Origin: Candidatus Methanohalarchaeum thermophilum
Lineage (GTDB): Archaea; Halobacteriota; Methanonatronarchaeia; Methanonatronarchaeales; Methanonatronarchaeaceae
Reading direction: 5' to 3'
DNA: 64,000 nucleotides
Assembly (NCBI GenBank): GCA_001914405.1
Contig: MSDW01000001.1
Coordinates: forward strand, 868,001 to 932,000
Each line of letters begins with the position of its first letter. Position 1 is the first letter of the stretch. A program made the position numbers and the translations under genes. This document shows, one piece after another, positions 1-64,000 of this stretch. Under the pieces are notes generated by a model. The model had not been told where the DNA came from. It worked only from the letters and a program-made list of their open reading frames with translations, and did not search any database.

Positions 1-73
1 TTTTTGGTGTGGGTGTAGTGGTTGTTGTGGATCTGACATTAAAGAACATATAGGGTTATTTGGTTGGTGTAGG

Positions 74-147
74 ATTTTTTTATCTATTCATCGGGGAAGA
101 CCCTCTCCTCATCGAACAGATGTGAAGTTAGGTAGAGGTTACTTCAC
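74..147 (+). repeat. Solo hairpin of the PATE-like repeat family
   Basis: The 5' flank (T-run, TATCTATTC, GGGGAAGACC) matches the left-end context of the family, and the 3' side (GGTAGAGG then TTACTTCAC) matches the right end. The stem CCTCTCCT...AGGTAGAGG encloses a loop with CGAACAGATGTGAA, also seen in the right end near 6410. This looks like a left end fused to a right end with no core. Bases 1-73 may be the tail of another degenerate copy. Confidence 0.55.
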
Positions 148-519
148 GTCTTGATCTTGTTTTTTATTTTCTGGAAGCCTTATTGTTCTGATTTTGGGTT
201 TGGTGCTGTGGTATAGATCATGTTGTCAAGCTAAACTTCTTCTTTTTTTGATAAAGTTGGAGGAGGCCATAGAACCTTATTTGCCCTTATCGCTAATAGC
301 AAGTAAATTAGAGAGAATTTTACTAAAATCATTTAAATTAATTATGGGGAATTTAAGTATTTAGGAATAAGATTAGTAATTTTAATTACTTGATCTTGAG
401 TCGATAAGTATTGAAGTTTAGAATTAACTTATACCTTTTTGAAATCCTGTTTTAATCTATTGTGTTTGGGCTAAGACTCTGTTCTTTGTTTGCAGGGGAT
501 GTCGTAGATATTTAGTAAA
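148..519. other. Intergenic, no gene seen
   Basis: AT-rich sequence downstream of the DUF2117 gene. I see no open frame with a ribosome site, no RNA gene and no clear repeat. Confidence 0.5.
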
Positions 520-1593
520 TTAAAATATCTTTAACTTTTTGAAATTCTCTTTTTTTCTAGAGGTAGCTATAATGTCTCTTTTAACTTCATAGAAATTTCT
601 TTTTATGTATTTTTTTCCTTCAAATATCTTTTTAAAGATATGTTTTCCAAATTCATCATCCTCTCTGGTGAACAATATGGTTGACCCGTTATGATAGGAT
701 TCATTTTTAAAAAAATTGTCTGGATCATTATCTCTGATACCAATTATGGGTATGGAAAGCCGGGAAAAGATAGTTCCTCCAAGTATAGTAGTGTCGTCTC
801 CCACTAAAACGGCTCCACTGATTGAGTCGTAATCTTCTAATACTTCAAATGTTTTAATTGCATTGTGTTCAACAAATAAAACTCCTTTGTCTTGACTTAT
901 ATCTAATTTATTTGCCTTGAAGTCTTTTCTATTTATCTCTCTTTTTGTAACTATCTTACTTTTTTTCAGGTTAATTTCGTCGATTTTTTGTAAATCCTTT
1001 TCTCTTAATTTAACTCCATCGGCTTCTATTAATCTGCCATCTCTTTCTTTCAATATCACATCTTCCGAGGTGACTTTACCTATTATGTTTCCATTTAACA
1101 GAAGATATTCGCCTTTTTGGGCAGCAGCGATTCTTCTATAAGTAATATTTCTCTTTTTCCAGGTTTTACCTTGAAATCGACTGATGTCTACTATTCGATA
1201 TTCATCAGATTTAAATTCATTTATTATTTTTTCAAAAGTCTTGTTATGGGGTTTTAAGATTATTTTTCTGCCTGGATCTATTCCAATAGCATTGCAGTCA
1301 TTAACCTCGGTTAATAGGTACCGACAATCTGCTTTAAATTTTTTAACGCTATTAAAATGTCCTGCATTAATTATTAGGTCATATTTTCCAGAGTTTTTAC
1401 TTAGCCATTTGCTCCATCTTAAATTAACAAAATCGACTAAATCAGTTATATCATTATCTATTGCACTAATTTTGCCTATAGGGCCAGTTAAAATAGGTTT
1501 AATTTCTTCAAACCTATTAAGTCTCTCTATTAATTTTTTAGCATCCCCTTTATCTATTATCTCGGGCATGTGAAATCTTAGACATATCTTCAT
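520..1593 (-). CDS. DUF2117-family conserved methanogen protein
   Basis: This is a 357-residue soluble protein with no signal peptide or membrane helix. The start reads MKICLRFHMPEIIDKGDAKK, followed by a segment with GPIGKISAID. That matches my recollection of the DUF2117 family of methanogens, whose members begin with a similar PEIID...GxxGR/K-AxID pattern. The second half contains a glycine-rich stretch (VLVGDDTTILGGTIF) and a basic tail. Its biochemical role is unknown. It lies 23 bases downstream of the gate-domain membrane protein on the same strand, so the two may be co-transcribed. The family call rests on motif memory and needs a profile search. Confidence 0.6.
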   Translation of the reverse strand: MKICLRFHMPEIIDKGDAKKLIERLNRFEEIKPILTGPIGKISAIDNDITDLVDFVNLRWSKWLSKNSGKYDLIINAGHFNSVKKFKADCRYLLTEVNDCNAIGIDPGRKIILKPHNKTFEKIINEFKSDEYRIVDISRFQGKTWKKRNITYRRIAAAQKGEYLLLNGNIIGKVTSEDVILKERDGRLIEADGVKLREKDLQKIDEINLKKSKIVTKREINRKDFKANKLDISQDKGVLFVEHNAIKTFEVLEDYDSISGAVLVGDDTTILGGTIFSRLSIPIIGIRDNDPDNFFKNESYHNGSTILFTREDDEFGKHIFKKIFEGKKYIKRNFYEVKRDIIATSRKKENFKKLKIF

Positions 1594-1616
1594 TGCTAAG
1601 GTTATTTTCTTGGAGA

Positions 1617-2570
1617 TTAAAAAATTATAAACACAAAAAGTATTATAAAGACTCGAAAGACTAACTCTGCTATAAGACTGATCAAGGCAATTTTAGTTCC
1701 AGTTTCTGCCCCAAAATAAGCTATATCCTCTGGAAGGGAATATCTGAAGAAAAAAATACCGATTGAGATAATACCACCGACTAAAAGTGCCAAAATAATC
1801 TGAATTGAAGTTAAAACTCCTTCGGATAAGAGATTTCCTGCTAATATAATAGATGAATAAACATCTACAAATCGGAGTGCAATTATGGTTGAAGATTCAC
1901 CAGGTAATCCAACTAGCTTTGTAACTGGTTCAGAAAAGTTGGTTATTGGATCAAATAAATTTAAAGATAAAGCTATTGAAGCAACGAGGTATATTATGAC
2001 TAATCTTGGAACTATTTTCTTTAAAGTTGGAATCGATTTTTTGGTTCCCGATTTAATTTTTTTTCTCCAGTCGTGTTTTACTTCAAATCCTCTAATATCA
2101 TCTTTTTCTTCATTTGGTTCGTTAAGTTTACGATATCCTATTAAAGCCCCAGTTAATGTTATCATTAGACCTACAAAAAGCTCGATAGAGAGGTACATTA
2201 GACCGGTTTTTAAGCCTAAGACAGGTAATACGAAAGGTAAGTAATAGGTTGGGATATGGCCAAGATAGGAAAAAAAAGTACTTGAGATTACTGCAACAAT
2301 TATCTGTTTTTCATTGTAGTAATTTTTTTCGTAGAAATTTGAGAACATGCTATAAGCTGCTGCACCACTAGCGATTAATGTAATAAAGGGAGCAGAAGTC
2401 TTATCTGGTAAATTAGATATCCTTAAAAATGGTTTAATTGGTTTAGATAGTTTTTTAGTTAAACCAAATTCGATTAATATATTTCCACCGATTATTCCTA
2501 ATATAACTAGAGGTAAAATGCTTTTTGTAAGCAATATCAGTCTATCAATAACTTGGCTAAGTAACTGCAT
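1617..2570 (-). CDS. Nucleoside-recognition (gate) domain membrane protein
   Basis: This 317-residue integral membrane protein has about eight hydrophobic segments. The N-terminal half has the gate-domain pattern: LPLVILGIIGGNILIEFG, then an APFITLIASGAAAYSM segment and HIPTYYLP. A cytoplasmic charged loop around residues 150-185 (NEPNEEKDD, then a lysine/arginine-rich stretch) separates it from a second bundle ending with a GAETGTKIALIS segment. The architecture resembles SpmA/SpmB and the archaeal nucleoside-recognition domain proteins. The substrate is unknown, and 'nucleoside' is only the domain's historical name. It lies upstream of the DUF2117 gene, with a T-rich region between it and the six-helix protein at 2666-3169. 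Confidence 0.65.
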   Translation of the reverse strand: MQLLSQVIDRLILLTKSILPLVILGIIGGNILIEFGLTKKLSKPIKPFLRISNLPDKTSAPFITLIASGAAAYSMFSNFYEKNYYNEKQIIVAVISSTFFSYLGHIPTYYLPFVLPVLGLKTGLMYLSIELFVGLMITLTGALIGYRKLNEPNEEKDDIRGFEVKHDWRKKIKSGTKKSIPTLKKIVPRLVIIYLVASIALSLNLFDPITNFSEPVTKLVGLPGESSTIIALRFVDVYSSIILAGNLLSEGVLTSIQIILALLVGGIISIGIFFFRYSLPEDIAYFGAETGTKIALISLIAELVFRVFIILFVFIIF

Positions 2571-2665
2571 GAAAATAAAATAAAATTTACTTTAGGTTTT
2601 TTATTTTTGTCGTAAAGAAAGAAAAAAAATAAATGGAATGGGTAAATTGTTTTTGTGAAGGAAAT

Positions 2666-3169
2666 TTATAGGCCGAGCCAGATCATATAGCTTAATACGG
2701 TGTTGATTATTGAAATCCCTATTATTCCGTAGCTACAAGCTTTTGGTGCTTTTCCGTAGACTGCTGAAGTAATTAGGAAGAGTATTATTCCAGCTAGTAC
2801 AAGCCAAGCCCCTACATAGGTTAAAGCTAGTTCTGTGAATGCTACTGCACCTGCTACAAGTAAAAAGATTCCTATATAGGATAGAACTTGAGAAGCTGTT
2901 TTATCGTCGTAGTTTTCGTAGAAACCGCTTATACCTGCTTGCATGAAGTTAAAGATTCCTGCTACTCCTAAGATGGTAGCTGAGAAGTAATCTTTTAATA
3001 CTAGTGTCCATGTAAAAAGTATGCCTGTTACTATACCTACTAAGAAAACAATTTTTAGAGCTGTTTCTAGGTCTGCTAGTCCTGCTAAGCCCATTCCTGC
3101 TATCCATAAACCTATAGTTACTGTAAACAAACCAGCACCTAAGACACTAAACTCCATCTCATAAGTCAC
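2666..3169 (-). CDS. Six-helix membrane protein, possibly YaaH/GPR1-FUN34-like
   Basis: This 167-residue protein is almost entirely hydrophobic with about six transmembrane segments. Its only polar stretches are short loops such as SGFYENYDDKTAS near the middle. Length, topology and a loop resembling the Lys-x-x-x-Phe-x-x-Thr region (LKDYFSATILG) recall the acetate/succinate transporter family GPR1/FUN34/YaaH, but the C-terminal NExY motif of that family is missing. A clearer member lies at 61873-62451. Acetate uptake would suit a methanogen that assimilates acetate, but this is inference. A SatP-like fold is a guess from topology. Confidence 0.4.
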   Translation of the reverse strand: MTYEMEFSVLGAGLFTVTIGLWIAGMGLAGLADLETALKIVFLVGIVTGILFTWTLVLKDYFSATILGVAGIFNFMQAGISGFYENYDDKTASQVLSYIGIFLLVAGAVAFTELALTYVGAWLVLAGIILFLITSAVYGKAPKACSYGIIGISIINTVLSYMIWLGL

Positions 3170-3374
3170 CTCACTTACATTCTAAGGAAAACAACCAATT
3201 TAAGTCTTTTGCTTCAAACCTAGATTTAAATTTGATTCCATTCTCGAAATATAAAGAAAAATATTAATGTTTATGCTATTGGCAGACAAAAGCTAACTAA
3301 GTAGTAATTGTAACTTTTACAAACAAAAAATTTAATAATTAAACCCCCTAACTTAATTCCTTAAGTTTGATATA

Positions 3375-3977
3375 ATGTTCGAAACAAATTTCGTAATAGT
3401 AACAGGATTTCTAGGAACAGGAAAGACGACATTCATCATAGAATTGGCCAAAAGACTAACAGAAGAAAAAGATAAAAAAATAAATATATTAGTAAACGAT
3501 TTTGGCCAAATAGCAATAGATGGAGAAACATTAAACGATTTCGGAATGGAAGCAAAAAGAATAACAAAGGGATGCGTCTGTTGTGAAGTGAAGCAAGATC
3601 TAGTAGCTCAAATAAGAGATCTAAAGAAAAACTTTGAACCAGATATCATAATCCTAGAGACATCAGGAGTAGCATCCCTACTCCCGATATATAGAACAGT
3701 TGAACAATATGTAGACGAAATAGAAACACTTACCCTAATTGATGTATCAAGATATGATAAACTAATGGAGAAATTTAGAACTGTTGAAAATCAACTAACA
3801 TTTGCAGATAGAATATTGATCAATAAAATAGACCTAGCAGACGATGAAGAAATGAAAAAAATCGAAGAAAAAGTAAGTAAGTTCCTCAACAAGGAAAACC
3901 CTGATGGCCAGCTCCATAAAATAAGCGCAAGAAAAAAAATAGGACTAGAAAATGTTGTAAGTGGGATCGTTCAATGA
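3375..3977 (+). CDS. CobW/P47K-type G3E GTPase
   Basis: This 200-residue P-loop GTPase belongs to the SIMIBI G3E class, which loads metals into enzymes or cofactors. Walker A is GFLGTGKTT near residues 11-19. The metal-binding motif GCVCCE lies around residue 66, LETSG forms the switch region, and NKIDLAD is the guanine-specificity motif near residue 150. The usual C-terminal CobW domain is absent, so this is a short G-domain-only form. The next gene overlaps it by 4 bases and starts with a His-rich segment, so the pair may act together as a metal-handling unit. The client is unknown; corrinoid or nickel enzymes of methanogenesis are candidates. Confidence 0.75.
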   Translation: MFETNFVIVTGFLGTGKTTFIIELAKRLTEEKDKKINILVNDFGQIAIDGETLNDFGMEAKRITKGCVCCEVKQDLVAQIRDLKKNFEPDIIILETSGVASLLPIYRTVEQYVDEIETLTLIDVSRYDKLMEKFRTVENQLTFADRILINKIDLADDEEMKKIEEKVSKFLNKENPDGQLHKISARKKIGLENVVSGIVQ

Positions 3978-4369
3978 ATGAAAAAAACTTAGACCACAGT
4001 CACGGTCACTTGGAACAAGATAACCTAGATAGTTTTACTTTAATTATAGAAAAAAAATTGGATAAAAAACAGGAACAGGAAAACATAAAAAATTGCATTT
4101 CAAAGGTAATTGAGTCGCTAGGAAAAAAGATAATAGAAGTAGGACCAGGCATAATCGGCCACATAAAAGGAAGAATCGAGATGAAAGACAAAATACGATT
4201 CAGCTTCGTAGACGAAAAACAAGGTGTTGAATTTGAAGGCAACATAAATTCAGAAGAAAAAATAGATGAATTAGAAATAAAAATACTAGCAGTAGTACCA
4301 GTAGGAGGAAAAGAACTTAAAAAAATAAAGAAAAAAACGAAAGAAGAAGTTGATAAATGTTTTAATTAA
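3974..4369 (+). CDS. Unrecognised partner of the CobW-like GTPase
   Basis: This 131-residue hydrophilic protein begins MNEKNLDHSHGHLEQDN. The histidine cluster near residues 8-12 is the kind of segment used to hold Ni, Co or Zn. The middle has a conserved-looking GPGIIGHIKGRIEM stretch and the tail is very lysine-rich. No family was recognised. The start codon lies inside the end of the GTPase gene (ATGA-type overlap), so the two are translationally coupled. By position it may substitute for the missing C-terminal domain of CobW. This is inference. Confidence 0.6.
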   Translation: MNEKNLDHSHGHLEQDNLDSFTLIIEKKLDKKQEQENIKNCISKVIESLGKKIIEVGPGIIGHIKGRIEMKDKIRFSFVDEKQGVEFEGNINSEEKIDELEIKILAVVPVGGKELKKIKKKTKEEVDKCFN

Positions 4370-4988
4370 CCTCTCGATCTGATTAAATAAAAAAAGGAAT
4401 CAAAAGCTTGACATTTTCTAGTGATATGTTCTATATTACTGTAGCTATATACATTTTTTATTTTTTTAATTCAATTTTTAGGTTGCTAAGACTTCTCTTC
4501 TCTACTGGAAAGATACAGCGATTTTTATTATCCGATCTATGCTATATAGGATATTTTACTCTAATTGAAACAAAAATGAAATATAGTACCTAAACTAGAA
4601 AGCATTCAGTTCGTTCTCTTTGATATCATTTGGTTTCTCGCATGAAGTATACTAAAAACTTGTTTTAAGGAAATATTTTAATGTTCTTAATGAACAAAAC
4701 AACAAAATTAGTGAAGATAAGGCAATTTGGAGTTTGAATAAGAGAACAGCTTTGAAACCATATGTTCAATCTTTTTAGAAAGCTGATCTATCTCCTGCCT
4801 TGGTTCCTTTGAGTAAGTGAATGCGAAGAAAATTTCAGATACAGTAATGAGTAAAAGTAAAAGCTACTTTTATTTTTTATTATATACTTGGCTAATTTTG
4901 GGGATAAATGATGAAATTTACCAAAAGACTATTAAAGTGCTTGTTACCTTTTATATATAGGCAAATTAATTAATATATATCCTCTATA
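4370..4988. other. Intergenic, no convincing gene
   Basis: AT-rich gap of about 620 bases. A 61-codon hydrophobic frame at 4408-4593 lacks a ribosome site and looks like chance. A TATA-like stretch (ttaattaatatatat, about 4965-4979) precedes the methanogenesis marker 11 gene and probably is its promoter. Confidence 0.5.
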
Positions 4989-5951
4989 TTGGTGGTTATT
5001 ATGGAAGTATTAGAACCAGAACAGGTAAAGGATTTAATGGATGAGCCTTGGATTTCACCTTACAAGAAAATAACTATGTGTGCAGATGAGGAGAATAATC
5101 TAATTGAATTAATTGAAAATCATGCTCGTGGAGTTTGTTATGGAGGAGCAGCTTGGGAGATGAGACATTTCCAGGAAACTGGAGAGTTGGTTTTAGAAGG
5201 TAGAAGGGAAGGAGCGAGGAATATATTTTATCTAAATGAAGGTAGAGGTGATCTAGATCTAGTTCCTGGCTTAGCTGCTGCAGGGATAGAGAAAGCAAGA
5301 ATAGAAGAAGACGAATTAAAAGTAGGCTATGCTGGTTTAGCGGGTGCTGGAGTAGCCGTAGCAATGTGTAGAGGATTAGCTGATGGTGTGAAAAGAGTTG
5401 AAGTCGAAGAAAGAGGAGGCGGAGGAAAGTTAGGGAAAGCCTCGATAGTAACTCCAAAACACAAGAAAATAACTATTGGTGTTGATGATACTGATACTGG
5501 TGAAGAAGGAGCTACATGGGGATTAGCTAACGAAGTAGGATACAAACTAGATAAAATTGAGGGAATAAATTACACTAACCACACTATAGTTCAACTTTTT
5601 ACCGAGAACCCTTACAGAACTCAAAATGGAGTTGGGATCTCTATAAGTTTTGCCGTAAAACCTTCAAAGGAAGAAAAATTAAGAAAAGAAGCTAAAAAGA
5701 TGTTTAATGAACTTACCTCTTCTGATGATACAGCAATAGCTATATATGACAAAATAAAGATTTCAGAAAAAATAAAAGACTATTCAAAGCAAACAAAAAA
5801 ACAAATGATGGAAGTAGATGAAGCGGAAAAGGTAGCAGAAGATACTGATGTGGATCTGATATCGATAACTGGAGAACAAGGTAAAATAGGAGCTCTTGCA
5901 GCTATAGGATATTCAAAGGATCCTGATAAAGCAGCAAGAGTAGAAAAATAA
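4989..5951 (+). CDS. Methanogenesis marker protein 11
   Basis: This 320-residue protein has two parts. The N-terminal part (about 1-155) contains [16 protein letters not shown] and a glycine-rich [15 protein letters not shown] segment. The C-terminal part begins [20 protein letters not shown], the start of a TiaS/FLD-like domain, which in TiaS makes agmatidine on tRNA-Ile2. This combination is the methanogenesis marker 11 family, conserved in methanogens but of unproven function. It is followed by a PATE-like element and then the mcr operon. Translation could start at the internal ATG at 5001 (MEVLEPEQ) rather than the first codon. Confidence 0.75.
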
Positions 5952-5973
5952 ATTGGATATAAACTAAAAAATT

Positions 5974-6446
5974 TTAATTTATTTAATGAGAAGCCCCCTT
6001 GCTCAAATCTCCGATTTTAGGGAGAGGATGATTAACTGAAAAATTTAAGTTATTCTGATAGTGATTGAGGGTAAGTGATAGTTGGTTGGCTTTTGTCTGC
6101 CTTTTTTTTAAACAAAAAGCGATCCTATTGTCCTTTGAGGCATCTGACTAAGGTCTGGGACTCTGCATCGAAGGGATTCTAGGGTAAGCTCGAAGTTTTG
6201 TAGGGTCTTGGTGGCTGGCGTGGATTTGGCCCGGAGAGAACATATGCGGAACCAATTGGGATAGTTTATAACAATTTTTTGTGTCCTAATCCAGTTTTTA
6301 CTCAAAGCTAAGTTCTCCGAGGTTGAATTTGAGTTTGGTGAGATAATGCCCGAATGTTAAGGCAACCCTTCCTCTGAGATAGGGAAGGTACATTATAAGC
6401 CCTTTCCCTTACGAACAGATGTGAGTAAAGTAGGGTTTACTTTACA
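5974..6446 (+). repeat. PATE-like non-coding element, type A
   Basis: The left hairpin (GAGAAGCCCCC...GGGAGAGGATGATTAA) has an outer stem TTAAT/ATTAA. The core holds TGATAGTTGGTTGGCTTTTG, a GGTGGCTGGCGTGGA stretch and TGTCCTAATCCAG. The right hairpin, with loop CGAACAGATGTGAG, ends GGTTTACTTTAC. The core aligns with the copies at 31390, 38040 and 45044. There is no coding frame. It sits between methanogenesis marker 11 and the mcr promoter. Confidence 0.65.
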
Positions 6447-6750
6447 AGGTGAACTCCTCCTCTAGCTTAATCGTAGATTTGAGAAGGTAGGTTTCCTGTA
6501 AATAAGTTAGAATTATTTTAAATCTTTTGATTTTTGGGTTTCCCTTGTTAAAAATATAATCATTTAATCTTATTTTTCTCTGATAAGTGTGGCTTAAAAT
6601 TGATTTGCAAACCTGATGTTCTGAAGTTAGTTTGATGGGGGCTTAATGGGAAATAGTATAATTAAAAGAGAGTAAATAATTAATTCAATCTCTTTTAAGT
6701 TAAATATGTGGTTGCTTAATGACAATAAAGTAAAGGCGATTAACCAAAAA

Positions 6751-6790
6751 TTTTTAATACTAAGACGACTCCCTTAACATAATGAGGAGG
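6751..6790 (+). promoter_or_regulatory. mcr operon promoter and ribosome site
   Basis: A TATA-like box (TTTTTAATA, 6751-6759) lies about 26 bases upstream of the likely transcription start near 6781. A strong Shine-Dalgarno site GAGGAGG (6784-6790) is 10 bases before the mcrB ATG. The leader would be only about 20 bases. The rest of 6447-6750 shows no gene. Confidence 0.5.
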
Positions 6791-6800
6791 CTGAAAATAA

Positions 6801-8132
6801 ATGGACGATACCATAGACTTATATAGTGACCGTGGTGAATTGCTCGAAAGTGATGTTCCACTTAAGGCAATTTCACCAACTCGAAATCCTGCCATTAAGA
6901 AGACTTTCTCTTTAGCCAAAAGAACAATTGGTGTTGATCTGGCAGGAATAGAAAGTGATCTAAATAGTGGAGAAGTAGGTGGAGATGGCATAAAGATACC
7001 GGGTAGAGAACTAGATGTAGATGTAACTGGTAACGCTGAAACTATTTCTGAGAGTATAAAAGAACTGCTACAGGTTAAAGAAGGAGACGATACCAAGGTA
7101 GAAGTTCTGGATGAAGACGGAGAAGACTTATTGGTTACTGTACCCCCTGAAAGAATGGAAGGAGGAGTAGAGTACACCACTGGTTTAACAGCAACTGCTT
7201 CTGCAGTAACAGAGTCAATCGTTAATGTACTAGATATAGGCATGTTTGATGCAAACATGGTGCATGCCGCAGTATGGGGAAGATACCCGCAAGCTGTTGA
7301 ACTATCAGGTTCAAACTTGGATCCAATCCTAGATATACCTCAAAGAAATGAAGGACTAGGTTACGCTCTAAGAAATGTAATGGTAAATGATGTCGTAGCA
7401 GCAACAAACAAGAATGCTATGCAAGCAAATGCACTAGCAATGGAACTAGAACAAGGAGCAATGAACGAAATGGGAGATGCAATAGGATCATTTGAGAGAA
7501 TGCATCTATTAGGATTTGCATATGGAGGACTAAATGCAGATAACCTAGTTTACGAACTAGTCAAAGAAAACGGACAAAATGGAACCGTAGGAGATGTAGT
7601 CCGCTCTCTAGTTGAGAGAGCAATTGAAGATGGCGTAATCGAATCAAAGAATACTCTCTCTTCAGGATACACTGAATACACGACAGATGATATGGCAATG
7701 TGGAATGCATATGCAGCAGCAGGATTAACAGCAGCAGTAATGGTTAATGCAGGAGCAATGAGAGCATCCCAAAATGTTCCATCAACAGTCCTATATTACA
7801 ACGACCTAATTGAAAGAGAAACAAGCTTACCAGGAGTAGACTTTGGTAGAGCACAAGGAACAGCTGTCAGTATGTCGTTCTTCTCACACTCAATATATGG
7901 TGGAGGAGGACCAGGAATCTTCAAAGGAAACCACATTGTAACTAGACACTCAAAAGGATTCATGATACCAGCCGTAGCAGCAGCAGCTGCATTAGACGCA
8001 GGAACTCAAATGCTTTCACCAGAAATGACATCACCACTCAAGTTCGAAACATTTGGATCAATGCCAGAGTTTAATAAACCAATCCAAGAAATAGCAAAAG
8101 CCGCCACCTCCGTTAAGGAGGAGATGGCATAA
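6801..8132 (+). CDS. mcrB: Methyl-coenzyme M reductase, beta subunit
   Basis: This 443-residue protein is full length for McrB, the beta subunit of the a2b2g2 enzyme that makes methane and CoM-S-S-CoB from methyl-CoM and CoB. It starts [20 protein letters not shown]. The C-terminal half has the family's [20 protein letters not shown] region, which lines the F430/CoB channel, followed by [11 protein letters not shown]. The N-terminal third is unusually acidic. It is the first gene of mcrBDGA, preceded by a strong ribosome site, and its stop codon directly abuts the mcrD start. Confidence 0.97.
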
Positions 8133-8525
8133 ATGACAGAGGTACAGATATTTCCAGAAAAATTACTGTTAGCTGAAACAACAAAAGAACTTGCAACAAA
8201 ATTATCAAAAATAAATGAAGTAGAAGAAATATTAGTTCACGGCCCAACTTTACCTAAGAAAGTACCTTACGGACCTGCTAAAGGAAAGGACAATCCACAC
8301 TCAGAAAGAGGGAAGTTACAAGTTCGAGGAGAAGAAGTAGAATTAAATGTCCAAGTAGGACGAGTTTTTGTCAGAGTAGATGAATCTAAATCAAGCCTCG
8401 AGGATATTCTAGAGAAGTTAGTGGATGTTTGCGAAGAAACTATTTCCTGTGGTTTTGATATAGGCCAAGGAAGATTTGAGAAAAAAGAATCTTCCTCAGA
8501 AGGGAATATGGGCTGTGAATGTTGA
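8133..8525 (+). CDS. mcrD: Methyl-coenzyme M reductase operon protein D
   Basis: This 130-residue protein of the McrD family is encoded in mcr operons but is not part of the final enzyme. It is thought to help MCR assembly or F430 delivery. It has a VEEILVHGPTLPKKVPYGPA segment (residues about 31-50), a VQVGRVFVRV strand, and a Cys-containing tail ending MGCEC. The ATG follows the mcrB TAA with no gap. In many methanogens mcrC comes next. Here there are only 35 bases before mcrG, and mcrC lies at 14224. Confidence 0.92.
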   Translation: MTEVQIFPEKLLLAETTKELATKLSKINEVEEILVHGPTLPKKVPYGPAKGKDNPHSERGKLQVRGEEVELNVQVGRVFVRVDESKSSLEDILEKLVDVCEETISCGFDIGQGRFEKKESSSEGNMGCEC

Positions 8526-8560
8526 AAATGTTAATTAATATAAAAGAGGTGTTATGAAAT

Positions 8561-9334
8561 ATGGGATATGAACCAAACTTTTATCCAGGTACCACGAAGG
8601 TATCTGAAAGCAGAAAACACTACATGGATCCTGAAGAAGATTTAGAGAAGATCAGAGAGATATCGGATGATGAAGTAACTAGATTACTGCATCATCGAGA
8701 ACCGGGAGAAGCTTTTGGAAGCGTACATCCTCCTTTAGAAGAAATGGACGAACCAGATTGTCCAATAAGAGAATTAGTAGAACCAACAGAAGGAGCAAAA
8801 GCGGGAGATAGAATAGCATATGTACAATTTACTGATTCGGTGTATTTCGCACCTACGGCACCGTATATCAGAGCTTGGATGTACATGAACAGATTCAGAG
8901 GACTCGACACAGGAACACTTTCTGGGCGACAGATAATTGAAGGCAGATTAAGAGATGTCGAAGAAATGTCCAAAAAACTCCTAACGACCGAAGTATTTGA
9001 CCCAGCTAGAACTGGAATAAGAGGAGCAACTGTACACGGTCACGCAGTAAGACTAGATGAAAACGGAATGATGTTCGATGCCCTTCAAAGATATAAATTC
9101 AACGAAGAAACAGGCGAAGTCGAATATGTCAAAAATCAAGTGGGAGAGCCAATGGACGAGCCAGTAAACTTTGGAAAACCACTGAGTGAAGAAGAACTAA
9201 TAGAAAGATCACCCATCTTTAGAGAAGATGGAATATCTTTCTCAGACGATGAAGAAGTTGTAAAAATGGTTCAGAGGATCCACAAGCTTAGAACATTAGC
9301 TGGATATAAACCACACGAAATAGAGGGTGAATAA
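8561..9334 (+). CDS. mcrG: Methyl-coenzyme M reductase, gamma subunit
   Basis: This 257-residue McrG starts [20 protein letters not shown]. It has the conserved [19 protein letters not shown] block (residues about 45-63), the [17 protein letters not shown] block and [14 protein letters not shown]. These residues help bind F430 and coenzyme M in the hexamer. A Shine-Dalgarno site GAGGTG lies about 9 bases upstream. It is followed after two bases by mcrA. Nothing unusual was seen. Confidence 0.97.
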
Positions 9335-9336
9335 AA

Positions 9337-10995
9337 ATGGCTGAAGAAAAATTTATTGAATCTCTAAAAAACAAGTTTGAAGAAGACCCAACATCCAAAA
9401 ACCAAAAAAGTCTATACCAATTAGGTGGATACAAGCAATCTAAACGAAAAAAAGAATTCCAAGAAGCAGGACAACAAATAGCAAAAGAAAGAGGCACCAG
9501 TTCATTTAATGAAGATATAGGAGTTCCTCTAGGACAAAGAGTACTAATGCCATACCAACTCTCACATACAGACATGACAGTAGAACCAGACGACCTTCAT
9601 GTACTAAATAATGCAGCAATGCAACAAGCATGGGACGATATACAAAGAACTGTCATCGTTGGCTTAGATATGAGCCACAAGGTCCTAGAAAAAAGACTAG
9701 GAAAAGATGTAACCCCTGAAACAATTAACCAATATCTAGAAACATATAACCACACTCAACCAGGAGGAGCTGTAGTCCAAGAACACATGGCAGAATGTAA
9801 CCCAGGAGTAACTGGAGACGCATATGTAAAAGTTTTCACAGGAGACGACGAACTAAAAGACGAAGTAGACGATCAATTCCTACTAGATATAGATGAAAAA
9901 TTCCCAGAAGATCAAGCAGAACAATTAAAAGATGCAATAGGCGAAACAACTTGGCAAATACTTAGGGTTCCAACCATTGTTGTAAGAACAATGGACGGCG
10001 CAACAGTAAGAAGATGGGCAGCGATGCAAAGCTGCATGGCATTTATATCAGCATATAATCTATGTGCAGGAGAAGCACCAGTATCAGACTTCGTATTCGC
10101 AGCAAAACATCAATCAGTAGTGAACATGGGGTCAGCAATGCCAAGAAGAAGAGCTAGAGGGGAAAACGAACCAGGCGGAATTCCATATGGTTATGTAGCA
10201 GACATGGTTCAATCATACAGAGTTAAACCAGACGATCCAGCAAGAGCAACACTAGAAGCTATAGCACTAGGAGCAGTACTATACGATCAATTATACCTTG
10301 GAGGATACATGTCAGGCGGAGTAGGATTCACACAATATGCAACAGCAACCTACACCGATAACATACTAGAAGACTATGTATATCACGGAGTAGACCTACT
10401 AGAAGAGAAATACGGTGGACTAGGACAAGCAGACACAACAATGGAAGACGTAGAAGATATAGCAACAGAAATGACAGATTACGCATTAAGCGAATATGAA
10501 AACTACCCTGCAGCAATGGAAACACACTTCGGTGGCTCACAAAGAGCAGCGGTAACAGCAGCATCAGCAGGAGTAACAACAGCAATGGCAACAGGAAACT
10601 CAAATGCAGGAGTAAATGGATGGTACCTATCACAACTACTCCACAAAGAAAGATTAGGTCGCCTAGGATTCTACGGATACGACCTACAAGATCAAGCAGG
10701 TTCAGCGAACAGTCTATCCTTCCGAACTGACGAAGGAATACCATTTGAACTCAGAGGACCAAACTATCCAAACTACGCAATGAATGTAGGACATCAAAGC
10801 GCCTATTCAGGAATAGCCGCCGGACCACATTACGCACAAGGACACGCATTCTGTGCAAACCCACTAGTTAAAATAGCATTCGCCGACGACAGAGCACTAT
10901 CCTTCGACTTCAGAAATGTAACAAAAGAATTCGGAAGAGGAGGACTCAGGGAATTCGAACCAGAAGGAGAAAGAAAAGGCAAAATATCTCCATAA
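9337..10995 (+). CDS. mcrA: Methyl-coenzyme M reductase, alpha subunit
   Basis: The 552-residue catalytic alpha subunit carries the standard primer motif [18 protein letters not shown]. Aligned by eye to Methanothermobacter numbering, the modified residues are His257 (FAAKHQS), Arg271 ([13 protein letters not shown]), Gln400 (GGSQRA), Gly445 (GFYGYD) and Asp450 (LQDQ). The residue matching S-methylcysteine 452 is alanine (DQAGS, residue 454 here, codon 10696-10698), so that modification cannot occur. The other sites are present, implying the thioglycine and methylarginine enzymes are encoded elsewhere. It is the last gene of mcrBDGA and is followed by a T-rich terminator. Codon 1 overlaps nothing, and the spacing to mcrG is two bases. 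Confidence 0.98.
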
Positions 10996-11026
10996 AAACT
11001 AAATAACAAATAAAAACCAAAAATCC

Positions 11027-11066
11027 TCTCTTATTTCTTATTTTTTATTTTAATATCTCTTTTTTC
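11027..11066 (+). terminator. T-rich terminator after mcrA
   Basis: Several T-runs (TTATTTCTTATTTTTTATTTTAA, then TCTCTTTTTT) follow the mcrA stop by about 30 bases. Oligo-T tracts of this kind end archaeal transcripts. Confidence 0.5.
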
Positions 11067-11177
11067 CACACAAACTAAAATTCCAGCGCTAAAAGACCTA
11101 ATACGATAAAACTTAAAATATAGAAACTTTGAATTAAACCCATTATTTTTATCCATTACCGAGATAAAATTATTTAT

Positions 11178-11939
11178 ATGAAATTTAATTCAGCTTTAAT
11201 AGGATGTAGAATGTTTTTAGATGAAGTTGTTTATTTATTAACAAAAAGTGAACAAATTAAAAATGTTTATTGTACAAACTACGAAACTATTGATAAATTA
11301 ACTCCTAAGTTAAAAGAAAAAAATTTATTCAATCTAAGAAAAAAACAAAAACCAGATATTAAAAATAATTCGATAATACTATCTCTAAAATCTATAGGTT
11401 TACATAGATCACCTAAGAAATTAAGAAAGGATGTTATCAAGGAGTTAGATTTTTTATCTAAGTTTACAAATAGGATTTTGTTCTTTTATGGATCCTGTGG
11501 AAATGCCTTCGATGATATAAATGAAATTGAGGATCAACTAAATGTTGAATTAATTCCTCTAAAAAGATCCAATGGCTTAGTTGATGACTGTATCTCGTTT
11601 ACCATTGGTGGAACACGTGATTACCTAAAAGAACAGAAAAAAGAAGCAGGCACCTTTTTTATGACTCCTTGTTGGGCTCGAAACTGGAAGAAAATGTTCG
11701 AAGAATCAAATATATCAGATCCATTAGATAACATAGACAACTTAAAGATGTTATTTGAGAAAACAGGATATAAAAGGATATTGAAACTAGAAACAGGGCT
11801 TGGGGATAAAGAAACTTTTGATGAACAGGTTCAAGAGTTTTCTAGACTCTTCAACTTAGATGTAGAGGTTAAAGATTGCGGGGAAGTGAAAAAGAAATTA
11901 AATGATTTATTTAATAAATATAAAAGTGGATTAAATTAA
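11178..11939 (+). CDS. DUF1638-family protein
   Basis: This 253-residue soluble protein starts MKFNSALIGCRMFLDEVVYL, the family signature as I recall it (a Cys-Arg pair followed by Asp-Glu). Further Cys sites lie at YCTNYE, FYGSCGNAF and a FMTPCWARNWKKMF segment. DUF1638 genes in methanogens often accompany methylamine or other corrinoid methyltransferase genes, but the activity is not established. Here it stands alone between mcrA and atwA and overlaps the end of the convergent PPOX gene by 9 bases. Confidence 0.65.
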   Translation: MKFNSALIGCRMFLDEVVYLLTKSEQIKNVYCTNYETIDKLTPKLKEKNLFNLRKKQKPDIKNNSIILSLKSIGLHRSPKKLRKDVIKELDFLSKFTNRILFFYGSCGNAFDDINEIEDQLNVELIPLKRSNGLVDDCISFTIGGTRDYLKEQKKEAGTFFMTPCWARNWKKMFEESNISDPLDNIDNLKMLFEKTGYKRILKLETGLGDKETFDEQVQEFSRLFNLDVEVKDCGEVKKKLNDLFNKYKSGLN

Positions 11940-12329
11940 TCTATCACCGGCTTCAGGGCCTGGAGAAGTTATATAGATCTCTTCAGCGGTAAGTAAACCT
12001 ATCTTCCTTAATTTTAAGTCTTTTTTCTCTACTATTTCTTTCTTTTCTTCAAAAAGATCACCGGAGTTTCTAAACTCTTTAAATTTGGCTTTGATTTGAT
12101 ATCCTTCGGAACCTTTCCAAAAGCTTATAACAGCTTTGTCAACACTTTTTAGGTTTCTCTCCGTTTTTGAAAAAAACACATCTCCAACGGAGATTGTTTC
12201 TTTGTCTTCTATCCATACATGATTCATAGGAACTGCATTAGGAGTATTATCATCATCAACTGTTCCTAAGACAATATTGGTTTTTGGATCTTCCAATAGT
12301 TTCTGAACTTTTTTGGGAATTTCTACCAT
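11931..12329 (-). CDS. PPOX-fold flavin/pyridoxamine-phosphate oxidase-like protein
   Basis: This 132-residue protein has the split-barrel PPOX pattern: VQKLLEDPKTNIVLGTVDDD, then NAVPMNHVWIED, SVGDVFFSKTERNLK and AVISFW. Members bind FMN or F420 as small dimers and act as oxidoreductases or flavin carriers. The tail has SPGPEAG, also common in the family. It is convergent with the DUF1638 gene, with a 9-base overlap. The substrate is unknown. Confidence 0.75.
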   Translation of the reverse strand: MVEIPKKVQKLLEDPKTNIVLGTVDDDNTPNAVPMNHVWIEDKETISVGDVFFSKTERNLKSVDKAVISFWKGSEGYQIKAKFKEFRNSGDLFEEKKEIVEKKDLKLRKIGLLTAEEIYITSPGPEAGDRLI

Positions 12330-12634
12330 AAAATATGCACCTCTTTATCTATTAGAAACTACTTACGGATTATATTTAATCTTTGAATAAATAAATATGG
12401 TTTTTTGGATAGGATTGTTTACTTAATTTTTTCCCATCTTAGGTTGATAGTTTTCCTAGTTATTGGAATGGTAAATGAATTAATCCTTTTTATTTAATAA
12501 ATAGGTTAATTGTTTTTTGATTCACGGTAGCTTTTTTAAACTCTATGTTTTATTATTAAGATAAATTGGTTTAGTGTTTTAGTAGTTTAGTATATATTGA
12601 GTCGTTAAGCGAATATTTATTATGGGAGTATATT
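12330..12634. other. Intergenic with likely atwA promoter
   Basis: No gene was seen. A TATA-like AGTATATATTG (about 12590-12600) lies some 40 bases before the atwA ATG and is the likely promoter of the atwA-mcrC operon. Confidence 0.4.
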
Positions 12635-14227
12635 ATGACAGATACATTCATTTCAATTAGAGGTTTGACTAAGAAATTTGATGAATTAACAGCGTTAGAA
12701 GATGTCAGTCTAGATATAAGCCAAGGAACTATCTTTGGTTTAGTTGGCGAAAGTGGGGCTGGAAAATCCGTATTAATGCATACTCTAAGAGGTACGGAAG
12801 GATACGATCCTACTGAAGGAAAAATTATTTTTGATGTTTATTGGTGTCCTAATTGCAAGAGGGTCGAAAAAAGAGCTAATTCAAACAAATGCCCAAGATG
12901 TAATTCTCAGATGGAAGAAAAGGAAGTGGATTTCTGGAACACAGAAGACAGAGAGCTAAGAAATGCCCTACGGTCAAGGATCTCAATAATGTTACAGAGG
13001 ACTTTCTCTCTTTACGGAGATAAATCAGCACTTGAAAATGTAATGGAAGCTATACCCGAACCAATGGATAGAGCAAAGAAGGTGAGAAAAGCCAACGAAC
13101 TTTTAAGTACTGTAGATCTATCACATAGGACTACTCATATAGCAAGAGATTTAAGTGGTGGAGAAAAACAGAGAGTAGTTTTAGCAAGACAATTAGCTAA
13201 GGACCCTATTTTACTTTTAGCTGATGAACCGACGGGAACCTTAGATCCAATTAGTGCAGATAAAGTCCACAATGCTATAATTGATAGAGTGAACGATGAA
13301 GATTTAACCGTTGTTTTTGCAACTCACTGGCCTAGGGTAATCAGAGATATAGCTAACGAAGGGGTTTGGCTAGAAGATGGAAAAGTCAAGAAAAGAGGAA
13401 CACCAAGTGAGATAACTGATAAGTTCATAAAAGAGAGACCCAGAGAAGAAAGGAAATGCGAGATCAAAGAAAGAAAAATAGCAAGAATCGAAGATGTCAA
13501 GAAATATTACTATTCCGTTAATAGAGGGGTTGTAAAAGCTGTGGACGAAGTCTCTTTTGATATAAATGAAAAAGAGATATTCGGTTTAGTTGGATGGAGT
13601 GGATCCGGTAAAACCTCATTAGCTAGAATGATGACAGGAGTTGACCCCATTGAAGAAGGTAATATCGAGGTTAGGATAGGAGATGACTGGGTAGATATGT
13701 CTGAGAAAGGCCCAAATAACAGAGGTAGAGCAACACCACATATAGGTTTTTTACACCAAGAGCATTCACTTTATCCTCACTCAACTATACTTGAAAATCT
13801 ATCATCTTCCATCGGAACCCAGATGCCTGAAGAATTCATAGAAATAAAAGCAAAAGACACATTAAAGGGTCTCGGTTTTAAAGAAGAGAAAATAGACAAG
13901 ATCCTGTATGAATACCCAAAGAGTCTTAGTGTAGGAGAAGAACAAAGAGTAGCTTTAGCTCAGGTACTAATCCAAGAACCGGTTTTAAATATATTGGATG
14001 AACCAGCGGGTACACTTGATCCTATAACCAAAAAAGAAGTGAGTGAATCTATTTTATCAGCTAGAAGGGAACTTGAAAGCACATTTATGATAATCAGCCA
14101 CGATAGGGAATTTGTTTTACAGACATGCGATAGAGCTGCTTTAATGCATAATGGCGTGATTAAGTACATAGGTGATCCAGAAGAAGCGGTTGAGAGGCTA
14201 GTAGAAAAGAAAGAGGTAAACGAATGA
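12635..14227 (+). CDS. atwA: MCR activation component A2, double ABC ATPase
   Basis: This 530-residue soluble ATPase has two ABC cassettes. Walker A 1 is GESGAGKS (38-45) and Walker A 2 is GWSGSGKT (about 320-327). The signature motifs are LSGGEKQRV and LSVGEEQRV, and each cassette has a DEPxGTLDP Walker B. A zinc knuckle inserted in cassette 1 uses Cys71, Cys74, Cys86 and Cys89. This is component A2, which drives the ATP-dependent reduction of F430 nickel to Ni(I) that MCR needs for activity. It overlaps mcrC by four bases (ATGA), which supports a joint role. Confidence 0.93.
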
Positions 14228-14844
14228 CTGAAATGGGTAGGAGATCCAGAGTAATTGACTGTAGAAGAAGCGCGGGATTAGCTAAAAGTGGAGGATTAGC
14301 TCAGAGGAATACAATAGCCGAATGTAGTAGGAAAGATGTGATAGCAATAGCAATGGGTCCAGGAAAAAGACACATAACTAAGCCAATATGTCAAATAACC
14401 TACGCTCTTAGAGAGGAAGGAATTGAAACTAGTGTTTTAGTTCTTAATGCAGGAAGTGGCGTTCCTACTGATGCTCCTGCTCGAACAATGGGGACTTTTG
14501 GTCTTGAACCAGAGGAAAAGGAGAGAATACAGCAGTATAGGCTAGCAGTTATGCATCTAGGAAATGTCAAGAACCATCTTGTATACAAAGCTAGGTTATT
14601 GCTGAGAAATGTGGATATACCTACGATAATTGTTTCTCAATGTCCAGTAGATTTTGAAGACTTTGCTGAAGTAGGAGTTAGAACGATAGAGGTGGAGCCA
14701 GATGAACCTGAAACGAAGGGAGAAATAATAGATATAGTTACCGGAGTTATTAGAGGAGTTTCATGTCCTCAGTCTAAACTTGATGAAGTATCTAGAAAAG
14801 TGAAAAAGGCTCTCAATGAGATTAAAAAAAAGGAAAAATGCTGA
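14224..14844 (+). CDS. mcrC: McrC, MCR activation complex protein
   Basis: This 206-residue member of the McrC family begins [20 protein letters not shown], with the usual Gly-Gly-Leu-Ala-Gln-Arg block (GGLAQRNT). [16 protein letters not shown] segment follows. Cysteines near residues 15, 33, 60 and 140 ([10 protein letters not shown]) are candidate cluster ligands. McrC is part of the complex that reductively activates MCR. It normally lies inside the mcr operon, but here it is translationally coupled to atwA instead. The downstream gene is hdrE after a 133-base gap. Confidence 0.88.
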
Positions 14845-14977
14845 GGATTAAAGTAACTTAATAAAAAGATTGGATTAAATTAATAAAAGAAAAACTTATA
14901 TTCTTAGAAATAATTTTAAGGAACAAGGTAAATTAAAAACTAAATTCCATAAAAAAAACTAAACTGAAAGGATAATT

Positions 14978-15706
14978 ATGTCTACAGCATCTTTGTATTT
15001 TTCTGGACTTAGTAGGCCAGTGATGTTGGCGATCAGTTTTCTAACAATCGGCGTTTTTGTTCTGGGGTTACTCTACAAATTTAGGATATGGGGACAAGGA
15101 GGAACAGCTTGGCTAGAAGACCCTCAAGATACGGGAATAATGAACTTCATTAAGAACATACTGCATAATTTAACACCAAGCCATGGTATAAAGAAATTCG
15201 TCATGAACGGTCTCTTAGAGCTTAGAGAATTTAAACAAAGCAAGTTCCGATGGTTCATGCATATGTCGATTTTTTGGGGATTTATTATGCTTTTCGGTCT
15301 ATCTTTCTTTATGTTCATAGCAGAATTTACGGTAAGTCACGAAATGTATCTGACCATAAGAGATTCGATACATGTGGCAGCATTTGGGGACTTCTTTGGT
15401 TTTTTACTATTAGCAGGAATAATTCTAGCCATATTCAATAGAATATATAATAAACAAACTAATAGAACATCTTCTGCATACGATTGGACGGGATTGATTC
15501 TACTATTAGTGATTACAGTAACTGGATTTATTGCAGAATGGGCTAGACCAGCTTACTTTGGTTTTGGGGCAAGCCAAGAACTAGCTCTTTTCCACTCGGC
15601 AATATCATTGATTTTTATAGCAATTATACCATACACGAAACTAATTCATCTAATAGCAGCTCCAATTACGCAATTAACTTATTCATTTGAAGAGGAAGAG
15701 GGGTAA
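14978..15706 (+). CDS. hdrE: Heterodisulfide reductase cytochrome b subunit
   Basis: This 242-residue membrane protein has five hydrophobic helices in the NarI/HdrE pattern. Helix histidines that could bind b-type haem are in FRWFMHMSIFWGF, RDSIHVAAFGD, LFHSAISL and KLIHLIA. HdrE anchors HdrD in the membrane and passes electrons from methanophenazine to reduce CoM-S-S-CoB. Its presence implies a cytochrome-containing methanogen. hdrD follows after six bases with a strong GAGGAAGAGG region. Confidence 0.9.
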   Translation: MSTASLYFSGLSRPVMLAISFLTIGVFVLGLLYKFRIWGQGGTAWLEDPQDTGIMNFIKNILHNLTPSHGIKKFVMNGLLELREFKQSKFRWFMHMSIFWGFIMLFGLSFFMFIAEFTVSHEMYLTIRDSIHVAAFGDFFGFLLLAGIILAIFNRIYNKQTNRTSSAYDWTGLILLLVITVTGFIAEWARPAYFGFGASQELALFHSAISLIFIAIIPYTKLIHLIAAPITQLTYSFEEEEG

Positions 15707-15712
15707 AAAAGA

Positions 15713-17017
15713 ATGAGTAAAAATAAAGATTCTAATTCTAATGGTAAAAATGAAAAGGATTTAGATGTATTTAGAGCTCTTCAGCCTAAACAATTAGCTG
15801 AACTTGATGCCTGCACCCGATGCGGGGAATGTGAAGAGTGGTGTCCTACAGCAGATGCAACGGACGATATGGAGGTAGCACCCCGAAGCAAGATTCTTCG
15901 GTGGAGAGACTATGTAAACAGGAAACACAGCCTGAAATCAAAGATATTCGGTGAAAAAGAAATAACTGAAGAGGAACTAGAAGAATTCAAAAAAGATCTC
16001 TACACTTGTACAACCTGTGGAACGTGTGAAGAAGTCTGTCCTGTAGACATACATACTGTTCCACTATGGATGTCTATGAGACAGAACTTGGTTCTACAAG
16101 ATGTCGGACCATACGAAAGACAAGATGCCTTCCTTAAATTAATAGATAAACTAAGAAATCCATATCAAGAGGATCCAGAAGAAAGAGTGAACTGGATCCC
16201 AGACGATGTCGAGATACAGGACGAAGCGGAGTATGGATATTATATAGGATGTACAGCGAGTTTAAGACAAAGAAAAGTAGCCCTAGCTTCAATGAGGATC
16301 CTAAATTACTTAGACGTACCATTTACTATTTTAGGTGACGAAGAAGAATGCTGCGGCTCGGTCTTATGGGTTACTGGTCAAGTTAGGTCAGGATCAAAGG
16401 AAGAACGGATAGTCGAGGAGTTAGCTAGAAACAATGTGAAAAAATTTGAAGAAAAAGGAGTAAAGAAGGTCCTACATAGCTGTGCAGGATGCTATAGAAC
16501 AGCAAAGGTATTTTGGCCAAGAGTAGTAGATAGAGAAATAGGATTTGAGAACTACCACATCGCAGAGTTATTGGCAGACAAGATAAGAAACGATGAGATA
16601 GAATGGAAGAAAGAGCTAGATTACGAGTTAACTTACCACGACCCCTGCCATCTTAGAGGAGAATTTTTAGAAGTGTTTGAAGATCCACGATATGTTCTAG
16701 AAAACATCCCAGGAATACATTTCACGGAAATGGATAGAAACAGAGAGATGGCAAGGTGTTGCGGAGCAGGTGGAGGAGTGAAAGCAGGATTACCTGATGT
16801 TGCCTTAGGATCTGCAACAAATAGATGTGAAGATGCATTAGATAAAGATGCAGAAATTTTATCAAGTGCTTGTCCTTTCTGTAAAACAAACATGAGTGAC
16901 GCCCGAGATGAGTTAGTTAATCAAGGAGAATTAGATGAAGACGAGCTGATGGTTGAAGATTTAGTTATTTTAGTAGCAGAAGCACTTGATCTAGATATAG
17001 AACTAGAAGAGGAATGA
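15713..17017 (+). CDS. hdrD: Heterodisulfide reductase catalytic subunit
   Basis: This 434-residue iron-sulfur protein has two [4Fe-4S] motifs, CTRCGECEEWCP (about residue 35) and CTTCGTCEEVCP (about residue 99), followed by two CCG domains with CCGS near 213 and CCGAGGG near 348. The second CCG domain is preceded by YHDPCHL and followed by CPFCKTNM. This is the layout of HdrD, whose CCG domains hold the non-cubane clusters that split CoM-S-S-CoB. It forms an operon with hdrE and, four bases further, nifB. Confidence 0.93.
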   Translation: MSKNKDSNSNGKNEKDLDVFRALQPKQLAELDACTRCGECEEWCPTADATDDMEVAPRSKILRWRDYVNRKHSLKSKIFGEKEITEEELEEFKKDLYTCTTCGTCEEVCPVDIHTVPLWMSMRQNLVLQDVGPYERQDAFLKLIDKLRNPYQEDPEERVNWIPDDVEIQDEAEYGYYIGCTASLRQRKVALASMRILNYLDVPFTILGDEEECCGSVLWVTGQVRSGSKEERIVEELARNNVKKFEEKGVKKVLHSCAGCYRTAKVFWPRVVDREIGFENYHIAELLADKIRNDEIEWKKELDYELTYHDPCHLRGEFLEVFEDPRYVLENIPGIHFTEMDRNREMARCCGAGGGVKAGLPDVALGSATNRCEDALDKDAEILSSACPFCKTNMSDARDELVNQGELDEDELMVEDLVILVAEALDLDIELEEE

Positions 17018-17021
17018 AGTA

Positions 17022-17912
17022 GTGACCGAAGACAAATACTTTAAAACTGACGTTGAAGAGAAAGAAGTCCCATACGATCCTTCTCAGTTAAGAAAGATAA
17101 GCAAACACCCGTGTTTTAGTGAAAAAGCCTGTAACAGATTTGGTCGGATACACCTTCCAGTGGCTCCAAAATGTAATATACAATGTAACTATTGCCTAAG
17201 AAAATATGACTGCGTCAACGAAAGTAGGCCAGGTGTAACAAGTAAAGTTCTCTCTCCTGAAGAGGCATTGGAGAGAGTTGATGAAGCTATGGATAAATTC
17301 CATTACATAAAAGTCATTGGAGTAGCTGGACCAGGAGAACCTCTATTCAATGAAGAGACATTCAAAACATACGAATTAGTTAGTGAAAAATATCCAGAAA
17401 AGATATACTGCATAAGTACTAACGGCTTGCTTTTATCCGAGAAATTAGAGGAACTAAAGAAATTAGGGGTTTCAACGATAACAGTAACAGTGAATGCAAT
17501 AGATCCCGAGATAGCCAAAGATGTTTATTCTCATATATACTACCAGGGAAAAAAATACACAGGAAAGAAGGCAGCTGAGATACTATTGGAAAAGCAATTA
17601 GAGGGTATAGAGAAAGCAATAGAATTAGGAATGATCTTAAAGGTAAATACAGTCTATATCCCAGGTGTAAATGAAGACCACATACCTGAAGTTGCTAAAA
17701 AGATCGGTGATATAGGGGTTTATCTACATAATATAATACCCTTAATTCCACAATACAAGTTTTCAGAAAAAGAGCCACCGACTCCAGAAGAGAAAGAAGA
17801 AATGAAGGAAAAATGCAGTGATTATGTCAGGCAAATGGAACACTGTAGGCAATGCAGGTCTGATGCTTGTGGTAAACTAGGAGAAGACAAACAGGACTCT
17901 CTAGAAAGCTAA
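17022..17912 (+). CDS. nifB: NifB-like radical SAM cluster synthase
   Basis: This 296-residue protein starts at GTG with AGAGG nine bases upstream. It has the NifB block HPCFSEKACNRFGRIHLPVA, the radical-SAM motif CNIQCNYC (Cys51, Cys55, Cys58), KYDCVNESRPGV, VAGPGEPLFN and a C-terminal CRQCRSDACGKLGED. NifB fuses two 4Fe-4S units with a carbide to make the 8Fe-9S-C L-cluster. It lacks a NifX tail, as is usual in archaea. There is no nifHDK in the window. Instead it sits directly after hdrED and near atwA-mcrC, which suggests it makes clusters for MCR activation. Confidence 0.92.
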   Translation: MTEDKYFKTDVEEKEVPYDPSQLRKISKHPCFSEKACNRFGRIHLPVAPKCNIQCNYCLRKYDCVNESRPGVTSKVLSPEEALERVDEAMDKFHYIKVIGVAGPGEPLFNEETFKTYELVSEKYPEKIYCISTNGLLLSEKLEELKKLGVSTITVTVNAIDPEIAKDVYSHIYYQGKKYTGKKAAEILLEKQLEGIEKAIELGMILKVNTVYIPGVNEDHIPEVAKKIGDIGVYLHNIIPLIPQYKFSEKEPPTPEEKEEMKEKCSDYVRQMEHCRQCRSDACGKLGEDKQDSLES

Positions 17913-17945
17913 ATCTAAATAAGAATTCTTATTTTAAATAGGTTC

Positions 17946-19025
17946 TTAGATACTCCTAAGAGCATCAATCAATTTTTTATTTTCTTCTTTTCTTCTGATA
18001 CCGATTCTAATAAAGTTGGGCAGACCAAATGATGAACAATCCCTAACTATAACACCTTTTTTTAATAGCTTTTTTCTCACTTTACTAGCGTTTTCAACAT
18101 CTATTAAAATAAAATTAGTTTCAGAATCGATGTAATCAAATTTAGTTCTCCCTAGTCTAGTTTTAATCCATTGCTTGTTTTTATTAATCTTTTTTCTAGA
18201 TCTATCTATAAAAGATAATCCCTCTTCTTTGAATAAATTAGCACTTATCTTAGATGCTAATCCACTAACACTCCAAGGCACCTTAACCTTTAATAGATCC
18301 CTCTTAAGTTCAGGACTAGTTAGACCATAGCCGATTCTAATACCAGGTATACCAAATATCTTAGTTATAGATTTCATCAAAATAAGATTACTATCTAAAC
18401 TATCCGATAAATCTACATTAACACTATTAAACTGTAGATAAGCTTCATCTAAAACCAAAAGCGAATCTTTACTTTTAACTGCTTCCAAGATCCTATTCAA
18501 CTCAGTCTTACTTAGAAGATCACCTGTAGGATTATTTGGATTGCAAATAAATACTACGGAATTCTCTTCAATTTTATTGATAAATCTATTAGCCTCAAGT
18601 TTAAGGTCTGGCATTCTAATTGTTTTTAAATTTCCACCGTTCAGTTTACTAACCGGTTCATATTCTCCATAAGTGAATTCAGGAACCAATACAGATTTTT
18701 CTTCATCAATAAAGGCCTTTCCAATTAAATCGATTAATTCAGAAACACCGGCGCTAACTACAACATTCTCTCTTTTAACATCATATAAATTAGATATATC
18801 TGAAACAAATTTATTCGGCTCTCTCTCTGGGTAATGAAAGATATCATTTTCACTAACCTCCTCTATATATGATAAAATGAAATCTGGAGGCCCGAATGGG
18901 TTTAAACTTGCACTGAAGTCTATTACTTCATCTACACTTAAACCAAACTTCTTTAACTCTTTTCTCTTTAATCCACCATGATGTGGTACATCTAAATCTT
19001 GGACCGCGTCAATAGGCTCAAACAA
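17946..19025 (-). CDS. cobD: Threonine-phosphate decarboxylase-like PLP enzyme
   Basis: This 359-residue fold-type I PLP enzyme of the histidinol-phosphate aminotransferase family has PHHGGLKRKELKKFG, FSASLNPFGPP, ICNPNNPTGDL, LDEAYLQF and the PLP-lysine motif KSITKIFGIPG. The HHGG start and SASLNPFGPP match CobD, which makes the (R)-1-aminopropan-2-ol phosphate side chain of cobamides. Histidinol-phosphate aminotransferase is the alternative, but the overlap with cbiB (its start is inside the end of cbiB) favours CobD. It is convergent with nifB. Confidence 0.78.
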   Translation of the reverse strand: MFEPIDAVQDLDVPHHGGLKRKELKKFGLSVDEVIDFSASLNPFGPPDFILSYIEEVSENDIFHYPEREPNKFVSDISNLYDVKRENVVVSAGVSELIDLIGKAFIDEEKSVLVPEFTYGEYEPVSKLNGGNLKTIRMPDLKLEANRFINKIEENSVVFICNPNNPTGDLLSKTELNRILEAVKSKDSLLVLDEAYLQFNSVNVDLSDSLDSNLILMKSITKIFGIPGIRIGYGLTSPELKRDLLKVKVPWSVSGLASKISANLFKEEGLSFIDRSRKKINKNKQWIKTRLGRTKFDYIDSETNFILIDVENASKVRKKLLKKGVIVRDCSSFGLPNFIRIGIRRKEENKKLIDALRSI

Positions 19026-19920
19026 TTCTTAACACCCCTAATAGATATAAGAAGATAAATGAGATCAATATAAAAATTAAACTTGTCTTATAGATCACTT
19101 TAGTTGATTTAACAATATCTTTTTCCGAAGGATAAGATTTTGTTGAATTAATATCATAATATCCTCTTTTGGTTATCCTACAGTTTAAGGCAACTGCTAT
19201 TGCTCCAATAGTCCAGCCTGGATTTAATTTAATATTTTTGTATTTTAAAAGCTTGTTAATCTCCTTTAATTTATTTTCCGAGAGTAATATTAAAAAACCG
19301 GTGATCCTACTAGGCAAGTAATTAAGAAAATCATCTGTTCGAGCAGCAAACCATCCGTAGTCCAAGAATTCATCAGTTTTATATCCTATCATTGCATCCT
19401 GTGTATTTATTGCCCTATAAAAAACAATTCCTGGTAAACCAAATAAAAAATAGTAAAATAAAGGAGCAATAACGCTATCGGTTATATTTTCACCTGCTGT
19501 TTCAACGGCAGCTGAATTCAATTCTCCTTTATCTAATTTATCTACATCTCTGCTGACTAATTTAGAAACATATCTCCTTTTTACTTCTAAATTTCTTTCA
19601 GTGGTATCTATAACCATTTTCTTTAGAGAAGAAATAGAGAACATAGTTGAAGCTATGATAGCTGAAGGAAGAATAAAAACTATTTTGCTTGGAATAAAGA
19701 AAACAGGTACAGTAAAAGATAATGAAATTAAAAATGTATTAAAAAACCCTACTAGCTTATTTCTCTTGTTTTTAGTTCTCTTATCGAGGAACGATGTAAG
19801 TTTTCCTATCCAGACAACAGGATGAATTGACTCGGGTAGTTCCCCAAGGTGGTCAAAGACAATAGCAAGTAAAATTACAGTTAATCGAAAATAAACGTAA
19901 TTCATTATACAAAAAAACAA
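19018..19920 (-). CDS. cbiB: Adenosylcobinamide-phosphate synthase
   Basis: This 300-residue membrane protein has about five helices and the CbiB signatures HPVVWIGKLTSFLDK, ETAGENITDSVIAPLFYY, RAINTQDAMIGYK and GWFAARTDDFLNYLPSR. It attaches the aminopropanol moiety to adenosylcobyric acid in cobalamin synthesis. It overlaps the downstream cobD gene by 8 bases, so the two steps are coupled. Corrinoids are needed for the methyltransferases that feed MCR. Confidence 0.9.
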   Translation of the reverse strand: MFFCIMNYVYFRLTVILLAIVFDHLGELPESIHPVVWIGKLTSFLDKRTKNKRNKLVGFFNTFLISLSFTVPVFFIPSKIVFILPSAIIASTMFSISSLKKMVIDTTERNLEVKRRYVSKLVSRDVDKLDKGELNSAAVETAGENITDSVIAPLFYYFLFGLPGIVFYRAINTQDAMIGYKTDEFLDYGWFAARTDDFLNYLPSRITGFLILLSENKLKEINKLLKYKNIKLNPGWTIGAIAVALNCRITKRGYYDINSTKSYPSEKDIVKSTKVIYKTSLIFILISFIFLYLLGVLRIV

Positions 19921-19990
19921 TTTTTAATAAAATAATATTTATCCAAAAATGATATACGGCTTATATCAAGATCTTGGCTCCAATTAGAAA

Positions 19991-20474
19991 ATTATTTTTT
20001 TATCTTATTAGTTGAGAAGACCAATTCCTCGAATCTTTGATTTTAGTGGGAGAAATGAACCAATCATATAAACCTAAGATAGTTCGAATAAGTTAAATAA
20101 ATGCCACTAGCAGTTAAGTTGGCTTTACCTTCCTATGGACAAAACCAATTCCAAGACGTTTGAGGGTTGGAGAAGGCCACAGATTCTGCATCAAGTAATT
20201 GGTGGATAACTCTTGGACCAATCTTAGGTCTAGGTTCTTATGGTTGGTATGATGCTGGCTAGGAGAGTACAAGGGGAATCATCCATGAGTTAATATATGA
20301 CAATTTTTCGTGTGCTAATCTATGTATTCTCTCGGAGCTAATTTTCGATGTTGGTTTAGGTACGGTAGAATAAGCTGTGATGTCTTAGATAAACTTTTCT
20401 CTATCTAAGAATTGCAAAGTAAGCTCTCTTTTCCTCCCGAATGAAAAGCGAGTAAGGTATGGGGGGTGGTTCAA
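19991..20474 (+). repeat. PATE-like non-coding element, type A
   Basis: It begins TTTTTTATCTTATTAGTTGAGAAG. The left hairpin is followed by core landmarks in order: GGACAAAACCAATTCC, TGGTTGGTATGATGCTGG, TTAATATATGACAATTTTTC and TGTGCTAATC. It ends with a degenerate right hairpin TCTCTTTTCCTCCC...GGGGGGTGGTTCA. It is strongly diverged from the other copies but collinear. It lies between divergent cbiB and cfbA. Confidence 0.6.
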
Positions 20475-20524
20475 GAAAACTAAGCCACCTTAAAAAACAA
20501 TTATTTTAGAGTAGACATAATTAA

Positions 20525-20542
20525 GCTTATAAATTTGGTGAT
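20525..20542 (+). promoter_or_regulatory. cfb operon start region
   Basis: A TATA-like GCTTATAAATTT and a GGTGAT ribosome site lie in the 20 bases before the cfbA ATG at 20546. They are too close for both to serve the same transcript, so the TATA may be fortuitous or the real start further upstream. Confidence 0.3.
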
Positions 20543-20545
20543 ATA

Positions 20546-20947
20546 ATGGATGAAGATATTGGTGTTCTTGTTGTAGGACATGGTAGTAAAAAGGATTACA
20601 ATAAGGAATTGATCATGGGATTTGCATCTGAGTTAGAGTCAGATTTTGAAGAGGTTGAATATTCTTTTTTGAGTATGAATGAGCCGAGTATCCCTGAGTC
20701 TTTAGGGAAACTTAAGGAAAAGGATCTAGAGAAGATAGTAATTTTCCCTCTGTTTTTGGCTAACGGTGTCCACACCTTGGTTGATATTCCTGGGGTGTTG
20801 GGCTTTGAAGAGGGGCAGCGAACTAAAAAGGTCGAAGAGAATGGAAAAGAAATAGATTTGATTTACTCAAATCCAATAGGATTGCATGAAAAACTAGTGG
20901 ATATAGGAGAAAAGAGGATAGAAGAAAGCTTAGAGAATCATGATTGA
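20546..20947 (+). CDS. cfbA: Sirohydrochlorin nickel chelatase
   Basis: This 133-residue protein is the short, single-domain CbiX-S/CfbA size. It has VLVVGHGSKKDYN, with the metal-binding histidine, and PLFLANGVHTLVDIPG, with the second one. CfbA inserts Ni into sirohydrochlorin, the first F430-specific step, and can also insert Co. It is the first gene of cfbA-E-D-C-B and overlaps cfbE by 8 bases, which places nickel insertion here rather than general cobalt chelation. Confidence 0.88.
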   Translation: MDEDIGVLVVGHGSKKDYNKELIMGFASELESDFEEVEYSFLSMNEPSIPESLGKLKEKDLEKIVIFPLFLANGVHTLVDIPGVLGFEEGQRTKKVEENGKEIDLIYSNPIGLHEKLVDIGEKRIEESLENHD

Positions 20948-22199
20948 GTTCCAAGGAAAGAGTTTCTTAATAGCTGATCCAATTCATGGAGGTGATATTT
21001 TATCGAGGCATCTTGACTCAATTGATGTACCTAATGAAACATATAACCCATATAACTGTGAGGAACTAGATTTAAAGGGCTTTGATTATTTGGCGGCTCC
21101 AGTTCACTTATCCCCAGATTTTCCTGTAATCAAAGAGTCTAAGAAGAGCTCAAGGATAGAAATTGTTAACCACCATGATTTAACAAGGGCTATAGCTCTT
21201 AAGAAAGGCTATACTGAGGGAATCAAAGTTATAGAGATAACTGGAACTTACGGTAAAACAACAACTTCATTTCTATTGAAGGAGACATTAGATAAGGAAA
21301 AAAAAGATACTTTAATAAATAATTCCTTGGGGATATTCTATAACGGAGAATCTTTACGGAAAAACTCTTCGATAACACCTGCTTTTATCTTAGAGGTTTT
21401 TGACGGTTTTATAACTAATGAAATTGATGTAGATTATTTTATATCAGAGGTTTCTTTAGGCGTTACAGGAATTGGTGATCCGCTCGTTTTGACATCCACT
21501 GATAATGATTATGAGATAGCTGGAGACAATAAAAAAGCTAGCGATGTTAAAATTAGATCTTTCAAGAGATTTAATGAAAAGCTTAAGATTATATTAGATC
21601 AGAGTACGAAAATAGGTTCAATGGGGTTATCCAACTTTGATGTTAATTCTAAAGGTAATAATTTAATTGAAGTTGGATACGAGTTAAATAAATTTGGATT
21701 AAAGAGAAAGGGTAGGATAAGTTTCAGAAATAGGTTTTTTAGTTTATTTAGAGAAAGCATTCTGTCTTTCATATTGGTGGCTCTTTCGTTAGGTATTAAA
21801 GAAGAAACAATTCTAGAAGTTATAGAAAATTTCAATGGATTTAAAGGAAGATTTAATAGGAAAAAATTAAATGGAAGACAGTATCTCGATAATTCATCTT
21901 CTGGAATTGAAATAGAAGATTTAAGGCGTATAATTGATTTTGAATTTGAAGGAACTGAACTAGAAAATACTGTTTTAGTAATCGGAGAAAATGATAGGAA
22001 TATATGTGAGGACCTTGATTACGGAAAAACTAATAGAATATTAAAAGAATATAGCTTCAAGGATATTGTAACGGTTGGAAACCGATTTAAAGATCTATCC
22101 CGACATAATGTGAAGGACTTGAGTGAAGGCCTGAATGTAGCTCAAGAATTAGCAGAACCTCAGGAAAAAATTATAGGATTTGTTAAGTGTAGGAGATGA
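20940..22199 (+). CDS. cfbE: Coenzyme F430 synthetase (Mur-ligase-like)
   Basis: This 419-residue ATP-dependent ligase related to MurC/MurF has the P-loop GTYGKTTTSF (residues 102-111), a FISEVSLGVTGIGDP centre and a FNGFKGRFNRKKLN segment with the conserved Gly-Arg that begins the C-terminal Mur domain. CfbE closes the final ring, turning 15,17(3)-seco-F430 into F430. Family members keep the Mur fold without a peptidoglycan role. It overlaps cfbA and is five bases before cfbD. Confidence 0.85.
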   Translation: MIEFQGKSFLIADPIHGGDILSRHLDSIDVPNETYNPYNCEELDLKGFDYLAAPVHLSPDFPVIKESKKSSRIEIVNHHDLTRAIALKKGYTEGIKVIEITGTYGKTTTSFLLKETLDKEKKDTLINNSLGIFYNGESLRKNSSITPAFILEVFDGFITNEIDVDYFISEVSLGVTGIGDPLVLTSTDNDYEIAGDNKKASDVKIRSFKRFNEKLKIILDQSTKIGSMGLSNFDVNSKGNNLIEVGYELNKFGLKRKGRISFRNRFFSLFRESILSFILVALSLGIKEETILEVIENFNGFKGRFNRKKLNGRQYLDNSSSGIEIEDLRRIIDFEFEGTELENTVLVIGENDRNICEDLDYGKTNRILKEYSFKDIVTVGNRFKDLSRHNVKDLSEGLNVAQELAEPQEKIIGFVKCRR

Positions 22200-22204
22200 A
22201 ATAA

Positions 22205-23308
22205 ATGGAAGATAAAAAACAAATTATTCATCCTAGACCAAGTTCTATTGTCGCTGCAATGTACACATTAAGAGATTTAGAGGTAGATGTAATTATTTTG
22301 CATGGACCTCCTGGTTGTTCATTTAAACATTCAAGGCTAATGGAAGAGGAAGGAGTTAAGGTTCTAACGTCTTCGATGGGTGAAAATGATTTTGTATTTG
22401 GTGCTGAGGAAAAGTTGGTAGACACAATAAATACTGCAATAAAGGAATTTAAACCTAATAAGATAGGTGTAGTAGGTACCTGTGCTAGTATGATAATCGG
22501 TGAGGATCTAAGTACTGCTATAGAAAAATCAAGAGCTGATATACCTATCCTAGAAGTGGAAGTACACTCAGGGATAAAAGATAACACTGAAGGCGTGATC
22601 AGAACCTTAGAATCAGCAGAAGAATCAGGTTGGATTACTGAAGATGAACTAAATAGACAAAAAAGAATGCTTAACAAAGCCACAGAAATAGAAAAAAAAT
22701 TTGGAGCAGCAATGGAAGAATACATAGAACCTAGATCAGGAGACAATAAATATACTACAGCAAAAGAGATCTATAGAAAAATAACAAATGGAAAACAGGG
22801 GATAATAGTTTTAAACGCTAAAAAAGAAACATCTTATGTTTTTGTAGATATCTTAGCAGCTATTAACGAAGTTGCAGTGGAATATGAAAAACAAAACTTA
22901 ACAAATATTGCTAATATAGACACTGAAATTGGTTTACCAAAAACAAGAAAAGATGCACAAAGGATTTTAAATCAATTAAATGAAGAAAACATAGATATTG
23001 ATCATGTAACAGGTGGACTAGACGAATATCCAGTAACTGGGAAGAAAGCAAAGCAAATAATCGAGAAAAAAGATGAATATGACTTCTTAGTTATCATAGG
23101 TCTTCCTCATGCCCTAAATATTAATGAAGATAAAGATATTTTTTCAGTTACTAACGGCCCAAGAGAAGTTAAACCTTTAAAAGATTACCATAATCACGAC
23201 TATGTGGTTTTAGAAAAAGACTTACATACAAAATCTATGGGAAAAAGATCTATCGTAAGATCTGAGCTAGGAGAAACACTCAGAGAAATTCACGCGGAGG
23301 AAAAATAA
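22205..23308 (+). CDS. cfbD: F430 reductive cyclase, NifD-like subunit
   Basis: This 367-residue nitrogenase-like protein has cluster ligands in [10 protein letters not shown] (Cys38) and [13 protein letters not shown] (Cys93). With CfbC it performs the six-electron reduction and lactam cyclisation of Ni-sirohydrochlorin a,c-diamide. It is much shorter than NifD (about 480 residues) and lacks a FeMo-cofactor site, as expected for CfbD. cfbC starts one base after its stop. Confidence 0.88.
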
Positions 23309-23309
23309 A

Positions 23310-24104
23310 TTGAATATAGCACTCTATGGAAAAGGTGGGATAGGTAAATCAACAATAGCTTCAAATGTAGCAGCAGCTGCAGCTGATAAAGAAAAAAATG
23401 TTTTAGTAATAGGATGTGATCCAAAAGGAGATTCTACTGCCACATTAAATAATGGTGAGAGAATAACACCAATTCTACAATATATGAAAAAAGATGAAGA
23501 AATAACAGAAGAAAAGGTAGTAGAAAAAGGATATAATTCAGTAAGATGTGTAGAAGTAGGAGGACCAGAACCTGGGATAGGATGTGCAGGCAGAGGGATT
23601 ATAGTTGCACTAAAAAAGCTAAGAAAGGTCTCCAATGTAATGAAGGAATCAGATCTAATTCTATTTGATGTGCCAGGAGATATAGTCTGCGGAGGACTTG
23701 CTGTACCAATAAGGAAGAATTATGTAGATAAAGCTTACATTGTAACATCAGGTGAGTATCTTCCACTCTACGCAGCAAATAATATATGTAAAGGACTAAA
23801 AAAACTTGGAGCAGAGCTAGCAGGAGTAATATGTAACTCAAGAACAGAAAACGCAGAAGAGGAAAAAAAGATAACCTCAACATTTGCCAAAAAATTAGGA
23901 ACAAACCTAGTATCTTATATACCCAGAAAGGACATAGTCCAAAATTGTGAAAGAGACGGAAAAACAGTTATAGAAAATAAACCTGACTCTAGTATATCAA
24001 GAAAATATAAAGAGATCTCAAGAGACCTTGAATCCGATAAAGAAACAACTAAACCCTCTCCGCTAACCGATAAGGAAATAAGAGCCATAATAAAGGATGC
24101 CTAA
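23310..24104 (+). CDS. cfbC: F430 reductive cyclase, NifH-like ATPase
   Basis: This 264-residue NifH/BchL-type reductase has Walker [11 protein letters not shown] (residues 6-15), the switch region DPKGDST, and the two cysteines that bridge a 4Fe-4S cluster between subunits: Cys92 (GIGCAGRG) and Cys127 (IVCGGLAVP). It passes electrons with ATP hydrolysis to CfbD. The start is TTG, one base after cfbD. Gene order shows it is CfbC and not nitrogenase reductase. It overlaps cfbB by 8 bases. Confidence 0.9.
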
Positions 24105-25509
24105 AGAAAAAGCTAAAAAAAATCCTAGTATACTACTTTCTGGAGGAAGAAGTACATCCGGAAAGACAGTTACCACTATAGGGATAATGGCAGCTTTAAA
24201 AAAAAGAGGATACGATGTACAAGGATTTAAGGTAGGACTGGATTACATTGATCCAAGCTACCATAAATTCATTACAGGTAACCCATCCTACAACCTTGAT
24301 GGCTACCTCATGGAAGAAGAATCGATTAAAAAACAATTTATTGAAAAATCACAAAATTCGGATATATCAATCATAGAGGGTGTTAGAGGCCTATACGAGG
24401 GAATAAATATAAATACGGATATCGGAAGCACCTATCAAATTTCACAGATACTAGATCTTCCTATTATCTTAATAATAGACGCTAGATCTATAACAAAAAC
24501 AGCTGCAGCAATAGTGAAAGGAATAAAAAATCTAAAAAAACCAGATATAATAGGCGTAATATTTAACAAAACTGGCAGTAAGAGACATGAAGAGAAATTA
24601 GAGAAATCCGTAGAAAAATACACAGATATCAAAGTACTAGGGACAATACCAAGAGATGAACGCCTAGATATAGAAATGAGGCATCTAGGCTTAGTTCCTG
24701 CTAAAGAAATGGATTCATTAAAGAAAATCCAAGAAAAAATAAAAGATATAAGAAGAGTTATGGAAGAAAACCTAGACATTAAACACCTAGTTAAAATAGC
24801 TCGTAGATATAAATCAAGTATTAAAAACAAAAAAATAAGCGAACAAATACATAAAGATAGCAGAAATAAAAAACAAGAAAAGAACTTTGAAAACAAAAAA
24901 ATAGCACTAGCTTATGATAAAGCATTTAATTTCTATTACCAAGCGAACATCGACTTACTAGAGAATCTAGGTGCAAAAATAGAGAAATTCAGCCCCATCA
25001 AGGACAAAAACATTCCCAGTGGCACAGATGGAATTTATATAGGAGGAGGGTACCCTGAGCTATTCTTAAATGAACTCGAAGATAATGAATCAATGAAACA
25101 ATCAATATATGATTTCTATCAATCTAATAAACCAATCTATGGAGAATGTGGAGGATTAATGTACTTGATGAACTCGATCAATTACAGAGACAGAGAATCC
25201 AATATGGTTGGAGTTTTTAATGGAAAAGCAGCAGTAGGGGATAAGTATAGGGTAGTAGGATACACAAATGGAGGAATAATAAGAGATAATATATTAGGAA
25301 AAAAAGGAATTAGGTTTAGGGGACATGAATTTCACCACTCCAAGATTAAGAAATTAGAAGAAAGTAATTTTGCATTTAAGCTGGATAGAGGAAGAGGAAT
25401 AAAACAGAACTTAGATGGCTTAATTAAAAAAAATGTATTAGCCTGTTACACTCACTTACATTTTCTATCTCATGAAAACTTCCCCAAGAAATTTGTAAAA
25501 AATTTATAA
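24097..25509 (+). CDS. cfbB: Ni-sirohydrochlorin a,c-diamide synthase
   Basis: This 470-residue CbiA/CobB-type amidotransferase has an N-terminal dethiobiotin-synthetase-like ATP domain ([14 protein letters not shown], then [11 protein letters not shown]) and a C-terminal class I glutaminase domain with the nucleophile in [10 protein letters not shown] (about Cys351) and the late histidines of CYTHLHF. It amidates the a and c side chains of Ni-sirohydrochlorin with glutamine and ATP. CbiA is the alternative, but its place at the end of the cfb operon supports CfbB. It is convergent with the APC gene. Confidence 0.9.
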
Positions 25510-25542
25510 AAAAAAGAAGTTTATAAAAGAATTTAGAAGAAA

Positions 25543-27892
25543 TTAAGAACTCCTGACTTTATCCGAAATAAAATCTGATATCCTCCTTATTACCGATTGA
25601 AGAGGTTGCCGTTTCTTTACCATGATCACTTCCCCATCAAATTCTTCTCCTACTTTTTCTGGGATAGTACCAAACAATGCTTGTTGAACAATTCCCTTTT
25701 TCGTAGCTCCAATAACAATAGTATCAAAACTATTTTCCTTTGCATAGCTAATTATTGAATTACCAATATCTTCACCACTAATTATCTCTGTTTCAACATC
25801 AATGTCTTCTTTTTCAAATTTCTTCTTATGTTTGCTTATTAATTCCTCTGATTCACCGTTTGGGGATTTAGTTACATTCAGTAATGTAATTTCTCCTGTT
25901 TCACCAAATGCCATCGAGATTTCTTCGGCTAACTCAGAGTTTTTACCCTTAGCTACTGGAACAAGTATTTTTTCTCTCTTGGATTCCTTGGTTTTAGCAA
26001 CTGCTACATCGCATGGTGCATTTTTAACGACATTATCTATGGTAGACCCTAAAACTAAATCAGGTACTCTTTTTCTCTTTCCTCGCCATCCTAGTAATAT
26101 TAAGTCACTATCTCTGCTATAGGCAATATTATTTATGCTTTTACTAATATCTCTACCTACAGTTACTACCGTATGAACAGGTACATCTGCTTCAACATAT
26201 TCGGAAGCCTTTTCAAGTAATTCTCTTTGTTCCTCTGTAGTGTATTTATGCGCTTCATCGATCGGAGTCTGTTCAGGTATGGTTACTATAGTAGTAAACA
26301 GTATCTCTCCATTTTTCTCTTTAGCTACCTTACCACCTATTTTGGCTAATTTTTTGAGGTTTTCAGGATTTGAGATAGGTATAAGGACTTGATATTCTTT
26401 TTCTTTGGCAACTCTTTCTTCAGAAACCAATTTAGTTTCTTCTTTTATCTCCTCTTTGCGTAGATTCTTTCTTGAATAAAGGAAGAATATTAGCATTCCA
26501 AAGAGTATCCATGATATTGCACCGATCCAAGCAAGAGGACTGTAAGTAAAAAGATAAAGGGCTAAAAATAGATTTGTTAATATCCCAATTATTGGTACAT
26601 AAGGGAAGTAGGGCATTACATATCCGTAATCTAGTTTGTGGCCATATTCTCTTCTTATTTTAATGACAGCGAAATTGACTTGCAAGAAAAGTAATAAAAA
26701 CATAATGTCCGTTGCTACAGCTACATCTTCGATAGGTAGGCTAATAGCCATTAATATTATTAACATTCCACTGAAAAGAACTGAAAGATGAGGGGTCTTC
26801 TTTTCAGGATGAACTCTTTTAAATAGCTCTGGTAGGACATTATCCCTTCCCATTACAAATCCTACTCGAGTACTTGAAAATGTGGTTGCGTTTAGAGCAG
26901 ATAGTGTAGAAAAAATCCCTGCAACTAAAATAACTAGAGTCCCCATAGGGAGTATTTGGTTTGCAGCCCGAGCTAGTCCTAGTTCACCAAGATTACCTAG
27001 TACCTGCCATAAAGCTGGGTCTTCAGGTATTTGAGCGTGACTACTAGCTGCTTCAATTAGTACTGGCGTTACTTCTACAGCTCCCATAAGCACAATAGAA
27101 ACAAGCATATATATTGAGACGACAGCAATCATTGAATAGAAAACTGCTTTAGGAACGCTTTTTCTTGGTTTTACTACTTCTTCTCCACTTTGAACAATTA
27201 TTTCATATCCCTCAAAAGCTATGAATGTGATTCCCATTCCTGTAACTACTCCGCCAATCCCATTAGGGGTGAAAGGTTTAAAATTTTGAATTGTTTCAGA
27301 TGGTTGCCCAAGTATTGCTCCTATACCAAATATAATAAAGATGAATATAACTGTTACTTTTACTAATGTTACTATGTTTCCTGCTAGTCCGGTTTCCTTA
27401 GCTCCTCTATAGTTTATATAAGTAAATAGTGTTCCGGCAAAGACCGCAAAGATCTTATGTAAGAGGGCCTGGGAGACGCCAAGTGATAGCCCCGAAGTAT
27501 TCTACTAGTAGTAGGGTTACGAAGGACCCAAATCCTAGGCAGTAGAGTGAACCGGCCACAGCATGAGCAAACCAACTCATCCATCCCGCTAGAAATGCTT
27601 GAGATGCTTGAGATCGGCCTAGGGCTTCTCTTACCCATAGGTATCCTCCTCCGGCTTCAGGAATAGCACTACCTAACTCGGCGTAACTCATACCAGTTAT
27701 GATAGCAATAAAACCATTTAAAGCGAAAACCATTAATAGGGCCGGACCTGCTTCGCCTGCTGCTATACCTGTAAGAACAAATATTCCTGCTCCAATCATT
27801 GCTCCTACGCCAATCATCGAGATATCAAACAAAGAAAGATTTCTTGCTAGCTCTGTGTCTTCCCCGTAACTGGTTAAGCTATCATCACTCAT
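25543..27892 (-). pseudogene. APC-family permease with UspA tail, frameshifted
   Basis: An amino acid/polyamine permease reads in two frames. The N-terminal part (27892-27455) has MIGVGAMIGAGIFVLTG and continues to YFGAITWRLPGP before a stop. Removing one C from the GGCCC run (plus strand 27465-27469) restores LLHKIFAVFAGTLFTYINY and the rest of the transporter. After about 12 helices come two tandem UspA domains (starts YQVLIPISNPEN and EKILVPVAKGKN; the second has VIGATKKGIVQQALFG). It may be an inactive gene or one sequencing error, since the rest is undamaged. Upstream, a 50-residue membrane protein overlaps the start. Confidence 0.85.
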
Positions 27893-28037
27893 CTTTTATT
27901 CTCCTATCCATAGGCCCTTTTTGATAACTTCCGTCAGCTATTTTTTCAATGACATATCTACCGTGTAAGATAATCACTAGTAACAAAAACCAACTTATGA
28001 TACAGATAATTAAACCTAGTTCTAAACTAACATTCAA
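27885..28037 (-). CDS. Small single-helix membrane protein coupled to the permease
   Basis: This 50-codon gene begins at TTG with GGTGG four bases upstream. It encodes an N-terminal hydrophobic helix (LGLIICIISWFLLLVIIL) followed by a basic-polar tail (HGRYVIEKIADGS...GPMDRRIKDE). Its TGA overlaps the ATG of the APC permease by 8 bases, so the two are probably translated together. The size and layout recall the small accessory subunits of secondary transporters. No family was recognised. Confidence 0.6.
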   Translation of the reverse strand: MNVSLELGLIICIISWFLLLVIILHGRYVIEKIADGSYQKGPMDRRIKDE

Positions 28038-28236
28038 ATTTCCACCGCTTCTTTGATAAATCAATATTAAGATAAAACTCTTCTTTTATTTAAAATAGCT
28101 TTTCTTAGTTAATCGTTTTTGGTTTTTCCAAGTCCCTCTTAATTATCTTTTATGGATTAGAAAACTATTTTACTGTCTTATCTAAGTAATTAACTTTTTA
28201 TTTTTTTTAAAAAATAATTAAATATATAATAAGGGA

Positions 28237-28353
28237 TTAATTTTTGTCTATTACTTCTTTTGCTTTAAGGTACCGATCCAGCTTTTCATCATAATTTGAG
28301 GCTCTTTTTACTATTTCTTTTTCAGTGCTGAAACTTATTTTTAGGTCCTTCAT
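28237..28353 (-). CDS. Unrecognised 38-residue protein
   Basis: The short frame has a good ribosome site (GGTGAC, four bases before the ATG) and a TATA-like TTTATTATC just upstream. The predicted product is charged and helical (MKDLKISFSTEKEIVKRASN... ending AKEVIDKN), and the regular Leu/Tyr spacing suggests one amphipathic helix. It is isolated between the small membrane gene and a repeat element. It could be chance, but the initiation signals favour a real gene. Confidence 0.45.
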   Translation of the reverse strand: MKDLKISFSTEKEIVKRASNYDEKLDRYLKAKEVIDKN

Positions 28354-28487
28354 TTATGTCACCAAGATAATAAATGGGGGTAGGGACTTAAAAAGGTAAC
28401 AGAGAGGTCGGTGAAAGTATTCGTTGATATTTTTACAAGGAAAAACCTGTTTCAATCTTACCAAATTAAGTTCCAAATAAACCCAAG

Positions 28488-28990
28488 GTGACATCCTCTT
28501 TGCCCTAAGAGGATGGGGCTTCTCTCTATTCCCGTCCTTTTAGTCCACGGTTAAAGACAGTACCGAGGGAAGTACCATGACAGGCCACTGACCTGTCATG
28601 TTATAGGCATTGTTGACTGTTCCCGGCCCATATCGCCGGCTTCCTACCTATCAAGTGACCAAAAAGCCGATAGGAAGAGGTCTGGGCTCTAGCTAGGGAG
28701 TTCCATATCCCCAGCTTAACGTTTTCGCTAGAGGAAAGTTCAAAAAAACTGGAGGGGTCTGTCACAGGAGCCCTTGTTTGTGCAACTTACTTAGGGGATT
28801 CAGTTCTAAAGAACCTCGCTTGGTGCGCCCTTCTCTCCGTGGCAGAGAGAACTCAGGAAACGGGCTTGTCCAAAGGATTGTCACCACGACCCGACTTAAT
28901 CTATGTTCGTTTAACTCACATTTAAGTTAGTTGAATACAAGAATCGCTGAATCCCCTGCCTAAGGAGCGGAATCTTTTGCGACTTATTAA
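28488..28990 (-). repeat. PATE-like element with tnpB-type 3' tail
   Basis: Read on the minus strand, it begins with a left hairpin (CCGCTCCTTAGGCAGGGG) and ends AAGCCCCATCCTCTTAGGGC...GAGGATGTCAC. The 150 bases before the end contain a strong hairpin (CATGACAGG...CCTGTCATG) and TTCCCTCGGTA, shared with the element at 29075. It is GC-richer than the chromosome and has no coding frame. It is a decayed IS200/IS605-type non-autonomous element whose tail resembles a TnpB guide-RNA scaffold. Confidence 0.6.
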
Positions 28991-29074
28991 AATAAAGATT
29001 TATAGTAGAGTAAGTAGGGAGAATTTGATGTCTTGCCGTGTGGGTCACTTCACTAAGGAATCTAAATTAAGTAA

Positions 29075-29488
29075 TTAACTCTTTGCCTAAGAAGTCTCTT
29101 TTCTGGATCTTTGGTTTAGGTGGGTGATGAGTTGGGGTGGTTTTATATATCTAGAGACAGGTGCTTTGGATACGAAACGGGATGCCGGAAAGCCTCTAGT
29201 TCTCCAAGTTGGTGGAGAGCTTTAGGGCAGGGGAGAATGAATAGCTCTTCTGAACGAAGGAAGCCTCTTCTGGCATCGGGAGTACCGTGACCGTACTCGA
29301 AGCCACTACCGTTGACCTGACCTCTGTACATCAAGTTGGTGAGGTAGGTGGCAACCGTCAAAAAGGTGGACGTTCCACCCTATCAGGACGTTCCTGATAG
29401 ATTCCCTCGGTAGTCCGAAAACCAGATGATACGGACGAATAGAAGGAAGCACCTTCCTAACCAACAGTTAGGTAGGTGAAGAGGTCAC
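29075..29488 (+). repeat. PATE-like element, type C, with tnpB end and guide-RNA-like tail
   Basis: The left hairpin is AAGTCTCTTTTC...GGTGGGTGATGAG. At about 29280-29350 a frame reads TVTVLEATTVDLTSVHQVGE, which matches the C-terminus of the tnpB remnant at 43328 (VAVPEATTDELISAMQVSEV). It is followed by the perfect hairpin TATCAGGACGTTCCTGATA, TTCCCTCGGTAG, a GTCCG/CGGAC pair, and the right hairpin ending GAGGTCAC. The element at 55941 is a homologue. Confidence 0.65.
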
Positions 29489-29699
29489 ATTTAAATAGCA
29501 AGATGATATTAGGGGGAATTACTTTAGGAAAAATTAATTATCTCTCCTAGATTAAAGTATCTATTCATTCTCTATCAGGATCAAATATGTTTTTTGGATT
29601 TAGAGAAACTAATTTTTATTTTCTTAATTTAATAATTTAATTAAAACAGCTTATAAAAATAAAAAATAAAAAATAAAAGATTTTTATGTTATTAGGTGT
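29489..29699. other. AT-rich gap after the histone gene
   Basis: No gene seen. T-runs near 29605-29690 probably terminate the histone transcript on the minus strand. Confidence 0.4.
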
Positions 29700-29906
29700 T
29701 TATACTCTTTCTGAAGCTAATTCTATGTCTTCTGCTTTTACTGTTTTCCTTCCAGCGTGTTCTGCTAGTCTAACTGCTTCCTCTGAAACTTCGGTTCCAT
29801 ATTTCTCTAGTACATCAGCTAGTTCTTCTCTTGCTTCTTCACTTACTCTTTCAGCGCCACCTTTTCTAATAATTCTATCTACTGGTGCTAATGGTAACTC
29901 GGCCAT
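29700..29906 (-). CDS. Archaeal histone
   Basis: This 68-residue single histone fold starts MAELPLAPVDRIIRKGGAER, continues with an acidic central helix, and ends RKTVKAEDIELASERV, the canonical loop 2 RKT and final helix. I chose the second ATG (29906) because GAGGT lies seven bases before it and the product then has the family's normal length; an upstream ATG at 29924 would add six residues. A TATA-like TTATTTATTTATAG precedes it. It packages DNA as dimers or longer filaments. Confidence 0.95.
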   Translation of the reverse strand: MAELPLAPVDRIIRKGGAERVSEEAREELADVLEKYGTEVSEEAVRLAEHAGRKTVKAEDIELASERV

Positions 29907-29924
29907 ATTTTTAACCTCAAACAT

Positions 29925-30804
29925 GAATTGTTATTCTATAAATAAATAATTTTCGATTTACCGCATGAATAAATCGGTAATTTAGAAATTTTGACCAAGG
30001 TAATTTGGTATAATGAATTTGGTTCCTATTAATAACTAAAATTCACCACCATTCGTTGATTCCACAACTAAAACAAATTCCCATAATCATGAGTCAAGAA
30101 ACCAAACTTTGTTTACCTAAAAAACATTTTTTCAAAAAAGATGTCACAAGAAAATATGTTTTCATATATCAATTAACGAAAAAAACAATCAAATGGATCA
30201 AGATAACTTATAAATTTCATTTCAACATTAACCAAGATTAGTCCAAATATCAACCAATAAGTTAATACAATTTAAATATTTTTACCAAACTAGTTTAGAA
30301 GATCCTTTTTAGGATACATAGTTAACTCTAATAGGTTATTCAATCTTAACTCTCTAATTAATTAATTTAAAAGGCCAGCGCTAATTAAACACGAAAAATT
30401 TCTTCGGCCCCTCATAAATTGAATTTAAATGCTCTCCAAATTTTTTAGAAAAATTATGTCCTATAAAAGCTCTAAAAAATAGACTAAAATAACAAATTTC
30501 AAAAAATACTTGATCCTTAATAATAAACCTTAATAATAAAATTAGCAATTAGTGAATAGAACATTAATGACAAAATAATATAAATGAAAAAAGTGGATAA
30601 TCAGAATCTTTTCCAATATATATTCAGAGTTAAGAGAGAACCCTATGGCTTGCTATGCTGGTTGCTTCAAAATGAAAAAAAATTATTTTAAATCCTTTTC
30701 CATTTAGTTAAAGCTAAAAAATTGAATATGAATAAAAGATAATCCATGGGTGTATTTTAAATCATTAATTTCCTGTTAAGTTAATTTAAATGAATTAAAA
30801 AGAT
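29925..30804. other. Long AT-rich intergenic region
   Basis: No gene supported. A 61-codon frame at 30056-30241 lacks signals. A 17-base string AGAGAACCCTATGGCTT (30635-30651) recurs exactly at 38468-38484, each time just after an AATATATA stretch, suggesting another short repeat. The rest shows no recognisable structure. Confidence 0.45.
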
Positions 30805-31245
30805 TTACCTCAGCTCTTCTATATTTTGATCAATTACCTTAGGCTTCATTACTTTGATTTCATCTGTGTATCTCATATTAGGGATGGGATTCCAAAGATA
30901 AATTTTCTTATCAAGTACATGTGCAAAACCCATCTCCAAAAGAACATTTCCACCTATGTAATTTTTAATGCCGTGTTTATCTTTATTTATAACGAGAATT
31001 GAATCAGAATTCTTGATCTTTTTGAAGTAATATCTTATTACATCAAGGTCCTTTGCCCTTTCTACAATCTCTCCAGTATTTTTCTCTTCTTTGATCTTAC
31101 TCAAAGAAACATCCCCTTCTAATATTTTTTTGGAGGTTTTGGGTATAACAACTTCAAAACCATTTTCTTTAAGTTCACTAGCTACTTCTCCAATCTCTTC
31201 AGTAAATTCTAGCGACCCACAGAGAGTTACTTTCAAGTTCAACAC
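30805..31245 (-). CDS. Nucleoside 2-deoxyribosyltransferase-like protein
   Basis: This 146-residue Rossmann-like protein has KVTLCGSLEFTEEI at the start (possible start at MLNLKV), SILVINKDKHGIKNYIGG in the middle and NVLLEMGFAH, where the Glu of EMG would be the nucleophile in the deoxyribosyltransferase fold. Proteins of this type also include nucleotide-hydrolase and uncharacterised toxin-immunity members. It is a single gene with a long AT-rich upstream region. No partner is visible. Confidence 0.5.
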   Translation of the reverse strand: MLNLKVTLCGSLEFTEEIGEVASELKENGFEVVIPKTSKKILEGDVSLSKIKEEKNTGEIVERAKDLDVIRYYFKKIKNSDSILVINKDKHGIKNYIGGNVLLEMGFAHVLDKKIYLWNPIPNMRYTDEIKVMKPKVIDQNIEELR

Positions 31246-31389
31246 CTAGGTCTAAAAAATTTATTTTATACTTAATATTTTCTAATTAACTCCAATCTGT
31301 TTTATTTTAGTGGTTAAAAAGACTTTTTCCTTGGGATTCTGTTTTAGAGAAGTATAAATTAATCCTAGTTCTTAAATGATGTTAAGATT

Positions 31390-31857
31390 TATCTTTTGGC
31401 TGAGAAGGCACCTTCCTAAATCTTTTGATTTAGGTGGGTGATGAATCAACTACAGATATTTTAAGTGTTTCTAAGACAAATGATGGGGCTGGCAGTTGGT
31501 TGGTTTGTCTGCCTTTTGAACAAAAAGCAATCCCATTGTCTTTGAGGCAATGGTTAAAGCCTCAGACTCTACATCGAGAGGTGTATAGGTAAGTATTGGG
31601 GTGGATAGGTAAAGCCCGAAACAGCTTGGGAGTAGGGAGTCTAGTGGTTGGTGTGGAGCAGCCTTTGAGGAATAAGGGGGCTATTGTGTAGCTAATATAT
31701 GGACTTTTGTTTTGGCCCTAATCCAATTCTTCCTTAAAGTTAAGTTCCATGTTGACTAGGTGTATGAGAGAAGCCTGATGCTCGGCAAACTCCATTTGGA
31801 TAAGGTCTACATGGAAGCCCCTTCTAAAATCTCTGAGTTAGGTAGGGGTCACTTCAC
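31390..31857 (+). repeat. PATE-like non-coding element, type A
   Basis: It begins TTTATCTTTTGGCTGAGAAGG. The left hairpin is AAGGCACCTTCCTAAATC...GATTTAGGTGGG. The core has GGCAGTTGGTTGGTTTGTC, AAGCCCGAAACAGCTTGGG, GGTTGGTGTGGAGCAGCC, GAGGAATAAGGG, CTAATATATGG and CCCTAATCCAATTCTTC. The right hairpin ends GGGGTCACTTCAC. The right end runs into the 3' end of msrA and supplies its last codons and stop. Confidence 0.7.
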
Positions 31858-32380
31858 TCCATTTTTCTTTTAGGAATTGATCTCTTCCAGATTTACACCT
31901 GTATTTTTTGTATTTTTTTGGATTTTTTTCATGGAAATTTTGATGTCTTTCTTCTGCTTCGTAAAATTCATCGAAAGGTAAGATCTCTGTGGATATTTCT
32001 TTGCAAAACTTATCTAAACTCTCAATTTTTTTCTTTGATTCTGTTGCAAGTTCTTTTTGTCTTTTTGAGTGGTAAAATATAGCAGTTTTATATTGATCTC
32101 CTCTGTCGGCAAATTGGCCAGATTCATCAGTTGGATCGATTTGGCGCCAATAAACATTTAAAAGCTTATTGTAATCTACTATTTTAGGATCATATTGAAT
32201 CTGCACAGCTTCTCTATGGCCTGTATTTTTCTTGCAAACTTTGTTATAAGTTGGATTTTTAGTTTTTCCTCCTGTATAACCTGAGGTAACTTTTTTAACT
32301 CCATCCAGTTTTTTGAACGGAGCTTCCATACACCAAAAGCATCCTCCAGCAAAAGTTGCTTTTTTTAATTTATCGGACAT
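31838..32380 (-). CDS. msrA: Peptide methionine sulfoxide reductase A
   Basis: This protein of about 180 residues has the catalytic motif GGCFWCMEAPF and the MsrA landmarks SGYTGGKTKNPTYNKV, GHREAVQIQYD and QYKTAIFYHS. It repairs oxidised methionine using thioredoxin-type reductants. I start at the ATG at 32380 (MSDKLKKATF) because the family begins there; an upstream ATG at 32413 adds eleven residues. The last codons (about SEVTPT) and the stop lie inside the right end of a repeat element, so the natural C-terminus may have been replaced. A TATA-like CATATATAG precedes it. Confidence 0.92.
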   Translation of the reverse strand: MSDKLKKATFAGGCFWCMEAPFKKLDGVKKVTSGYTGGKTKNPTYNKVCKKNTGHREAVQIQYDPKIVDYNKLLNVYWRQIDPTDESGQFADRGDQYKTAIFYHSKRQKELATESKKKIESLDKFCKEISTEILPFDEFYEAEERHQNFHEKNPKKYKKYRCKSGRDQFLKEKWSEVTPT

Positions 32381-32416
32381 ATGAAACACTCTATATATGA
32401 TCTTTATGAACAAATT

Positions 32417-32727
32417 TTTTTATTTTAGTAGTTGAGAAGATCCTTTTCTAATCACTAATTAAGTGGGGGTGAATTAACCTAAAGATCTTTTTGGTTTTGT
32501 GACAAACTTTTGTAGTGTAGGTAGGGGTGCGGCTGAAGCTAAAGCCCGTGGACTGATTGAGGGCTCTGTATATTAAGATTGCTGGCTGAATTGAAGAAAG
32601 TTCCTGAATAAAGTTTCTTGGATAAGCTCGGCCCCGGATTGAGATGATTTGACGGTGGTAGGAGGTAGGCTCCTTTGACTCTGGAGGTCCTTTTTCTAAT
32701 TTTTGTGTGGTTAGAGGAGGAAGTCAC
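32417..32727 (+). repeat. PATE-like element, degenerate
   Basis: The 5' flank TTTTATTTTAGTAGTTGAGAAG and a left hairpin are intact. The core differs from type A (GGGGTGCGGCTGAAGC, GAGGGCTCTG, GACGGTGGTAGG) and may be a decayed tnpB 3' end. The right side ends GGTTAGAGGAGGAAGTCAC. It is followed almost at once by a second element. Confidence 0.5.
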
Positions 32728-32744
32728 AGAGTTGAAATCAGGAA

Positions 32745-33206
32745 GTTTGTTTTTTTTTAGGGTGGAGGATGAATGCTGAAAACCTAAAAGAATTAGGTAT
32801 TAGGAAAAAGGAATTAGTTCTTAGCTTGTAGTTGGTTTGCTTTTTCTGCTTTTGGACTAAAGGAATTCCAGTTTTTGCTTACATGGAGGATTCAGATTCC
32901 TGTGGATTAGGCTTGGAGACGAATCAAATATAGAAATTTAAGTGGATAAATTGGTAAGCCAGGAAAGCCATTTTTCTTTGGTTAGATATGGTCTTAATGG
33001 CTGGTGTAAGAGCAACCGCTGAGGAATAATCGGAAGCATTTAAGAGGTAGTATATGGCGTAGTTACCTAATCAAAACTTCTTCAGAGCAATAGTTTCTCT
33101 TGTTGGTTGGAGTTATGGGAAAAGTCCAATGGAGATCCAAGATCCTTTTCTTTGGGATAAGGGGCCGCATGGAAGCTTAATCTCTTCTAGGAGTGAGTCA
33201 ATTCAC
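32745..33206 (+). repeat. PATE-like non-coding element, type A, left hairpin damaged
   Basis: Only the right arm of the left hairpin remains (GGTGGAGGATGAATG). The core landmarks are TTGTAGTTGGTTTGC, GGCTGGTGTAAGAGCAACC, GCTGAGGAATAAT, GTAGTATATGG and CCTAATCAAAACTTCTTC. The right hairpin is CTTAATCTCTTCTAG...GAGTGAGTCAATTCAC. Its last bases contain, in reverse, the stop codon of the small gene at 33203-33349. Confidence 0.6.
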
Positions 33207-33349
33207 TTTTGTTTAATTTCTTCAATATCTGTTTCATCTTTTGTTATGTCTTCAATTATTTCTACTACTGTTATTAACACAGAGATTATGGCTCCAATGG
33301 TTATTAATATCTTTTTTATGTTTTTTAGTTTTTTTCTGAGTTCCTTCAT
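33203..33349 (-). CDS. Small membrane protein downstream of thrS
   Basis: This 48-residue frame starts two bases after the thrS stop (TAA-AA-ATG). It encodes a basic N-terminus (MKELRKKLKNIKK), one hydrophobic helix (ILITIGAIISVLITVV) and an acidic tail (EIIEDITKDETDIEEIKQK). The tight coupling and the clean helix argue for a real gene. Its TGA comes from the terminal TTCAC of the adjacent repeat, so the original protein may have been longer. No family was recognised. Confidence 0.5.
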   Translation of the reverse strand: MKELRKKLKNIKKILITIGAIISVLITVVEIIEDITKDETDIEEIKQK

Positions 33350-33351
33350 TT

Positions 33352-35211
33352 TTATCCAACGAATTTGGGTCTTTTTGATAACATGTCTGGAAGTGGCAGT
33401 TTTCTATTTGGTTTTCCCTCTAATTTCTCCTTAATTAGTTCTACTATTTCTTCTACTTCAAATTTTTCTTCTTTTTCTTGTTCCCTTATTCTAAGATTGA
33501 TGAAATCTTCTTTTTCTTCATCGTCGCCAATTACTCCAATGTAGGGGATCCATTCCTTCTCTGCTTCTCTTATTTTTTTTCCTAGTCTCTCATTTCTATC
33601 ATCTATATCAACTCTAATGCCTTCTTCTTTTAGCTTTTCTTTGATTTTATTAGCGTACTCTAGGTTATCTTCTGAGATAGTTAATAGCCTAATTTGTGTT
33701 GGACAAAGCCATATTGGTATTTTAGGTTTTTCCATTTTGTGTGCTTCTTCGAGGATACTATACATCCATCTCTCGATTGAACCAATTGAGGAGTGGCAGA
33801 TTGTACATCCTTCTTCGTTTCCTTCTTTTGTGGTATAGGTTATGTCGTATCTTTCTGCATCTTCTATATCTAGTTGAACGGTGGCAAGTTGTGTGTTATT
33901 TTTTGTTGAATCTATGCCCTGAAATTCATGTTTAACTACCCAGTAATGTTTTCTTTCAGATAATACTTCTACAAATGCAGGTTTGTCTGAGTACTTTAGC
34001 ATTTCGAAAATTTTGTCCTTATTTTCTTCATAGAATTCTTCAACTACTCTAAATACTACTGCATATTCGATATTTGTTCCTTTTGCTAGGTCATCATATT
34101 CTTTAAATAGTTTTTGATATTCTTTCCATCCTTGGGAAAGGTTCGTTGTGAAAGAATGTATGTCGGGCATATGGAAGGTTCTTAATCTCTTTAGTCCGCT
34201 TAATTCTCCTCTTTTTTCGTACCTAAAGCTTTTTGAGAACTCGTATATCCTTAATGGTAAATTCCTATAGCTAAGTATAGCTTCTTTTAGCATCCTAAAT
34301 AAACCGAAGTCCCCGGCAAATCTCAAAACTAGTTCATCATCTTTTTCTGGGGGGAAGACTCTGTAATGTCTTTCGTGAAAGCTTTCTCCTTGTTCTTGGA
34401 TATCAGGTTGACTCCAGTCGTAGAGTATAGGTGTATCTATTTCAACTGCATCTAGTCTATCTACTGCTATTTCGTCTGACCAATCTTCGAGTAAATTGAA
34501 AATTAATTTACCCTTAGGGTAAAGCCGAAGGTTACCAGGATCACTAGCTTCTTCGTAATCCGCAATCTCCAGATGTCTCATTGAGTCAACTGAAGGAGGT
34601 TTTTCAGACGACTTTTTTTCCAGTTCCTCTGAATAAATATAATCTTTGAGTGTTCCAGTAGGTATCTCTTCTTCCTTTACCTGATCCAAGTTGTCTAACT
34701 TTATCTCTCTTTCGTTTGGAGTTAGGATGAAGTATTTGCTTTCGACTTTTCTTTTTTCTTCACCCTTTTCTTCGTCTTCTTCTTCTTCCTCTGGAATTAT
34801 TTTTCTGGATAATTCAGATAAGGGATGACCTTTACATTTTATTTCAAAAGCTTTGTACCATCCAAATGGAGACCTTTTAGTTTTGATCTCATTATCTCTC
34901 AGTTTTTCTTCTATTCTCTTTAGGATCTTAACAGAAACTTCGGGGGATCCAAGGTCCTGTGAGAGATGAGCATAAGGGTACAGGAAAACTCCTTCTGCAT
35001 TTACTTTATTAAGTGTATCTTCAATTTCATTTACACTTTTTTCTACTATTTGGTCGGGATCTTTTTCGTCAATTGATTCTACGGTAATGAAACAAGCTAA
35101 AACCTCTTCCATCTTTCCTTTTTTAAGCTCCTCACTAATCTCTTCTGCAACATTTGTTTTTTCCGTTACCTCGTATTCAAAATGATCTGAATGTATTAAC
35201 AATAGCTTCAT
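33352..35211 (-). CDS. thrS: Threonyl-tRNA synthetase, archaeal type
   Basis: This 619-residue class II synthetase has an N-terminal D-aminoacyl-tRNA-deacylase-like editing domain typical of archaea (starts [20 protein letters not shown], about residues 1-140). The catalytic core has [20 protein letters not shown] (motif 2), [20 protein letters not shown] (motif 3 region) and a C-terminal anticodon-binding domain ([15 protein letters not shown] onward). It edits mischarged Ser-tRNA-Thr. The gene is followed by a coupled small membrane gene. Confidence 0.95.
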
Positions 35212-35335
35212 AATATCAACCTATTTTTACAGAATAATTATATTATTATTAACCAAGTTAAGCGTAAACTAATTTTAGTTGATGTTTATTTACCATAAAT
35301 ATTTTTTAGTAAACAAATAGAATAGGGATACAAAA

Positions 35336-36190
35336 ATGGCTTCAATTATAGTTCACGGTGGAGCAGGAAAAATACAAGAAGAAAAACGAGATTTAGTTCG
35401 AGAAAAAATTAGAAATTCAGTTGAATTAGGTAAAGAAAAATTAAAAAGAGGAAAACCATATAAATCAATTTTAAGCTCTATCAAATATCTTGAAGATTCA
35501 AAAATATTTAATGCGGGTACTGGTAGCGTTTTGACTTCGGATAAAAAAATTCAAATGGATGCTGGGATAGTTGATCAGGATAGAGAACTTGGAGCAGTAA
35601 CCTGCTTAGAAAAAACCAAAAACCCAATCTTGGTAGCAGATGAAGTAAAAAATCGATCCAACCATGTTATTTTATCGGGAAAAGGAGCAAAGATCTTTGC
35701 AAGAAATAGAGGCTACCAGAAGTATGACCCCAAAACAAAAGAGAAAGTTAAGCAATGGGAGAACAAGAAAAAATCTAATTCATCTAATAAATATGGTACT
35801 GTTGGAGCTGTAGTCGTTCAAAGTGATAAAATTGTTTCTGCATCTTCTACAGGAGGAGTTTGGATGAAAAAACAAGGAAGAATTGGAGACACTCCAATAC
35901 TAGGATGTGGAATTTATGCAGATTCTAATCTGGGTGTAGCAGCAACAGGACACGGTGAAGGTATTATAAAGACTATGTTATCAAGAAAAGTAAGAGACTT
36001 TTATGTAGAAAACCGTAACTTAGACCAAGCTCTCGATAAAGATATTAATTTTTTAGAGAAAAAATTAGAAAAACCGGAGGATAAAGCCGGTTTAATAGCA
36101 ATAAACAAGGAACAAGAAATAAGCTTCAAGAAAAACACAGAGGATATGCCTGTAGGATACTTTAGAACTGATGAGAAGGATGTTAAGTGA
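35336..36190 (+). CDS. Isoaspartyl peptidase / L-asparaginase, Ntn-hydrolase type
   Basis: This 284-residue member of the plant-type asparaginase family has SIIVHGGAGKIQ at the N-terminus, FNAGTGSVLTSDKKIQMDA, and the autocleavage site at KYGTVGAVVV, where the Thr becomes the N-terminal nucleophile of the beta subunit. GCGIYADSNLGVAATGHGEG is the substrate region. It hydrolyses isoaspartyl dipeptides or asparagine. The TGA stop overlaps the terminal GTGAC of a repeat lying on the other strand, so the C-terminus may be altered. Confidence 0.9.
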   Translation: MASIIVHGGAGKIQEEKRDLVREKIRNSVELGKEKLKRGKPYKSILSSIKYLEDSKIFNAGTGSVLTSDKKIQMDAGIVDQDRELGAVTCLEKTKNPILVADEVKNRSNHVILSGKGAKIFARNRGYQKYDPKTKEKVKQWENKKKSNSSNKYGTVGAVVVQSDKIVSASSTGGVWMKKQGRIGDTPILGCGIYADSNLGVAATGHGEGIIKTMLSRKVRDFYVENRNLDQALDKDINFLEKKLEKPEDKAGLIAINKEQEISFKKNTEDMPVGYFRTDEKDVK

Positions 36191-36245
36191 CTCCTATCTA
36201 AATCAAGGATTTAAGATGGGCCTTCTCCTTCTAAAAGATAAAAAC
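36187..36245 (-). repeat. Solo hairpin of the PATE-like family
   Basis: On the minus strand it reads TTTTTATCTTTTAGAAGGAG, AGGCCCATCTTAAATCC, TTGATTTAGATAGGAGTCAC: left-end flank, one hairpin, right-end terminus. The terminal GTGAC overlaps the stop of the asparaginase gene and its other end lies near the methylthiotransferase stop, so the hairpin sits between two convergent genes and may also act as a terminator. Confidence 0.55.
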
Positions 36246-36251
36246 TAGGCT

Positions 36252-37502
36252 CTAATTTTTTTCTCCTTCTAAATAAGCAAAATGGATATCAGAGATTTTT
36301 ACCTTAACTTCGTCTCCTATACTCACATTGTCATGAACAACTACAGGGTTGTAGTTTTTATCTCTTCCAATAAATGAATCTTTTTTACCTTCTTTAGTTA
36401 CTAATACATCTAATTCACTACCTAAATACCTTTCTTTGTTTTTTTTACCATATTTTTTCCTTAATTCAGTTAGTTTTTTAGATCTCTCTTTTTTTTCTGC
36501 TGATTTGACTTCCTTGTAGTCATCAGCCTTTGTACCAGGTCTAGGAGAGAACCTTGTTATATTAATTATATCAGGTTTAATTTTATGGATTAGGTCCACA
36601 GTTTTTTTGAAATCTTTGTCCCGCTCTTTTGGAAAACCAGCTATGAAATCCGTTGAAACTGTTCCTCCTATCTCTTTCTTAAACATTTTAACAGTTTCCA
36701 AGAAAAAGTTTCTAGAATAATTTCTGTTCATTAGGTCAAGTACCCTATCTGAACCCGACTGAACAGGTAGATGTAGAAAATTATAAATCTTTTTTTCTTT
36801 GAACATTTCGATAACTTCTTTTCTAATATCTTTTAGATTAAATGGATTCATCATACCTATTCTAATTTTAAAATCTTTATTTAGATCAGTGATCTTATCG
36901 ATTAAGCTAGGTAAATCTGAACCAATATCCCTGCCATATGCAGCAGTATCTTGAGCAGTAATTTGGATCTCTTTTGCTCCCTTTTCCACTAATTCCTCAA
37001 CTTTTTCAACGACATCTTTTTCAGGGAAACTAAATAGATCACCTCTTGCATTTTTGGTTATACAGTATGAACAATTACCTAAACAACCCTCAGAAATTTG
37101 GACTCTCCCAATTACGCCACTAGGAGAACAGGGAATAGACAATTTATTGTCGAATTTAATTTGTTTCTCACAACTTGAACTATTGTTTAAAAAATCTGTT
37201 ATTTTCCTAGGCTCAATCTTGTAAAAATCACTCAAATACTTGTCTAATAACTCTGGTTGAGCAGAAGCCATACATCCAGCAACAACAAGATTTTCACTAA
37301 TCTTCTTTAAATCCCTCAACCTAGATAAAATCCTGTCCTGGGTTTTTTTAATAACTGTACATGTATTTACTACTACTAAATCTGCTTCTTCAGGTGAATT
37401 AGCTATTTCATGGCCTTTTTCTCTAGCTAATCCCTTCATTAAATCAGTATCTGATCTGTTTGCAGTACATCCATAAGTTTCGAAATATACTAACATTTTC
37501 AC
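36252..37502 (-). CDS. tRNA threonylcarbamoyladenosine methylthiotransferase
   Basis: This 416-residue radical-SAM protein has an N-terminal UPF0004 domain (YFETYGCTANRSDTDLM, VVNTCTV, VAGCMASAQPE), the radical-SAM motif GCLGNCSYC (about residues 140-148), then STDFIAGFPKE and TRFSPRPGTKA, and a C-terminal TRAM domain (about 360-410). These match the archaeal/eukaryotic e-MtaB/CDKAL1 group, which makes ms2t6A37 in tRNA. The 'CTANRSD' variant and TRAM end support this over MiaB or RimO. The gene is monocistronic and convergent with the asparaginase. Confidence 0.88.
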   Translation of the reverse strand: MKMLVYFETYGCTANRSDTDLMKGLAREKGHEIANSPEEADLVVVNTCTVIKKTQDRILSRLRDLKKISENLVVAGCMASAQPELLDKYLSDFYKIEPRKITDFLNNSSSCEKQIKFDNKLSIPCSPSGVIGRVQISEGCLGNCSYCITKNARGDLFSFPEKDVVEKVEELVEKGAKEIQITAQDTAAYGRDIGSDLPSLIDKITDLNKDFKIRIGMMNPFNLKDIRKEVIEMFKEKKIYNFLHLPVQSGSDRVLDLMNRNYSRNFFLETVKMFKKEIGGTVSTDFIAGFPKERDKDFKKTVDLIHKIKPDIINITRFSPRPGTKADDYKEVKSAEKKERSKKLTELRKKYGKKNKERYLGSELDVLVTKEGKKDSFIGRDKNYNPVVVHDNVSIGDEVKVKISDIHFAYLEGEKN

Positions 37503-37710
37503 TTTCCCACTACTATAGTGTTTTTTAAGCTAATTTACATTGAGCAGAAATCCTTAATTAAACGGAAGAGAAACAAATCTCTTAATCTTTTACTAGTGAA
37601 CTTCGGAGTTAACTTAATACTTTGAAACCAACTTAATAAAATAAAGCAACTTGGAGGATATTACCAATATAACAAATTATTGTAGATAGATAAGTTTTCT
37701 GAGTTTATAG

Positions 37711-38380
37711 TTTTTTTATCTTATTGGTTGAGAAGATCCCATTCTTCAAATCTCTGGCTTTATATAGGATGATGAATCAACCAAAATTGTTAAGTAATTC
37801 AAGCAATTGGTTAAGGTTAATTGGCAGTTGGCTGGCTTTTGTTGCTTTTTTTTTGGATAAAAAATAAATTTTATTATCTTTTGGGCATTTAGCTGAGGCT
37901 TCAGACCCTGGATCGAATAGGTTTTAGAGTTAGGTAGGAAGGCCATTTCTTTGGTTAGTATGGTCTGGTGGCTGTTATAGTTGGAGGCAGAAGACTCGTG
38001 TTCTTCAAGGGGTATGGGATGAATGCCTTTAATAACATTTGAGTGATTTTGGAACTGGGTTAAGCTTTGGCTGTTAGGCGTTTTGCCTTGTCAGATAAAC
38101 GTGGGCCATTTCTTTGTTCATTGGCCTAGGAAATCTCTGGGTAAGCCCGAAACACTTGGAGTAGGGGGTTCTAGTGGTTGGTGTGGAGCAGCCGCTGAGG
38201 AATAAGAGGAACCCTCATTGGGTTGGTATATGGGCTTTGTGCCCTAATCCAGTTCTTCTTTAAAGCGCAAGTTCCCTTGCTGACTGGGTGTATGAGACAA
38301 GCCCAGTAGATAACGTAGGCTCCAACTTGGATAAGGCCTCGCAAGGAAACTCACCCTCTTTAGGGAGTGAGTCACTTCAC
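37711..38380 (+). repeat. PATE-like type A element, composite
   Basis: It begins TTTTTTTATCTTATTGGTTGAGAAG with a left hairpin, then a type A left core (GGCAGTTGGCTGGCTTTTG) to about 38030. A second core copy follows (GCCTTGTCAGATAAACG, AAGCCCGAAACACTTGG, GGTTGGTGTGGAGCAGCC, GAGGAATAAGAGG, CCCTAATCCAG) and the right hairpin ends GTGAGTCACTTCAC. It seems to be two copies joined or nested. The region 37503-37710 between thiotransferase and element holds no gene. Confidence 0.65.
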
Positions 38381-38429
38381 GGAGTCGCCAAAGAGTGAAC
38401 TTAAACTGGGTCACCAAGAAGGTAGTGTA

Positions 38430-38914
38430 TGATAATTCTTTATGTTCTAATATATAGTATTTAAGGCAGAGAACCCTATGGCTTTGTCGTGGGGGTGGAT
38501 GCTTGAAATTTTATGTTTTGAGAGTGATGGGCTTTGTATAACTCCTAAAGGTGTTCCCTTTTGGGTAATTGGTATCTGTCTGTATTGTCTCTCAAGAACT
38601 TTCGATCTCCTCTTTTAGGGGTGAGGGTGACGGTAGCTGGGTCTCTGTGACCGTGCTGGATCCCAGTGCTCGTATACTGCTCGAGGTTATCATATCGAGG
38701 TGTTCAGGACGTATATAATTAATTTGGGGTAATCTCTCTAGGATCTGCTGAGGGGTATTTCATGTCTTTTCTCAGGTAGCGAATGTTTCTCTGTGTTGAA
38801 TTTGGGTATGTTGAGAGAGGTCCGAATGTTAAGCCAAGTTCCTCTGGATAGGAGGGGACATGGAAAGTCTTTTTCTCATGAGTGGATGTGAGTGAAGGAA
38901 GGAGGGCATTTCGC
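38430..38914 (+). repeat. PATE-like element, further degenerate copy
   Basis: It has no clear left hairpin but the right third matches the type A copy at 5974 (GGTCCGAATGTTAAGCCAAG, CCTCTGGATAGG). The right hairpin carries TCATGAGTGGATGTGAG and ends GGGCATTTCGC. A near copy of this hairpin follows the solo element near 47247. The left part holds the 17-base repeat AGAGAACCCTATGGCTT. The annotated start of the nuclease gene may fall inside its right end. Confidence 0.5.
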
Positions 38915-38947
38915 AGGTATTTTGGTTATTTTACTATTTTATTTGGG

Positions 38948-39466
38948 ATGAGAAATACAGGTTTTTCCACGAAAAAGTTAAATTTACGAGGAAAAATTAT
39001 TTTTAAAGTGACTGAATTTGAAAGAGATCTTGTGGATGCCTTTAATAGTTTTTTTGACGAAAATGGTATTAATGCAATTGCATATAGGAGAAAGCAGCAT
39101 AGGTTTTCTTCCCAGTTTGTTGATATATTAGTTGACTCTTTGAATCCAAGTTATTACTTGGCGATAGAGAATAAGTCTATTTCTGTGGCTTCTGGAACTA
39201 GTTGTTTATATTTTTCTCAGCATTTTTCTGAAAATCAGATTAGTAGGATCGATAATTTCTTGGAGAAAAGTGGTAGAAGTGGGTTTTTGTCTGTTGAACT
39301 GAAGATGGGTAAAGGAAATAAGAGAAGGGCCTATATGATTCCTTGGGATCAAGTTAAAAAGAAAGTTGAGAATGATGAAGTTGGATTTGAGTTGAATGAG
39401 ATTAAGAGCTTTGTCAAGTTAAAGAGAGACGGCGGAGGATACAGGATCCCATATAAATTCATTTAA
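38948..39466 (+). CDS. PD-(D/E)XK nuclease-like protein (Hjc-related?)
   Basis: This protein of about 172 residues has a nuclease-like core: [20 protein letters not shown] (acidic helix), [19 protein letters not shown] (catalytic Asp) and [12 protein letters not shown] (Glu-x-Lys). This is the pattern of archaeal Holliday-junction resolvase and similar restriction-like folds. The C-terminal part is basic. I start at ATG 38948 because the upstream ATG at 38882 lies inside the end of a repeat. No ribosome site is clear. A structure-specific DNA role is inferred from motifs only. Confidence 0.5.
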
Positions 39467-39530
39467 TTTATCTTATAGTGGTTGAGAAGACCTCTTCCTA
39501 ATCTCTGATTAGGTAGAGGAGGAAGTCGCT
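39466..39530 (+). repeat. Solo hairpin of the PATE-like family
   Basis: It reads TTTATCTTATAGTGGTTGAGAAGA, then CCTCTTCCTAATC/GATTAGGTAGAGG as the stem, and ends GAAGTCGCTGGTT. It begins at the stop codon of the nuclease gene and ends 13 bases before the PIN-ATPase stop on the other strand, so it fills the gap between two convergent genes. Confidence 0.55.
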
Positions 39531-39542
39531 GGTTCAATTAAT

Positions 39543-41369
39543 TTATTTTGCCATTTTGATGTCCTTGCCCTTATTGATTTTTTCTATTATCTTTTTAGCT
39601 ATATTAGTTCCTTTTTTTATTTTGATTGTTCCGTCTTGCCCTACTGTTGCGGTAAATAAGTATTCTCTCCCAGCGTAGAGGTCAATTGTTTCGCTAGCCA
39701 TCTGTTTACCCGTGTCTAAAACTACTTGGTCATTTTGTACTCTAACATCAATTGAGGGGCCTTCTACTTCATTATTTTTTACCTTTTTTTCTTTTTCGCT
39801 GTGAGGCTGTATATCTATGTTTATACCTAAGTCTCTTTCTATCATTGAGATATTTTCTCCTCCTTTTCCTACTACTTGAGCTATTTCATTTTCAGGTATA
39901 TAGACGGTTGCAAGGTCATCAGAGGTTATTTCGGCATCAATTCTTCCTCTAACATATTTATTAAACTCCTTTTTGACCTCTTTTTCTGCCAACTTCCAAA
40001 CTGGTTTCTTTTCTTCTTTTTCTTCAACTGGCATTACTACTACCTGTTCACCGTATGTATAAACTTCGTATTCTGTTTCTCCAGTTTCAAAGTCTCTAAC
40101 TTCTATTACTGGCCTTGCTAGGTCCTCTTCGGTCATACCTGATGGAACCTTGACTGTAAATGATATATCATATACCTTTTGGATTTTAGCTTCTTCTAAA
40201 AAGACGATCGTGTCTACTACCTGTGGAACCATACCAAGCTCTACTCTGCCTATAAGTCTTTGTAATGCGTCAATAGCTCTATTAGCATGTGTGACTCCAA
40301 TCATCCCAACTCCAGCTAACCTCATGTCTGCAAATACTTGAAAATGGGATGTTTTCCTGACTTCATCAAAGATGGTGTAATCGGGTCTAACTAAAAGTAA
40401 TAAATCAGCTGTATCTTCTAAACTATCATCTAAAGAAGTGTATTGTGTTATTTCATCACCTACTTGAAGATCTCTTGGTTTTTCCATTGTTTTAACAATA
40501 AATCCTTCTCTATTTAGATATTCGGCAACTGCTTGAGCCAAAGTACTCTTACCTGCTCCAGGTGAGCCAGCTAAAAGAACTCCTCTTTGTTTCTCAGATA
40601 TTCTATCTTTTAATTCCTCGGAAAGCCTATAATCATCTAAAGAGACTTTTGTAACTGGTCTTACTGCAGTTATTTCGAATCCATCTGAAAAAGGTGGACG
40701 AGCAATAGATATCCTCATGTCTTGGAGTTGAACAACGGTGGCTCCACCTTTATCAAACTCTACAAACCCATCTGATGATCTCTTTGCTCGCTCAATGATA
40801 TCGTGAGCTATTGAACTTAACTCGCTCTCGCTACTTACTTCATCTCTTATCGTCTTCATTTTCATATCCCCTGGAACCCCAACTTTAGCCTTAGGCTTTA
40901 GACCGTCTCTTAAATGAACGGACATAACTTTTTCATCAAAGTAATCAGTTATACCAACCTTTATCTTTTTTTCCTCTTTTTCAGGCTCTAAATACTCTAC
41001 ATTAACTCCCTTTGCTCTAGCTACTTCAGACTGAACAATATCACTAGTCAAAAGAATAGCATCTTCCTCAATAGCTAGATCTCTTATAATTGAATCTATT
41101 TCTCCGCCCTTTGAAAGCTTAATTTCTTCAAGATTAGGTCTTTTTCCTTTAAACTCTAATCTAATTTTACCTTCATCTCTTAACTTTTTAAGAGATTGAA
41201 CCTCTTCCAAACCATTCAGACCTGTCTCTTGTCCTCTATTTGCCTGTGACTCTAATTCAGACATAGCAGCCTCTGGTATTAAAACCTCGAGTTCCTCAAA
41301 TTCATTTTCCTCAATTTTTGAAGTAACTCTACCATCAATTAAAACGCTTGTATCGGGAACAATCTTCAT
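39543..41369 (-). CDS. PINc-domain/PilT-like ATPase with KH domain
   Basis: This 608-residue archaeal protein has an N-terminal PIN domain ([18 protein letters not shown], with acidic residues through [19 protein letters not shown]), a central secretion-type ATPase (Walker [13 protein letters not shown] near residue 270) and a C-terminal KH domain ([21 protein letters not shown], about 480-505). The layout is that of the conserved archaeal PINc/VapC-type ATPase, thought to act on RNA. Its ATG overlaps the hisI TGA, and its 3' end faces the nuclease gene across a solo hairpin. Confidence 0.88.
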
Positions 41370-41770
41370 TTGTCCTCACCATAAACATCTTCCGGATCAA
41401 AAACTCTATCTTCCACTTTTCTAAAACTATTATCAATTAATCTCCTATAAAAACAACTCTCATGTCCCGTATGACAGGCACCGTTCTCTTGATCAACTTT
41501 CACCAAAATCGCATCACCATCACAATCAATATAGATCTCTTTGACTTTTTGGACATTACCTGAAGTCTCACCTTTCTTCCACAACTTTTCTCTACTCCTA
41601 CTATAAAAATAACCCATCTTTTCTTTAATAGTTTTCTTAAATGCTTTTTTATTCATATAAGCTAACATCAAAACCTTATCTGTTTCTGCATCCTGTACAA
41701 TAGCACTAATTAACCCATCTTCAAAACTTAGTTCATTAATCAACTCTTCTACATCTGATGACATCTTCAA
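41366..41770 (-). CDS. hisI: Phosphoribosyl-AMP cyclohydrolase
   Basis: This 134-residue enzyme catalyses step three of histidine biosynthesis. It has [35 protein letters not shown], the Mg/Zn ligands in DCDGDAILV and [12 protein letters not shown]. It is the stand-alone HisI found in archaea. It overlaps the PINc ATPase by four bases, so the two are co-transcribed even though their roles are unrelated. Confidence 0.93.
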
Positions 41771-42251
41771 TCAACTACTCAACAAAATATACCTTTTACA
41801 GAAAAATATTACTTATCATATAAGTGAAATACTCTATTCTACCTAATTAGTTCTTAGCCTAGAATATTAGGAGAAACTTGAACTTGGCTTTCACTTAAAA
41901 TTATATCTTTACCAGCAATGGATTTCTTTTATTCTCTTAGCTATTTTTACTCACAGCCCTAAATTTTTCAAACATAACCATCTTAGCTATACACAAGGCA
42001 ACATATAAGTCAGCTTTAGCTTTTGTGAGAGTTTGGGGGGGCTGTAGGTTTTTGTTCTTTGGGGCGGGGAGTATACAGGCTCTTTTAACTGAATGGTTTG
42101 TAGGGGGGGTATGTGTGCTATATTTATGATAGGTACAATAAAGGAGAAATCCATAACCATTAGGGGAGGGGGAGTAAGGAGAGTGGGTTTTAGATAAATA
42201 CTTTAATTTATTCTGTTTTGTTTAGCATATGTTAGATGGGTTGATGGGGGG
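41771..42251. other. Intergenic with dense G-runs before tnpB remnant
   Basis: No gene seen. From about 42030 the plus strand has repeated G-runs (seven Gs near 42034 and 42097, GGGGCGGGG near 42061, GGGGAGGGGG near 42163), unusual in this AT-rich genome. They may be a decayed left end and leader of the tnpB element; a TATA-like ACATATAAG lies near 42002. Confidence 0.4.
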
Positions 42252-43328
42252 ATGAGGGCTGAGAAAACTATCGTTTGTAGGATAACTGAACCGAATAAGG
42301 GTGGATCAGAGGTTCTAAAAAGGGGGGTACAAAATAGGGTTCAGCAGTGTATAAGAGGTGAAGAGGTGGGTATATATTCGGCTACTGCTTAGGCTATTGG
42401 TGGGTATATGGATGGGGGTCATCTAAAAGACAAGGAGTACTCTTGGTACTTGAGGAATGATATATTTTTGGTATAGGAGGTAGAATACAGTAGAGAGTTT
42501 GATTATTGGGCTAAGGATATCTGTGGAAGATGTCTATGGTGGCGTTTTATTTCTAATAGTACCACACGAAGAAATAAAAGAAGAATACAATATCTAGGAT
42601 TTAATTATAGTTAGAAAAGAGTATGGTTTTAAACTCCACTTATCAGTTTCAAAGGAAAGTAGAACCTGTGAAAAACTATAATGATGCCATAAGCATTGAC
42701 ATGGGCCTGAATGAGTTTGCGGCCTGTGTTCAGGTTGCCCGGCCGTCAGACCCCTTGCTATGGCACTCATATAGGTAATATACAAGACAAGTATTTCTTC
42801 TTCCGTAGAAACTGTAAGAATGGCTATGTTAGGAGAAAGTGGGGTAATAAGGACAAGAACAAGATAGAAGACATTTGCCATAAGATAAGTAGGAGAATAG
42901 TTGATAAGGCGAAAGAAAAGAACTTGTTGATTGTATTCGGCGACCTAGAGGATATACAGGAACAGGAAAAGGGGAAAGAAATGAATAGAAAGCTTCATAA
43001 CTTCCCACATTGGAAACTCCGAAATTACATCAAATATAAAGCCAAATGGATAGGGATAGAAGTGGTGAAAGTAGACGAAACATATACACCTCAACGCTGT
43101 TCAAGGTACGGAAAACTCGGATACAGACACAAAAGAAGCTTCAAGTGCGATAATTGTGGATTAGAAACAGACACTGATGAAAATGGAGCTCATAACATAG
43201 CTATTCGAGGTATCGGAAAGTTTGAGAAAATTTCTTCTGATACTGGGGGCATCGTGGCAGTGCCCGAAGCCACTACTGATGAACTGATCTCTGCAATGCA
43301 AGTCAGTGAAGTAGGTGGCAACCTTTGA
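42252..43328 (+). pseudogene. tnpB: Decayed IS1341-type tnpB
   Basis: The N-terminal part (MRAEKTIVCRITEPNKGGSE...) has at least two in-frame stops (about 42396 and 42471) and about three frameshifts. A RuvC-I motif SIDMGLNEFA is still readable near 42695-42725, and the last 180 codons are open, with RuvC-II around VFGDLEDI, a zinc finger and RuvC-III TDTDENGAHNIA. The first zinc pair reads CSRYG instead of CSxCG, so one cysteine is lost. The end (VAVPEATTDELIS...SEVGGNL) recurs in nearby non-coding elements. TnpB is an RNA-guided nuclease; this copy cannot be functional. Confidence 0.8.
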
Positions 43329-43336
43329 AATCGGCC

Positions 43337-43371
43337 GGAACCCCCGCCGTTTACGGCAGGGAGGATGTCAC
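43337..43371 (+). repeat. Right end of the tnpB element
   Basis: The hairpin CCCCCGCCGTTTACGGCAGGG is followed by GAGGATGTCAC, the same terminus as the other elements. It lies eight bases after the tnpB stop. Confidence 0.6.
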
Positions 43372-43676
43372 TTAGGATCTCATCACTTATCTTATATAAA
43401 TAAATTTCTTCCAATTCCTTTTTCTTTTATATGTTTTCTTTTTTCATTTCTGTACCTATTAGGGTTTTGTATTTATGTTAAACTCCACAATAAAGAACTC
43501 AAATTTCAACAGGAGGAGAGGGAGGTTATGGATGGTGTATCCTTTTCTATTTGGAGCAAAGAGGATTTCAAGAAGATTTTTTCAGGGTTTACTATTCTGG
43601 ATGTAATATTTCTTTGTTGAAATTTTGAGGAAAAGATTATTAAAAAGAGGATACTCTATTCAATCTTAAGAGAATA

Positions 43677-44426
43677 ATGTCAAAGGATAATCTTTTGGAG
43701 ACTGGGATAGAAGGACTAGATCTACAACTTCAAGGTGGTATACCTAAGGGATCAACTATCCTTTTACTTGGTGAGCCTGGTTCTGGTTTACAAACATTTG
43801 CTGGACAGTTCTTGAATCATGGCCTAAAGGAGGGAGAAAAAGGATGGTATTTTGTAACTAGAGATCCTCCAAATGTTGTAAAAAAAGATTTTAAAGGATT
43901 CGGGTGGGATTTTGAAGAGAAAGAAAAGAAGGGCCAGTTAGAGTTTGTAAATGGATATATAGGAAGGTTTATCGGGGCTTTGCCACCTGAAACCTTAAAT
44001 GAGTTATCTTCGGATGAGCAAACTAAGAGAGGGGCTGATATATTAAGTAAATTAAGAGATTATGTGACTTCCCTCAGAAATGATATACCACTTAGAGGAG
44101 TAGTAGACTCTATATCGGATTTTTTAAAAAGCCACGAGGTCAATGAAGTAACAACTGTCGTAAAATTATTATCCAGCGTTTCCAGGGTTTCTGGAGGAGT
44201 GAACTTGATTTTAATGACTAAGGGAATGCATGGAGAGAGTTCAGAAGTAAAAATGCAGCACAACGCTGATGTGGTTCTATCAGTTAGATCCCAAGATAGA
44301 GGAAATGAGATAATTAGAGAATTAATAATCAAAAAAGTTAGAGGTGTTGCTTTTCCATCTAAAGTAATTCCTTATGAAATAACGGAGGAGGGGATTGAAG
44401 TAGAAAAGACTGAAAGAGTTCTGTGA
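43677..44426 (+). CDS. KaiC-like RecA-fold protein with degenerate P-loop
   Basis: This 249-residue single-domain protein of the KaiC/RadA (RAD55) group starts MSKDNLLETGIEGLDLQLQG. The P-loop region is GEPGSGLQT (residues 32-40): the invariant Lys of GxxGxGK is replaced, so ATP binding may be weak or absent. It keeps the rest of the fold (GWYFVTRDPPNVVKKDF, ESSEVKMQHNADVVLSV). Similar archaeal proteins are linked to signalling or motility control. The gene is monocistronic with no clear ribosome site and has a TATA-like stretch upstream. Confidence 0.65.
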   Translation: MSKDNLLETGIEGLDLQLQGGIPKGSTILLLGEPGSGLQTFAGQFLNHGLKEGEKGWYFVTRDPPNVVKKDFKGFGWDFEEKEKKGQLEFVNGYIGRFIGALPPETLNELSSDEQTKRGADILSKLRDYVTSLRNDIPLRGVVDSISDFLKSHEVNEVTTVVKLLSSVSRVSGGVNLILMTKGMHGESSEVKMQHNADVVLSVRSQDRGNEIIRELIIKKVRGVAFPSKVIPYEITEEGIEVEKTERVL

Positions 44427-45043
44427 CAACATCTCTGATCGAAGAGGTCGATGGTTCCACCATTCGAATTTTTCTAGTCCAAGGAATAGGGGTGTTACTG
44501 ATGGAAGTGACAGAAACTCGAACCACCGATTCTTCAAAGTCATCTTCGTAGGTTTTTCTCTCTATATCGCTAACTTCTTATGAAGAGGATGGGTCGTAAC
44601 TTGAGTAATCCGGTGTACACTGCTAAAATTAGTCCCTGTTCATAGCTAACGAGAGATCCTATCTTCGAAACTTTCGAAGCCACCACATTTGGCTGCAGAG
44701 ACTCAGAGAGAGGCCTTATCACATATTTGCCAGAACCTGCTACCTATTAATATTATTGGAATTATTTAAAGATTGGATGTATCCTCTCTCTAAAGGAAAG
44801 AGATTTTAAATTTGATTCCAGTTCTTCCGTTCTTGCGGAAAATATTAACATATTTTTACTCTGTTAAAAATCTTAAAAACCTCTTTGAGTTGTAATTTTA
44901 GGTTTTGATGCATCTTTGACCTTTTTTCTCTTTGATAGTCTCTGATTTTCAAGTTTTTTAATAGAATTTAGGTTTGGAAAAATGAATTAAATAATAAATA
45001 TTGTTTTCTTTATGTCGTAAACGAATGTCTTCTGTCAAATCGA
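44427..45043. other. Unassigned intergenic stretch, GC-richer at 44430-44770
   Basis: The first 340 bases are less AT-rich than the flanks. On the minus strand about 50 codons stay open near 44430-44580 with a protein-like composition (DIERKTYEDDFEESVVRVSV), interrupted by a stop further upstream, so it may be the remains of a gene or an RNA. It is not recognisable as SRP RNA, RNase P RNA or tRNA. The remainder to 45043 is plain AT-rich sequence. Confidence 0.35.
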
Positions 45044-45480
45044 TTTTTTATTCCAATGGTTAAGAAGACCCCTTCCAAGGTCTTTGATTTTGGAGGGGGA
45101 TGAATCAACCACAGATGTCAAATGGTTCCTGGACCAATTAAGTTTTTGCAGTTAGGTGTTCTGGCTTGAACAAACAAACGCAGGCCACCTGAATCGCCCA
45201 ATTTGGCCAAAGAAATCTCCCTAGGTAACTCCGAAACAGTTCTGGAGTAGGGACCTAGTAGTTGGTGTGGAGCAACCATTGAGGAATAAGAGGAGCCACT
45301 ATGTGCTAATATATGGGCTCCTGTATCTGCCCTAATCCAATTCTTCATTCAGAGCGTAATTTTCCCCTGTTAGCTGGGTTTATGAGACAAGCCTAGTGAA
45401 CAAGGCAAACTCCATCCAGGATAAGGCCTCACAAGGAAGCCCACTTCCTAAATCCTTGATCTAGGTAGGGGTCACTTCAT
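45044..45480 (+). repeat. PATE-like non-coding element, type A (best preserved)
   Basis: It begins TTTTTTATTCCAATGGTTAAGAAG. The left hairpin is CCCCTTCCAAGGTC...GGAGGGGGATGAATCAACC. The core has a CTCCGAAACAGTTCTGGAG hairpin, TAGTTGGTGTGGAGCAACC, GAGGAATAAGAGG, CTAATATATGGG and CCCTAATCCAATTCTTC, then GGATAAGGCCTC. The right hairpin ends GGGGTCACTTCAT. There is no coding frame. This is the best reference copy for alignment. Confidence 0.75.
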
Positions 45481-45704
45481 CCTTGTTTGATCTTTCTGAT
45501 TTGAGTTTTTTGGCTTTTTCTTCTAGGGGAGGTGGGATATAGTGGAATTATATCTTTAATAATTAAATAAGGATTTTTTTAAAGGATTTTTTGTGTTTTT
45601 TTTTCTTTATGATTCTTTATTATATCTTGATAGTGAAAAAACCAATTTGATGGGAATGATAGTTATAATGCTTTCTTTTTTGGAAAAAAAGGAGATTTCG
45701 TTTT
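45481..45704. other. Gap before the KaiC-like gene end
   Basis: No gene seen; T-runs at about 45570-45605 may end the element or the neighbouring transcript. Confidence 0.35.
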
Positions 45705-46451
45705 TTAATATGGTTCTACTTCTTGGTGATAGACATCGGGATAAGGATAGACTTCTATTCCTTGGTTAGTTATCTCGAATGGGTATCTTTTTTTACTATG
45801 GTTTGTTCCACGCATTTTTCTTACTAATATGGTTCTTCTCAATTCGTTTCCTACTGTATGCATTTCTAATAAAATTACTCCTCTAGCGGCATATTGTTCG
45901 ACTCCAAATCTACTTATTTGTTTTGTTCCTTCTTCTCTTTCAGTTATAATTAGTGAAGTACATTCTATTTCATTTAGGAGCGACATTAATCTATATATTG
46001 ATGTTCTGATTTCTCCTTTTTTGGTTCTGAAGGCAATCATAGGTAGTGAATCGATAACTAATCTATCTACTTCTTTTTCTTCAACTAAATTAGTAATTTC
46101 ATTTAATAAAGAATCTACATCTAATCCAAATCTAGCTACATAGTCTTCTTCACTCATTACGCCAACTTTAGGGCTTGCAGCATCTAGTATAATGAATTTT
46201 TCCTTTTCTTCTAGTTCAGTTATTTTCCATCCTAATGACTTAAAGTCTTGACGGATGTTATCTGGTTTTTCATCTAGAGTCACGAATAATCCAGTTTTAT
46301 TGTTGTTTTTAGCTCCTTCTATCAAGAATTGAGCTCCAAGGATAGTTTTTCCCGTCCCAGATCCACCACTAACTAGTGTAACGCTGTTTAACGGGAATCC
46401 ACCATGTAGAATCCTATCAAATCCATCAATATAGGTCTTTTCTTTTGGCAT
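45705..46451 (-). CDS. KaiC-like RecA-fold ATPase
   Basis: This 248-residue single-domain ATPase has an intact Walker A (VSGGSGTGKTILGAQF, about residues 27-42), LFVTLDEKPDNIRQDFKSLG, the Walker B region LVIDSLPMIAF, and a C-terminal RRTILVRKMRGTNHSKKRYP. Archaeal single-domain KaiC relatives act in signalling or DNA-related processes; no specific role can be given. It is about 30% shorter than two-domain KaiC. Its start lies next to a repeat element at 46477. The protein at 43677 is a paralogue that has lost the P-loop lysine. Confidence 0.8.
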   Translation of the reverse strand: MPKEKTYIDGFDRILHGGFPLNSVTLVSGGSGTGKTILGAQFLIEGAKNNNKTGLFVTLDEKPDNIRQDFKSLGWKITELEEKEKFIILDAASPKVGVMSEEDYVARFGLDVDSLLNEITNLVEEKEVDRLVIDSLPMIAFRTKKGEIRTSIYRLMSLLNEIECTSLIITEREEGTKQISRFGVEQYAARGVILLEMHTVGNELRRTILVRKMRGTNHSKKRYPFEITNQGIEVYPYPDVYHQEVEPY

Positions 46452-46476
46452 CTTAGATTCCTAACCAGTAGAAAAT

Positions 46477-46850
46477 TTATCTTAGTGGTTGAGGGAACTC
46501 TCTTCCTCAAATCTCTGATTTTAGATAGAGGGATGAATCAACCCTATTTCTAAGTAGTTTCAATACTACTTGAAAGTAACTGTCAGTTGGTTGAAAGCTT
46601 TTTTTTCTATATCGAAAACCGATGGCCTACAACCTTTTCTGGATCATATACATTTCAACTCTGTTTTAAATAGATAGTATGAGGTAGGGTAAGCTTGAAG
46701 TCTCTGAATAGTAGGGTTTTTGGTGGTTGATTTGATGTGGAATTACTTGGATAGAACATGGAGGAACAAATTGGTTTGTATATGGCACTTTTTGTGTTCT
46801 GATCTAAGCTTTCTCCTAGGGACCAAATAGTCTCCCTTTTGGTAAGTTTA
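46477..46850 (+). repeat. PATE-like element, type A, 3' truncated
   Basis: It begins TTTATCTTAGTGGTTGAGG with a left hairpin and GGGATGAATCAACC. The core has GTCAGTTGGTTGAAAGC, TGGTGGTTGATTTGATGTGG and GTATATGGCACTTTTTG. No right hairpin is visible before the next element starts at 46851. Confidence 0.55.
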
Positions 46851-47123
46851 ACTTATTTGGTGAGAAGTCCCCTTCCTCAATCTTTGATTTAGGTAGGGGA
46901 TGAATCACCATAACCTTTATATGCTCTGGTATGCAATGATTATATAGTGATTATTTATAGATGGTAGAAATTTAGATAGTTTAGGCATGGGACAGGCCGA
47001 AGTCACGCCTGTGGATACTGGAACCTCTACAGATACTGATTTTGTGTCTGCAAGTTCCGTGGTTGAAGCAGGAAGCCCCTTCCACACCGAAGCGGAAGCG
47101 TAGGTATAGTAGGGGTAGTTCAC
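46851..47123 (+). mobile_element. Deletion derivative of a tnpB element
   Basis: The left hairpin GGTGAGAAGTCCCCTTCC...GGATGAATCACC is followed by promoter-like sequence and then, from about 46987, by an open tail reading MGQAEVTPVDTGTSTDTDFV...VVEAGSPFHTEAEA with stop near 47103. This is the C-terminal tail style of halobacterial IS1341 TnpB, so the gene has been deleted internally and only both ends remain. It ends GTAGTTCAC. Confidence 0.65.
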
Positions 47124-47185
47124 TGGGATAAAGTAAATAGAAAATCAAACTTCTTTGGAGAATAGGGAGGTTGTATTGGAACTCC

Positions 47186-47286
47186 TTTTTATTTTTTGAC
47201 TGAGAAGACACCTTCCTAATCTTTTGATTAGGTAGGGGTAGTTCACTTATGAGTGGGTTTGAGTAAGGTTGGAGGGGGCTTCGCTT
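47186..47286 (+). repeat. Solo hairpin plus adjoining hairpin
   Basis: 47186-47246 is a solo left-right hairpin (TTTTTGACTGAGAAGACACC...GGTAGGGGTAGTTCAC). It is followed directly by TTATGAGTGGGTTTGAG...GGAGGGGGCTTCGC, nearly the right hairpin of the element at 38914. It precedes the rnp3 gene. Confidence 0.55.
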
Positions 47287-47403
47287 CAGATGAGGGTGGT
47301 TAATGTATCTGGAGGTTTTTTGTAAAATGGTAGTGGGGTATATGTGTGGTTTTTGTTGAGAGAGTGTATTGATTGAATAATTAAGGTCTGGGTGAGGGTA
47401 TTA

Positions 47404-48081
47404 ATGGATCATAATAAAAGGTATGAGATCTGTTTTTCTAAAGAAAAAGATCTTGGTGAGTTTTTGAAGGAAGCTAAAGGATTGAATTATTCTAGTTTTG
47501 TATTTTTTGAAATAAATGATGTTTTGGATATAGGGGAAATAGAAACTGATTTTAGAGTTTTTAAAGGCATTGAGATACATAAAAAAGATATAGGTGATAT
47601 TAAATCAGATATATCAACTTATAGGAGTAAAGTTGATTATTTAGCTGTAAAAGCTAGAGATAATAGGGTTAAAGAGGTTTTATCTAAAGATAAGAGAGTT
47701 GATTGTTTGGTTGATTGTTTTGGAAGAAGAAATGACTTTGATTATGTAGTGGCGGAAAACTGTAAAAGAAATGATGTAGCAATTGAGTTTAATTTTGGGA
47801 AATTACTTCGGTGCAGTGGATATGAAAGGTCTATGTTGGTGAGGAAATTCCATAGATCTTTAAAGCTGGTTAGGAAATATGGGTCACCCCTTATTTTGAC
47901 TATGAAGCCTTCAACTGTTTTTGATTTAAGAGGTTTTAGGGAATTTTTTTCATTGATTAAGTCAATAGGATTTAGTAAAGAGGATTTGATTTATTCCAAT
48001 AATTACTTTAAAAGATTAATTGAACGAAATTGTGAATTTGATAAAGATGAATTTGTTGAACCTGGGATAGAGAAAGTATGA
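47404..48081 (+). CDS. rnp3: RNase P protein component 3 (Rpp30)
   Basis: This protein of about 225 residues has the TIM-barrel PHP-like fold. A GGTGAGGGT ribosome site lies a few bases before the ATG at 47404, so I prefer this over the GTG at 47392. Family segments are FRVFKGIEIHKKDIGDIKSD, YLAVKARDNRV, VDCLVDCFGRRNDFDY and FNFGKLLRCSGYERS. Archaeal RNase P trims the 5' leader of tRNAs. It overlaps rnp2 by four bases, as in the usual archaeal arrangement before psmA. Confidence 0.85.
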   Translation: MDHNKRYEICFSKEKDLGEFLKEAKGLNYSSFVFFEINDVLDIGEIETDFRVFKGIEIHKKDIGDIKSDISTYRSKVDYLAVKARDNRVKEVLSKDKRVDCLVDCFGRRNDFDYVVAENCKRNDVAIEFNFGKLLRCSGYERSMLVRKFHRSLKLVRKYGSPLILTMKPSTVFDLRGFREFFSLIKSIGFSKEDLIYSNNYFKRLIERNCEFDKDEFVEPGIEKV

Positions 48082-48419
48082 GATTTAGGAAGCCTTCATT
48101 AGAGGATAAAAAGCGCTATATTGGTTTTTATATTGAATCGGAGGAACGTTTAGGTAGGAAAGAGGTTTTAAATGAGTTATGGTCTACTGGCTTATCCTTT
48201 TTGGGTGAGGCAGAGATGGCTGAAACTGGTTTTTGGGTTCATGATTGTTTTGATGATCAATTAATAGTGGAAGTTAGGGATGGATATGTCGATGAAATTT
48301 TGGCCGTAGTATCACTTGTTAATGAAATAAAAAATGAAAGAGTTAGACTGGATCTGCTTGGGGTGGCAGGAACTATAAGAAAATTAAAGAAAAGTTTTAT
48401 TCTAAATCAAGAGAAATAG
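48078..48419 (+). CDS. rnp2: RNase P protein component 2 (Pop5)
   Basis: This 113-residue protein starts MRFRKPSLEDKKRYIGFYIE, the common Pop5 beginning (R-x-R-Y-I-x-F). It has ELWSTGLSFLGEAEMAETGF and a basic C-terminus (GTIRKLKKSFILNQEK). With Rpp30 it activates the RNA catalytic domain of RNase P. The ATG overlaps the rnp3 stop. Confidence 0.88.
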   Translation: MRFRKPSLEDKKRYIGFYIESEERLGRKEVLNELWSTGLSFLGEAEMAETGFWVHDCFDDQLIVEVRDGYVDEILAVVSLVNEIKNERVRLDLLGVAGTIRKLKKSFILNQEK

Positions 48420-48542
48420 TGAAAGCAAAGTTGGATTTTTAAGAAAGTTTATTAAAATATAACAATAAAACAACAAGAAAGTGTTTTTGTAGTATATTTA
48501 TTCCGTTTAGGAATTTATTCTTGAAGCAAATTAGGTGAAATT

Positions 48543-49274
48543 ATGCAACAGAGTCCGAAGATGGGTTATGATAGGGCAATAACGGTATTTAGCCCAGATG
48601 GTAGGCTATTTCAGGTTGAATATGCTAGGGAAGCTGTCAAGAGAGGAACAACGGCGATGGGGATCAAGGCTAAGGATGGCGTAGTACTTATAGTAGATAA
48701 GAGAATAGCTACTGAATTGCTTGAACCTAGATCAATAGAAAAAATATTTTCCTTAGATGAACACATAGGAGCAGCTACTTCTGGTCTAGTTGCAGATGCT
48801 AGGCAATTAATAGAAAAAGCTAGGCTGGAGTCACAGGTAAATCAGATCTCTTATTCAGAAAAAATTGATATAGAGACATTGACGAGAGAGGTTTGTGACC
48901 ACCTTCAAACTTATACCCAATATGGTGGAGTTAGGCCATTTGGAACGGCTTTATTGATTGCTGGAGTAGCTAATAGCAAACCCAAGCTCTTTGAAACTGA
49001 TCCAAGTGGCGCAATGATGGAGTACAAGGCTACAAGTATTGGTGAAAACAGGTCAGATATCATGGAATACTTTGAAGATAAATATAGTGAAGACTTGGAT
49101 AAAGAAGGAGCTATAAAACTGGGTTTAAATGCTCTAAAAGAAGTTATGGAAGAGGAACTTGATTCCAAGTCACTTGAGATAGGTGTAGCTGAAGTAGAAG
49201 ATGGATGCTTCGAAAAATTAGATGAAGAAGAAGTGAAGGAATATATAAAAGAACTAGATGAAAGTGAAGAATAA
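48543..49274 (+). CDS. psmA: Proteasome alpha subunit
   Basis: The 243-residue 20S outer-ring subunit begins [35 protein letters not shown] and [15 protein letters not shown], the N-terminal gate and helix H0 of the family. GGTGAAATT precedes the ATG. It gates entry to the proteolytic chamber and binds the PAN ATPase. It is followed after 17 bases by sdo1. Confidence 0.96.
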
Positions 49275-49291
49275 ATGGAGAAATTTTAGCC

Positions 49292-49993
49292 ATGGTTTCT
49301 TTAGACGATGCTGTAAATGCGAGATATAAGAGCCATGGAACCCGTTTTGAAGTTTTAGTAGACCCAGATCTAGCCTTAGATTTGCGTAATGGTGAAGAAG
49401 TAGATATGGGCGATCTACTGGCAATAAACGAGGTCTTCAAAGATTCATCTAAAGGAGATAGAGCATCAGACGAGATGATGGAAAAGGTCTTTGATACAAC
49501 GGATGTTAAAGCCATAACTCGTCAGATAATTAAAGAGGGGGATATCCAGCTAACTAGTGAACAGAGAGATAGAATACAGGAACAAAAAAGAAAGAAGGTT
49601 ATTAACACTATTGCTAGGAATGCAGTAAATCCTCAACAGAATGATGCACCACATCCTCCTCAGAGGATTGAAAGAGCTATGGATGAGGCAGGTATTAGGA
49701 TAGATCCCTTTGAAGAAGTAAGTAAACAGGTTGAAGAAGCATTAGATGCTATAAGGCCAATAATTCCTATAAAATTCAAAGAAAAGAAATTTGCAGTTAA
49801 ATTGCCACCAGAATACGCTGGATCAGGTTACGGGAAAATACAGGAGTTTGGTGAGGTCATTGACGAGGAATGGCAAAACGATGGTTCTTGGGTCGGAGTA
49901 GTAAAGGCTCCAGGTGGAGCTAGGACAGAACTTAAGAGTCTTGTGGCTGAATTAACTGAAGGAAATGGAGAAGTAAAAACTTTAAATAGGTGA
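49292..49993 (+). CDS. sdo1: SBDS/Sdo1 ribosome maturation protein
   Basis: This 233-residue three-domain protein starts [20 protein letters not shown], then [20 protein letters not shown] and RIEPFEEV-like [17 protein letters not shown]. The C-terminal domain contains [15 protein letters not shown] and [13 protein letters not shown] releases the anti-association factor from the large ribosomal subunit (with EF-2-like GTPase) and is always near the exosome genes in archaea. It overlaps the Shine-Dalgarno site of rrp4. Confidence 0.95.
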
Positions 49994-49998
49994 TATTT

Positions 49999-50658
49999 AT
50001 GCCGGAAAGGAAAACTGTCGTTCCAGGAGAGCTAATAGGTAGAGATAAAAAGGCAGGAGAAAACACTTATAGAGATGGAGACTCGGTTTACGCAAGCGTT
50101 TACGGTTTTAAAAACGATAAAGGACGTGAAGTAGAGGTATTACCGATCAGATCTAGTTATATACCAAATGAAGGGGATAAAGTAATTGGAATAGTGACGG
50201 ATGTAAACTTTAACTGTTGGTATCTTGATATAAACTCACCATACGATGCGAGATTACCAATATCATTGCATCCAGAATACATTGAAACGGGAGACCTCGA
50301 ACAGCACTTGAGAATAGATGACGCAGTAATTGTAGAAGTTACGGAAGTTGATAAAGAAAAAAATGTCAGCGCCAAAATGGACGAAAAGGGGCTGAAGAAA
50401 CTAGAGAGCGGTAGGATAATCGAGATCTCTCCACCTAAAGTTCCCCGTGTTATAGGAAAGAATGCATCTATGATCTCAATGTTAAAGAGAGAAACGAACT
50501 GTGACCTATATGTCGGCCAGAATGGAAGGATATGGGTTTCAGGAAGCGAATGTAGAGTTAATGATGCTATAAATGCAATAAAAATGATTGAAAAGAAATC
50601 AAATATCTCTGGATTAACTGATAAAATACGAAACTACTTAAAAGAAGAGGAAGAGTGA
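49999..50658 (+). CDS. rrp4: Exosome RNA-binding subunit Rrp4
   Basis: This protein of about 219 residues has an N-terminal domain ([20 protein letters not shown]), a central S1 domain (about 65-140: [20 protein letters not shown]) and a KH domain ([18 protein letters not shown]). It caps the exosome ring and feeds RNA to Rrp41/42. I use ATG 49999, four bases after a GGTGAT site, rather than an upstream GTG. Confidence 0.93.
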
Positions 50659-50663
50659 AAATC

Positions 50664-51389
50664 ATGGTAAAAGTAGAAAAACCAGATGAGTTTATTGATG
50701 AAGAAGGAAAAAGAGTAGATGGAAGAGACTTAAACGAACTAAGACCTGTTAAAATTGAGGCAAACGTTCTTAATAGAGCTGACGGATCCTGTTATATCGA
50801 ACTAGGAGATAATAAGATATATGCAGCAGTATATGGTCCAAGAGAAGTCCATCCTAGACACCTTCAAGAGCCAGACAGAGCCATAGTCAGATACAAGTAC
50901 AGTATGGCTCCATTCTCCGTATCTGATAGAAAACGCCCAGGACCAGGAAGAAGATCAAAAGAAATATCAAAAGTTAGTGAAGAAGCTCTAGAATCAGCGA
51001 TATTTTTAGAAAAGTACCCTAAATCAGTAATAGATGTTTTTGTAGAAATAGTAGAATCCGCTGCAGGAACAAGAACAACATCACTAACAGCAGCTTCAGT
51101 AGCTTGTGCAGATGCAGGGATCCCAATGAGAGATCTAATAGCTTCATGTGCTTCAGGGAAAATAGATGAGGAAATTGTACTAGACCTCAACGAACCCGAA
51201 GATAATCACGGAGATGCTGATGTGCCAGTAGCTATGATGCCTAGAACCGAAGACATAACATTACTACAGATGGACGGAGATCTAACTGCAGAAGAGATAG
51301 ATGAAGCAATAGATCTAGCAAAAGAAGGATGCAAACAACTATATGAAGAACAGAAAAATGCACTAAAATCTAAGTATGGAGGGAAATAA
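50664..51389 (+). CDS. rrp41: Exosome catalytic subunit Rrp41
   Basis: This RNase PH-fold 3'-5' exoribonuclease subunit of about 241 residues has [34 protein letters not shown], the [19 protein letters not shown] phosphate-binding segment and [14 protein letters not shown], with the catalytic aspartates. It forms the hexameric ring with Rrp42. GTG at 50655 is an alternative start overlapping the rrp4 stop. It is followed by rrp42 with a two-base gap. Confidence 0.95.
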
Positions 51390-51390
51390 G

Positions 51391-52176
51391 TTGGATGAAG
51401 AAATTATAGCAGAAATAGAAAAAGATTACATATTCGACTTAATTCAGAAAGGAACTAGGTCAGATGAGAGAAACTTGGAAGAGTATAGAGATATAAATAT
51501 TGAAACTAACTATGTTAAAAAAGCTGACGGTTCAGCAAAAGTTTCCTTGGGAGATACCAAAGTAGTAACAGGAGTAAAAATGGAAACTGGAGAGCCATTT
51601 GAAGATACACCTGATCAAGGAGTTTTAATAACAAATGCAGAATTAAATGCCATGGCATCACCAGTATATGAACCCGGCCCCCCAGGCAAAGAAGCAACTG
51701 AGATATCAAGAGTGGTTGATAGAGGAATACGGGAATCAGAAGCTATCGACCTAAAATCACTTTGCATAGAAGAAGGTGAAGAAGTATGGATGGTTTTTGT
51801 TGATGTACATGTAATAGATCAGGGAGGGAACCTCTTTGATGTATCAATGATAAGCGCTATATCAGCTTTACTAACAGCTGAAATACCTTATGAACAGTAC
51901 GATAAGGATCCAGAAGCTACCTCTTTAAATATAAACACAATACCAGTTAGCTGTACAGCTCTAAAATGTGGTAACGGAATAATCTACGATCCAACATATA
52001 TAGAAGAAAGAATAGGAGAAACAAGACTAACAGTAATAACAGATTCAAGTGAAAACATAGTAGGCATGCAAAAAGGACTAGGCGGTTCTTGGACCCAAGA
52101 AGAGATCAAGGAAGTAGTGAAGACAAGCACCCAAAAAGGTAAAGAAATTAGAAAAACTATTAAATCAAGCATCTAA
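51391..52176 (+). CDS. rrp42: Exosome structural subunit Rrp42
   Basis: This RNase PH-fold protein of about 261 residues has RSDERNLEEYRDINIETNYV, VSLGDTKVVTGVKME and SLCIEEGEEVWMVFVDVHV. It lacks the catalytic aspartate set and supports Rrp41. I start at TTG 51391: GGAGGG lies seven bases before it, while the ATG at 51376 overlaps that site and the rrp41 stop. Confidence 0.93.
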   Translation: MDEEIIAEIEKDYIFDLIQKGTRSDERNLEEYRDINIETNYVKKADGSAKVSLGDTKVVTGVKMETGEPFEDTPDQGVLITNAELNAMASPVYEPGPPGKEATEISRVVDRGIRESEAIDLKSLCIEEGEEVWMVFVDVHVIDQGGNLFDVSMISAISALLTAEIPYEQYDKDPEATSLNINTIPVSCTALKCGNGIIYDPTYIEERIGETRLTVITDSSENIVGMQKGLGGSWTQEEIKEVVKTSTQKGKEIRKTIKSSI

Positions 52177-52236
52177 TTTAAATCAACCTAATCAACCCAA
52201 TTGATATAAATATATAATCATTAGGAGGTAAGGATA

Positions 52237-52512
52237 ATGCCAGAAGAACAGAAGTCAAGAACCACAAAAAGATTTGGAACAAGATATGGTAGCAAAATAA
52301 GAAAAAAAGTAGCAGAAATAGAGAAAAAATCCAAGAAAACCTACAAATGTCCAAAATGTAATAGCGAATCCATGAATAGAAAGGGAACAGGCATATGGAA
52401 ATGTAATAAATGTGGAACAGAATTAGCAGGAGGAGCATACATCCCTAAAACCTCTACAGGAGAAACAGTCGAAAGAACACTAAAAGAAGCAAAGGAGGAG
52501 GAAGAAGAATAA
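52237..52512 (+). CDS. rpl37ae: Ribosomal protein L37Ae (eL43)
   Basis: This 91-residue protein has [20 protein letters not shown] and a zinc ribbon of four cysteines ([10 protein letters not shown]...[12 protein letters not shown]). The ribosome site AGGAGG precedes the ATG. It is a large-subunit ribosomal protein; its stop TAATG overlaps the rpoP start by one base. Confidence 0.95.
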
Positions 52513-52649
52513 TGGGATACAGATGTGCAAGATGTAAAGAAGATGTAGAAATTGATGAAGAGACTTCAGGAGTCAGATGCCCCTACTGTGGTTATCGTAT
52601 TTTATTAAAAAAGAGAGGAGCACAGCCAAAAAACATTAAAGCTAGGTAA
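52512..52649 (+). CDS. rpoP: RNA polymerase subunit P
   Basis: This 45-residue zinc-ribbon subunit reads [14 protein letters not shown], then [17 protein letters not shown], and ends PKNIKAR. The two CxxC pairs are the only conserved features of this very small Rpb12-like subunit, which helps hold the RNA polymerase core. Its one-base start/stop overlap with rpl37ae is conserved in archaea. Confidence 0.93.
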
Positions 52650-52663
52650 ACTGGCTAGGTAAA

Positions 52664-52897
52664 TTGAACTCACTAGAAATAGAAATAGATTTAGAAAACC
52701 CATATTTAGTTTACAGATCTATCTTACCCGAACTCAAGTCATCTCCCTCCAGGAGATCCAAGGTCAATATTTCCTACACAGAAGACCAAATAAAATTAGA
52801 AATAAGATCCAAGGATGTCTCCTCCCTACGAGCTGCAATGAATTCTTGGATGAGATGGATAAAAATAGCAAAAGAAACATCAAATACAGTAAAATAA
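52664..52897 (+). CDS. pcc1: KEOPS subunit Pcc1
   Basis: This 77-residue protein starts at TTG (AACTCACTAG follows). It has the Pcc1 pattern ARSILPELKSSPSRRSKV-like YRSILPELKSSPSRRSKV, EDQIKLEIRSKDVSSLRAA and a helical end (MNSWMRWIKIAKE). Pcc1 dimerises KEOPS, which makes N6-threonylcarbamoyladenosine in tRNA together with Kae1 and Bud32. Here it ends the superoperon. Confidence 0.85.
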   Translation: MNSLEIEIDLENPYLVYRSILPELKSSPSRRSKVNISYTEDQIKLEIRSKDVSSLRAAMNSWMRWIKIAKETSNTVK

Positions 52898-52949
52898 AAC
52901 GGATACATAAAAAGATTAATTAAGTAGATAAATGAAATTTAATTAAAAA

Positions 52950-53486
52950 ATGAGAAGTAAATCACCTTTAAAGGCAATTAACTACACAATAGCTTTATTA
53001 CTGATACTTACTGGGACAACATTTTCGGCTCTAACTAAGACTATACTTCCATTTATGCTAGGATTTGTCGGAGCAGGATTAATCATAACTATCTACCGTA
53101 ATCTAACATGGGATTTCAAACAAAGACTCTCCTTCTTCAAAAACTCATTAGAAAAAATAAAAGAAATAGAATGCGAAAACTGTGGATCTTTAAATCCTTG
53201 GTGGAGTACATATTGCACTCAATGTGGAGAGAAGGTTCCTAAAGATAAGATCAAATGCCCAGAATGTGATACACTTAACCCACCAAGATCCAGTTACTGT
53301 GGCGAATGTGGAAATCCCATTAAACTAGGGACAGAAAAACAACAAAAAATGAAAAACGAAGAAAACAACCAAAGCAAAAAACAAGAAGAAAACGAGGAAA
53401 CATACATTAAATGCCGTTCATGTGGCCACAAGTTTGATCCTGGGCTGAGAAGATGCCCATGGTGCGGAAGCTTTAGAGAAAACTAA
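52950..53486 (+). CDS. Membrane protein with three zinc ribbons
   Basis: This 178-residue protein has two N-terminal hydrophobic helices (about residues 9-55: ALLLILTGTTFSALTKTILP...VGAGLIITIYR) and three zinc ribbons: CENCGSLNPWWSTYCTQCGE, CPECDTLNPPRSSYCGECG and CRSCGHKFDPGLRRCPWCG. Such membrane-tethered zinc ribbons are common in archaea, without a known function. It has no operon partner but lies between pcc1 and archease. Confidence 0.65.
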   Translation: MRSKSPLKAINYTIALLLILTGTTFSALTKTILPFMLGFVGAGLIITIYRNLTWDFKQRLSFFKNSLEKIKEIECENCGSLNPWWSTYCTQCGEKVPKDKIKCPECDTLNPPRSSYCGECGNPIKLGTEKQQKMKNEENNQSKKQEENEETYIKCRSCGHKFDPGLRRCPWCGSFREN

Positions 53487-53556
53487 TATTTATTACTTAT
53501 TAATTAATACTTAATACCTAACATATAGATTTTTTGAATCTAATCAATTTTTAAAG

Positions 53557-53991
53557 ATGAACCTAAATAAAAAGGACTTTGAGTTTATAGAACATACTGC
53601 AGATGCTAAATTCAAGGCTTATGGGAAGAACTTGAACGAAGTTCTTGAAAACGCAGCTTATGCGACATTTAGATCAATGCTAGACCTAAGCGATGTTGAA
53701 CCGACACTAAAAAAAGAAATAAATCTTTCTTCTAGTGAATTAGACGAGTTACTATTTAACTGGATATCTGAGTTAATTTATTACTTTGATGCTGAAAACA
53801 TAGTCTTCAAGGATTTTAATGCACAAGTAGAAAAAACAAAACAAGGATATGAACTCTTTAGTAAGGTATATGGCGAAAAGATAAATCCCAAAAAACACAA
53901 ATTTGAAACTGAAGTTAAAGCAATCACATATCACGACCTAGAGATTGAAGAGAAAAATGGATACCAAGTTCAGGTCGTTTTAGATACCTAA
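53557..53991 (+). CDS. Archease
   Basis: This 144-residue protein has FEFIEHTADAKFKAYGKNL, the conserved HTAD metal site, and SSELDELLFNWISELIYYFD with DLEIEEKNGYQVQVVLDT at the end. Archease speeds up and broadens RtcB ligase activity by aiding guanylylation. It is immediately followed by rtcB, the expected pairing. Confidence 0.93.
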   Translation: MNLNKKDFEFIEHTADAKFKAYGKNLNEVLENAAYATFRSMLDLSDVEPTLKKEINLSSSELDELLFNWISELIYYFDAENIVFKDFNAQVEKTKQGYELFSKVYGEKINPKKHKFETEVKAITYHDLEIEEKNGYQVQVVLDT

Positions 53992-54032
53992 AATAGAAAA
54001 TAAGATTTTAAAAAAAAAGGAGGGTATTTTGA

Positions 54033-55475
54033 ATGAAAAAGGATAACTTGGAAAGAAAGGATGAGTATATCTGGGAGATACCAAAGGAATATAAAGGATG
54101 TATGAGTGTTCCGGGTCGGCTTTACCTTTCAGAGAAATTAGTAGATGTAGTTGAAGAAGATACATACGAACAAATAGCAAATGTAGCTTGCTTACCTGGT
54201 ATTAAAAATTATTCTCTAGCAATGCCAGAAGCTCATCTCGGGTATGGTTTTCCAATTGGAGGAGTAGCAGCTTTAGATAGAGATGAAGGAGTTATAAGCC
54301 CCGGTGGAGTTGGGTTCGATATTAATTGCGGTGTAAGATTACTTAAGACAAACCTAAAGAAAGAAGATGTAAAAGGTAAGGAAAAGGAGTTAATAGAAAA
54401 TCTATTTAATAAAGTTCCATCTGGAGTAGGATCCGAGAGTAAATTAAATTTAAGTAACAGCGAGTTAGATATCTTAGTCGAGAATGGGGCACAATGGGCT
54501 GTCGAAAATGGATATGGAAAAGAAAGCGACATAAAATTCTGTGAAGAAAACGGAAAGATGCAACAGGCTGATTCATCTCTAATAAGCAAAAAAGCTAAAG
54601 GAAGAGGTAAATCACAGGTCGGTACGCTTGGATCAGGAAACCACTTTTTAGAGGTTCAATACATTGATGAAATATTTGACGAAGAAGCAGCGAAAACCTT
54701 CGGACTAAACGAAGATTATGTAACAGTTATGATACATACCGGAAGCAGAGGATTCGGGCATCAAGTCTGCACTGAGCATGTAAATGAAATGGAAAAAGCA
54801 GCCAAAAAATATGGGATAGATCTACCTGATAAACAATTAGCCTGCGCTCCATCAGGAACCAAAGAAGCTGAAGATTACTTTAAAGCAATGTGCTGCGCTG
54901 CAAACTACGCATGGGCGAACCGACAGGTAATAACTAGCTGGACAAGAGAAGCATTCCACGATTTCTTTGATAGTGAAATAAAACTAGATCTAGTCTACGA
55001 TGTTGCACATAATGTAGCAAAGGAAGAAACACATAAAATAAACAAAAAAGAAAGTAAAAAAGATTATTTTGTCCATAGAAAAGGAGCAACGAGAGCATTT
55101 GGACCAGGACACAGCAGCATACCCAAGAAATACCAAAAAACGGGACAACCCGCACTAATACCTGGAAACATGGGAGATTCATCATTTATAGTAAAGGGAA
55201 CAGAATATGCAATGGAAAACACATTTGGATCAACCTGCCATGGAGCAGGGAGAAAAATGAGTAGAAAAAAAGCTAAAGGCAAATATTGGGGTGGAACAGT
55301 TCAAAAAGAGCTATCAGAGAAGGGAATATATGTAAAAGCCACACATGGATCAGTTATAGCAGAAGAAGCCCCAGGAGCATATAAAAACCCCACAGAAGTC
55401 GTTGACGTCGCACACAATGCTGGTATTTCAGAAAAGGTAGGTAGACTACAACCAATGGCAGTAGCTAAAGGCTAA
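54033..55475 (+). CDS. rtcB: RNA-splicing ligase RtcB
   Basis: This 480-residue 3'-phosphate RNA ligase has [18 protein letters not shown] (Mn ligands Asp and Cys), [11 protein letters not shown] (His), [14 protein letters not shown] (His), [13 protein letters not shown] (the guanylylated His) and ends [19 protein letters not shown] precedes the ATG. It joins tRNA exon halves after intron removal. It contains no intein, unlike some archaeal homologues. It follows archease by 41 bases. Confidence 0.97.
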
Positions 55476-55564
55476 GAACTTCTAATCCTCTAATTCTCAA
55501 TAAAAAATACCTAATCTTTTTAATAAAAACATTTATTTTTTAAAATATATATTAAAAAATAAAA

Positions 55565-55858
55565 TTAACGATCCTGTAATGTTTCAACCTCTTCAACTAA
55601 CTGATTACCAGCAGCAACCTCATCTATACTATGGATCACAGCCCCTACATCCTCAATTATTCTCTTCACCTCATTATAATCAATGTTCTTACCCTCAATA
55701 GTTACCTTTATATTCTCGGTTTGCTGATCAACCTCATACAAACTCAAATTAACGCCCTCAACTCCCTTAGTGGAACTAATATTCTCAGCCAAATCTAATA
55801 AACTCGGTTGATGAGGTTTTAATACATCCAAAACTATTCTCTTTATAACACCAGACAT
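55565..55858 (-). CDS. DUF211-family protein
   Basis: This protein of about 97 residues is a small ferredoxin-like fold: [39 protein letters not shown] and [27 protein letters not shown] site lies just before the ATG at 55858, which I chose over an upstream ATG at 55933. The family is widespread in archaea and unassigned. It is convergent with rtcB. Confidence 0.75.
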
Positions 55859-55940
55859 AAAACGATCCCCTAATAAGCAAATTACAATAATAAAATAACC
55901 TTTAACCACTTTTATTTTATCTCCTCTAACCAATTTAACC

Positions 55941-56367
55941 TTTGACCCTAGAAGTCAACTTCCTAAATTTTTGGTTTAGGTGAGTGATGAATTGGGTAAG
56001 ATAGGATGTGACTGAAAGAGTAATTTGATGTGATACGGGATGTCGAATAAGCCTCTAGTTCTCTGATTTGGTGGAGGACGCTAGGGGTCAAGAGAAAATG
56101 AATAACTTTTCTGAACGAAGAAAAACCCTCTTCTAACATCAAGGGCACTGTGGCCGGTGCCCGGAAGCCACTATCATCGACCCAAACCTCTGCAACCCAA
56201 GTCGGCGAAGGTAAGTAGGTAAACGTTAAGCTAGAGGGCGTTCCTCTCTATCAGAACGTTCCTGCGAACCTCTATCGATAGCTGTGAATAACTAGATGAC
56301 ACGACACGGAAGAATAGGACAGAAGAACCTTCCCCTAACCAAAGGGCGGGGAGGTGAAGGAGGTCAC
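55941..56367 (+). repeat. PATE-like element, type C, with guide-RNA-like tail
   Basis: It is a homologue of the element at 29075: left hairpin (GAAGTCAACTTCC...GGTGAGTGATGAATTG), the segment GCCTCTAGTTCTCTGATTTG, the tnpB-end-like stretch GGAAGCCACTATCATCGACC, a hairpin-rich part (CGTTCCTCTCTATCAGAACG), and the right hairpin (CCTTCCCC...GGGGAGG) ending GAGGTCAC. No open frame remains. 56368-56739 shows no gene. Confidence 0.6.
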
Positions 56368-56837
56368 AGACCAAAGTAACCTAACTATGCTAATCCAATT
56401 GTGCCAAGATCATTTTTAATTAAAAAGAAGAAATCTAAAAAGTTAGAGATTTAATGCTCACAGATTAAAAGATGACAAATAGATTAATACATCCATAAAA
56501 AATAATTGGTTATTAAAATGGCAGTTATTAAGGTAATATCAAAAGAAAAAAGTTAATAAATTTGTATTAAAATTATTAAAAAACTAGTAAAAAATCGGAA
56601 AAAAAAAATAAAATTAAGAATATCCATTATTCAAAACAAAACAAAACAAAACAAAATTAAAATAAAACCATCTTAGTTACTCGATTTGCTATCAAAAAAT
56701 AAAAACTGCATGCTAAAATTGGTTGTTTTAACTTTTTTTGGTGAGAAATCCCTGTCTTTAATCTTTGATTTAGGTTGGGGATGAATCACCACAAGATGTA
56801 TATAAGTAGTTAAATAGTGTTTATGTAGGAGGTATGT

Positions 56838-56978
56838 GTGGAAGACCCGGCAACCATACAGGTAGAAAAAGAAACACGGAAGAAGCTCAAGGAGCTAAGG
56901 ATAACAAGGAGAGGAACATACGATGAAATATTAAATAGGTTGATGAAAAATGCAACTGACTCAAAAAATAAAGATTGA
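56838..56978 (+). CDS. Small ribbon-helix-helix-type protein
   Basis: This 46-residue protein starts at GTG five bases after an AGGAGG site. It reads VEDPATIQVEKETRKKLKEL, then TRRGTYDEILNRLMKNATD: a beta-strand followed by two helices, like VapB/DUF7557-type antitoxins or regulators. It overlaps the start of tnpB by 29 bases, so it may repress or pace tnpB expression. Many archaeal tnpB elements have such a small gene in front. Confidence 0.6.
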   Translation: MEDPATIQVEKETRKKLKELRITRRGTYDEILNRLMKNATDSKNKD

Positions 56979-58230
56979 GTTAACAGAAGAATAAGAAGAA
57001 GTTTTTACTTCTCTTTCTGAGATATGTAGGTTGCTTTATGATTTTTCACTCAAAGAAAGTATAGAGAACTGGAAAGAAAACAAGAACAAATCAAAAGAGG
57101 AAAGAAATTACATTACATATACAGATCAATAAAATAAGTTATTCAAATTAAGAGAAGGATACTCAAAATATAACTGGGTGTATTTAAAAGTCTTACAAAT
57201 GATTTTAAAGAAACTGGACGCCGATTACAAGTCTTTCTTCTCTCTATGGAAGAAAGGAGATAATAAAGCGAAACTACCAGGATTTAAAGGCAGTAAATAC
57301 TTCACGAATTTATGCTATAACCAATCCGGGGTCAAAATAAAAAAAGGGGAAATAAAGTTTTCTTACAACCATCCAGACAAAGCAGAACTATCTTTTGATA
57401 TTTCAACCAAGTTTTATTTAGAAGATAAGAACATTAGACAAATCGAAATTTTCAGAGACGAAGTTAAAGAAGAATACTATATCTCAATATCTTACGAGGT
57501 AGATACTCCAAAATACAAAGATAACGGAAAGTATCAAGCTTTCGATTTAGGAGTTAACAAACACATAGGAGTTAATATGAGTGGGAAGTTCGTTGGGTTC
57601 AAGAACCCAAGACCAGACAAGTATTGGCAATCGAAAATAGAAGAAGTTCAATCAAAAAAAGACAGATGTAAAAAAGGAAGTAATAGATGGAAATGGTATA
57701 ACAAGAAATTGCAACAGGTGAAAAGAAAACTTGCTAATCAAATGAAGGATTGGCAACATAAATTAAGTAAAAAAATAGTTGAGAACACTAAAGCGAATAT
57801 TATAGTAGTTGGAGATTTAGATACTAAAGATATGGCACAGAACAACAAGAATGTAGAGGGCTTGAACAGGAGTTTACAAAACACAGGCACCATAGGTAGA
57901 TTTGTTAGATTTCTAATCTACAAGGCAGAACTTGTAGGTAAGAAGGTAATAGAAATCAACGAAGCAAACACTACCAAAAAGTGCTGTGTCTGTGGAAAGA
58001 AACAGGATATGCCATTACATAAAAGAACTTATAAATGTGATTGTGGAAACGAAATTGACAGAGACAAAAACTCTGCTATCAATATAATGAATCGTTTCCT
58101 ATCACAAGAACGCTCTGTGAACGAGCAATCTTCCTTTATGGAAGATTTTCTGCGACAAACAGGTTTGGAATACGCCAACCAGCAAATGTCCAAACACTCG
58201 CAGGAAACCCCTTCCTCACGAACAACGTGA
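56950..58230 (+). pseudogene. tnpB: tnpB with two in-frame TAA codons
   Basis: Read through in one frame from ATG 56950, it gives about 426 codons of TnpB: MQLTQKIKIELTEE, stop at 56992, EEVFTSLSEICRLLYDFSLK, stop at 57130, then NKLFKLREGYSKYNWVY and the intact rest. Both stops stand where relatives have glutamine, so each is a single CAA-to-TAA change. The later part has RuvC-I FDLGVNKHIG, RuvC-II VVGDLDTKDM (Gly where Glu is common), zinc cysteines CCVCGKKQ...CDCG and RuvC-III DRDKNSAINI. It is probably inactive, though a shortened product could start at TTG or ATG codons after 57132. Confidence 0.75.
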
Positions 58231-58350
58231 GCTAGGTAGGGGTAGTTCACAGTAGAGTAAAGGTAGAAAACCCATAGCATGCTTTGAGGGGCACTCATAA
58301 ATAGACCCAATAGTTATTTTTTTAATTAAATTCATCTCATTGTTAGGTCA

Positions 58351-60483
58351 ATGATAAAAACTCTATTAGTTGATGACGAAAAAAGTTTCCTTGACCTAGC
58401 TGAGGCTTATTTAACCAAAGAAAACGAGAACATGAAACTAAAGACTATTAATTCTCCTAAAAAAGCTTTTAAATTGGTTAAGAGAAATGAATTTGATTGT
58501 ATTGTTTCTGATTATCAGATGCCCGGGCTAAACGGGTTAGAGCTTCTTGAAAAAGTTAGGAATAAATTGGACAATGATATTCCATTTGTAGTCTTTACTG
58601 GTAAGGGCCGGGAAGAGGTTGCTATTAAGGCACTAAACAAAGGAGCAGACCGATACATAAAAAAAGGAGGAGACCCTAAGACACAGTTTGGCGTATTATC
58701 TAGAGCAATAAAACAGGAATCAAAGTTATATAAATTTAGAAATGAACTTGAAGAACAGCGATTATACTTTAAAGAGCTTTTTAAGAGTTCACCAGAAGCA
58801 ATAGTTCTTGTTGACGAGGATGGCAATGTTATTGACATAAATAACAGCTTTAAAAATTTATTTCAATATAAATTAGATGAAATAAAGGGTGAATACATAG
58901 ATGAATATGTAGCCCATGACGAAAAAATCAAGGAAGCTAACATTATAGCAGATAGGACGCTAGAGGGAGAAGTAGTAGAAAAGGAGACTATTAGGAAGAA
59001 AAAAGATGGAACTACATTTCCAGTAATGTTGATCTCTTATCCAATAAAGTTGAATGATGAAGTTCAAGGAGCTTTCGGAATCTATAGAGATATATCCAAA
59101 AGGAAAAAAAGAGAAAGAAAACTCAAGGAATCTAGAAAAGACTACAAAGAACTGATAGGTGGGATGAATGATGCCGTCCTAGTTCACGATCTAGAAGGAA
59201 ATTTCTTGGAAGTAAATAAAAAAGCTGCAGAAAAACTAGGTTATTCGAAAGACGAATTACTTTCCAAAAAAATACAACACCTCGAAGATTCATTTGAGAG
59301 CGAAGAAATAAAACAAAGAATCCAGGGTATGGAAGAAGGATCTGTGAAGGTATTTGAGACTCAATATTTAACGAAAAATAGAGAGAAGATCCCCGTTGAA
59401 GTAAACTCTAGCTTAATTACATATAAAGGAGATCTAACTGTATTAAATATAGCTAGAGATATAAAAGATAGAAAAAGAAGAGAAGAAAAACTAAAAGAAT
59501 ATAAGAAAGCTATTGAGGGATCTGAGGATCTTTTAGTAGCTATTGATAGTGAATACAAATATATTTTTGCAAATAAAAAATACTTAGATTTTGTGGGTAT
59601 AAATAAAGAGAAAAATCTAATTGGGAAATCACTGAGCGAGATTTATAGCGGTGAAGAACTTAAGGAGATAAAGAAAAAAGTCGATAAATGTCTCCAAGGT
59701 AAAACAATCCAATATGAGATGACTAGATCAAGAGAGAATAAGAAATATTTTGATATTAGGTACTTCCCTCTAAAGGAAGAAAAAGAAGTAACGGGAGTTG
59801 TAGGAGTTTTAAGAGATATAACGGAAAGAAAAAATACAGAAGAGAGAGATAATTTTCTCTATTCTCTATTAAGACACGATGTTCAAAATAAGAACCAAGT
59901 AATACAAGGTTACCTTGAGCTATTAAAAGAAAAGGATCTACCAGAAGAGGTTGAAAAGTATATAGAAAAAACATTGAAAGCTACAAAAGAAAGTAAAGAC
60001 ATAATAGAGAAAGTCAGTACATTAAAAAAAATAAAAGAAGAAGAAATTCAGGAAATAAATATTTTGTCCATATTAAAGGAATCAATCAAAGAATATAGAT
60101 CCTTAGCAAATAAATATGAAATCAAAATAGAATTAATTAGTCATAAAAAAGATTGCATGGCTCAAGGAGGTTCATTACTAAAAACCGTATTCGGCAATTT
60201 AATAGAAAACTCAATTAAACACTCAAAAGGAAATAAAATAAAAGTAACATATCTTGAATTAGATGAAAACTGTATAGTAAAAATAGAAGATGATGGGAAA
60301 GGCATATCAAAGAAATTAAAGAAAAAAATATTCCAAAAAGGAATCAAAGAAGGAAAAAATGCTGGAACCGGCCTAGGAATGTACCTAGTAAAACAGATAC
60401 TAAAAATCTACAATGGTGAGATAAGAATTGAAGAATCAGACCTAGGAGGAACCAAATTTAAGATAAAATTAAATAAAAAATAA
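58351..60483 (+). CDS. Hybrid sensor histidine kinase with receiver and PAS domains
   Basis: This 710-residue soluble kinase starts with a receiver domain (1-120, phosphoacceptor Asp54 in VSDYQMPG). Three PAS domains follow (about 130-250, 262-378, 382-497), then a phospho-helix with His509 (LLRHDVQNKNQV) and an ATPase domain (N-box VFGNLIENSIKHS, G1 EDDGKGIS, G2 GTGLGMYLVKQI). Having the receiver first and no membrane segment is typical of archaeal cytoplasmic kinases. The input signal and target are unknown; no response regulator gene is adjacent. Confidence 0.93.
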   Translation: MIKTLLVDDEKSFLDLAEAYLTKENENMKLKTINSPKKAFKLVKRNEFDCIVSDYQMPGLNGLELLEKVRNKLDNDIPFVVFTGKGREEVAIKALNKGADRYIKKGGDPKTQFGVLSRAIKQESKLYKFRNELEEQRLYFKELFKSSPEAIVLVDEDGNVIDINNSFKNLFQYKLDEIKGEYIDEYVAHDEKIKEANIIADRTLEGEVVEKETIRKKKDGTTFPVMLISYPIKLNDEVQGAFGIYRDISKRKKRERKLKESRKDYKELIGGMNDAVLVHDLEGNFLEVNKKAAEKLGYSKDELLSKKIQHLEDSFESEEIKQRIQGMEEGSVKVFETQYLTKNREKIPVEVNSSLITYKGDLTVLNIARDIKDRKRREEKLKEYKKAIEGSEDLLVAIDSEYKYIFANKKYLDFVGINKEKNLIGKSLSEIYSGEELKEIKKKVDKCLQGKTIQYEMTRSRENKKYFDIRYFPLKEEKEVTGVVGVLRDITERKNTEERDNFLYSLLRHDVQNKNQVIQGYLELLKEKDLPEEVEKYIEKTLKATKESKDIIEKVSTLKKIKEEEIQEINILSILKESIKEYRSLANKYEIKIELISHKKDCMAQGGSLLKTVFGNLIENSIKHSKGNKIKVTYLELDENCIVKIEDDGKGISKKLKKKIFQKGIKEGKNAGTGLGMYLVKQILKIYNGEIRIEESDLGGTKFKIKLNKK

Positions 60484-60525
60484 TTAGATAAAATAAAATA
60501 AAATAAAAAACCCAAATCAAGTAAT

Positions 60526-60592
60526 CTTCATCTTATCAGTTGATTGGAGACAACTTTTCAATCACTGATTAGATAGAGTTAACTGGTTTAAG
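60526..60592 (+). repeat. Left-end remnant of the PATE-like family
   Basis: It reads ATCTTATCAGTTGATTGGAG, then CAACTTTTCAATC/GATTAGATAGAGTTAACTGG. The hairpin is weak but the 5' context is the family's. It follows the kinase gene by about 40 bases. Confidence 0.4.
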
Positions 60593-61040
60593 ACAAAACA
60601 ATTACCGATTAAGTTATATATAGCTTAAATATTCTAACTACCTAGTGAATTAATAAGATAAAGCCAGTTAAAACTAATATTGATGAACTTTAAACAATTA
60701 AACTTCATCAAAAACCCTGTAATATACGGATAAATTAACAATGATAGTAATACAAAAGTCCAAATCCTCATATTTAAGATATTATAGTCTTTCAATAGCT
60801 CTTCTCATGGATGACCTATTAAATAATATTCAAACAAAAATTCAGAACTTATAATCAAAATTAGCCAAAATAATTCAGTTAAAACTAAATCTAAAGAAAC
60901 AAATCCAGTTGTTAAAAAAATTAAAAACAAAATAACTTACCGTAAAAACAAGAACTAAACCAAATAACGAACTTAGAGTTCTATTTTTCTTGTCACCTAA
61001 TAATCTAGATTAATATATTACTCTAAGAATACCATTGAAC
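60593..61040. other. AT-rich intergenic region
   Basis: No gene, RNA or repeat was recognised here. Confidence 0.45.
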
Positions 61041-61106
61041 GTGAAGCGACCCCTATCCCAATTGAGGATTTAAAAAAGAGGTCTTTTCAACCTAAAAGAT
61101 AAAGAA
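61041..61106 (-). repeat. Solo hairpin of the PATE-like family
   Basis: On the minus strand it reads TTTATCTTTTAGGTTGAAAAG, CCTCTTTTTTAAATCC, GATAGGGGTCGCTTCAC: left flank, hairpin, right terminus, with no core. Confidence 0.5.
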
Positions 61107-61179
61107 AACAAAAAAATAACTACCAAACAATAAAGACATATATAAAATTGGAAAAAACCATCTTAGATCCAATTTTAAC

Positions 61180-61648
61180 TTTTTTTGGTGAGAAATCCTT
61201 TTCCTCAAATCTCTGGTTTTAGGTAAAGAGATGAATTACCTTAAAGCGGTAGTGGGTTGTGTAAATAAATTAGAGGGAAAATGACAGTTAGTTGGTTCTC
61301 CCTCCTTAATCAAGAAGCAATTGTTTAGTCTTTGAAGAAATGCTGAACTAGGGTTCAGTACCGAAAAATGTTGTGTGGTAATAGGTAAACCCAAACTACT
61401 TAGATTAAGGTCTTGGTTAGAGAAATGGAGGTACAGGAGATGATTGGGAAAATATCACGACTTAGCGTATAACAGTAGTTGCTTAATCCGATTTTCTCTA
61501 GGAACACATAGTTCCAATATTGATTGAGTATATGGGTCAAAGACCCGGGTGTTTAGGCAATTTCCTCTGAATAAGGCCCGGCCATCTATGATTCGGAAAA
61601 AACTCCTTCTTTTTTCTTCATCGAATATGGCTAGGGAGAGAGCTTTCC
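61180..61648 (+). repeat. PATE-like non-coding element, type A
   Basis: It begins TTTTTTTGGTGAGAAATCC and has a left hairpin closed by GGTGA/TTACC. The core carries GACAGTTAGTTGGTTCTCC, TCTTTGAAGAAATGC, CGAC..GCGTATAAC and CTTAATCCGATTTTCTC. The right end is degraded (AACTCCTTC...GGGAGAGAG). The 15-base 5' flank (TTAACTTTTTTTGGTG) is shared with the tnpB element at 56740. Confidence 0.5.
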
Positions 61649-61872
61649 TTTAGTTGTAGTAATTTTTTGGTTATTTAATAAAATAAGTAACTTTTTTTGA
61701 AGTTCTTTTGCATTATTAACTCGATTGCTCGCAGTTTTCTTTTGTATTTGTATTTTGAATCACATTTAAGCAGTGAAAATGTATTTATTTTAAATTTTTT
61801 TGATTTTTTCCTCCTTTGCATGTCTCTTATAAACTCTTTGTTTGTAGAGAGTATGTATGTATGTATTTGGTT

Positions 61873-62451
61873 TTAGACTGGTAGTAGTTTCTTTTCGTAG
61901 ACTTCGTTTGTCATCATTGCAGTTGCGGCGTAAAGACAATACAAGCCGAATATCAGTAAAAGCCAACCACCGATTTTTTCGTACACCATTGGGAGTAGAC
62001 CTGCCATTGATAAACCTAAAAGTAAAGCACCTATTGCTACATCTATTTGAGCATAGAACATTGTTTTGACTGGTAATTTCTTAATTGAGGGTACAAATAA
62101 TAACAGAATTGCTGATGCTACAATGAAGATGTATCCCGATATTGTTACAGGTATATTCATCCAATAGAGCATTGTAAAAGACATACCGCCTCCTAGGCCT
62201 AGTAATGGCCCGAAAACCATATTTAGAGTTCCTCCAACTATGTTTTCGCTTGCAAACTCTATTACGCCCAATATAACTAAGCCTATGCTTATGGTTGTTA
62301 TCCAAACACCTAAGAGTGGACCAGAGCTATGTGGTACCTGACCAGTTACAAAAGCCCAGATCCCAATCACTATGGGAGCTATCAAAAATAAGCTAGCAGG
62401 AGTTCCTTCAGCCCAACTAATAAATATCACCTGATAAGGATATGTAAACAA
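61873..62451 (-). CDS. GPR1/FUN34/YaaH-family transporter
   Basis: This 192-residue membrane protein has six hydrophobic helices. The C-terminus, ending ATAMMTNEVYEKKLLPV, matches the YaaH/SatP end (NExY/F...LPI), and the GVIEFASENIVGGTLNMVFG loop fits the family's conserved glycine-rich segment. SatP-type proteins carry acetate or succinate; here acetate uptake would be useful for a methanogen that assimilates acetate. No signal peptide is present. The start codon lies in an AT-rich zone and an internal Met is possible. Confidence 0.65.
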   Translation of the reverse strand: MFTYPYQVIFISWAEGTPASLFLIAPIVIGIWAFVTGQVPHSSGPLLGVWITTISIGLVILGVIEFASENIVGGTLNMVFGPLLGLGGGMSFTMLYWMNIPVTISGYIFIVASAILLLFVPSIKKLPVKTMFYAQIDVAIGALLLGLSMAGLLPMVYEKIGGWLLLIFGLYCLYAATAMMTNEVYEKKLLPV

Positions 62452-62492
62452 AACATAAATAATTAATTAAAATAACAGAGGGGGTTATAGAA

Positions 62493-62553
62493 ATTATCTA
62501 TTTGACTGAAAAGACACCTTTCTAAATCTTTTGATTAGGTAGGGGTAGTTCAC
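62493..62553 (+). repeat. Solo hairpin of the PATE-like family
   Basis: It reads TTATCTATTTGACTGAAAAG, ACACCTTTCTAAATC/GATTAGGTAGGGG, TAGTTCAC. It is almost the same as the solo copy at 47186-47246. 62554-62842 shows no gene. Confidence 0.55.
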
Positions 62554-62842
62554 TGGATCTTGTTATTTTCTATTCATATTTAAGCTGGGGAGATTACCGC
62601 GAGATTTTGTAATGTCAGTTAGATTGAGATGAACATAAATAAAGAGATTGAGATCAATTAGGTTTGATAGGAGTTCCTGTAAATCATAGGTTCCTTTAAA
62701 TAATGAAGTTCTTTTGAAAGGTTTTTTCATGACTAGGTAGCTTCAAAAGAGTGTTTTTAGGATGTAAAAACTGTTCAAATCTATTTAATGATTTATCAGC
62801 ATTGGATGTGTTCTTATGATTTGGTGTTTTTTGGAATGAGTT

Positions 62843-63325
62843 CTATTTTTTATATAATTTAACTGGGTTAAATGTTGTATCGAGTAAATATTTGAAATCC
62901 AAAGTTTCTACCCAATCTTCATCAAAGAAGATTCCCATGAAGCACATGCCAATTAAGCAAGATGGTGATAATTTGTCTATTAGCTCTTTTACATCTTCTA
63001 TCCCTGTTTTAGTTTGAGGCATGGCCAAACCTCCTAATAAAACCAGAGCTGAAGGATTAGATAGCTCTTTTTTCTCTTCAAGTTCACTAACTTCTATTCC
63101 AATCTCTCCTTCAACTAACTTTTTAGCTTTAGCTATTTCTGTATTAGGAATAAAATAAGATTTCGATGTTTTCCTTGATGAATACGCTGCTAGTTCAGCA
63201 AAAGGAATGCAAGTAAAACTAGATCCTGAGAAAACAATCTTTTCTAAATTCTTATCAGCAGCTAGACTAGCAAATTTTCGCAATAAAAAAGAAATACCCG
63301 ATCCTTCATCTATTTTTTTAATCAA
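62843..63325 (-). CDS. DUF2124-family conserved methanogen protein
   Basis: This protein of about 160 residues begins at TTG 63325 by my choice, because GGAGGA lies eight bases upstream; an ATG at 63358 would add eleven residues. It reads IKKIDEGSGISFLLRKFASL, VFSGSSFTCIPFAELAAYSS, then ALVLLGGLAMPQTKTG and LIGMCFMGIFFDEDW. These match the DUF2124 family as I recall it in methanogens (gene of unknown function with GGLAMP and CFMxIF). It is a single gene, and the role is unknown. Confidence 0.7.
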   Translation of the reverse strand: MIKKIDEGSGISFLLRKFASLAADKNLEKIVFSGSSFTCIPFAELAAYSSRKTSKSYFIPNTEIAKAKKLVEGEIGIEVSELEEKKELSNPSALVLLGGLAMPQTKTGIEDVKELIDKLSPSCLIGMCFMGIFFDEDWVETLDFKYLLDTTFNPVKLYKK

Positions 63326-63540
63326 TTTGTTTTCCTCCAAGAAAAATAGTAATATCAAAATTTGTGTATAGAGACAACAATAAATCTTTTCTTAATTAAC
63401 CTATTAAAGTCCCTTTTAGTTAATGATCTAAATAGCCTTAAAAAATTCTTTTTGAATACATAATTAATATTTGTTATATCTTCTATGATTAACAAAAGAA
63501 AAGCATAATGTTAATAATGGATATAAGATATTAGGATTTT

Positions 63541-63607
63541 TTAGCTTATTTAGTGAGAAGTCTCATTTTTCACGAGCAAATACCGAAAAAAGATAGAGTT
63601 AGTTCAC
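63541..63607 (+). repeat. Solo hairpin of the PATE-like family
   Basis: It reads TTAGCTTATTTAGTGAGAAG, then a divergent hairpin with loop TTCACGAGCAAATACCGAAA and ends GAGTTAGTTCAC. It lies six bases from the 3' end of the SLC13 remnant. Confidence 0.45.
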
Positions 63608-63612
63608 AGTCC

Positions 63613-64000
63613 TCAGAAAAATGCTATTCTGGGTACGGTTACTAGTGAAAGAATGATTTGTAATGGAATTCCAACTCTTAAATAGTTGGAGAATCTGTAA
63701 CCGCTGGGTCTATAAATAAATAGGTTGGTCTAGTAGCCAACTAGACTAAGAAATGCGGTTGAAACTGCAAAAGTAACTGCTAGTACAAAAGCAAAGGAGT
63801 TAGATCCTATGTTAAAGCTGCTTCAATAGCGACAGGAATCATTACTACAGTAACGTTATTATTTATTACTCCTGTTATAACTCCACCGAAAATGTAAAAT
63901 ACCCAAATCACTCCAATTTTTAGTGAGAAAATTCGCTGTATAAGCCATTAAATCCCCTAATAAATCGTCTCCCCCAGTTTACTTGGGTGCTATTCCGAGA
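63613..64000 (-). pseudogene. SLC13-type permease remnant
   Basis: On the minus strand, three frames together read GVITGVINNNVTVVMIPVAI, then FAFVLAVTFAVSTAFLSLVGY, a stop, TNLFIYRPSGYRFSNYLRVG and IPLQIILSLVTVPRIAFF. This is the C-terminal third of a DASS/SLC13 permease (typical NNNAT and VGYQTN segments), with frameshifts near 63800 and a stop where VGYQTN has glutamine. The gene continues beyond the window edge. Confidence 0.7.

Follow-up and report, generated by a model that had tools for sequence, protein, structure and literature searches.

Mobile tnpB-less elements with a conserved TnpB-type guide-RNA scaffold in Candidatus Methanohalarchaeum thermophilum

Background

What becomes of a TnpB guide RNA when no tnpB gene stands next to it? 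The question is raised by a 64,000-nucleotide stretch of the genome of Candidatus Methanohalarchaeum thermophilum (C1:868001-932000 of a 2.14 Mb genome in four contigs), subsequently referred to as the window. An earlier note on this DNA had pointed out three elements, beginning at 28488 (minus strand), 29075 and 55941, and had suggested that they could be guide RNAs kept after the loss of tnpB, each pointing at its own flank. The window also encodes the alpha subunit of methyl-coenzyme M reductase (McrA, 9337-10995, + strand), and the host is thus a methanogen. On the minus strand (25543-27892), an amino-acid permease/universal-stress-protein gene is split into two open frames, and profile positions ~112-193 are absent between them.

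The genome contains 89 matches to PF07282, the TnpB zinc-finger domain, many of which lie in frames that are short or interrupted, as well as 24 matches to the Y1 transposase domain PF01797, few of which are uninterrupted. The same TnpB family is also carried by relatives known from saline-lake metagenomes. TnpB relatives with up to 86–90% identity are furthermore found in Thermoplasmata, Diapherotrites and Halodesulfurarchaeum MAGs (L137, L138, L140, L145), which suggests that TnpB may have been transferred between phyla.

Elements of this general kind are known in archaea: a 2011 paper treated the palindrome-associated transposable elements (PATEs) of Haloquadratum walsbyi as non-coding degenerate elements (PMC3119063).

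Results and discussion

Three tnpB-less elements in the window

The element noted at 29075, a member of family A, occupies positions 29079-29488 on the plus strand and has no TnpB coding sequence upstream. Its left end adjoins the target motif TTAA (29075-29078), which by analogy takes the position of a TAM. A box TTTATATA at 29142-29149 matches the archaeal TATA consensus TTTAWATA perfectly. It is followed by a P0 domain (29181-29277), whose closing stem (GATGCCGGAA/TTCTGGCATC) encloses two internal arms and which is larger than in tnpB-linked copies. Next comes the core of a TnpB guide RNA (reRNA), made up of the stems P1, P2 and P3 (29278-29356; E = 5.1e-17 with our core model R1, whose training set included this copy as well as tnpB-linked ones). 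The P1 loop, GTGAC (29287-29291), is complementary to the GTCAC terminus of the element. The coding scar EATTVDLTS that had been reported for this copy is indeed present; it runs from 29299 to 29355 within the core and shares 76–78% DNA identity with tnpB 3' ends, corresponding to the TnpB C-terminus. The E module (29397-29450; E = 4.7e-17 with model R2), found only on tnpB-less elements, consists of stem E4, a GGTA/GAA internal loop and stem E3, which show covariation. The element closes with a right-end hairpin and terminus, GAGGTCAC (29450-29488), and the flank behind it, ATTTAAATAGCAAGATGATA (29489-29508), is a putative guide, its position being assigned by analogy with ISDra2 TnpB (PMC8612924).

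The second element, of family B, lies on the minus strand at 28488-28993, with an approximate left edge (~28993). Its P1 hairpin (28754-28773) also presents the loop GTGAC on the minus strand, its E module lies at 28518-28576 (R2 E = 2.4e-4 in L233), and its scaffold is similar to that of the tnpB at C2:221328. The third element (55939-56367, + strand) is a diverged copy of family A, 71% identical to 29075-29488. Its core (56141-56223) is matched by R1 with E = 2.2e-9, and its P1 stem reads GGGCAC/GTGCCC as opposed to GAGTAC/GTACTC. All three elements end in the right-end hairpin and GTCAC terminus noted before (28488-28492 on the minus strand, 29484-29488 and 56363-56367 on the plus strand). 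The tail string TTCCCTCGGTA, which had been ascribed to all three, is exact in only two of them, at 28561-28571 (-) and 29402-29412 (+), and these are its only exact occurrences in the window; the element at 55941 carries CTCTATCGATAG instead and keeps the fold.

Full-length copies of the 29075 element occur elsewhere, two at 96–97% identity and four at 68–72% (one of these being the 55941 element), and the 28488 element has eight copies with 74–85% identity over most of its length. Together with the R1 core match, these full-length copies show that the three elements are not chance resemblances. A tnpB-linked comparison is provided within the window by an interrupted tnpB (42711-43371, + strand; 205-aa open part, PF07282 E = 1.4e-20) with a canonical scaffold (R1 E = 2.7e-16) and the right end GGATGTCAC. 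A further, probable tnpB-less element resembling family F lies on the minus strand at 44423-44790 (left edge approximate, terminus GTCAC at 44423-44427); its model matches are weak (R2 E = 0.985, R1 E = 3.7). At 57178-58250 (+), the window encodes a 350-aa TnpB (PF07282 and PF01385) with the right end GTAGTTCAC, and an upstream hairpin loop GTGAAC is complementary to GTTCAC. Rfam, HEARO included, yielded no family matches in the window.

Copy number and mobility

Genome-wide we count at least 60 tnpB-less copies, families being summed without overlaps; these numbers come from searches and are hence lower bounds, not exact totals. The copies fall into several families: A (7), B (about 10), D (about 12), E (about 10) and F (2–3), plus family C with 37 matches, 14 of which are near-identical. 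Their general layout comprises a left end, a TATA-like box, a structured RNA of ~300 nt and a right end. Family E ends in GTCAG, and tnpB-less scaffolds were also observed outside the GTCAC class. Element A gave 0 matches in 59 other relatives, and a search of viral contigs (with two exact patterns) and plasmids for the elements returned no match.

The 14 family C copies are 408 bp long, share 95.3–99.3% pairwise identity and have identical ends, each lying behind TTAA(C) and ending in GTCAC, at distinct sites with different flanks. Three copies of family A are likewise 96–100% identical, and TTAAC or TTTAAC precedes the left end in most A, C and D copies. One C copy is nested in a B-type element. 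When its flanks are rejoined, they align across the site to B copies that carry no insertion, with no target duplication, and the inferred empty site is ...TTTAA|GTTTATT. It follows that the C after TTAA belongs to the element. The elements contain no transposase or tnpB gene (tblastn with local TnpBs), and a length of 408–430 bp leaves no room for tnpA. Dispersed near-identical copies and the empty site of the nested insertion thus indicate that the elements moved as tnpB-less units. They are mobile non-autonomous IS200/IS605 elements of a PATE-like kind, not tnpB loci that decayed in place, and here we depart from the earlier reading: the tnpB-less families were transposed as such. Clearly decayed copies do exist (e.g. 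L245, L251, L015). In L285 (C1:969300-970600), a family C RNA is attached to a left end of another type (TTTGGTGAGAAATCCC...), which suggests that RNA modules and ends recombine.

The guide-RNA core and its pseudoknot

The P1-P2-P3 scaffold of A and related copies is also present at nine tnpB-linked right ends belonging to the GTCAC class. In an alignment of 14 tnpB-linked and tnpB-less sequences, 79.6% of the cells in the core stems are paired, compared with 27–48% when the stems are slid along the sequences, and 33 cells are changed on both sides of a pair against 13.5 ± 3.4 after shuffling (cells count sequences, not independent events). The R1 model detects 39 sites in the genome at E < 1e-3; TnpB coding sequence lies within 1.3 kb upstream of 13 of them, and none was found for the other 26 (tblastn with local TnpBs). 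Core matches in other genomes are tnpB-linked, except for one without TnpB that resembles a chance match (L186). We also considered that the scar might be kept as protein and rejected this, for its frame shifts between copies and core lengths differ by numbers not divisible by 3.

In ISDra2, the loop of stem 1 pairs with the bases adjoining the guide (PMC10097598). For each locus we searched for a hairpin loop able to pair with each of six termini, judged by complementarity alone. At tnpB-linked loci, the loop pairs with its own terminus in 12 of 12 cases for GTCAC, 4/4 for TTGAC, 2/2 for GTCAA, 2/2 for CTTAC, 5/7 for GTCAG and 27/45 for TTCAC. The tnpB-less copies behave alike (C 14/14, E 7/8, D 6/8, A 4/5), and family B gave no clear result by this search. 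Counts for foreign termini are mostly low; the exceptions are C for the terminus TTCAC (13/14) and E for GTCAC (7/8), where the matches are due to wobble pairing or to an additional hairpin. Loop and terminus, which are ~180–210 nt apart and up to 280 nt in B, change jointly: GUGRC goes with GUCAC, CUGGC with GUCAG and CUGGU with AUCAG. This is clearest in family E, where CUGGC is found with GUCAG, CUGGU with GUCAG (a wobble, L250) and CUGGU with AUCAG (L242, a tnpB-less copy). As judged from these complementarities, the P1 loop/terminus pairing corresponds to the ISDra2 pseudoknot (PMC10097598).

The scaffold ends at the right-end boundary, behind which the flank is variable. The view that the tails represent a TnpB guide-RNA scaffold ending at this boundary is borne out by the covarying core stems and the retained pseudoknot. 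The earlier note had named, as an observation that would speak against it, a scaffold whose structure functional TnpB loci do not have in common; we made this comparison and found that covariation of the core stems extends over tnpB-linked as well as tnpB-less copies.

Additional RNA domains of tnpB-less elements

The RNA of tnpB-less elements is larger than that of tnpB-linked ones and contains extra domains. The enlarged P0 stem with its two arms precedes P1 in tnpB-less families (clearly so in A, C, D, E and F), and in D copies this stem is formed by other sequence (GTTCACGGT/ACTGTGAAC). The tnpB-less families compared also carry an extension that separates the core from the right-end hairpin; the R2 model covers a 53-nt module of this extension (a stem, the GGUA/GAA internal loop and a second stem). 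This E module occurs at 29 sites of the genome (R2 E < 1e-3), with TnpB upstream in 0 of the 29 (17 + 12 tested), and in none of the listed tnpB-linked right ends of the genome. It was not found in six other genomes, most of which have the TnpB family (one chance-level match, E = 0.92), nor in 393 other genomes of the phylum except for three weak matches of 2e-4 to 7e-4 per genome, which is about chance over so many.

Pairing in the E module amounts to 84.2% as compared with 34–56% for slid stems, and 26 cells are double-changed against 10.0 ± 2.4 after shuffling. Since the module occurs only without tnpB, its variation must have arisen without tnpB, yet the pairing was kept. In family C, 180 of 192 cells of the P0, P1 and E1 stems are paired in copies about 70–74% identical to the reference; only the slid control was used here, as the diverged copies resemble one another too closely for shuffling to be informative, and the script placed stem E3 one base off. 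Judging from these alignments, the scaffold was apparently kept under selection after the loss of tnpB, with the type of constraint expected of an RNA. An excess of G-T over A-C on the sense strand was considered as proof of RNA, but in tnpB-less copies it is too modest to decide (54:32 in the core, 36:26 in the E module).

The main rival explanation holds that the elements are passive, PATE- or MITE-like units in which only the ends matter for TnpA, while the interior is ancestral baggage or single-stranded DNA structure with no RNA function left. Such PATEs have been described, and in Haloquadratum versions consisting of the ends only (52 bp) may still be able to move (PMC3119063). IS200/IS605 elements do not need TnpB for their mobility (PMC8612924, PMC9956272), the modest wobble excess fits as well, and the hairpins may be kept as single-stranded DNA. 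However, covariation extends over the ~300-nt interior, far past the end hairpins, and the distant P1 loop and the terminus change jointly, also in a tnpB-less copy. If the ends sufficed, terminal-only elements should dominate, whereas the copies examined keep the RNA. The putative mobility of the 52-bp PATEs even suggests that an RNA of ~300 nt is not needed for moving, and its upkeep then asks for another reason. We consider purely passive elements unlikely, though less so than any of the other rival readings discussed below.

A model of mobilization and guide use in trans

Matching tnpA/tnpB elements are present in the same genome. The sole fully uninterrupted GTCAC-class element that we found (C1:451380-453000, - strand) encodes a TnpA of 130 aa (PF01797, 3e-40) and a TnpB of 345 aa (PF07282, 1.5e-23), and by eye its left end is similar to those of D, F and B. 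Other tnpB-less families also have their ends in common with IS605-type elements. Element A shares both ends (left 86%, right 82%) with the element at C2:71076-72714, whose uninterrupted tnpB lies at C2:71260 (360 aa). The left end of family E is 79–86% identical over 41–54 nt to those of GTCAG-class tnpA/tnpB elements, and the right-end type is common to both, too.

A promoter-like box is likewise found in front of the RNA. The perfect TTTATATA of the 29079 element stands ~38 nt before P0, and TTTAAATA stands 33 nt before P0 in F1. With the exception of one C copy (L273), the remaining copies that we tested have comparable or weaker boxes (0–3 mismatches) 31–36 nt ahead of P0. If the spacing is that usual in archaea, transcription would begin immediately in front of P0, as far as a consensus match can tell.

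We propose that these are RNA-only non-autonomous transposons of the IS200/IS605 type, and we put the probability of this reading at about one half. TnpA, the Y1 transposase of resident elements with the same ends, would move them in trans. Transcription of their RNA would run across the right end into the flank, and the TnpB of a related element would load this RNA in trans. After excision, the flank would direct TnpB to the vacated donor site (TTAA + flank), and repair of the break from the sister copy would restore the element, which would thus be retained. For ISDra2 TnpB, such cutting of the empty donor site has been proposed in cis (PMC8612924). Two properties of the resident system bear on the model. 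Local TnpBs widely read G-D/E-L at RuvC-II as opposed to the usual E-D-L, and their nuclease activity is therefore uncertain. In addition, none of the tnpB-linked RNAs examined has the P0 arms or the E module, so that a resident TnpB may not accept the RNAs of tnpB-less elements.

The same observations can be accommodated if the RNA is a decoy or inhibitor that competes for TnpB and shields the host or the element from cutting. Core and pseudoknot would bind TnpB, the extra domains could block its activity, and tnpB-less copies outnumber the tnpB-linked ones with the same ends. A decoy, however, needs neither an exact right-end boundary nor a terminus pairing beside the guide, and we regard it as improbable. 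We give equally little weight to the idea that the RNA works with another protein, serves the host as a regulatory RNA or guides a dead, TldR-like TnpB repressor. The non-canonical RuvC-II motif would suit such a role, as would P0 and the E module with its loop-E-like GGUA/GAA motif, which are conserved only in tnpB-less copies; the many unrelated sites with different flanks, however, fit selfish spread better than one regulatory role. Decay in place of tnpB loci that lost their gene, which some single copies without module E do resemble (C1:370193, C1:441834), is hardly credible for the families described here, being contradicted by dispersed near-identical tnpB-less copies with precise ends at many sites and by covariation acquired without tnpB.

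Taking the RNA-only transposon model one step further, we tentatively suggest, with somewhat less confidence than in the model itself, that the several families form a guild of RNA-only transposons. They would encode nothing but a guide RNA and parasitize TnpA for moving and TnpB for re-copying into the empty site, and P0 and the E module would have evolved for life without tnpB.

Comparison with known systems

Guide RNAs that stand apart from a nuclease gene have a precedent: standalone omegaRNAs reportedly act in trans with IscB (Altae-Tran 2021). They are alike in this separation but belong to the IscB/Cas9 lineage, not to TnpB, and, as mentioned, Rfam including HEARO gives no match here. 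PATEs resemble the present elements in being tnp-free, in their IS605-type ends with near-terminal palindromes, in the lack of target duplication and in the coexistence of near-identical and diverged copies; one of them, HqIRS71, even retains part of the C-terminal coding region (PMC3119063). Unlike PATEs, the elements described here have an interior formed by a conserved TnpB-type guide-RNA scaffold with a pseudoknot and extra domains. This scaffold agrees with the reRNA/omegaRNA of ISDra2 (PMC8612924, PMC10097598) in its place at the tnpB 3' end and right end, in the stem-1 loop pairing with guide-adjacent bases, in the right-end boundary and in the TAM-like motif at the left end. It differs in lacking tnpB and in having a larger RNA that includes the P0 arms and the E module, and guide use is proposed by analogy. 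With ~300 nt, the RNA is within the range of the processed omegaRNAs of 59 TnpB orthologs (79–466 nt, PMC10278001), all of which, in contrast, come from tnpB loci. In the open-access literature searched, which did return PATEs and TnpB reRNAs, we found no report of tnpB-less elements with a conserved TnpB reRNA; PATEs and standalone guide RNAs are known separately, and their combination was not found there.

Conclusions

If the proposed reading is true, TnpB homing is not confined to the element that carries the tnpB gene, and guide RNAs can spread on their own. Many PATE-like repeats of archaea would then need to be re-read as possible guide-RNA genes. The complementarity of loop and terminus is valid in several terminus classes, and reRNA pseudoknots could therefore be predicted on this basis with no more than the sequence at hand. 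Under the proposed reading, the families would also amount to a natural collection of scaffolds in which domains are altered and pseudoknots co-vary, and they would make it possible to test whether elements are served by TnpB in trans, which is beyond the reach of single-element systems.

What the first reader, a model, noticed from the sequence alone, without database searches (positions are those of the whole stretch)
31838..36190. Element right ends supply stop codons of neighbouring genes
In convergent orientation the terminal TTCAC/GTGAC provides the TGA of the small gene at 33203 and of the asparaginase gene at 36190, while in msrA the element encodes the last six or so residues and the stop. 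The SLC13 remnant ends 6 bases from one. Several elements therefore sit at the 3' edge of genes, changing C-termini but sparing the body.
Basis: seen in the sequence. Interest (0 to 1): 0.5.

Follow-up and report, generated by a model that had tools for sequence, protein, structure and literature searches.

The report
Transposon ends replacing gene stop codons
Small jumping-DNA remnants of a known family sit at the ends of some genes in this archaeon; where they land exactly on a stop codon the swap should leave the protein unchanged, and elsewhere they alter only its last few residues.

Summary
The elements are ends of IS200/IS605-family transposons, abundant in this genome (89 TnpB and 24 Y1-transposase hit rows, some being pieces of one gene). 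They insert 3' of TTAT/TTTAT, leave no duplication, and 88 of 123 right ends examined finish in TTCAC. Read from the other strand, the retained target is ATAA and the element end GTGA. An insertion on a convergent gene's 'NNA TAA' therefore gives 'NNG TGA': same stop position, usually the same last residue. Removing the element in silico shows this for 4 of 8 single-hairpin cases reconstructed (MsrB, a rhomboid, two small ORFs). The small gene at 33203 has this phase, but its element's left end is decayed. In the other phases or end types the C-terminus changes: asparaginase IKTRL* to VK* (the old tail still lies beyond the element), MsrA NKS* to SEVTPT*, HemB K* to KSTTPP*. The SLC13 case was not found. 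Of 63 single-hairpin copies, 5 lie inside ORFs of 80+ codons (1,369 of 2,530 control sites do) and 4 sit on a stop-codon site (29 of 2,530): avoidance of gene bodies, at most a weak excess at stops. Single-hairpin 'terminal-only' elements are already known from Haloquadratum.

The parts
31388..31392 (+). TTTAT target retained left of the msrA element
   Evidence: target rule from the nested insertion at C1:720009
31393..31857 (+). 465-base non-coding IS200/IS605-type element, right end GGGGTCACTTCAC
   Evidence: copies at 91.7% and 88.9% identity aligned over bases 1-465
31838..32380 (-). msrA (PF01625), last residues and stop TAA encoded by the element
   Evidence: joined flanks give KWNKS*
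32424..32727 (+). separate element of the family ending GGAAGTCAC
   Evidence: BLAST matches to other copies end at about base 304 of the 783-base query; right-end list
32728..33206 (+). decayed element with right end GAGTCAATTCAC; its left end was not identified
   Evidence: bases 572-783 of the query match window 38172-38380 at 68.8%
33203..33349 (-). small gene (48 aa) after thrS; TGA 33203-33205 lies in the terminal TTCAC
   Evidence: similar small ORF after thrS in G001; no Pfam family
33352..35211 (-). thrS with archaeal editing domain
35336..36190 (+). asparaginase (PF01112); last two codons and TGA lie in the element
36182..36237 (-). 56-base single-hairpin (terminal-only) element, right end GTCACTTAAC
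36238..36242 (-). TTTAT target of that element
36238..36255 (+). displaced old asparaginase tail ATA AAA ACT AGG CTC TAA (IKTRL*), overlapping the stop of the convergent gene
   Evidence: joined reading and G001 comparison
36252..37502 (-). convergent radical SAM/UPF0004/TRAM gene; own stop 36252-36254

Best explanation
The features are right ends of IS200/IS605-family elements, mostly non-autonomous, that insert 3' of TTAT/TTTAT without duplication. Reverse-complemented, the retained target is ATAA(A) and the usual right end is GTGA(A); both hold a stop codon in the same phase. Insertion on a convergent gene's NNA TAA therefore swaps it for NNG TGA at the same position, normally with a synonymous last codon. 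In the other two phases, or with TTGAC-type ends, the gene reads a few codons into the element and ends there (VK*, SEVTPT*, or a five-residue STTPP* tail), so the C-terminus changes slightly. Elements remain at gene edges mainly because insertions inside genes are removed by selection. Shown: the boundaries, the target, the readings with the element removed, the depletion inside genes. Inferred: transposition in trans by the Y1 transposases, selection as the cause of the depletion, and the state of each gene before insertion.
For: Family genes are present: 89 PF07282 and 24 PF01797 hit rows. Empty-site test: a 55-58-base element at C1:720009 sits in a tnpB reading frame; with the boundary TTAT| the joined frame reads KNLDVIAMEELQKLN, matching three uninterrupted relatives (KDVDVIAMEELEKIR and similar), whereas TTATC| breaks the frame. 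Targets of 63 single-hairpin copies: 60 TTAT, 3 TTAA. Right ends: 88 of 123 TTCAC. Eight single-hairpin cases read before and after in silico: 4 of 4 with TTCAC in this phase unchanged; HemB K* to KSTTPP*, a kinase-like ORF NK* to NNSTTPP*, CobQ-like LIKNKN* to LLK*, asparaginase IKTRL* to VK*. G001 MsrB ends at the same residue with AAA TAA. G001 has asparaginase and thrS as divergent neighbours and the same CTC TAA TTTT beyond the asparaginase end. Depletion inside genes 5 of 63 against 1,369 of 2,530.
Against: No close relative with true empty sites was available; G001 is another genus, 41-42% identical for asparaginase. MsrB orthologues other than G001 run 4-9 residues longer (4 of 5). Nine HemB orthologues end at about own residues 318-321, between the predicted old end (317) and the present one (322), so they do not decide. 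CobQ and rhomboid orthologues vary in length. Only 1 of 4 single-hairpin copies folds as ssDNA better than shuffles (z -4.22; the others 0.22, -0.30, -0.52). A second nested case (C1:1617348) was ambiguous. The search model scored 150 of 2,095 candidates and missed some right ends in the window (33206, 38380), so the sample is incomplete. The control ORFs were called mechanically.
Confidence: 0.85

Rival explanations
1. The elements actively target stop codons or gene 3' ends, because TTTAT on the opposite strand is ATAAA.
For: Stop-site coincidences among copies outside genes: 4 of 58 against 29 of 1,161 (p=0.067, 80+ codons); p=0.048 with 60+ and with 100+ codons. 3' ends within 100 bases: 23 of 58 against 230 of 1,161. 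Phase: 7 of 11 genes that I judged real are in the stop phase (one-sided p=0.039, chosen after looking).
Against: With all 18 right ends that I examined for phase (17 plus the small gene) it is 9 of 18 (p=0.11), and six further short ORFs stopping 48-58 bases inside elements were left out. 53 of 63 copies are plainly intergenic. The control shows that the target sequence alone places sites on stops.
Confidence: 0.12
2. The elements are domesticated transcription terminators or 3' regulatory hairpins, not passive insertions.
For: Hairpins near gene 3' ends; Borrelia IS605 stem loops are linked to lipoprotein gene ends (PMC2775950, passages).
Against: Neighbour orientation of the copies is close to the control (13 convergent, 13 divergent, 24 tandem at 80+ codons); three of four tested copies do not fold better than shuffles; no expression data.
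Confidence: 0.1
3. The stops and sequence agreement are chance: AT-rich gene ends that happen to meet a repeat.
For: Stop codons are frequent in AT-rich DNA; several of the ORFs are short and lack a Pfam family.
Against: The elements have defined ends shared by copies, and the nested insertion and asparaginase reconstruction restore reading frames.
Confidence: 0.03

Closest known systems
PATEs and 'terminal-only' IS605 elements of Haloquadratum walsbyi (PMC3119063; sections 28 and 30 and passages seen)
   Same: Short non-coding elements with near-terminal palindromes related to IS605-type transposons, no target duplication, 52-base terminal-only forms explained by repeat-mediated core deletion, possibly mobile; IS605-type genes numerous and mostly broken.
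   Different: Here the target is TTAT/TTTAT and the stop-codon consequence is spelled out; the five passages with 'stop codon' in that paper do not concern insertion at gene ends.
IS200/IS605 family with TAM TTTAT/TTTAA in Saccharolobus islandicus (PMC10640517, passages)
   Same: Same target pentamers inferred at the left end (TTTAT for solo tnpB elements, TTTAA for tnpA+tnpB).
   Different: Right-end sequence and gene-end effects were not in the passages seen.
IS608 (PMC5934647, passages)
   Same: Insertion 3' of a short target kept in the left flank; left and right cleavage sites TTAC and TCAA. My inference: on the other strand these read GTAA and TTGA, again a stop codon in one shared phase.
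   Different: Different sequences; 'stop codon' has 0 occurrences in that text.
Borrelia IS605 stem loops at lipoprotein gene ends (PMC2775950, passages)
   Same: IS605 end sequences overlapping the last 8 coding bases and lying just past a TAA stop.
   Different: There the left stem loop lies downstream of the gene and a role as RNA element is suggested.
REP sequences and RAYTs (PMC2817692, passages)
   Same: Single palindromes probably moved in trans by Y1-type transposases.
   Different: Not compared at sequence level here.

Membership tests
IS200/IS605 family | Y1 transposase and TnpB genes in the genome and inside elements with these ends | tested here: met
   TnpB loci with the same right ends TAGGTAGGGGTAGTTCAC
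IS200/IS605 family | insertion 3' of a fixed short target, no target duplication | tested here: met
   nested insertion C1:720009; 60 TTAT and 3 TTAA among 63 copies. A second nested case was ambiguous
IS200/IS605 family | subterminal hairpins | tested here: inconclusive
   palindromes visible in the copies, but only 1 of 4 copies folds significantly as ssDNA
IS200/IS605 family | cleavage sites paired with guide sequences; single-stranded transposition | not testable with these tools
   needs biochemistry
PATE / terminal-only IS605 derivative | short, non-coding, no terminal inverted repeats, fused ends around one palindrome | tested here: met
   63 copies of 50-62 bases; family described in PMC3119063
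PATE / terminal-only IS605 derivative | moves in trans | tested here: inconclusive
   near-identical copies at unrelated sites fit mobility; no strain comparison

The most novel reading that the evidence does not exclude
Left target and right terminus of these IS200/IS605 elements are matched as stop-codon synonyms on the opposite strand (ATAA/GTGA here; GTAA/TTGA in IS608 by inference), so insertion on a convergent stop codon is silent, and this 'stop-for-stop' exchange is a selected feature that opens a safe niche for the elements rather than a by-product of the similarity between the two cleavage sites.
Probability: 0.15. Interest if true: 0.55.

Novelty: new variant of a known kind. Interest (0 to 1): 0.33.

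Why it matters
It gives a simple rule for what an IS200/IS605 insertion does to a convergent gene: which phase keeps the stop, which adds VK*, and which end type adds a five-residue tail. That helps annotation of C-termini and the dating of insertions, and it makes a selection question testable across the many genomes that carry this family. The elements themselves are a known kind.

Tried and rejected
Tried and rejected: (a) TTATC as target (C in the target): breaks the frame at the nested site. (b) My first idea that asparaginase had kept its stop: withdrawn when the right end proved to be GTCACTTAAC, so the tail changed. (c) The msrA element as cause of splitting an MsrA-MsrB fusion: of 27 MsrA loci in relatives (L047-L073) five run in frame into MsrB (L047, L048, L049, L051, L052); most others end as MsrA alone, and removing the element gives KWNKS*, not a fusion. 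The lone msrB lies at C1:1317303-1317638. Undecided. (d) Stop-codon targeting: weak (see rivals). (e) Rfam: no match in the window at gathering scores. (f) Empty sites for C1:539237 and C1:1299562: no convincing left-flank match. (g) Rows dropped: 25 of 150 model hits as left ends, two more, leaving 123; of the 17 right ends, seven (1244453, 1299562, 320289, 357825, 505304, 215205, 80866) were not counted as genes, by my judgement. (h) Literature: eight answered searches (two gave none) showed no report of this stop exchange; the library is open-access only.

Full report
What is there. The window lies at C1:868001-932000 of a 2.14-Mb genome in four contigs. It is archaeal (archaeal threonyl-tRNA synthetase editing domain) and, by my own reading of ORFs that look like mcr genes (not tested with a family search), a methanogen. 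The genome gives 89 hit rows for the TnpB zinc-finger family and 24 for Y1 transposase; some rows are pieces of one gene. Comparison of copies fixes the ends of several IS200/IS605-type elements, most of those shown ending TAGTTCAC, TAGTTGAC or GTCAC.

Target and boundaries. A covariance model of right ends gave 150 scored hits (of 2,095 candidates). After dropping left ends, 123 right ends remained: 88 end TTCAC, 15 TTGAC, 20 otherwise. Sixty-three are single-hairpin copies of 50-62 bases with TTAT (60) or TTAA (3) at their left. One copy (C1:720009) interrupts a tnpB frame; joining its flanks with the boundary after TTAT restores DVIAMEEL as in three uninterrupted relatives, while moving the C into the target breaks the frame. 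A second nested case was ambiguous.

The stop-codon rule. TTAT read on the other strand is ATAA; TTCAC is GTGAA. A convergent gene whose stop TAA lies in the target therefore keeps a stop (TGA) at the same place, and NNA becomes NNG. Removing the element in silico from the eight single-hairpin cases that I reconstructed gives: MsrB, rhomboid and two small ORFs unchanged; HemB K* now KSTTPP* and a kinase-like ORF NK* now NNSTTPP* (both with TTGAC/TTGAG ends, which carry no stop in this phase); CobQ-like LIKNKN* now LLK*; asparaginase IKTRL* now VK*. For MsrB the G001 orthologue ends at the same residue with AAA TAA; four others run 4-9 residues further. HemB, CobQ and rhomboid orthologues do not decide the old end.

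The three window genes. msrA: element 31393-31857 supplies SEVTPT*; joined flanks give NKS*. Small gene 33203: terminal TTCAC supplies the TGA in the silent phase, but the left end of its element is decayed and other elements lie next to it, so the old end is inferred only. Asparaginase: element 36182-36237 supplies VK and TGA through the subterminal GTCAC; the old tail ATA AAA ACT AGG CTC TAA still lies at 36238-36255, overlapping the stop of the convergent gene, and G001 has the same CTC TAA TTTT at the end of its asparaginase. G001 keeps asparaginase and thrS as divergent neighbours. The SLC13 remnant was not found.

Placement. Among the 63 copies, 5 lie inside ORFs of 80+ codons, against 1,369 of 2,530 TTAT sites in the same stretches (p=2e-14); 4 of 63 lie on a stop-codon site, against 29 of 2,530 (among sites outside genes p=0.067; 0.048 with the other two ORF cut-offs). 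Two of those four have TTGAC/TTGAG ends and so do not restore the stop. 3' ends within 100 bases are over-represented (23 of 58 against 230 of 1,161), 5' ends are not. I read this as removal of insertions in genes, with little or no stop targeting. The phase count depends on which ORFs are believed: 7 of 11 (p=0.039) or 9 of 18 (p=0.11).

Known or new. Terminal-only, 52-base IS605 derivatives without target duplication are described for Haloquadratum (PMC3119063, sections 28 and 30 read); TTTAT as target is described for Saccharolobus (PMC10640517, passages); IS605 stem loops overlapping gene ends are described for Borrelia (PMC2775950, passages). The exchange of one stop codon for another through the pairing of target and right end did not appear in eight answered searches of an open-access library. 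By inference from the published cleavage sites TTAC and TCAA (PMC5934647, passages), IS608 should behave alike.

Noticed in passing
G000 genome, e.g. C1:720009, C1:1174326, C1:798276, C2:87209: Near-identical 50-62-base single-hairpin copies occur at unrelated sites (63 in the scored sample), which suggests that the minimal form itself moves.
   Followed up: partly
window 31838-32380 and G000:C1:1317303-1317638: MsrA and MsrB are separate genes here, 417 kb apart, but one reading frame in G001 and in four loci of more distant relatives; msrB is flanked by elements on both sides.
   Followed up: partly
G000:C1:509474 and G000:C2:381239: TTGAC/TTGAG-ended elements add the tail STTPP to a HemB and to a kinase-like ORF.
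   Followed up: partly
L198:1220-1240 and L197:55-75: The same right-end sequence occurs in Archaeon SCG-AAA382B04, the only record matched in genome contigs (own records may be left out); the L198 copy looks like a single-hairpin element.
   Followed up: partly
window 42711-43328 and 57178-58230: Two tnpB-like ORFs in the window, the first shorter, both hit by PF07282.
   Followed up: no
window 32728-32935: Stretch after one element end that recurs after another element's right end at C1:380072, nature unknown.
   Followed up: no
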